A stretch of 23,281 nucleotides of DNA from a virus. This document shows, in pieces, positions 1-23,281 of this stretch. Where the stretch lies: the IMG/VR virus record IMGVR_UViG_3300009702_000089, positions 1 through 23,281 of that record. One strand, 5' to 3'. The position numbers were made by a program, and so were the translations under genes. The notes beneath the pieces were generated by a model. The model saw only the letters and a list, made by a program, of their open reading frames with translations, was not told the DNA's origin and did not search any database. Each line of letters opens with the position of its first letter. Within the stretch, counting starts at the first letter, position 1.

Positions 1-459
1 GCTGACGCTGGCGACCTGGCGACTCTCCCAGCGGAAGTCGGGATATCCATTCTCGATCACGATCCAGTCACCCGCCGCCAGAGCCGCGCCGCTGCTGTAT
101 GCACTCCAGGCGTTGCTGCCGATTTTCAGCGCGATCTGCCCCGGGCGCCCCTCGCCAACCAGGTACCCCGCCCACGCCTTGGCGTGATCGGCGGACAACC
201 CGAAGGGGATCGCGCCCTGCACCTGACCACCGAGTGAGCGCTGCAGGCCCGATGCCTCGCAGATCGCCTCGAACGTCCGAAGTGATGCGACCATGCTCTG
301 CGAGGTGATCCCCTCGATGGACGCCTTGATTGTTTCCCACCGGCCTCCGCTCACGTTGCGCGCGCTCTGCGTCTGGATGGCCGACAACGAGCCGCCGAGA
401 TCGATCGATTCCAGGCCGTAGCCCGGCTCCGGGTAGTAGTACAGATATGCGTTGCTCAC
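1..459 (-). CDS. Distal tail protein, hypothetical (3' end beyond window)
   Basis: An open frame of 153 codons runs from a GTG at 459 off the left edge of the window without a stop. The GTG overlaps the tape measure stop codon (GTGA), the coupling style used throughout this region, so I prefer this start. The protein begins VSNAYLYYYPEPGYGLESID and contains no transmembrane stretch. Genes directly downstream of a tape measure in siphoviruses usually encode distal tail or baseplate proteins that cap the tail tube, and that is the inferred role. I do not recognise the family from the visible residues. Its truncation is only the window boundary, not a mutation. Confidence 0.72.
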   Translation of the reverse strand, partial: MSNAYLYYYPEPGYGLESIDLGGSLSAIQTQSARNVSGGRWETIKASIEGITSQSMVASLRTFEAICEASGLQRSLGGQVQGAIPFGLSADHAKAWAGYLVGEGRPGQIALKIGSNAWSAYSSGAALAAGDWIVIENGYPDFRWESRQVASVS

Positions 460-2087
460 GACCCATCCAGCACGATGTGATGCTTTTTCATCGCCCGGTT
501 CAACGCGTGGACGAAGTCGCGCAGGGGCACATAGCCTCCGACGGACTGCACCTGGATGGATGCACCTCGAGCGCTGCGGCTCTGACCTCCACCACCCACC
601 GCCGCCACGCTCGATCCGCTCTGACCGCCAGGCGAGAAGCCAGACGGACCGGCGCTCCCGGCCGCGATCTGCGACGGAGCGCGCGCGGCACCCGGACCGC
701 TCCCGAGGTGCGCACCGGCCACTACCGCGCCCTGCGCGATCCCGGTCGCCAGGATCCCAATCGAAGCCGGGATCGCAAGGTAGATCGGCAGGTCCTCGTA
801 AGCGCGCATGATCCCCGCGGCGGTCGACACCACGATCTGAGCCAACCCGAGGGCCTTGTGTGCCGCGAGTGAGCGGCCGGCGAAAGTATCCGCCGCCGCG
901 AGGATCTTGTCGAAGCTGTCGAGCCAGGCGGCCAGGGTGGAGGCGGCGGCCTCCTTCGCGCCCGTCGCGATCTTGGCGAGTGAGTCCTGGGCCTTCCGGG
1001 CATTGTCGACGGCGGACGCCGCGCTCTGCGCTGCGCCGGCTAGCGCTCCTCGGTTGGCGCTGTCGACCGTCGCACCCATCGCGCCCGCAACCCGTCGGTT
1101 GGAGTCGGATGACTGCTGGTACAGTGCAGCCACCGCGCCCAGGTTGGCGGCGTTGGCGGCGGCTCGTCGCTGCTTGGCCAGCTCGCGCCAGTGCTCCGTC
1201 TCGTCCTGGACGTACCGGTCAAGCTCCTTCTCCGCCGCGGCCTGCAGATCGGTGGCCGCAAACATCGCCTGCAGGGCGGAGGCCTCGGCGCTGGTGCCCT
1301 GCGCATCGCTGAAACGAGCCGCGGCTTGCTCCGCGACCGCGTCGGCGAGCTTGACCTGGTATTCCAGCTTGGTCCGCTGCGGATCGGCGCTGGTTGCCTC
1401 GGCGATCCGCTCCTCGGCCGCGGCCTGATCTTTCTTTGCCTGCGCCATCACGGCCGCATTCTGCGCCTGCTCCTTCTGCTGCTCGGCGAGGGTGGTGGCT
1501 TGTTCGCCTGCATCCTTGCCCGCCTTTACGAGCTGGTCGAACACGCCCAGACCCGCCGAACCCGTCGTGAGGCCGACCAGCATGCGGCCAAAAGTCCCGG
1601 CCCCGAAGGTAGAATCAAAACTGCGGATCAAGGACTGCGCGCCCGTGGCGGCGGCATCCATCTCTGCGGCGAGCCCGGCTACCGCGGGCGAGAGCTCGCT
1701 CGCGATCGTGACCTTGAGAGCGGCGCCCGCGCTGTCGGCACTGTCAAGAGCACGAGCGGCGCGCTGGGTGGACTCGCGCTCCCGATCGGTGATCTTGCCG
1801 AGCCTCTCGAGTCCATCGGCCGCTTCGGCCGCGGAGCGGACCACCGAGATCACGCCCGTCACCGCCCCGGCCGCCGCTCCGGCGAGGACGGAGAGCCCGA
1901 GCGCAGCCAGGCCGAGCGGACCGCCGAGACCCGTGAGTCCGATCAAGCTCTGCGCGAGCTGACCGACAGCCCCGGCCATCCCTCCCTGCGTCGCCCCGAG
2001 AGCGCTGGTTGCCGCGGCGGCCTGCATCGCGATCTGCTGTAGCTGCGGGCTCGCAGCATCGCGGATCCGGATGGTTTCGGTGGGCAT
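456..2087 (-). CDS. Tail tape measure protein
   Basis: This 543-residue protein sits after the tail tube and the tail assembly chaperone, the standard place for the tape measure that sets tail length and is packed inside the tail tube. Residues 1-60 are polar and alanine-rich. Residues about 40-85 form a long Gly/Ala/Leu/Val hydrophobic stretch typical of tape measures. The middle (about 190-310) is Ala/Glu/Gln/Lys-rich and probably coiled coil, and a second hydrophobic zone lies around 400-460. The C-terminus (about 460-520) is Gly/Ser-rich. At 543 residues it is short for a siphovirus tape measure, which would predict a short tail of roughly 80 nm at the usual 1.5 angstrom per residue (inference). 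The ATG at 2087 lies 6 bp after the upstream stop. Confidence 0.85.
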   Translation of the reverse strand: MPTETIRIRDAASPQLQQIAMQAAAATSALGATQGGMAGAVGQLAQSLIGLTGLGGPLGLAALGLSVLAGAAAGAVTGVISVVRSAAEAADGLERLGKITDRERESTQRAARALDSADSAGAALKVTIASELSPAVAGLAAEMDAAATGAQSLIRSFDSTFGAGTFGRMLVGLTTGSAGLGVFDQLVKAGKDAGEQATTLAEQQKEQAQNAAVMAQAKKDQAAAEERIAEATSADPQRTKLEYQVKLADAVAEQAAARFSDAQGTSAEASALQAMFAATDLQAAAEKELDRYVQDETEHWRELAKQRRAAANAANLGAVAALYQQSSDSNRRVAGAMGATVDSANRGALAGAAQSAASAVDNARKAQDSLAKIATGAKEAAASTLAAWLDSFDKILAAADTFAGRSLAAHKALGLAQIVVSTAAGIMRAYEDLPIYLAIPASIGILATGIAQGAVVAGAHLGSGPGAARAPSQIAAGSAGPSGFSPGGQSGSSVAAVGGGGQSRSARGASIQVQSVGGYVPLRDFVHALNRAMKKHHIVLDGS

Positions 2088-2093
2088 CGCCGC

Positions 2094-2336
2094 CTACCGT
2101 GTCAGCACGAGGCGGACGGCATCGGGGTTGCTGCGGATCAAGCGCAACGTCTCCTCGTCTGCCGCGGCATAGCAGAGATAGTCGATCTGGAGATCGAGCA
2201 TGTCGCCGTGGAGTAGCGAGCTGGGCCGCGTGCCATAGCGTCGGGCGATGTCATCCAGCATGCGGAGCGTCTCCGGATGCAGGGCGAAACCGCTCGAGCA
2301 GAGCGCTACCCTCCACCCCCCCCCTGCTCCAGGCAT
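2094..2336 (-). CDS. Tail assembly chaperone, downstream frame (gpT-like extension)
   Basis: The frame is open for 80 codons from an ATG at 2336 to a TAG at 2094, overlapping the end of the preceding gene. No convincing ribosome binding site precedes its own ATG, so it is most likely expressed by frameshifting from the upstream chaperone frame at the nine-G run 2316-2324. The sequence after the slip contains ARRYGTRPSSLLHGD followed by an acidic/hydrophobic helix (DLQIDYLCYAAADEE). This resembles the C-terminal part of many siphovirus tail assembly chaperone fusions, where an (A/E)xRYGxxPSxLL motif is common. The fusion product would be about 230 residues. The gene lies directly before the tape measure, as the lambda G/GT pair does. 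The alternative is a sequencing error or real mutation in the homopolymer, making one continuous gene. Confidence 0.75.
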   Translation of the reverse strand: MPGAGGGWRVALCSSGFALHPETLRMLDDIARRYGTRPSSLLHGDMLDLQIDYLCYAAADEETLRLIRSNPDAVRLVLTR

Positions 2337-2787
2337 AGATCTCGGAGGCCAGCAACTCGGCCACGCCTGGCGGCAGCTGTCTGAGACGGATCACCAGGCA
2401 CCCTTCTGGGGCCACATCGTCATCGTCCAGCAACCGTACCGGCTGCCAGTCCTCGCTTCCGACGCGGAGCTGGATCACGGTCGTCTTGAGCAGCGCGGCG
2501 TTGGCCTCGTAGAGCCGACGCAAATTGGCGGGCGGGACGCTCCGCGCATCGCGCTGGACCTGGTCGACCATCTCCTCATCAGTCTGGGGCTCCGAGATCT
2601 GGTTGCGCAGCGCGTGGATCCCGCGCACGATCGCCGAAGCCGGAAGCATCGTGAGCTGGAGGCCGCCGTAGACGCTCACCTCGAACGGCGAAGCGCGGCG
2701 AACTCGCCAGCACAACGGCTCACCGGCTACCGTCGTGCCAACGGTGAACTCGTGCTCGCTCTCGGCAAGCATCTCTGCGAGTCCCAT
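2251..2787 (-). CDS. Tail assembly chaperone, upstream frame (gpG-like)
   Basis: A 178-residue frame starts at an ATG (2787) with a GGAGGGG Shine-Dalgarno site 4 bp upstream. It lies between the tail tube gene and the tape measure, the position of lambda gpG-type chaperones that coat the tape measure during tail assembly. The protein has an N-terminal beta-rich part (HEFTVGTTVAGEPLCWRV) and a mostly helical remainder. The last 22 or so codons after the nine-G run look like out-of-frame read-through (GVEGSALLERF and onward), because the downstream frame carries the more protein-like continuation. The short form would end at 2251. Family assignment rests on position and on the frameshift arrangement more than on sequence. 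Confidence 0.78.
   Translation of the reverse strand: MGLAEMLAESEHEFTVGTTVAGEPLCWRVRRASPFEVSVYGGLQLTMLPASAIVRGIHALRNQISEPQTDEEMVDQVQRDARSVPPANLRRLYEANAALLKTTVIQLRVGSEDWQPVRLLDDDDVAPEGCLVIRLRQLPPGVAELLASEIYAWSRGGVEGSALLERFRPASGDAPHAG
2316..2324 (-). promoter_or_regulatory. Probable programmed frameshift site, run of nine G
   Basis: On the minus strand the coding sequence reads AGC AGG GGG GGG GTG GAG through nine consecutive G. A +1 (or -2) slip moves ribosomes from the 178-codon frame into the frame ending at 2094. A -1 slip would meet a TAG within a few codons. Frameshifting between two tail genes just before the tape measure is widely conserved in long-tailed phages, with -1 most common and -2 and +1 known. 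A homopolymer sequencing error would look the same. Confidence 0.65.
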
Positions 2788-2803
2788 CGATCCCCTCCAT
2801 CTA

Positions 2804-3781
2804 TCAGTTGGTCGTGGTCAGTGCATTGCCGTTCGTCGCGGTGATCACACACGCTGCGTCACTCGCGGAACCCAACCCCACGAAGGTGATGCTGTATTCG
2901 GACAGGCCTGGCCCGCTCACCGGATCATCGTAGGCGGTGGCCTCGGCACTCGCGAGGTCGATCTGCAGGGTCTCGGTCCCACCCGTGTCGAACTGCAGGG
3001 AGAGCGCCGCGTTGGTATCGGCGAGCTGGCTCGCGTAGGCGGTGACCTCATCGTAGAAGCGTGTCACCTGGAGCGACACGTCGAGTGCCTGCGCCGGGTA
3101 CGCCTTGTTGCCGGCAAGCGAACCGTCGACCCGCGCCATATCGAGGTGTCGATCGATGGTCAGCGTGCCGCCCCGGATCGCACCCGCGATCGAGTCCCAG
3201 GTGAGGCTTCCGAGGTGGTGCGCCATGACATAGGTCGGGCTCGTGTGCAGGCTCGGCGCACCCAGGGTGGTGCGGCCCGAGCTGTCGTGGCCCACGATGT
3301 CTGCTGTCCACGTGACGTATCCCTCGACCCCCCAGGTCAGCGCGAGCTTGGAGATCCGGCAACCGGTGAAGACCTCCGCATCCTTTGTGCTGGCGCGCAG
3401 GCCCCACGCGCGCTCGAGGGTGAAGGACAGCGGCCAGTTGTCGGGCGTGGTCGTCTCGATCGTGTGCGTGTACGGGCTGGTCGCGCCCGTGTCGGTGGTC
3501 TTGCCGAGCGCGTGATACAGCAGGAAGATCGAGGAGTCGTCGTAAGCGAGCTTGCCGGCGATCGAACCCTGGACCAAGTCCGAAATCGGAGCGCGCGCTC
3601 GCGGAGCCATGTCCTTGGACCCTGAGGCCACCATGTTGTGGGCGACGGCTCCGGTGCGGACGCGACGGACCGTGCAGGAGTCGATCTCCAGCCAGTTTGT
3701 GCGCGCCGCGGCCGTGCCGTAGGCAGTCTCCAGTGCGAGGCCGATGACCCCGGCTCCAGATCCGACATTGGGGGTAGCCAT
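2804..3781 (-). CDS. Major tail tube protein
   Basis: This 325-residue protein begins MATPNVGSGAGVIGLALETAYGT, a start typical of phage tail tube proteins of the 'phage tail tube protein' Pfam group, with an opening such as 'GLALETAYGTAA...W'. It is rich in beta strands and Ser/Thr, with no membrane segment. It precedes the tail assembly chaperone and tape measure, the expected position. It would polymerise as stacked hexameric rings forming the tail channel. The final part (GLSEYSITFVGLGSASDAACVITAT) may be a small terminal beta domain. A GGAG Shine-Dalgarno site lies about 6 bp before the ATG at 3781. The adjacent beta-rich virion gene at 3790 ends only 9 bp upstream, consistent with one transcript. 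Confidence 0.82.
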   Translation of the reverse strand: MATPNVGSGAGVIGLALETAYGTAAARTNWLEIDSCTVRRVRTGAVAHNMVASGSKDMAPRARAPISDLVQGSIAGKLAYDDSSIFLLYHALGKTTDTGATSPYTHTIETTTPDNWPLSFTLERAWGLRASTKDAEVFTGCRISKLALTWGVEGYVTWTADIVGHDSSGRTTLGAPSLHTSPTYVMAHHLGSLTWDSIAGAIRGGTLTIDRHLDMARVDGSLAGNKAYPAQALDVSLQVTRFYDEVTAYASQLADTNAALSLQFDTGGTETLQIDLASAEATAYDDPVSGPGLSEYSITFVGLGSASDAACVITATNGNALTTTN

Positions 3782-3789
3782 GTGATCTC

Positions 3790-4581
3790 CTAGGCCTCCT
3801 CGACGTCCTGCACCGAGAGCAGGGCGCGAGAGTCTGTAATGATGGCGGTCGCGGTGTCACCGATCAATCGCAGCTTGAGCGAAAGGCGGAGCTCGTAGTC
3901 GGTCGCGGCGGCCCCGCCCGACAAGTACATTCCAAAATACAGGCGACCATCCTGCGTTTCGACCATGGAGCAGTAGTTCGCGTCGACCAGGCCCGCCGCC
4001 GATCCGGCCGAATACGCATCGGAGTACCCAGCCCCGAACAGCACGGAGTCGAGGTAGTAGGCCCCGGCCTCCCGTCCATTGAGCGTGCCATCGGCACGGC
4101 CGAGTAGATCGGTGATGTCCCACCAGATCAAGATGTCCTCGGTGCTGGTCTTGACGACACGCTGGTTCGGCGTGGTCGCGCCGGGAGACTCGGCCTCGGC
4201 GATCAGATCGGGCGCGATCCGAGCCAGCACCGGGCCGGACGTGTTCTGTTGAGTGGTCGTCGTGATCGCCGTCGACTCGTCGACGGGGGCGGAGTCGTCG
4301 TAGTAGAACCAGACGACTTCACAGTCTCCCACGGCTGCCGACCGATTCCACTGGACCTGGAAGGCCGCGGAGTAGATGAACTGGTACCGAAAGTAGGACG
4401 CTTCCTCACCACCCGGGCCGAAGAACGACACCCCATAGCCGTTGGCGTCGATGGCCGACCAGAAGTCGTCCCACTCGGTCTGCGGCACCACGGTGATGTA
4501 GTCCGCCGCGGAGGTGACGTTGCGAGCCAGGATCGGCACCCGGTATGACTTCGAGCGATCGTGCCACCAGTGCCGTGCCAT
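3790..4581 (-). CDS. Beta-rich virion protein of the tail module, hypothetical
   Basis: The chosen ATG at 4581 gives 263 residues beginning MARHWWHDRSKSYRVPILAR. It shares one base with the upstream TGA (TGATG), arguing for coupled translation. The same frame stays open upstream to 4836, but that part only shadows the preceding gene. The protein is rich in aromatic residues, Thr and beta-prone sequence, with no membrane helix. The C-terminal 90 residues look like a jelly-roll or Ig-like segment (DGRLYFGMYLSGG, DYELRLSLKLRLIGDTATA). I do not recognise a family. Placement between the tail terminator-like gene and the tail tube suggests a structural tail or neck component. See the separate finding on a possible -1 frameshift joining it to the upstream gene. 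Confidence 0.7.
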   Translation of the reverse strand: MARHWWHDRSKSYRVPILARNVTSAADYITVVPQTEWDDFWSAIDANGYGVSFFGPGGEEASYFRYQFIYSAAFQVQWNRSAAVGDCEVVWFYYDDSAPVDESTAITTTTQQNTSGPVLARIAPDLIAEAESPGATTPNQRVVKTSTEDILIWWDITDLLGRADGTLNGREAGAYYLDSVLFGAGYSDAYSAGSAAGLVDANYCSMVETQDGRLYFGMYLSGGAAATDYELRLSLKLRLIGDTATAIITDSRALLSVQDVEEA

Positions 4582-5039
4582 CACGCCCCCCCCGACGTGA
4601 GCCAGTAGCACGTCCACGGCCAGATCAGATCGCCACCGATGGCCGGGTCGATCTCGTTGATCTCCGGTTCGCCGTCCGGTTTCAGGTCGAGCACCACGCC
4701 ACCGAGGGTGCGATCGACGGTCATGGCCCGATGGATGTCGGACATCGCGTTCAGGGCACCGGCGATCCGCGTCGAGGGTGTCGCGACAGCCGGGCCCAGG
4801 AACACCACCAGGGTGAACCCCATGTCCCAGCGCCACCGGTTGGTTGTTTCAGCGATGCTGCAGTCCGGCCTCGCCCCGCGCACCTGGATCGACAGCCGCG
4901 CGGGCTCTTGGCTCGGCGCCCCGAGGGTGACCTGACCGGAGTCCGAGAAGTCGTGGTTGTATGCACCGGTACCATCGATCCCGGCGAGTGCGGTGACCAC
5001 CGCATCGATCGCGGTCTTGGCGACGGCGTCCGTCCCCAT
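4581..5039 (-). CDS. Tail terminator-like protein
   Basis: This 152-residue protein starts MGTDAVAKTAIDAVVTALAGIDGTGAY with an N-terminal helix, followed by a beta-rich core (FTLVVFLG) and a helix AGALNAMSDIHRAM. The pattern 'N-terminal helix, low-complexity beta core, short length, directly before tail genes' fits lambda gpU-like or HK97-type tail terminators, which cap the growing tail and join it to the head. Start ATG 5039 shares a base with the upstream stop (TGATG). It ends TCG GGG GGG GCG TGA, an eight-G run 3 bp before the stop. The assignment is from length, fold-like pattern and position, not a decisive motif. Confidence 0.6.
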   Translation of the reverse strand: MGTDAVAKTAIDAVVTALAGIDGTGAYNHDFSDSGQVTLGAPSQEPARLSIQVRGARPDCSIAETTNRWRWDMGFTLVVFLGPAVATPSTRIAGALNAMSDIHRAMTVDRTLGGVVLDLKPDGEPEINEIDPAIGGDLIWPWTCYWLTSGGA

Positions 5040-5188
5040 CAGCGCACTCCACGAGCGCGGAGGGCCTCGCGGAGCAGGAACGCCATCGCGGTCCGGTGGC
5101 GCTGCTTGCGCCGTTCGATGGCGGCGCGCAACTTGCGCTCGACTTCGCGGCGCAGCAACTCGCGGGCGCGGTAGCGGGGGCGCTCCAT
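5039..5188 (-). CDS. Small basic virion-region protein, hypothetical (49 aa)
   Basis: A 49-codon frame starts at an ATG (5188) overlapping the upstream TGA in a TGATG junction. A second ATG at 5191 would add one Met through an ATGA overlap. It ends by TGATG with the next gene. Coupling on both sides is the main reason to accept it. The product (MERPRYRARELLRREVERKL, then AAIERRKQRHRTAMAFLLREALRAR) is a single predicted amphipathic helix with about one third Arg/Lys. No family recognised. A role as a head-tail joining or minor structural peptide is only a guess from context. Confidence 0.55.
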   Translation of the reverse strand: MERPRYRARELLRREVERKLRAAIERRKQRHRTAMAFLLREALRARGVR

Positions 5189-5805
5189 CATGCGGCCCGC
5201 TTCGCGATGGCCCGGCGCAGGCGAGCGGCGACGAGACGTCTGTACGTCTCGAGGCGGAGCGCCTGAGCCTGCCGGCGCGCGATGGCGGCGCGCAAGGCCT
5301 GTTGGAGGATCGGTTTCCAAGCGGCCTGGAATCGAGCGGTGATCTGCTGCGCGGCCTCGACTGCGAACAAGCGCACCCAGATCCTGACGTAGGAACTCAT
5401 GACCGTGCGTTTCGAGCCGGAGCGATGCACGAAATTGGCGTAGCTCGCCGTGTTGCGGATCTGGTACCGGAACTCCTGATCGCCCTCGGGCGCCGACTGA
5501 CTCCACCCGGTCTGCCGCGACAGGACGAAGGACTGGCCCGACAGGCCCGTGCGCCGGTGCACGATCGCGTACCATCGATGCTCGAACTGAGCGCGCCACT
5601 TGTCTCGCCACAGCTCGGTGATCGCGCGGTGCACCACATGGTCGGCGATCGCGCGGACCTCGCTTTTGTAGCCACCGGCGATTGGCGCCTCGTAGCCCGC
5701 GCCGGCGAGCGCCTGAAGCGACTTGACCAGCGAGGCCGTCGGGAACTGGATCTTGAGATCGATCGGCCCGTCGGAGTACCAGGTGGTGGCGTGTACCTCC
5801 GACAT
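5188..5805 (-). CDS. HK97 gp10-like head-tail/tail completion protein (tentative)
   Basis: With the ATG at 5805 (TGATG overlap with the preceding gene) the product is 205 residues, starting MSEVHATTWYSDGPIDLKIQ. An in-frame extension to 5904 only shadows its neighbour. Residues about 55-75 are helical (HVVHRAITELWRDKWRAQFE), a central part reads RRTGLSGQSFVLS...RNTASYANFVHRSGS, and the C-terminal 75 residues are a long Arg/Ala/Gln helix. The 'TG-L-S...YA-(F/Y)-V-H' arrangement followed by a terminal helix recalls HK97 gp10-type tail completion proteins. The position between connectors and tail terminator agrees. The similarity is suggestive only. Confidence 0.6.
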   Translation of the reverse strand: MSEVHATTWYSDGPIDLKIQFPTASLVKSLQALAGAGYEAPIAGGYKSEVRAIADHVVHRAITELWRDKWRAQFEHRWYAIVHRRTGLSGQSFVLSRQTGWSQSAPEGDQEFRYQIRNTASYANFVHRSGSKRTVMSSYVRIWVRLFAVEAAQQITARFQAAWKPILQQALRAAIARRQAQALRLETYRRLVAARLRRAIAKRAA

Positions 5806-6584
5806 CACCAGGCCCTGCCGGCTGGGTAGAGCAGGGCGCCGGACTCGTCGGCCCCCACCTGTCCACTGCCATCCGTGTCGTAGTCCGCCCGCCAGGCGGA
5901 CCATGCTCGCTGCGCGAGCCCGCCCGGATCATCCGGTCCGGTCGTCTGAGGCATGTGGTCGTAGTAGTCGGCGATCGCCATGTACTTGTCGCCGCCGAGC
6001 ATGGCGGCGAGCAGGCGGAAGATCACGCCGCGCGCCTTGTACACCTCGACCTCGTACAGCGTGTCGGCACCGACCACGAGCTCGGGGCGGCGACCGGTGC
6101 GCTCGATCTGCTGGAGCACCCAGGTGTGCGCCTCCTCGATCTGCGGGCTCCATGACGACTGTCCGGTCGGATAGCTGATCAGCTCCGGGTGCCCGAGCTG
6201 AACGCTGCGAGTCGAGATCGGGCACGGCAGGTCCCGCAGGCACAGTGACGCACGCCGTACGATCGGCGGGTAAGTGACGCCCGAGTACACCGGCGTCCAC
6301 TCGATCTGCCAGTGTGCGCCGACGGTCTCGCCGTCGAACGTCGCCGCGTCGATCGCGTAGGTCATCACGCTCGAGGTGATTGTCGCAACCTGTGCTGCGA
6401 CCACGGCTGTCCCCGCCGCGTTGCGGATCGTGACCGTCGCCGAGGTGGGAGCGGTCGGAGTCGGAGCGTCTCCGCTGAACCAAGGCTGGTCGATGGTCCA
6501 GGCCACCCCCTGCACCAGATAGTCGGGGTGAGGTTGTTCGACTGAGCGGAACGCTGTCACGTCACGGCTCCACGTAGGCGTCAT
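5805..6584 (-). CDS. Neck/connector region protein with EF-hand-like loop
   Basis: This 259-residue frame runs from ATG 6584, overlapping the preceding gene by 23 bp. Residues about 20-115 are beta-rich and Ig-like (SATVTIRNAAGTAVVAAQVAT, QIEWTPVYSGVTYPP). This resembles immunoglobulin-like folds seen in virion proteins. The middle (about 140-215) is helical (EEAHTWVLQQIERTGRRPELV, ARGVIFRLLAAMLGGDKY). Near the C-terminus the sequence DTDGSGQVGADE matches a canonical calcium-binding EF-hand loop (Asp at 1 and 3, Ser at 5, Val at 8, Glu at 12). It sits among capsid-to-tail connector genes and is probably a head-completion or neck protein. I do not recognise a family. Confidence 0.7.
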   Translation of the reverse strand: MTPTWSRDVTAFRSVEQPHPDYLVQGVAWTIDQPWFSGDAPTPTAPTSATVTIRNAAGTAVVAAQVATITSSVMTYAIDAATFDGETVGAHWQIEWTPVYSGVTYPPIVRRASLCLRDLPCPISTRSVQLGHPELISYPTGQSSWSPQIEEAHTWVLQQIERTGRRPELVVGADTLYEVEVYKARGVIFRLLAAMLGGDKYMAIADYYDHMPQTTGPDDPGGLAQRAWSAWRADYDTDGSGQVGADESGALLYPAGRAW

Positions 6585-6867
6585 CCATCGGTAGCGCCGA
6601 TGGGAAGTCTACGCCGACGGTAGGCATCTCACCACCTCGCGTCTGGAGCAGGACGCGGAGCGCAGCCGCTCTCGAGGCGTCACCGCGCGCCGAAGCCGCA
6701 GCCATCAACACCCGGAGGCCCTCGTTGATCGCCTCGTCGACGGTGCCGCCGATCGCGAGGAAGTGATCGATCTCGGCATCGGTGAACTGGGCGGAGCGGG
6801 CGCGTGTGTCGGCAAGCCCGAGGCGGACCCGGCCTCGATCCGTGCCGATATCGTAGGTGTGCGCCAC
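6562..6867 (-). CDS. Head-tail connector-like small protein
   Basis: A 101-residue protein starts at a GTG (6867) with a strong GGAGGGG site about 5 bp upstream. The sequence AHTYDIGTDRGRVRLGLADT...AQFTDAEIDHFLAIGG is of a type often found downstream of phage capsid genes: 'D-x-GxVRLxIxDT...FTDEEIxxFL', followed by helices of Ala/Leu. Such proteins are generally annotated as head-tail connectors or adaptors. The helical C-terminal half (EAINEGLRVLMAAASARGDASRAAALRVLLQ) fits an adaptor ring subunit. It overlaps the next gene by 23 bp. The assignment is by motif pattern and position. Confidence 0.65.
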   Translation of the reverse strand: MAHTYDIGTDRGRVRLGLADTRARSAQFTDAEIDHFLAIGGTVDEAINEGLRVLMAAASARGDASRAAALRVLLQTRGGEMPTVGVDFPSALPMDDAYVEP

Positions 6868-6885
6868 GCTTCCCCTCCAGTGCGA

Positions 6886-7155
6886 TCAGCCGATCCTCTT
6901 GCGCTTGCGGGTGGAGGACGACTTCACCGCGGTCTTGGCGGCCGGGGCCTTGGACGGCCCGGCCTTGTGCTGCGGGCGCGCGGCTGTCGCGGCCACCCTG
7001 GCTGCGTCGAGCAGATCTTCCATCCGGAGCAGCGCTGCCAGGATGTGAGTGAGCGTCTCGCCGGGCACCGGGAGTGCCCCGCCACCGATCGCCCGCTCCG
7101 CGTCCTGGCGCGTCGGTGTGTGCCCCTGATCCGGGCGATCGGCAGCGGCGGCCAT
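6886..7155 (-). CDS. Small lysine-rich protein after the capsid gene, hypothetical
   Basis: With ATG 7155, sharing its first base with the capsid stop (TGATG), this gene gives 89 residues: MAAAADRPDQGHTPTRQDAE and onward. The middle is a helix (LPVPGETLTHILAALLRMEDLLDAARVAA). The last 25 residues are a Lys/Ala tail (AGPSKAPAAKTAVKSSSTRKRKRIG) of histone-tail-like composition. A much longer upstream extension of the frame is a shadow of the capsid gene. No known family. The basic tail could contact DNA or the acidic inside of the head, but that is a guess. Confidence 0.6.
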   Translation of the reverse strand: MAAAADRPDQGHTPTRQDAERAIGGGALPVPGETLTHILAALLRMEDLLDAARVAATAARPQHKAGPSKAPAAKTAVKSSSTRKRKRIG

Positions 7156-8147
7156 CAGGCGGCGGCCTTGTTGGCCAGGTACAAGTGGCGCCAGTTGATG
7201 CAGGCGGCGCCGAAGAACGAAGTCGCAACCACGAACCACTGCTTGGCTTTCTGATCGAACGCGGTCTCGATCAGCGGGGCGCCGCTGTCGTACATCTGGA
7301 TCCCCTTGCCCCGCTGGACGAGCCACCAGGCGGATGCCGAGGCGGAGTCGTCGAGGTGAGCCCACTCGACTACGCTGAGTTCTCCATTCAGCGTGTTGAT
7401 GTCGTTGTTCGAGCCACCTGGCAGGAGCGCGCTGTTGAGCAGCGTCCGCGCGGTCCGGCCCATCGAGCCCGCCGGGACGAGCAGCGTATCTGGCCGGATC
7501 GCCACCCGCTCGCCGGTCTCGGAGACCGCGTTCGTGACGCGCATGGCGTCGAGAGCGGTGCCGAGATTGGCACTGGTGAGCGCCGAGGACACGACGTGAT
7601 TGGCGTAGGTGCCCGACGCAGCGGCAAGCGTGTGCGCCGTGTCGAATAGCGGCAGGCCGTCGAAGATGAAGCCGGCATGAGGATCCGCCTCGTTCGGGAA
7701 GCTGTTGTCGAACCGCGCCCGATCGCCGGCGGTGAGGCTGCCCTTCTGCAAGATGTCCGCGACGAAGTCCTCCTTCCACAGGGCGAACGTCTCACCCCAC
7801 CCGGCCCCGATCTGGGCCAGGAGCGAAGTGACACGACCGACCGCATTGCTGGATTCCATCATCCGGCGGGGGATGTCGATCCGACGCGAGATCTCGCGGA
7901 TCTTGAGGTAGTACGTGTACCCGGACTTGATGTCCGTCGCGGGACTCTCCTCGCCGTCGTGGACCTCGATCGGCCGCTGGACGTTTGTGATCACCGAGCC
8001 CTTGACGCCGTAGGGATCACCGAACTTGCTGACCGCCGCGACGGGGAAGAGCTGCTCCCGCACGTTGGGCTGGCGCTCGTAGGTATCGAACATGAGCGGA
8101 TAGACGGTGCGGTCGACCAGCTCGGGGACGTTGGAGATATCGGCCAT
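7155..8147 (-). CDS. Major capsid protein, Mu gpT-like HK97-fold
   Basis: This 330-residue protein resembles the Mu-like major head subunit gpT group of HK97-fold capsid proteins. Recognisable parts are an N-terminal arm with VYPLMFDTYERQPNVREQLF, the motif YTYYLKIREISRRIDIPRRM, the segment FDGLPLFDTAHTL (about 164-176), and AIRPDTLLVPAGSMGRTART (about 217-236). Then LLPGGSNNDINTLNG leads into a terminal beta strand with WWLVQRGKGIQMYD. It would assemble the icosahedral shell. It lies downstream of scaffold-like and decoration-like genes, as expected. No separate protease is visible in the window, so prohead processing could be absent, or depend on a gene elsewhere or on the scaffold. Confidence 0.85.
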   Translation of the reverse strand: MADISNVPELVDRTVYPLMFDTYERQPNVREQLFPVAAVSKFGDPYGVKGSVITNVQRPIEVHDGEESPATDIKSGYTYYLKIREISRRIDIPRRMMESSNAVGRVTSLLAQIGAGWGETFALWKEDFVADILQKGSLTAGDRARFDNSFPNEADPHAGFIFDGLPLFDTAHTLAAASGTYANHVVSSALTSANLGTALDAMRVTNAVSETGERVAIRPDTLLVPAGSMGRTARTLLNSALLPGGSNNDINTLNGELSVVEWAHLDDSASASAWWLVQRGKGIQMYDSGAPLIETAFDQKAKQWFVVATSFFGAACINWRHLYLANKAAA

Positions 8148-8159
8148 GGTGAACTCCGA

Positions 8160-8579
8160 TCAGGTCGCGTTGGCGCGGATGTTGAGCTGGACAAAAACCG
8201 TGTTCGCGTCGGTGTCGACGCCGACACAGTAGAGCGTGTCGTCGAGACTCGAGGCGATGTTGACGGACTCGGCCCCACCCACGTCCCAAAGATGACCGAC
8301 GAGCGCCTCGGTGACGGTGCCGGCATCGGGGGCGTACTCGTAGACGCTCTGGTCGGACACGTCGACCAGGATGCTTGCGTCGCCATCGGCCGAAGGCGAT
8401 GAGACGGCCTCCATCGCGACGCCGATCACGGTCCCCGCGGCGGCGGCGGCCTGCTGGTAGTAACCGGCCGTGCCCTCGGTGATGAGGTCACCGACCGCGA
8501 TGTCGGAGGTCGAAGAATCGACCGGCAGCCGCCGCGGGACGCGCGGCCCATGGCGGTATCCATAGGGAGGGGAACTCAT
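8160..8579 (-). CDS. Capsid decoration (head stabilisation) protein, probable
   Basis: A 139-residue, acidic, beta-rich protein lies immediately upstream of the capsid gene with only 12 bp between them. It starts MSSPPYGYRHGPRVPRRLPV, followed by a repeated beta pattern (IAVGDLITEGTAGYYQQAAA, GTVIGVAMEAVSSPSADGDA, ILVDVSDQSVYEY). The form 'GDLI.........A.....GVA.......G....V......' is what I associate with DUF2190-like capsid cement proteins, which bind the outside of mature heads. The ATG at 8579 follows a GAGG element about 8 bp upstream. The fold assignment is tentative; the position is strong supporting evidence. Confidence 0.58.
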   Translation of the reverse strand: MSSPPYGYRHGPRVPRRLPVDSSTSDIAVGDLITEGTAGYYQQAAAAAGTVIGVAMEAVSSPSADGDASILVDVSDQSVYEYAPDAGTVTEALVGHLWDVGGAESVNIASSLDDTLYCVGVDTDANTVFVQLNIRANAT

Positions 8580-8617
8580 GAGATCATCCTCGGGGTGAGG
8601 CCCCGGGATCCCCGAGG

Positions 8618-9220
8618 CTAGGTCTTGGCTTCACGCCGCTTCTTCGCGGCAGCAGTGCTCCAGACGTGCTCGAACCACCACTTCGGGTCTCGGCGATTAT
8701 CGGCGGCCTGCTGCTTGCAGGCATCCGGGATCTGCGCACTCCCGCCTCCGCTGCCCAGCGTACCGGCGGGACGATGCTCGTCCGCCGTGACGATCGCTTC
8801 GATCCGTTCGATCTGGAGCGACCGGTCGTCCTCGTCGAGACCCTCGGGCACCAGGCTCCGGTAGGCTTCGGGGAGCGCCTCGATCCGGGCGGCGTTGCGC
8901 GCGGCCAGTGCCTCGACTCGAGTTGCCTCGCGCATCTCGTAGGCCGCGATCTGTTCCTTGGCCGCCGCGAGCTCCGGCTTGAGGGCTTCGTACAGCTCCT
9001 TGTGTTTGCCCGCCTCTTCAGCGGCCGCTCGCTCGCGGGCAACCTGCGCCTCCTTCATTTTCTCGAGTTCGGCCGCCAGCTCTTGGCGCGCGGTGCGTTC
9101 GGCCTGGAGCGCGCTGATCGGGACCAGCTTCTTGGCCTCGGCGGTCTCCTGCTCCTTCGCTTCGGTCTCGCCCTCGGTCTCGGTCTCGGTCTCGGACGTA
9201 GCCGTCTGGTCAGCGGGCAT
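8618..9220 (-). CDS. Capsid scaffolding-like protein
   Basis: The ATG at 9220 with an AGGAGGCGGGG site directly upstream gives 200 residues; the open frame continues to 9373 but lacks a good start there. The N-terminus is an acidic repeat of Thr-Glu (ATSETETETEGETEAKEQET), then residues about 30-100 form a charged Ala/Glu/Lys/Arg coiled coil (ERTARQELAAELEKMKEAQV, then ARERAAAEEAGKHKELYEAL). The C-terminus has a positively charged end (PKWWFEHVWSTAAAKKRREA). An acidic coiled coil with a basic C-terminal helix, placed one gene from the capsid gene, is the classical scaffold layout. No protease motif is visible. Confidence 0.72.
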   Translation of the reverse strand: MPADQTATSETETETEGETEAKEQETAEAKKLVPISALQAERTARQELAAELEKMKEAQVARERAAAEEAGKHKELYEALKPELAAAKEQIAAYEMREATRVEALAARNAARIEALPEAYRSLVPEGLDEDDRSLQIERIEAIVTADEHRPAGTLGSGGGSAQIPDACKQQAADNRRDPKWWFEHVWSTAAAKKRREAKT

Positions 9221-9440
9221 CCCCGCCTCCTGCACTCGTGGTGGATCCATCCGTCTGTAAGTCGTCAGGGGACACTCGGCGTCCTCGCACATCGCCCGGG
9301 ATGTCGTCGCGGCGGCCGACGGGTGGAAGGACGGCCTCTCGGCTGTCCATGGCTGTCCTACCGCGTCACACATCGCCGCGTCAAGACATTATGTCACTGA
9401 CGCCGTCCGCCTGTGACAGGATGGCGGCAGCGGAGGTACC
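9221..9440. promoter_or_regulatory. Divergent intergenic region between scaffold and portal
   Basis: These 220 bp lie between two divergent virion genes and should carry promoters both ways. Leftward, TTGACG (complement of 9379-9384) and TAGGAC (complement of 9355-9360), separated by 18 bp, form a reasonable sigma70-like match giving a leader of about 130 nt to the scaffold gene. A short inverted repeat GACATTATGTC lies at 9385-9395, just upstream of that -35. Rightward, the portal has a GGAGG site 4 bp before its ATG, but I see no clear promoter. No extra gene is supported here. Confidence 0.4.
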
Positions 9441-10973
9441 ATGTCTGTACTGTCCTGGGCGCAGGGTCTACGCAGCTTCGGTGGGCGGTCGTCGCGCACC
9501 CACGACGCCGAGGCGCAGGTCCAATCGTCCATGCCGACCACGGAAGACGAGTGGGCGTCGTACTACACGCGCCGCGAGATGGCCTACCTCGGGGAGCCCT
9601 ACAGCCTGGGCGAGATCGTCGACCAGCGTCTGTTCCGGGCGCTGGATCCCAGCGGCAACATCATCAGCGAGACGCGCCGACTGACGCGCGACGTGCAGCA
9701 TGTCGTCGACATGGACACCGCTGGGATCTGCGGCACGTCGTGGACACTCCAGCCAAGCATCGAAAGCGCCACGGCCATGCGGTTCGCGGAAGCGGCGGCC
9801 AGGCTGTGGAAGCGGAGCCAGGTAGCAGAGCGTCGGGAGGCGTGGGTTCGGTGGGGCGCGTCGATGGGCGACTTCTCGCTCGAGGCGGTGCGCACCTCGA
9901 GCAGCAAGCCATACCGGCCGGTCCTCGTCGCCTACGATCCCCGCTGGATCAAAGCGTTGGACTACGATCGGGACACGGGGCTGCGGCTGGTGCGCGCGGT
10001 CATCTCCGCGCCGTACTTCGACGCGGCCCAGATCTCTGCTCACGGCGAAGTGCAGAATGACGACGGGGCGGCGCATACCTACACCCGAGTCCTGACCCCT
10101 GATCGCGTGGATGTCTACGTGGACGGCAAGCTGGACGAGGCAGCGAGCGGCGAGCACGGGCTCGGCGTCGTGCCACTCGCACAGCTGCAAATGACGCCGT
10201 ACACCGATCCGAGTCACGGCCTCTGGGCGGCGCAGGGACTCGACGCGCCGCTGTCGATGGTCGACAGCCTGCTGACGCAGATCTCCGCGATCGGAAATCG
10301 TCACGCCAACCCGCTCCTCGCGATCTTCGGGAGCCAGATCGAAAGCGGCGGCGGCGCTCTGTTCGCGCTCGGTCGGATCCTGAACGGCGTCGCATCCGAT
10401 GGCCGGGTCGAGTACGTCGAGGCGGCGATGCAGGGCGTGACCACACTGCTCGAGGCGGCCAAGTATGCTCGCGAGCAGGCCCGGCAAACGCTGCCGGAGT
10501 TTCTGTTCTCGGACAGCTCGGCGGCGGCCTCTGGATCATCGCTCAATTTCCGCGCGCAGCAGTACGTGACGAAGATCGAGTCCGTGCGGGGTCGGTGGTT
10601 CGCGACGCTGGCACGGGTGAGCGGCTACGCGTTGGCGCTCGAGGACGGACGAGCGTGGGATCCCGAAGCACCCGGAGTAGTGGTCAGTGCTCCACCGGTG
10701 CTGCCGATCAACGCGGCCGCCGAGATCCAGTCGCTCGTCGACGCGCGCCAGCTCGGCGGGCTGAAGGCCGTCGACATCGTGCAGCACCTCCAGCGGATCG
10801 GGATCGTCCCAGCGGATGCGGATCCGACCACCTACGAGGCCGAGGTCGCCGCCGAGCTCGACCAGTCCCGCCAGGCCGACGCCGCTGCACTGGCGACTGC
10901 CACCGGACTGCCTACGCCACCGGTCCAGGCACTCGGTCCGCCAGTGGTATCACCGGCACCGAAGGGTCAGTAG
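9441..10973 (+). CDS. Portal protein
   Basis: This 510-residue protein (ATG 9441 behind GGAGG) is a phage portal of the SPP1 gp6 / Mu gp29-like type, the dodecameric ring through which DNA enters the head. Supporting features are an N-terminal region with SLGEIVDQRLFRALDPSGNI, a central segment FSLEAVRTSSSKPYRPVLVAYDPRWI, and the aromatic/polar crown-like part about 385-445 with FRAQQYVTKIESVRGRWFAT. The ending INAAAEIQSLVDARQLGGLK resembles the C-termini of many portals. It is the only virion gene on the plus strand in this window, convergent with terL (7-bp overlap) and divergent from the scaffold. In related phages the portal lies on the same strand as terL. Confidence 0.85.
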   Translation: MSVLSWAQGLRSFGGRSSRTHDAEAQVQSSMPTTEDEWASYYTRREMAYLGEPYSLGEIVDQRLFRALDPSGNIISETRRLTRDVQHVVDMDTAGICGTSWTLQPSIESATAMRFAEAAARLWKRSQVAERREAWVRWGASMGDFSLEAVRTSSSKPYRPVLVAYDPRWIKALDYDRDTGLRLVRAVISAPYFDAAQISAHGEVQNDDGAAHTYTRVLTPDRVDVYVDGKLDEAASGEHGLGVVPLAQLQMTPYTDPSHGLWAAQGLDAPLSMVDSLLTQISAIGNRHANPLLAIFGSQIESGGGALFALGRILNGVASDGRVEYVEAAMQGVTTLLEAAKYAREQARQTLPEFLFSDSSAAASGSSLNFRAQQYVTKIESVRGRWFATLARVSGYALALEDGRAWDPEAPGVVVSAPPVLPINAAAEIQSLVDARQLGGLKAVDIVQHLQRIGIVPADADPTTYEAEVAAELDQSRQADAAALATATGLPTPPVQALGPPVVSPAPKGQ

Positions 10974-12346
10974 CCATGCAGCCCCGGAGGGCCGGCGCTG
11001 AACCGCAGCGAGGGGAGCGGCCTGGCGCCGAGGTAGATCGACCGGCTCGGGCGAGTTGGCTGGGTGAGCGCCTCGAGCAACACGTAGCGTAGGCCGTCGA
11101 TCGGATCTTTCTCCGGGTCCCGCGGACCCGCCGCCTGGTAGTGCCACAGGGCGCGGATCAAGCGCTTGCAGCGGGCGTGCACTCGAAGCTCGCGCCGCTC
11201 GAGCGCGATGTTGATGCATCGCTCGCCGAAGGCGACGCTCCCCTTGGCCTTGGCTGGGACGGTGACCATCACCTGCGGCACCCCGAAGCAGCGTCCGAGT
11301 ACCGGACCGAGCTGCTGGTTGACGCTCTCACCCACGCTGCCCTTGCCCGCGGAATTGGCATCTCCGCGCCACAGCTTGATCCGCGCGAAGGGAACCGACC
11401 GACGCTCGAGCATCGCAGCGACGCTCACCCCGTCGGCCTCTGGATCGGTGGCGGTCGGATTGACGTACTCGTCGATCACCGTCACGGTCTGGTCGTCCCA
11501 CACGATCAGAGCCGCGTACTCCCGCCCGGCATTCTCCCCGTGATCCATCCCGATCCCGGCCCACAGGTAGTCCGTCGGATCGTCGTGCACGATGCAGTCG
11601 GCGTGCATCGCGGTGAAGCGTCGATCTCGGGCGGGCCCCTCCCACTCGCCCCGTACTCGCTGCGGACGCTCGATCGGATCGTACTTGGCGACCATGGCCC
11701 GGATCTCCGCCTCACTTCGCCACGGGCACTCGGTGACGGACAGCTCGGGCACGTACTGATGCCAGTCCTCCTCGGGGGGCTCGCCGGTGGCTGGATCTCC
11801 CTCGACACGCGCCCGGACCCAGGCCGGATCTCGCCCGATCGGCGTCAGGGTCTGCCAGATCGGACCGTGGACCCCACGGACGAAGGCGTAGTAGTTGGCG
11901 GGCCGGGCGACCTCGTCAACCCAGGCCGCACCAGCGGTGAATCCCTCGAGTCCTTGGACCGGCCCACCACCCGAGCGGAACAGCCAGCGGACACCGTTTT
12001 TGTACCTGATTCCACGACGGCCGTGCAGGTAGAATCCACGGCCATCCACGTAGATCGTGGCCGGGTCTATCTCGGGCCAGGTGATCACCTCCGCGACCTT
12101 GACGGAGAGTTCCGGATAGTGATTTTCGAGATCGGCGACCAGCACACCGAACACCGACCCGGGATGCATCAGGCTCCACGCGTCCGCTCGCTTGGCGCCG
12201 GCGAGCGTCTTGCCTACCTGGTTCGGCGCCCTCAGCAGGTCGCGGTAATGTCGCGAGGCGATGAAGCGCGAGATCGTCGGCCCGGGCGAGTAGAACGCGC
12301 CGGGGTACGCGTCGGCCACCGCCACACCCGCCGCGGCCGACTCCAC
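10967..12346 (-). CDS. terL: Terminase large subunit (ATPase and nuclease)
   Basis: The GTG at 12346, 6 bp behind AAGGAGG that overlaps the terS end, gives 459 residues. The N-terminal ATPase has a Walker A-type motif RAPNQVGKT (39-47) and a Walker B-like GAAWVDE (139-145). The C-terminal nuclease shows AGIGMDHGE with Asp about 268 as the first metal ligand, a second acidic cluster VIDEY near 290-294, WRGDANS further on, and DPIDGLRY near the end. It cuts and pumps DNA into the head through the portal. The frame continues 28 codons upstream of the GTG, overlapping terS, but lacks a better start. It is convergent with the portal by 7 bp. Confidence 0.88.
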   Translation of the reverse strand: MESAAAGVAVADAYPGAFYSPGPTISRFIASRHYRDLLRAPNQVGKTLAGAKRADAWSLMHPGSVFGVLVADLENHYPELSVKVAEVITWPEIDPATIYVDGRGFYLHGRRGIRYKNGVRWLFRSGGGPVQGLEGFTAGAAWVDEVARPANYYAFVRGVHGPIWQTLTPIGRDPAWVRARVEGDPATGEPPEEDWHQYVPELSVTECPWRSEAEIRAMVAKYDPIERPQRVRGEWEGPARDRRFTAMHADCIVHDDPTDYLWAGIGMDHGENAGREYAALIVWDDQTVTVIDEYVNPTATDPEADGVSVAAMLERRSVPFARIKLWRGDANSAGKGSVGESVNQQLGPVLGRCFGVPQVMVTVPAKAKGSVAFGERCINIALERRELRVHARCKRLIRALWHYQAAGPRDPEKDPIDGLRYVLLEALTQPTRPSRSIYLGARPLPSLRFSAGPPGLHGY

Positions 12347-12347
12347 G

Positions 12348-12800
12348 TCAGTCCTCCTTGCGCCCGGCGGCCTCGGCCAGGAGATGGGCGACTCGGTGTG
12401 GAGCACGCTCGCACCACATCTGCAAAACATCCTCGGGCGTCAGGCGGCTCGGATCCGCCTCGCGGCTCTCCTCGCCCCAGTCTGGTCGCTCTGTCCGCCC
12501 ACGCGTGTAACCCCTCGATCGCTCGAGGCGAAACATCGCCGCCTTGATGTCACCGTCGGCGGCCGCCTTCTCGAGCGTGAGTAGATCTCGGACGGCCTGG
12601 TTCGCCTCGGCCTCCCGCAACCGCACAATGAAGCCCGCGTACTCCGGATCCCCATTTCGGTCACGGGCGATCCAGTCGTAGAAGGTCTGCCTTCCGATCC
12701 CGGCCGCACCGCACGCATGCTCCCGCGTCGCTCCGAGTCGGAGCGCCCTGAACAGCCGATCGAGCACCTCCGGCTTGTACTTGTACGGACCCTTCGGCAT
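12348..12800 (-). CDS. terS: Terminase small subunit
   Basis: This 150-residue protein starts MPKGPYKYKPEVLDRLFRAL, followed by a helix-turn-helix (LGATREHACGAAGIGRQTFYDW, about residues 22-43) and a helical part (EYAGFIVRLREAEANQAVRD, LLTLEKAAADGDIKAAMFRL). This architecture, with the motif 'GxxxEHACxxAGIxRxTFYxW', is typical of phage terminase small subunits that recognise packaging sites. The ATG at 12800 follows GGAGGTGGCGTG; an adjacent in-frame GTG at 12803 is an alternative. Its stop lies between the Shine-Dalgarno and start codon of terL, so the two are likely coupled. Confidence 0.85.
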   Translation of the reverse strand: MPKGPYKYKPEVLDRLFRALRLGATREHACGAAGIGRQTFYDWIARDRNGDPEYAGFIVRLREAEANQAVRDLLTLEKAAADGDIKAAMFRLERSRGYTRGRTERPDWGEESREADPSRLTPEDVLQMWCERAPHRVAHLLAEAAGRKED

Positions 12801-12803
12801 CAC

Positions 12804-12871
12804 GCCACCTCCACGAGAACCCAGTTGCTACGCTGACTATTCCGTGATACGCTCCGGGCAGGAGGGTCAGC
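12804..12871. promoter_or_regulatory. Divergent promoter region between terS and DUF5131 gene
   Basis: The 68-72 bp between divergent starts should drive terS leftward and the plus-strand gene rightward. Rightward, TTGCTA (12825-12830) with a 17-bp spacer to TACGCT (12848-12853), preceded by TG at 12845-12846 (extended -10), is a modest promoter match. An AGGAGGG ribosome site follows before the ATG at 12872. No clear leftward promoter is visible. Confidence 0.35.
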
Positions 12872-13714
12872 ATGACGAAGTACAACAAGCCGCTCGGCGA
12901 GAGCGGGATCGAGTGGACGAACAGGACATGGAACCCCGTCACCGGATGCAACAAGGTGAGCGCTGGATGCACACACTGCTACGCGGAGACGCTCGCGAAG
13001 CGCCTCCAGGCGATGGGGAACCCCCGGTATACCTACGGCTTCGAGCCGACGCTGCACTGGGACAAAATTGACGAACCTCGCGGGTGGCGGAAGCCCGAGT
13101 GGGTGTTCGTCAACTCGATGTCGGACCTGCTGCACTCGCGAGTGCCGGACAGGTTTATCACTTCGGTGTTCCGCACGATGGCGGAAACGCCGCAGCATCG
13201 CTACCAGGTGCTGACCAAGCGGCCCGAGCGGTGGCGGTCGATCACCGAGCTCGTCGTACGCGAGCTGGGCGCGTGGCCACACAATGTTCTGCCTGGCACG
13301 TCGGTCGAGAACCGGCAGGTGGTCGAAGGCACGCGCAAGATCGCGCCGCGTCTGACGGCGCTGTCGGCCGCGGGTGACGCTCGGACCGTGCGCATGATCT
13401 CGGCAGAGCCTCTGCTCGGGAGCCTGGTCCCCAAGGGCGGCACCGTCGACGACCTCGGACTCGAGTTGCTCGAGGCCGGTATCGGCTGGGTCATCGCCGG
13501 CGGCGAGGCCGGCTTCCTCGCCAGGCCTGCACGGATCGACTGGTTCCGAGAGCTGCGAGACGCCTGCGAAGCTGCCGGCATCCCGTATTTCTTCAAGCAG
13601 TTCGGCGGGCGCGGAACGACGAAGGCGGCCAAGCGTGGCGGGAAGCTCGCGGTGCTGGACGGGCGCCTGCATCACGCGATGCCGACACTCGAGGAGCAGC
13701 CCCGGCTGCTGTGA
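12872..13714 (+). CDS. DUF5131 (phage Gp37/Gp68) three-cysteine protein
   Basis: This 280-residue protein matches the phage Gp37/Gp68 family (DUF5131, PF07505) in order and motif: IEWTNRTWNPVTGCNKVSAG at residues 13-32, with Cys26, Cys33 and Cys36 in CX6CX2C followed by YAE, then WVFVNSMSDLLH (about 77-88), VLTKRPERW, PGTSVENR, MISAEPLLG, WVIAGGE and the end PYFFKQFGG. The three-Cys pattern resembles iron-sulfur sites of radical SAM enzymes, but its reaction is not established to my knowledge. It is one of two plus-strand genes in a minus-strand block, with an AGGAGGG site before its ATG. The downstream convergent gene may be its partner (see finding). Confidence 0.9.
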   Translation: MTKYNKPLGESGIEWTNRTWNPVTGCNKVSAGCTHCYAETLAKRLQAMGNPRYTYGFEPTLHWDKIDEPRGWRKPEWVFVNSMSDLLHSRVPDRFITSVFRTMAETPQHRYQVLTKRPERWRSITELVVRELGAWPHNVLPGTSVENRQVVEGTRKIAPRLTALSAAGDARTVRMISAEPLLGSLVPKGGTVDDLGLELLEAGIGWVIAGGEAGFLARPARIDWFRELRDACEAAGIPYFFKQFGGRGTTKAAKRGGKLAVLDGRLHHAMPTLEEQPRLL

Positions 13715-14334
13715 ACCTCGATCTGGTACAGGCGCATCATGTGGTCGGGAATGGAGTCCAGCCTCCCGATCGTGCATCCCGCGTCACGCGCCCACTGCCC
13801 GAGGCGCTCTCTGACCGTGTCTTCGTACATGCGGGTCGAGATCGTCATCCGTTCTCGACGAGCGGTCGGCCACAACGCTCGGCACGGGAAAGCCAGCCCT
13901 CGCCGCGTGAAAAAGCCATCGGTCACCATGACGTGAGTCGTGCTGGCGCGGACGCGGCTCGAGACGAACCACGCTTGGAGGAAATGCCACGGCGACCCGT
14001 AGGGGTCCAGGTCCAGAACGTCCCACGGCACGTGGGCCATCCACCCAGCGAGCAACGCTTGCTCCGTGTCACCACAGTACACCGCCCAGGTGGGACGCTC
14101 CGCGGCGGCGGCGGCCACCTTGTCGCCGTCCAGATCGATCGTGGCTCCTCGGAGCCCGGCCCAGCACCCTCGGTACAGTCGCCCCTCGCCGGTGAACCCC
14201 TCGAGCACGCAGGCATCATCGCCCAACTTCTCGCGCAGTCGGCGCCTGAGCTGCTGCTTGCGGATATAGCTGCCGTTGTCATTTCGGGCCAGAACGCGCC
14301 TCCAACCATTCGGAGCAAATCGTGAGCAGTGCAT
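13672..14334 (-). CDS. SAM methyltransferase-like protein, TcmP-like partner of DUF5131
   Basis: The frame from ATG 14334 gives 220 residues; TTG 14352 and two GTGs just before are alternative starts, and none has a strong Shine-Dalgarno site. The protein shows a K/R-rich helix (IRKQQLRRRLREKLG), then VLEGFTGEGRLYRG (43-56), TIDLDGDKV (65-73), CGDTE (87-91) and WDVLDLDPYGSPW (104-116). The 'EGFTGEGRLY' and 'DLDPYGSP' motifs suggest a Rossmann methyltransferase and recall three-Cys-motif partner proteins (TcmP) and Trm1-type enzymes (D-DPFGSP). It overlaps the end of the DUF5131 gene by 43 bp on the opposite strand, and its 5' end overlaps the ParB-like gene by 56 bp. Substrate unknown. Confidence 0.65.
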   Translation of the reverse strand: MHCSRFAPNGWRRVLARNDNGSYIRKQQLRRRLREKLGDDACVLEGFTGEGRLYRGCWAGLRGATIDLDGDKVAAAAAERPTWAVYCGDTEQALLAGWMAHVPWDVLDLDPYGSPWHFLQAWFVSSRVRASTTHVMVTDGFFTRRGLAFPCRALWPTARRERMTISTRMYEDTVRERLGQWARDAGCTIGRLDSIPDHMMRLYQIEVHSSRGCSSSVGIA

Positions 14335-14899
14335 CACCACGAGTGCCGCCAACCTCGACCAGCGCGCGCTCGATCGTCTCGGTGTCGCGCACGTCGATGT
14401 AGATCTGGACGGTGATGAGCCGCGGTGACGGAGGAACGGTCATCGGCCCCATATATCCACGCCTTTTCTCCTCGACCGGGGACAGGATCTCGTCGATCTC
14501 AGCTGTGCTGAAGCCCGCCTCGGTCAGGTCCAGATCGGACGTCAGCCGCTCGAGCTCCAGATAATCCCACTCGGCATCCTCGCCGAGCCGATTGTCGGCG
14601 AGCGCTAGCAGGTGCGCCTCGTGCTCGGGCAGGTCGAGGTATCGCACCGGGACACGATCGAGCTCCAACCGGAGCGCCGCCTTGAGTCGCGTGTGCCCCG
14701 CGATCACCTGGCCGTTGGTACGGGCGACGATCGGCGCGCTAAACCCGAAGCGCTGGATCGACTCCGCCACGGCCTGGACCGCATGATCGTTGACTCGAGG
14801 ATTCCGCTCCCACGGCGTCAGCTCGGTCGGATCAACCCATCGCAGCGCATCCGCGTCAACAGCCCTCGCCCGCGTCGAGCCAACCGATTTGTCGGCCAT
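14279..14899 (-). CDS. ParB-like nuclease domain protein
   Basis: The ATG at 14899 with GGAGG about 4 bp upstream gives 206 residues; the frame continues upstream to 14971 without a supported start. Residues about 20-110 form a ParB/Sulfiredoxin-type domain: LTPWERNPRVNDHAVQAVAE, FGFSAPIVA, and the signature VIAGHTRLKAA with GHTR at 68-71, then VPVRYLDLPEHEAHLLALAD (about 82-101). Phages often carry such proteins beside DNA methyltransferases, as here; the domain commonly acts in nucleotide binding or in nuclease or methylation systems. The C-terminal half (about 150-206) may interact with the downstream methyltransferase. A 102-bp gap separates it from rusA. Confidence 0.82.
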   Translation of the reverse strand: MADKSVGSTRARAVDADALRWVDPTELTPWERNPRVNDHAVQAVAESIQRFGFSAPIVARTNGQVIAGHTRLKAALRLELDRVPVRYLDLPEHEAHLLALADNRLGEDAEWDYLELERLTSDLDLTEAGFSTAEIDEILSPVEEKRRGYMGPMTVPPSPRLITVQIYIDVRDTETIERALVEVGGTRGDALLTICSEWLEARSGPK

Positions 14900-15001
14900 G
14901 AGTCCTCCAGGAGCCATCCTAGCACGCCCCGCCGGTGGTCCACACCGCGTACGGGTAGCCGCACATCCCACCGACCGGGCGCGGCCCGTCCTGCGAGAGG
15001 G
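14900..15001. other. Short gap between ParB-like gene and rusA
   Basis: This 102-bp interval separates the ParB-like gene from the end of rusA, both leftward. It holds the GGAGG site of the ParB-like gene. I see no gene, strong terminator or convincing promoter in it. Confidence 0.5.
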
Positions 15002-15442
15002 CTAGCATGTTTTCTCGACCGTGATCTCGCAGCACGGTCCCTCCTCCACCGCCGCATACCATTTCTCGGCGTGGATCTGTACCACGATCCGATCATCGAC
15101 GAGCACCCCGCCTCGCACGAGCCCATCGAGCACCGCCTTGACGACGTTGTCCAGATCCGGCCGGACAGCACAAGCAATGCGACCTCGCGGATCGGACCGA
15201 CGGTGCAACCGCTTTGGGCGGCGGAGCACGGCGACGATCTGAAGCGACACTGCATCGCGGAGCGGCGCACCGATCGCGTGGTGCGCCGCGGCCCGAGAGG
15301 CGCAGAGCGCGACCATTTGCTCGTAGGCCACCGTCCGCGATGGCGTGTACGTCGTCACCACCCCTCCCGAGTAACGCGAAAACCGAGGTCGCCCCTTGGC
15401 AATTGGCTGCCCGGGCACAATACACGTGATGCATGCGCTCAT
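15002..15442 (-). CDS. rusA: RusA-family Holliday junction resolvase
   Basis: The ATG at 15442 overlaps the helicase loader stop (ATGA) and has GAGGAG upstream, giving 146 residues. The protein starts MSACITCIVPGQPIAKGRPR, with the family's 'PIAKGRPR' element. It also has the catalytic core RPDLDNVVKAVLDGL (94-108) with Asp96, Asp98 and Lys102, then VLVDDRIV with Asp117, matching the Asp pattern of E. coli RusA. It resolves branched DNA made during phage recombination and replication and fits with the ERF annealing protein, exonuclease and SSB at 20.4-23.2 kb. It is the last gene of the leftward replication operon before a 102-bp gap. Confidence 0.88.
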   Translation of the reverse strand: MSACITCIVPGQPIAKGRPRFSRYSGGVVTTYTPSRTVAYEQMVALCASRAAAHHAIGAPLRDAVSLQIVAVLRRPKRLHRRSDPRGRIACAVRPDLDNVVKAVLDGLVRGGVLVDDRIVVQIHAEKWYAAVEEGPCCEITVEKTC

Positions 15443-16431
15443 GATGCCACCCGCTCCTCGCGCCAGTCGATACCGCCGAGACGTAGCCCCCGACCCTCGC
15501 ACATTTCACCGAGTCGCGAGGCAACGCGGTGCCCGTAGGCCGGCTGGTCACTCTCGACCATCTCGTCCCACGTCAGATTGCTGGTGATGACCATCGGCAG
15601 GCGGTGGTCATATCGGTACGCGACCAGTCGCTCTACCGCCTGGACGGCGATCCCGTGCCCCACCGTGCCCCGATCGAGCACTCCGAGATCATCCAGCACC
15701 AGGACCTGCGTGCAGGCGATCACCCGAAGCGGATCCTTGTCGCCGCTCCATCGCATTTTGAGCCGATCGACGAGCTCCTCCTCGTCCAAATAATGCACCT
15801 CCACCGAGGGGGCGCCGGCGAATTGCAGTGCGCCGGGCAGACAGGGGGCGGGACGACCGTCCGCGGCGATCTCGACGTGGAGCGGAGCCATCCCGCGCCG
15901 GCCCGACAGGAAGCGCGTGCACAACGCGGCCACCAGTACGCTCTTGCCAGTCCCGGGTGGCCCGTGCAGGAACACCGAGCCCATCCGAGGAGTCCACCCC
16001 CGCAGGTGAACGATCGCGGTCGTGTTCGCCGGCGTCGCGGCGAGGATCCTGCGTGCACCCGGCCGTCGATTATGTGCCGTGATCCGCTGGCGGAAGGCGT
16101 CGGTGCGCTCCCCGTGCCGAGATTTTTGCAGCCGGTCGAAGCTCCAGCCACGAAGGCCAGGAGGCAACCCCGCAGCGCGTTGACGCCGCTCGAGGCGAGC
16201 CAGGCTCTGCTGTCGTTCGGCCTCCGGTGCGCAGTCCGCGCACGGATCGACCACCGGCCTACACCACCTCGAGCGGATCAACTCGGGGCGCGAGCTCCGC
16301 CACCAGATCGCCGGCCACTCCTGCCCGCAGCCACACCGCTCTGGTGGCGGTCGCTGAACACCCGAAGAGGCTGAGCGCAGAGGCCCGGCTCGGCGGTCGA
16401 TCACTTCTGGGATGTCCGTCCAATCGGTCAT
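15439..16431 (-). CDS. DnaC-like helicase loader ATPase
   Basis: With the ATG at 16431 (overlapping the initiator stop, ATGA) the protein is 330 residues; the GTG at 16440 would add three. The N-terminus has a cysteine cluster (Cys33, Cys35, Cys57, Cys64, Cys67) that could bind zinc. The AAA+ core holds Walker A GPPGTGKS (157-164), Walker B VLVLDDLG (243-250), and a sensor-like VITSNLTWDE near 290-299, followed by VASRLGEMCEG. This matches DnaC/lambda P-type loaders that place the replicative helicase on the origin. It follows directly the O-like initiator, as gene P follows gene O in lambda. Confidence 0.88.
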   Translation of the reverse strand: MTDWTDIPEVIDRRAGPLRSASSGVQRPPPERCGCGQEWPAIWWRSSRPELIRSRWCRPVVDPCADCAPEAERQQSLARLERRQRAAGLPPGLRGWSFDRLQKSRHGERTDAFRQRITAHNRRPGARRILAATPANTTAIVHLRGWTPRMGSVFLHGPPGTGKSVLVAALCTRFLSGRRGMAPLHVEIAADGRPAPCLPGALQFAGAPSVEVHYLDEEELVDRLKMRWSGDKDPLRVIACTQVLVLDDLGVLDRGTVGHGIAVQAVERLVAYRYDHRLPMVITSNLTWDEMVESDQPAYGHRVASRLGEMCEGRGLRLGGIDWREERVAS

Positions 16432-17648
16432 GACTGCCACTCCGTGGAGGGTGGGATCGATGCCACCGGGGTGTCGGGATCAAATGCCTCGTACGCCTCG
16501 AGCTCCTCGGCCGTCGGCTCGGCGGGGGGATGCGCACCTCTCGAGCTGGGGCTGGCTCGCGATCGAGACGCCGGGCCTCGAGCGAAGCCAAGGTACGCCT
16601 CGAAGTTGGCCGGCCGCATGAGCGTCAGCAACGACAACCCGCGCTCCCGGAGAAACACCGCCCGCTCGTGATCGCTCTCCGTGGCCCAGGTCAGCACGTC
16701 GAGTACCGCCTGCAGCCCGTGCTCCCGGAGCCGGGCCGCGAGGTGCACGCCCTGGCCGCGTCCCTTGCGGGGCATGGGGCCCCCCGGCAGCAGCTGCTTC
16801 CACCGGGCTGCGGCTATCGAGAACGCCTGGCCGTTGATCGGTGTTGGGGCATCACGCACAACGTCGATGTCCGGAACGGACTCGACATGTATTGTTCTCT
16901 CCTTGTTGGGTTTGTTGGGTTTGTTGGGTTTCGGGCGCGTGTAACTATAATGGGCCGGTAGGCGACTGGTAGGTACCCCGGTAGTTTTCTGCTCGATATC
17001 CGGCGTTGCTCCGTCTTCGACCGGTAGGCGACCGGTAGGCGACCGGTAGGGGCCCGGTAGGGGCCCGGTGTTGGCGCCGGTAACCGGTAGGCACCCGGTA
17101 GTTTTCCGCCCGATATCCGGCGTTGCTCCGTGCGTCACCGGTAGGCGACCGGTAGGCGACTGGTCGGGAACCGATCGGTGATCGGAAGGTGACTGGCGGG
17201 GCCGCTGGTGACCGGTGGGCGCACTGGTAGGTGCACCGGTAGGTACCCCGGTAGTTTTCTGCTCGATATGTGACGTTTCTCCGTCTTCGACCGGTAGGCG
17301 ACTGGTAGGTGACCGATCGGGGCCCGGTAGGCACCCGGTAGTTTTCCGCCCGATATCCGACGTTGCTCCGTCCTTGACCGGTAGGCGACCGGTAGGGGTG
17401 CCGGTGGGGTCGCTGGAAGCGAACGGATCACGCCACTCCTGGTCGTCCCGCAGCACGCGCCGCACACACCAGTCGCTCCATCCCCAGCGTCTGGCGCACA
17501 CCAGCCTCCCCGGGCGTACTCGTCCGGCGCGGGTGTCGCTCCACCACCGCAGATCCATCATCACCGCTTCATGAGGCCATGGCTTCGGGAGGGTCTCGGC
17601 GATCGCCTCCCACCAGGCCCCCTCGATCCGCGCCCATCCCCCGGCCAT
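16428..17648 (-). CDS. O-like replication initiator with embedded repeats
   Basis: The ATG at 17648 (TGATG junction with the preceding gene) gives 406 residues; the frame continues to 17957 only as a shadow. Residues 1-80 hold a winged-helix-like part (GAWWEAIAETLPKPWPHEAV, RWGWSDWCVRRVLRD). Residues about 81-232 are a low-complexity Pro/Thr/Gly linker made of repeated units (TGRLPVEDGATPDI, then EQKTTGVPTG and variants). Residues about 240-249 are PNKPNKPNK, then the C-terminus (about 290-360) shows ARWKQLLPGG, AVLDVLTWATES and RERGLSLLTLMRPANFEAYL, like DnaD/phage-O C-termini. Followed directly by a DnaC-like loader. The iteron-like DNA in the linker region makes it a candidate origin-binding protein. 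Confidence 0.75.
   Translation of the reverse strand: MAGGWARIEGAWWEAIAETLPKPWPHEAVMMDLRWWSDTRAGRVRPGRLVCARRWGWSDWCVRRVLRDDQEWRDPFASSDPTGTPTGRLPVKDGATSDIGRKTTGCLPGPDRSPTSRLPVEDGETSHIEQKTTGVPTGAPTSAPTGHQRPRQSPSDHRSVPDQSPTGRLPVTHGATPDIGRKTTGCLPVTGANTGPLPGPYRSPTGRLPVEDGATPDIEQKTTGVPTSRLPAHYSYTRPKPNKPNKPNKERTIHVESVPDIDVVRDAPTPINGQAFSIAAARWKQLLPGGPMPRKGRGQGVHLAARLREHGLQAVLDVLTWATESDHERAVFLRERGLSLLTLMRPANFEAYLGFARGPASRSRASPSSRGAHPPAEPTAEELEAYEAFDPDTPVASIPPSTEWQS
16886..16951. repeat. AT-richer stretch with three 9-bp repeats next to the iteron array
   Basis: Compared with its surroundings this segment is clearly AT-richer. Three tandem copies of TTGTTGGGT at 16903-16911, 16912-16920 and 16921-16929 encode PNKPNKPNK on the minus strand. 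A perfect -10 hexamer TATAAT on the plus strand lies at 16946-16951. An AT-rich patch beside iterons is the layout of lambda's ori; here it would be the possible DNA-unwinding element. Inference only. Confidence 0.5.
16953..17406. repeat. 11-bp iteron-like repeat array inside the initiator gene (candidate origin)
   Basis: On the plus strand a unit close to GACCGGTAGGC recurs with 11-bp (sometimes 12-bp) spacing. Cores of CCGGTA start at 16955, 17021, 17032, 17043, 17054, 17084, 17095, 17138, 17149, 17236, 17248, 17291, 17324, 17335, 17378 and 17389, with variants at 16966, 17160, 17224, 17302 and 17313. Four clusters are separated by conserved 37-bp spacers at about 16982-17018, 17099-17135, 17252-17288 and 17339-17375, each with a CGATAT core. 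The unit length of 11 bp is not a multiple of three, although the four spacers all fall in one reading frame. Beside it lies a less GC-rich stretch. Confidence 0.85.
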
Positions 17649-17869
17649 CAACTGCGCCGCTCCACCTCGGCGAGTCGCCGACGGACTCGCCAGTCGCTCC
17701 ACCCCCAGCGACGTTGCAAGAGCCAGCGGCCCGGGCGCTTTCCGGTGGTGGCCTGGTACCACTCGAGATCGCAATCGGCAGCCACCCGCGGCCACGGCTT
17801 CCCGCTGCGGGTGAGCACGGCAACCACATCGGGCCAGTCGTCGGCGCGCAAGTGCAACATGATCGACAT
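17648..17869 (-). CDS. Small protein resembling the initiator N-terminal domain
   Basis: A 73-residue gene starts at ATG 17869 with an AGGAGG site 4-6 bp upstream, and its TGA overlaps the initiator ATG (TGATG). The sequence closely parallels the initiator N-terminus: KPWP, then DL-W, RPGR, and RRWGWSDW-VRR-L in the same order and spacing. It lacks the repeats and the C-terminal DnaD-like part. It therefore looks like a duplicated DNA-binding domain, with a possible role in binding the same iteron DNA or controlling initiation (inference). It is the first gene of the leftward replication operon. Confidence 0.7.
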   Translation of the reverse strand: MSIMLHLRADDWPDVVAVLTRSGKPWPRVAADCDLEWYQATTGKRPGRWLLQRRWGWSDWRVRRRLAEVERRS

Positions 17870-18004
17870 CCGCTCCTCCTGCGTTTCTCGAGTGACCTGC
17901 CGCCGGGGGGGCGGCGCGGCCCCGGGGGGAGAAACGGATCCCGGGGGCCGGCCTCACCGGTGATCACCCGGCTGCACGTATGCTAGCACGTCGCGCCGTC
18001 CAGA
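17870..18004. promoter_or_regulatory. Gap upstream of the replication operon with palindromes
   Basis: This 135-bp gap separates the early regulatory operon from the replication operon. It holds two overlapping perfect 10-bp palindromes, TCACCGGTGA (17954-17963) and GGTGATCACC (17959-17968); the first contains ACCGGT, the core of the 11-bp repeats inside the initiator. A GC-rich inverted repeat (GGCCCC...GGGGCC, about 17918-17949) could form a hairpin with a small bulge, but has no U-run. A weak leftward -10-like TAGCAT (complement of 17984-17989 or nearby) is seen; no clear -35. Confidence 0.35.
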
Positions 18005-18217
18005 TCACGCCTCACCCGCCAGGCCGCACTCTGCACCGCCCGCCGCGAGCATGGCGGCGCGGATCTCGTCGAGCACATCGTGTGGGCCGTACACGGTCAC
18101 CACCTGCTCGCACGTACGCAGGCGCACGAGCCCGAGCTGGACGATCGGATCGAACATTTCGACGATTTCGACGAACAGCTCCTCGGTCTGCGCAGCGATC
18201 ACGAGGCGATCGGTCAT
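18005..18217 (-). CDS. Small hypothetical protein in the early left operon (70 aa)
   Basis: The ATG at 18217 overlaps the upstream methyltransferase TGA (ATGA), which supports translation. The 70-residue product MTDRLVIAAQTEELFVEIVE and onward is acidic, with a beta-alpha pattern (VRLRTCEQVVTVYGPHDVLDEIRAAMLAAG) and no membrane helix. I do not recognise a family. Being tied to the C5-methyltransferase gene, it could be an accessory or regulatory factor, but nothing in the sequence proves this. Confidence 0.6.
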   Translation of the reverse strand: MTDRLVIAAQTEELFVEIVEMFDPIVQLGLVRLRTCEQVVTVYGPHDVLDEIRAAMLAAGGAECGLAGEA

Positions 18218-19305
18218 GAGGTGAGATCCTCGACCAGGTCGATCCTACGTCCGATCCAGCGCATGACATTGACCGCCATCGAGTTTCCAATCGCCCGGTA
18301 GCGCGGCGTATTCGCACATCGTTCGGCTGGGCGACCGCGGTAGGGCACCCGCGTCCAGTCATCCGGGAATCCCTGTAGTCGCTCGCATTCCCGCGGGGTC
18401 AAGCGGCGTACCACGGCATCCTGGAGAACACCCAGCCCATTATCGCTCGCGCCCAGGGGGTGCGTCACAGCACCAGACGGATCCGGATCTTGACGGTTGT
18501 GGAAGGCGGTGATCGCGGGGGGTCGCGTGTGCAGCGTGTAGCAAGGCCGGCCCGGCTCGATCACCATGCGATGAGCGGGGGACGTGATCTGTCGAGGATC
18601 GAAGACTATCGGCAGGGGCGTCTCGGTCTCGGCATCATACCGCTGCCCGGAACTCAGGCGCCGCGCCGCACCACCGCCTCCAGCGCCTGCCGCAATGCCC
18701 GAGGAAGTCTCCTGCCCCGCCTCTCGGCGCGGAGGAGGATCCCCCGACAGGCTCTCACGCTCGAAAAGTACCGCGGCGGCACGCTGCCAAGCTCCTCCAG
18801 CACATCCGACAGCGAACACACGGCGCCGTCGCTGTGGGACGGCACGAGGGTAGCCGTCCACTCGGACGTACTGAGCGTCCAGGACTCGCCAGCACATGCC
18901 ATACCCGAGCTGGACCAACGCCCCGATGATGGAACCAAAGTCCCGTCCTCCTCCCGATGACAGGACGCCGGGCACGTTCTCCCATACCACCCATTTGGGC
19001 CGCAGGCGTCGAGCCAGGCGGCAATACTCGAGGGCCAGGTTACCGCGGTCGTCATCCATCCCTTCACGGAGTCCAGCGATCGAGAAGGACTGACAGGGCG
19101 TGCCGCCAACGAGAAGATCGATTGCTGCATATTGTCCTTCCTTGATCGTCGTGAAGTCACCGTGCAGGGGCACGCCCGGGTAGCGATGCTCCAGGACCGC
19201 GCGCGGGAATTGCGCGATCTCCGCGAAAAATGAAGGTCGCCATCCCAATGGCTCCCACGCCACCGACGCGGCCTCGATCCCCGAGCAGATCGACCCGTAG
19301 ATCAC
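18214..19305 (-). CDS. C5-cytosine DNA methyltransferase
   Basis: The GTG at 19305 overlaps the preceding TGA (GTGA) and gives 363 residues, with motif I at the very N-terminus: VIYGSICSGIEAASVAWEPL. Motif IV is GGTPCQSFS with the catalytic Cys at 71, motif VI is WENVPG (ENV 109-111), motif VIII is QRRRRVF (158-164), motif IX is RRLTPRECERLQGFPDDW, and motif X is AIGNSMAVNVM (338-348). All key motifs are intact. The segment from about 170 to 295, between VIII and IX, should hold target recognition. It methylates cytosine at C5 in DNA; with no restriction partner visible it is probably an orphan phage enzyme that protects the phage genome or regulates it. Confidence 0.92.
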   Translation of the reverse strand: MIYGSICSGIEAASVAWEPLGWRPSFFAEIAQFPRAVLEHRYPGVPLHGDFTTIKEGQYAAIDLLVGGTPCQSFSIAGLREGMDDDRGNLALEYCRLARRLRPKWVVWENVPGVLSSGGGRDFGSIIGALVQLGYGMCWRVLDAQYVRVDGYPRAVPQRRRRVFAVGCAGGAWQRAAAVLFERESLSGDPPPRREAGQETSSGIAAGAGGGGAARRLSSGQRYDAETETPLPIVFDPRQITSPAHRMVIEPGRPCYTLHTRPPAITAFHNRQDPDPSGAVTHPLGASDNGLGVLQDAVVRRLTPRECERLQGFPDDWTRVPYRGRPAERCANTPRYRAIGNSMAVNVMRWIGRRIDLVEDLTS

Positions 19306-19523
19306 GGCACTTTCACGTTGGGCTCGCCGGTCAGTGCAACCCATCCTCGCCCCCTGGGTCCACACCAGCGTCCGATCCGCCCGCGCTGCCACAGCCAGCC
19401 GATCGCGCCGGAGACGGATCGCTCGCTCGTCCCGATGCACAGTGCCACGTCGCGTGGCGTCAGCACCAGCGAGCCGTGCACCGCTCTCAGGAGGGCGAGT
19501 ACGCGGGTGGTCGCGTCATTCAT
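19302..19523 (-). CDS. Small winged-helix DNA-binding protein
   Basis: Starting at ATG 19523, the 73-residue product is MNDATTRVLALLRAVHGSLV then LTPRDVALCIGTSERSVSGA and IGWLWQRGRIGRWCGPRGRGWVAL. The helix, helix (SERSVSGAIGWLWQRG) and beta-hairpin wing (RIGRWCGPRGRGWVAL) give a typical winged helix. The gene overlaps the preceding gene by 8 bp and its TGA overlaps the methyltransferase GTG, so it is tightly coupled to the methyltransferase. A role as transcriptional regulator of the operon is inferred. The open frame runs upstream to 19700 but that part shadows another gene. Confidence 0.62.
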   Translation of the reverse strand: MNDATTRVLALLRAVHGSLVLTPRDVALCIGTSERSVSGAIGWLWQRGRIGRWCGPRGRGWVALTGEPNVKVP

Positions 19524-19806
19524 CGAGGCCAGCCCAACGGCGCCATCTACGCGAGCGCCCAGCTGGGCATCCGCTGACCGGGCTAAAGTACAGCTGGCCC
19601 TCACCCCAGGCCGCGTCCGATCCTGGATGCGGACGGGTACGGCAGTGCTCGGCTGCTCGCGCCAGCATGCCCGGAGAGCGCGCCAGCGACACCACCGCAC
19701 CCGGAGCCCAGTTGGACCGCCGGATCCGACGGATCCGACTCACGTGCACCCAACCGGCGGGCCCCGGCTCACGACGTGCACGCCATCCGCGGATCGCGTA
19801 GGTCAT
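19516..19806 (-). CDS. Arginine-rich hypothetical protein (96 aa)
   Basis: The ATG at 19806 overlaps the upstream TGA (ATGA), giving 96 residues (MTYAIRGWRARREPGPAGWV and onward). The composition is strongly basic, with Arg clusters (HVSRIRRIRRSNW and SRRWRRWAG) and a central region with Cys and His (ARAAEHCRTRPHPG). It could bind nucleic acid through these basic parts, but no family is recognised. Coupled at both ends to winged-helix genes, so it is probably translated. Caution: Arg-rich composition is common for spurious frames in GC-rich DNA. Confidence 0.5.
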   Translation of the reverse strand: MTYAIRGWRARREPGPAGWVHVSRIRRIRRSNWAPGAVVSLARSPGMLARAAEHCRTRPHPGSDAAWGEGQLYFSPVSGCPAGRSRRWRRWAGLDE

Positions 19807-20087
19807 GGCTCCACCTCCGGCGTGGCCCGCCACTCCACCTTTGTCGCCCAGGTTTTTCCGCCGCGGCGCTCGATTTCGCCGGCGCGACGGAGTGCCGCCA
19901 GATCATGGCGCATTTGATGCGCGGTGAGATCTCGCGCTCGACCCATCGAGAGCAGCTCGCGCATCGACACCCAGCTCCCATGTGCCCGGAGCTGCTCGAG
20001 CAGCCACGCACGATCCATCGAGCAGGACATCCCGGACAGCCACTGCGTCAATCTCCGAGTGGCGATCTTGCGAGCGACCCGACTCAT
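19803..20087 (-). CDS. Winged-helix DNA-binding protein
   Basis: A 94-residue product starts at ATG 20087, overlapping the XRE gene stop (ATGA). Residues about 25-90 give a winged-helix pattern: AWLLEQLRAHGSWVSMRELL, then RDLTAHQMRHDLAALRRAGE and the wing IERRGGKTWATKVEW. The internal Met20 and Met24 are possible later starts, but the ATGA overlap favours 20087. It is likely a small transcriptional regulator of early genes (inference). It shares organisation, not clear sequence identity, with the winged-helix gene at 19302-19523. Confidence 0.65.
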   Translation of the reverse strand: MSRVARKIATRRLTQWLSGMSCSMDRAWLLEQLRAHGSWVSMRELLSMGRARDLTAHQMRHDLAALRRAGEIERRGGKTWATKVEWRATPEVEP

Positions 20088-20308
20088 GGCGACACCTCCA
20101 GCAATCGAGCCCGCTCACCCGGAGACGCAGCCAGCAGTGCCAGCCACCTCGGCAGCACCGAGGCGGGGATCGAGCGGCGCCCCGTCTCCCACCGGCTCAC
20201 CGTGGATTCGTCGACCCCGAGCTCGCTGGCCACATCCGCCAGTGTGGGCGATCGCCCCGCCCATCGCTCTGCGTCGACCCGCAATGCTCGCAGTCGTGGT
20301 CCGATCAT
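20084..20308 (-). CDS. XRE-family helix-turn-helix regulator (Cro/CI-like)
   Basis: The ATG at 20308 with AGGAGG at 20316-20321 gives 74 residues; the frame upstream to 20737 shadows other genes. The helix-turn-helix reads SPTLADVASELGVDESTVSR then WETGRRSIPASVLPRWLALL, a standard XRE domain covering most of the protein. There is no C-terminal dimerisation or cleavage domain, so it is Cro-sized rather than CI-sized. It is the first leftward gene from the divergent control region with the 19-bp palindrome, and is the best candidate to bind it. Confidence 0.82.
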   Translation of the reverse strand: MIGPRLRALRVDAERWAGRSPTLADVASELGVDESTVSRWETGRRSIPASVLPRWLALLAASPGERARLLEVSP

Positions 20309-20414
20309 CGACTCGCCTCCTGATCCATCGTAGTGGGGAATTGCTCGCCCGGCAAGTTTCAGCGTGCCGGTCCGGCACGCCCGAGGTACTATCCACTCAC
20401 ACTCAGGAGGACAC
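20309..20414. promoter_or_regulatory. Divergent early control region with promoters
   Basis: This is the 106-bp divide between the leftward and rightward early operons. Leftward, TTGCCG (complement of 20350-20355) and TACGAT (complement of 20327-20332) are spaced exactly 17 bp, a good sigma70-type match, leading to a very short leader before the regulator's AGGAGG site. Rightward, TACTAT (20387-20392) is a plausible -10, with no clear -35 since that position lies in the palindrome. AGGAGG for the rightward gene is at 20405-20410. Confidence 0.55.
20362..20380. promoter_or_regulatory. 19-bp perfect palindrome, putative operator
   Basis: The sequence GCGTGCCGGTCCGGCACGC is a perfect inverted repeat with a 9-bp arm either side of a central T. 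It sits just upstream of the rightward -10 and next to the leftward -35. Its length and symmetry are as expected for a dimeric phage repressor or Cro-type operator, most simply that of the XRE protein at 20084-20308. Only one copy is visible here, whereas lambda has three per region. Confidence 0.6.
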
Positions 20415-20798
20415 ATGATCGACCGAAATGGGAAGAGGGGACCGTCACGGCTCCTCGAGGCGGTGGAGGCGGCGCGCGAGGCGCGACGCGCCGGCCGTAC
20501 CGCTGGCCACCCCCGAGGTGGCCCTGTGATCGGCGCCACCGGTAGGCGCTCACACCGCGCGCTGCGGATCCTCGTCCACCGACGTGACGGGACGGCGTGC
20601 CTGGTCGAGGCCGTGCGGCAGGGCAGCAATGACGAGTGGGACATCAGCGTGTACCGCGCCACCGCGGGGCAGCGGGTGGGCGAGTACACACTCATGCGCA
20701 CCCGGTTCGCGGGGCGGGAAATCGCCGGCGAGCACATCGGTCGGATCGCGGACTACCTGTACCGCGTGGGACCCCGCGGCCCCCTGGAGAAGCCATGA
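20415..20798 (+). CDS. First gene of the rightward early operon, hypothetical
   Basis: The ATG at 20415 lies 4 bp behind AGGAGG and yields 127 residues; an upstream Met at 20364 would place the start inside the palindrome and is rejected. The protein starts with a basic Arg/Gly-rich segment (MIDRNGKRGPSRLLEAVEAA), then a beta-sheet-like part about 50-118 (RALRILVHRRDGTACLVEAV, DEWDISVYRATAGQRVGEYT). No family recognised. Its position directly after the control region is that of an early regulatory or antagonist gene, but function is unknown. It overlaps the next gene by ATGA. Confidence 0.65.
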   Translation: MIDRNGKRGPSRLLEAVEAAREARRAGRTAGHPRGGPVIGATGRRSHRALRILVHRRDGTACLVEAVRQGSNDEWDISVYRATAGQRVGEYTLMRTRFAGREIAGEHIGRIADYLYRVGPRGPLEKP

Positions 20799-20995
20799 GG
20801 ACGCCGCGTGGGACGGCACTCGACGCGGCGGTGCGCATGGCCCTGCGTCGAGCGCGCTGGGACGGGCCGACGCCGCTGGAGCATGGCGGACTCAGCGTCG
20901 TAGTCGACGCTGGAGAGCTGGTGGAGGACGTGATCTCCGAGTGGTGGTCCATGGCGCGGCCGATCTGCGTAAATGCCGAGGAGCAAGCACCATGA
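20795..20995 (+). CDS. Small hypothetical protein (66 aa)
   Basis: Starts at ATG 20795 in an ATGA overlap with the preceding gene and ends in an ATGA overlap with the following one. The 66-residue product MRTPRGTALDAAVRMALRRA and onward is mixed alpha/beta (LSVVVDAGELVEDVISEWWS). No family is recognised. Its credibility comes from the two coupled junctions in a densely packed early operon. Confidence 0.58.
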   Translation: MRTPRGTALDAAVRMALRRARWDGPTPLEHGGLSVVVDAGELVEDVISEWWSMARPICVNAEEQAP

Positions 20996-21261
20996 ATTAC
21001 GACTCGTGGAAGCTGGCGAGCCCGCCCGAATACGACGACGACGCACCGATCCCTCTCGACGTGGAGGTGCCCTGGATCTGCGTCCAGTGCGGCTTGCATG
21101 GTATGGCGTACCAGTCATGGGAGCTGCTCGAGGACGATCGCACCCTCGTGGAGCAATTCGATGACGGTGGGGCAGGCCTGTGGTTGGGAGAACGACAGAA
21201 CGGCACATGCGAGGTGGTGTGCGAATACTGCCAAGGAGACAATGACCATGCGGACGAGTGA
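20992..21261 (+). CDS. Small zinc-ribbon-like protein
   Basis: The ATG at 20992 (GAGGAG upstream, ATGA overlap) gives 89 residues. Two Cys pairs, ICVQCG (about residues 28-33) and CEVVCEYC (about 75-82), are about 45 residues apart with an acidic, aromatic middle (YQSWELLEDDRTLVEQFDDG). The CXXC...CXXC layout suggests a single zinc-binding ribbon. Such small proteins are common in phage early regions. Function unknown; no signature for a named family. Confidence 0.65.
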   Translation: MNYDSWKLASPPEYDDDAPIPLDVEVPWICVQCGLHGMAYQSWELLEDDRTLVEQFDDGGAGLWLGERQNGTCEVVCEYCQGDNDHADE

Positions 21262-21994
21262 CCAGATCGAGGCGGTGGCGGGAGCGATCGCCGCCGTGCA
21301 GGCGCAACTCGAGGCCGTCCGCGAGGACGGAACGAACCCACACTTTCGATCGCGGTACGCGACACTGGGGAGGATCTGGGACGCGATCCGCCCCCACCTG
21401 GCTGCACAGGGGCTCGCGATCATCCAGGCGCTCGGCTCGGATGATGACCGCCTGACCTGCACGACGCGTCTGATCCACGCGGCCAGCGGACAGTGGATCG
21501 AGACCACCGTGGGGATCCAGCCGGCCAAGCCCGGACCGCAAGCCCTCGGAAGCGCTGCGACCTACCTGCGCCGGTACAGCCTATCGGCTCTGCTGGGGGT
21601 GACCACCGGCGAGGACGACGACGGGGAGGCCGCCGAGCGCAGGCCGGAACGCCAACGCGGTACGCCCCGCCAGTCCCCGCGCACAAAGCATGTCGCGTCC
21701 GATCCGGGGCACCACCCGAGTTGGGCGAATAATCGCAAGTGGTTCATGGCCGCGCTGTCGGGACCGGGCTCCCCTGACCTGCCGGCAGGACCGCTGGGCC
21801 AGGTCGACCTCCCCGGCGGTATCAGCGCCTACGCGCTGGTGGCGAAGTGGTGCGAGTCGATCGGTCGCCCTCGGCCCTCGGGGATGGACCCCGAGCAGCG
21901 CGAGCAGCTGATCGCCTACCTGCGCACCGAGCGGGGCCTCGCGGCCGTGCTCCGGTACGGAGACGAACTCACCGGACAGGAGGTGGAGCCATGA
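21248..21994 (+). CDS. erf: ERF-family single-strand annealing protein
   Basis: The frame starts at ATG 21248 (9 bp behind GGAG) or 21242 (3 bp behind), giving about 248-250 residues. The N-terminal domain has the ERF signature: residues about 30-41 (NPHFRSRYATLG), 55-60 (GLAIIQ), and the strongly conserved LGSAATYLRRYSLSALLGV (100-118) followed by an acidic run GEDDD. ERF proteins pair complementary single strands in phage recombination. The C-terminal half (about 140-248) is variable. With SSB and a RecB-like exonuclease just downstream, it forms a complete recombination module. It overlaps the preceding gene by about 14-20 bp. Confidence 0.87.
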   Translation: MRTSDQIEAVAGAIAAVQAQLEAVREDGTNPHFRSRYATLGRIWDAIRPHLAAQGLAIIQALGSDDDRLTCTTRLIHAASGQWIETTVGIQPAKPGPQALGSAATYLRRYSLSALLGVTTGEDDDGEAAERRPERQRGTPRQSPRTKHVASDPGHHPSWANNRKWFMAALSGPGSPDLPAGPLGQVDLPGGISAYALVAKWCESIGRPRPSGMDPEQREQLIAYLRTERGLAAVLRYGDELTGQEVEP

Positions 21995-22107
21995 CCGATC
22001 GCACCGGTCCCCATCGCACTCTGCTGGTTCCGGTGGTGGTCGATGGTGACGCGGGGCTGCCGCGTACGAGCAGGTACTGTTGCGCACACAGTGAGGAGGG
22101 AGCATGA
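21991..22107 (+). CDS. Tiny coupled ORF between erf and ssb (38 aa)
   Basis: ATG 21991 overlaps the erf TGA and the ORF's own TGA (22105-22107) overlaps the ssb ATG, so it joins both by ATGA. The product is 38 residues (MTDRTGPHRTLLVPVVVDGD and AGLPRTSRYCCAHSEEGA). No family can be named. It may encode a real peptide or just act as a translational bridge between erf and ssb. Confidence 0.5.
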   Translation: MTDRTGPHRTLLVPVVVDGDAGLPRTSRYCCAHSEEGA

Positions 22108-22502
22108 GTTTCCACGGAGTGATCGTGGGTCGGCTGGGCGCCGACCCGGAGACGAGGATTGCCGGTCAGTCGACCGTGACCACGCTCCGCGTCGCGACGG
22201 ACGCGGGCTGGGGCGGGCGCAAGACGACCACCTGGACCACGATGGAGATCTGGGGCCGGCGCGGTGAGGCTGCCGCTGAACACCTGAGACGCGGACGCGC
22301 CGTGGAGTGCTCCGGTGAGGTGTCGCTCGAGGAGTGGGAGGGCCGTGATGGCAAGCGCTGGACCCTGCGGCTCCTGCACGCGGATTGGACTTTCGTTCCG
22401 ACCGATGTGCGTTCCGACGGGGCTGGCCGTGTCGAGCGCGATCAGGAGCCCCGGCGTGCCCACCAGCAGCAGGAGAGGGCCGACGATGACATCCCATTCT
22501 GA
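22104..22502 (+). CDS. ssb: Single-stranded DNA-binding protein
   Basis: A 132-residue protein starts MSFHGVIVGRLGADPETRIA, with the SSB-type OB-fold pattern: 'GRLGxDPExR', then TTLRVATDAGWGGRKTTTWT with EIWGRRGEAAAEHLRRGRAV (about 50-68) and GEVSLEEWEGRDGKRW. The C-terminus has a Gln/Arg-rich linker and ends DDDIPF, the conserved acidic tip by which SSBs bind partner proteins such as exonucleases and resolvases. It lies between erf and the PD-(D/E)XK nuclease. A GAGGAGG site precedes the ATG at 22104. Confidence 0.92.
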   Translation: MSFHGVIVGRLGADPETRIAGQSTVTTLRVATDAGWGGRKTTTWTTMEIWGRRGEAAAEHLRRGRAVECSGEVSLEEWEGRDGKRWTLRLLHADWTFVPTDVRSDGAGRVERDQEPRRAHQQQERADDDIPF

Positions 22503-22518
22503 TGACGGCGGAGGCGTG

Positions 22519-23187
22519 ATGACGGACAAGATCGAACGAGGGACGGGACGGCCACCTGGCGGATACTCCCCGGATCTGATCAGCGTCACCACGGTCCTGC
22601 GGCGTAAAGACCCGGGCGGATTGATGTGGTGGGCGAACCGAGCCGGACTGCGAGGGCAGTCGCTCGCGGAGGCCCGCAAGGGCTCGGCTGGGGTCGGCAC
22701 GGCGGTACACGCTCTGATCGAGGCATGGATCCACGGCCAGGAGGACGAGCACCAGCGAGTGCTCGATCAGGCCGAGGATGACGGTCTCCCTCTCGAGGTG
22801 GTGCGTGCCGCGTACGGCGCATTTCGCGCGTGGTGGGAGGAGATGGGGCTCGCGATCCGTGCCACCGAGATCCCACTCGAGGACACCGCACTTGGGATCG
22901 CGGGCACACTCGACGTGCTGCTCGAGGACAGGGCTGGGCACCTGTGGATCGGTGACTGGAAGACGTCGAAGGCGGTGTATCCCGAAATGGTCGCCCAGCT
23001 CGCGGCCTACGCCCACCTGTGGACGCTCAATCGCGGGCAGTCGATCGCAGGTGGGCGCATCATCCGCGTGAGCAAGGGCGGCACCACGCACGCGCACCGA
23101 TACCCGGATCTATCCGCTGGGTGGGACATGTTCCGGGCGCTGCTCGATGCGGAAATGGCGGCGCGACGGATCAAGGAGATCCTGTAG
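22519..23187 (+). CDS. PD-(D/E)XK exonuclease, RecB/Cas4-like
   Basis: With ATG 22519 (GGAGG 4 bp upstream) the product is 222 residues; an ATG at 22486 within the end of ssb, behind GAGGG, would add 11. Motifs of the RecB-like nuclease family are present in order: GTAVHALIE with His64, GIAGTLDVLLED with Asp132, IGDWKTSK with Asp146 and Lys148, and QLAAYAHLW with Gln160 and Tyr164. Such enzymes resect double-strand ends to feed annealing proteins, here the ERF protein. It is the last gene seen in the rightward operon. Confidence 0.85.
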   Translation: MTDKIERGTGRPPGGYSPDLISVTTVLRRKDPGGLMWWANRAGLRGQSLAEARKGSAGVGTAVHALIEAWIHGQEDEHQRVLDQAEDDGLPLEVVRAAYGAFRAWWEEMGLAIRATEIPLEDTALGIAGTLDVLLEDRAGHLWIGDWKTSKAVYPEMVAQLAAYAHLWTLNRGQSIAGGRIIRVSKGGTTHAHRYPDLSAGWDMFRALLDAEMAARRIKEIL

Positions 23188-23281
23188 GCGGGACGCGAAA
23201 ACCTCGGATCGTGACACTTCGTGACGACGATACCGTTGCCACGGTGGCGACACGCGGGATACTACTATGTAGAACCAGGGA
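23188..23281. promoter_or_regulatory. Non-coding tail of the window with weak promoter-like elements
   Basis: After the exonuclease stop no gene is visible in the remaining 94 bp. A TTGCCA (23236-23241) and TACTAC (23260-23265), spaced 18 bp, resemble a rightward promoter, with TACTAT also at 23263-23268. A small palindrome GCCACGGTGGC lies at about 23238-23248. It may precede a further rightward gene outside the window. Confidence 0.3.

Follow-up and report, generated by a model that had tools for sequence, protein, structure and literature searches.

An iteron array inside the replication initiator gene of an uncultured phage as its candidate replication origin

The window, by which we mean the whole stretch of DNA analysed here, covers the entire virus record of 23,281 bp and is GC-rich. 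Its replication genes are on the minus strand and follow one another with short overlaps. The first is a 73-aa ORF (17648..17869), a stand-alone paralog of the DNA-binding N-terminus of the replication initiator (43% identity), whose stop overlaps the initiator start in the sequence TGATG. The initiator gene itself (16428..17648, 406 aa) is an ORF encoding an N-terminal part that bears a helix-turn-helix (HTH), a linker coded by repeats, and a C-terminal domain. Its end is overlapped by 13 bp by the gene for a DnaC-like helicase loader (15439..16440), recognised by matches to phrog_50 (E = 9.1e-24) and phrog_3277 (E = 3.4e-11), with IstB_IS21 also above cut-off. The claim of the first-pass annotation that such a loader follows the initiator is thus borne out. 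Searches for relatives of the loader in viral_contigs and phages found none.

Upstream of the replication genes, also on the minus strand, lies a gene for a C5-cytosine DNA methyltransferase (18214-19440; PF00145, E = 7e-49). Avoidance of CCGG or ACCGGT was considered as a tie to this enzyme and dropped, there being no signal in the window (CCGG, 258 observed vs. 255 expected). CTAG occurs 7 times in the whole window against 19 expected from a Markov estimate. A recombination set consisting of an ERF annealing protein, an SSB, and a PD-(D/E)XK exonuclease (21098-23187) is on the plus strand, the initiator and loader being on the minus strand. The putative large terminase gene (10967-12430) has a sub-threshold Pfam match and no tblastn match among phage records at 1e-3, and no terminase relatives were found in phages and viral_contigs. 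The terminase genes have as their neighbour on the other strand a gene for a DUF5131 protein (12872-13714, plus strand; PF07505, E = 2e-76). A portal-like ORF (9441-10973, plus strand), called by the look of its sequence and by its position with no Pfam match, converges on the terminase gene and appears inverted inside the head cluster, the head genes around it being on the minus strand. The major head protein (gene at 7155-8147, minus strand) matched Mu-like gpT weakly (PF10124, E = 1.4e-6).

The initiator protein has no Pfam or PHROG match, and no close relative of it was found in viral_contigs and phages. A search of genomes and viral contigs with the window-specific motif WGWSDWxVRR likewise found no relatives. 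The AF2 model of the N-terminal part contains a helix-turn-helix with helices 46-55 and 59-73 (pLDDT ~75-82), for which Foldseek returned no match; for the C-terminal part, AF2 run on the single sequence gave a poor model (pLDDT 49). The code for the putative recognition-helix motif, RRWGWSDWCVRR, lies at 17457..17492 (minus strand), and the motif is common to the upstream paralog, appears in the hhalign comparison, and falls in the AF2 helices. In that comparison, a profile of the initiator and its paralog matched 12 phage initiator N-termini, among them those of SPP1 G38P, HK022 O, and PVL orf 46, with P = 1.4e-5 and a probability of 80% over 21 columns. Judging from this one short motif match, the initiator is likely akin to the O/G38P-type domains. 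Its N-terminus is shorter than those of the relatives and is without their beta-wing-like tail. The gene had earlier been called O-like, a description that gets no backing from Pfam or PHROG and depends on this weaker evidence.

Within the initiator gene, an array of iteron-like repeats extends over 455 bp (16954-17408). It consists of about 28 copies of ACCGGTAGGNN (CGCCTACCGGT on the coding strand), all on the plus strand and spaced 11-12 bp apart. When the array is read as a register of 30 units, 28 of them are within three mismatches of ACCGGTAGG, and the spacings are mostly 11 or 12 with a few of 7-10. The exact core CCGGTA occurs 18 times on the plus strand and not once on the minus strand between 16955 and 17394, compared with nine plus-strand and six minus-strand occurrences in the rest of the 23-kb window. 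The first-pass annotation had counted about 16 such cores, which is slightly low, at spacings of 11 or 12 bp, which mostly holds. It had also described four clusters alternating with four 37-bp spacers at 16886-17406; the four spacers stand, but they are 34 bp long and separate five clusters.

These clusters, all with their units in one plus-strand orientation, are cluster 1 (16954..16985, three units), cluster 2 (17020..17102, eight units, two of them degenerate), cluster 3 (17137..17255, 11 units, several degenerate), cluster 4 (17290..17342, five units), and cluster 5 (17377..17408, three units). The step from the last unit of one cluster to the first unit of the next is 43 bp every time, or 34 bp between the 9-mers. 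Spacers 1 (16986..17019, AT-richer), 2 (17103..17136), and 4 (17343..17376) keep this 43-bp register, as does spacer 3 (17256..17289), where the 40 bp from 17251 rank fourth in AT content among the 40-bp stretches of the window. Tandem-repeat scores of 288 and 252 make the array the strongest repeat in the window, the best score elsewhere being 58 for an adjacent 9-bp repeat, and no second comparable array was found anywhere else in the 23 kb. An exact iteron pair was not found in viral_contigs, and blastn with the array DNA gave no match in phages.

Directly adjoining cluster 1 on the loader side is a putative DNA unwinding element (16887..16951), which is the AT maximum of the window. The AT-richest 40, 60, and 80 bp of the window begin at 16887, 16892, and 16873, respectively, and the 40 bp at 16887 are 60% AT against a window mean of 32.6%. 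Within the element are three 9-bp repeats of TTGTTGGGT (16903..16931, 3.2 copies; ACCCAACAA on the coding strand), which encode PNKPNKPNK. An AT-richer stretch with three 9-bp repeats had been noted beside the array before, and both features are confirmed here. The first-pass annotation had also offered skew as a check on the site, and in this case the expected sign was not seen: GC skew does not change sign at 17 kb, and its cumulative minimum is near 20-21 kb, in a contig that may be a fragment.

To quantify the periodicity, we used the identity of the sequence with itself at a fixed lag, as a first statistic (9-mer counts with two mismatches allowed) was too weak for AT-rich genes. The lag-11 identity in the initiator gene is 39/44, and none of 300 shuffles that kept both the protein and the codon usage reached so high a value (z = 7.0).

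We then extended the comparison to other initiators. The motif RWGWS[DE]xxVRR retrieved three viral-contig initiators (L002, L003, and L005) and a fourth, L040, from a genome bin of Desulfobacterales; these four were picked by the shared motif itself, which also matches unrelated MurJ genes. In genomes, in fact, the matches to this motif were mostly MurJ or out of frame, L040 being the one true initiator. A tblastn search with the L005 domain identified 86 phage records, including SPP1, HK022, and Staphylococcus, Bacillus, Vibrio, Sulfitobacter, Bacteroides, and Lactobacillus phages. The comparison set comprised thirteen of these 86 records, lambda, and the four motif-derived initiators. For each gene, lag identity at 11, 12, and 22-24 bp was tested against 400 synonymous shuffles, and 21 other genes from the same records served as controls. 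A repeat signal at p ≤ 0.01 was present in 15 of the 19 initiators with the window included (14 of the 18 distant ones) and in none of the 21 controls (Fisher p = 1e-7), the exact p-values being somewhat optimistic because the tested lags were chosen after the earlier 9-mer counts and lag results. No initiator gene reached 0.01 when lags other than those expected of iterons were tried.

The distant phage and prophage initiators share a common layout, in which the HTH code is followed by 11-12-bp (or ~23-bp) repeats and then by an AT-rich tract. It was found in SPP1 gene 38 and in Staphylococcus, Bacillus, Vibrio, Sulfitobacter, Bacteroides, and Desulfobacterales phages and prophages. The repeat position is kept even though the units are unrelated between initiators (GCGACGAGRAA in L040, GACACGAAAAA in SPP1, GCGGGACAGCA in the Sulfitobacter phage, and ACCGGTAGGNN in the window), which is the kind of outcome that the first-pass annotation had named, for related phages, as support for iterons. 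The same annotation had called the unit unfamiliar; this holds for its sequence, but a spacing of 11 bp is usual among the compared genes. In nearly all genes, the AT-richest 40 nt begin right after the array, often with 9-bp repeats, and the AT stretch has a median rank within the top 0.5% of the gene, where a randomly placed zone would be expected at 14%. The L040 gene was added later, on its protein motif alone; its z values were 5.5 (lag 11) and 6.8 (lag 22). In its prophage-like initiator ORF, nt 332-440 hold 11-bp GCGACGAGRAA iterons in three frames followed by AT-rich 9-bp repeats, and this order, with AAGAATGTT-like 9-mers after the iterons, mirrors the window.

One alternative explanation is neutral: a linker tolerant of change could have accumulated GC-rich repeats through slippage and the duplication of segments, giving an array with no function of its own. 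Array segments of ~105 bp are up to 90% identical to each other, and the array therefore grew by segmental duplication, so that part of its copy number may be neutral. The window has ~28 units vs. ~3-8 in the compared genes. A fit of the units to helical phasing (best at 10.85 bp, vector strength 0.81) was given no weight because the identical 43-bp gaps stem from duplication and are not independent. The spacers, too, look neutral, with pooled pS = 0.130 and pN = 0.133 (a comparison of small power) and thus no visible purifying selection on their protein sequence. The units differ from them, however: between duplicated segments, 1 of 27 iteron columns is variable vs. 11 of 34 spacer columns (Fisher p = 0.008). 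Within the unit, the nine core positions hold 0.9-2.1 bits and positions 10-11 only 0.4-0.5 bits. This pattern of conservation in units and spacers is the profile of a predicted binding site. Neutral duplication also does not account for unrelated phages having different repeats in the same place with 11-12-bp spacing and an AT-rich neighbour, and as an explanation of the whole array we consider it very unlikely.

Protein-level expansion of the linker appears less probable still. Under this explanation, it is the protein that requires an extended linker of repeated sequence (TGRLPVEDGATPDI...KTTG), and the periodicity of the DNA simply follows from it. As had been pointed out in the earlier annotation, all four spacers share one reading frame (offsets 117, 153, 87); they encode similar peptides, and the linker stays open throughout. 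In-frame spacers are expected anyway, however, because only duplications of a multiple of three keep the C-terminal domain in frame. The 11-bp unit itself is read in all three codon frames, giving the differing peptides LPV, YRS, and PTG, and the synonymous shuffles described above fail to reproduce the periodicity; on both counts, the earlier claim of conservation at the DNA level is upheld. The equality of pN and pS in the spacers argues in the same direction, as does GC content by codon position. The N-terminal part of the initiator ORF (0.65/0.64/0.82) and the C-terminal part (0.72/0.56/0.82) have the bias of the other genes in the window, by which both are identified as coding, and this bias is lost in the linker (0.67/0.65/0.61). 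The array is explained neither by chance nor by protein coding.

Least probable of all is that the array is a set of regulatory sites (an operator, or copy-control or incompatibility sites for the initiator or the small paralog) and that the phage has its origin at another locus. In favour of this are the separate copy of the DNA-binding domain encoded immediately upstream, a number of sites far above that of proven in-gene origins, and the second origin, oriR, that SPP1 has elsewhere (PMC6316719). Against it, the array is in the middle of a gene and not at a promoter (a promoter scan over 5.5 kb gave two weak matches, neither adjoining it), the AT maximum of the window adjoins it, and the window has no other comparable array.

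The array is very probably the replication origin of this phage, located inside the initiator gene and of the same in-gene iteron type as SPP1 oriL. The first-pass annotation had proposed a phage replication origin at this site, and that reading is supported by the layout of the distant initiators, among them SPP1 gene 38 with its proven oriL (PMC6316719). From the array, its independence of protein coding, its AT-rich neighbour, the gene order, and the layout in distant initiators, all of which are observed, we infer a model of initiator binding, melting, helicase recruitment, and origin function. The N-terminal helix-turn-helix of the initiator would bind the ~28 same-strand 11-bp ACCGGTAGGNN sites in its own gene, and the many bound copies would build a large nucleoprotein complex. 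Strain from this complex would melt the AT-rich element next to the array (16887-16951), in which the three 9-bp repeats lie. The C-terminal part of the initiator would then recruit the DnaC-like loader encoded just downstream, and the loader would place the replicative helicase of the host onto the strand that has been opened.

Three features set the array apart: its unusual length, its GC-rich unit, and the adjacent stand-alone copy of the DNA-binding domain. The 73-aa paralog may be a regulator. A more speculative idea, which we consider rather doubtful, is that the oversized array (~28 sites whose five clusters keep a 43-bp register) and the paralog together constitute a built-in replication control, in which the 73-aa protein would compete for or bridge the iterons bound by the initiator and set the timing and frequency of origin firing. 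To our knowledge, no phage in-gene origin combines an oversized array with an upstream stand-alone DNA-binding paralog.

These results give a candidate origin for an uncultured phage without close relatives in the collections searched. They also suggest a rule for initiators with such an N-terminal domain, namely that the origin is likely to be where the HTH code gives way directly to 11-12-bp (or ~23-bp) iterons and these in turn to an AT-rich tract. The rule applies even where neither the protein nor the repeat sequence is conserved, and it could find origins of metagenomic phages from sequence alone. Individual cases are known, and in the part of the literature that we covered no paper was found that gives the rule in its general form.

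Among known systems, the closest counterpart is SPP1. Its oriL is part of gene 38, the direct repeats there are sites to which gp38 binds at nanomolar affinity, and the unwinding element is an AT-rich region (PMC6316719). The array in the window resembles oriL in having same-strand direct repeats inside the gene (GACACGAAAAA in SPP1), spaced 11-12 bp and just 3' of the HTH code, an AT-rich 9-bp-repeat tract after the repeats, and an adjacent helicase loader gene (G39P in SPP1). In our test, SPP1 gene 38 gave a lag-11 signal at nt 356-410 (33/44, 0/300 shuffles), which becomes borderline when the lags are tested jointly (p = 0.065). SPP1 differs from the window in its few units, its AT-richer gene, an unrelated unit sequence, its oriR elsewhere, and its own helicase (G40P).

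In lambda, the O protein binds four iterons located within gene O, and in the Stx phages P27 and 933W there are six (PMC7466680). As in these phages, the window has iterons inside the initiator gene, an adjoining AT-rich stretch, and a loader gene (P in lambda) next to it. The lambda iterons, four in number, are annotated as 18 bp long and 20-24 bp apart (lag 23), whereas the window has ~28 units of 11 bp; an arrangement of four to six ~18-bp iterons at 20-24 bp was not found in its array. Staphylococcal 80alpha ORF20/ORF21 are an SPP1-like initiator and a DnaC/DnaI-like loader, and the window likewise pairs its initiator with a DnaC-like loader. Attempts to complement an ORF20 mutant in trans failed, which suggests that the origin is embedded in the gene (PMC5499656). 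PVL orf 46 has 11/22-bp repeats plus an AT tract. Both 80alpha and PVL differ from the window in their AT-rich repeats and few units. The lactococcal TP901-1 ORF13 and Tuc2009 Rep2009 are replisome organizers whose own genes contain the direct-repeat regions that they bind and that constitute the origin (PMC8965321); the window is likened to them by this published description. Experiments have established in-gene origins for SPP1, lambda, and TP901-1, and the candidate origin described here is of a kind already known.
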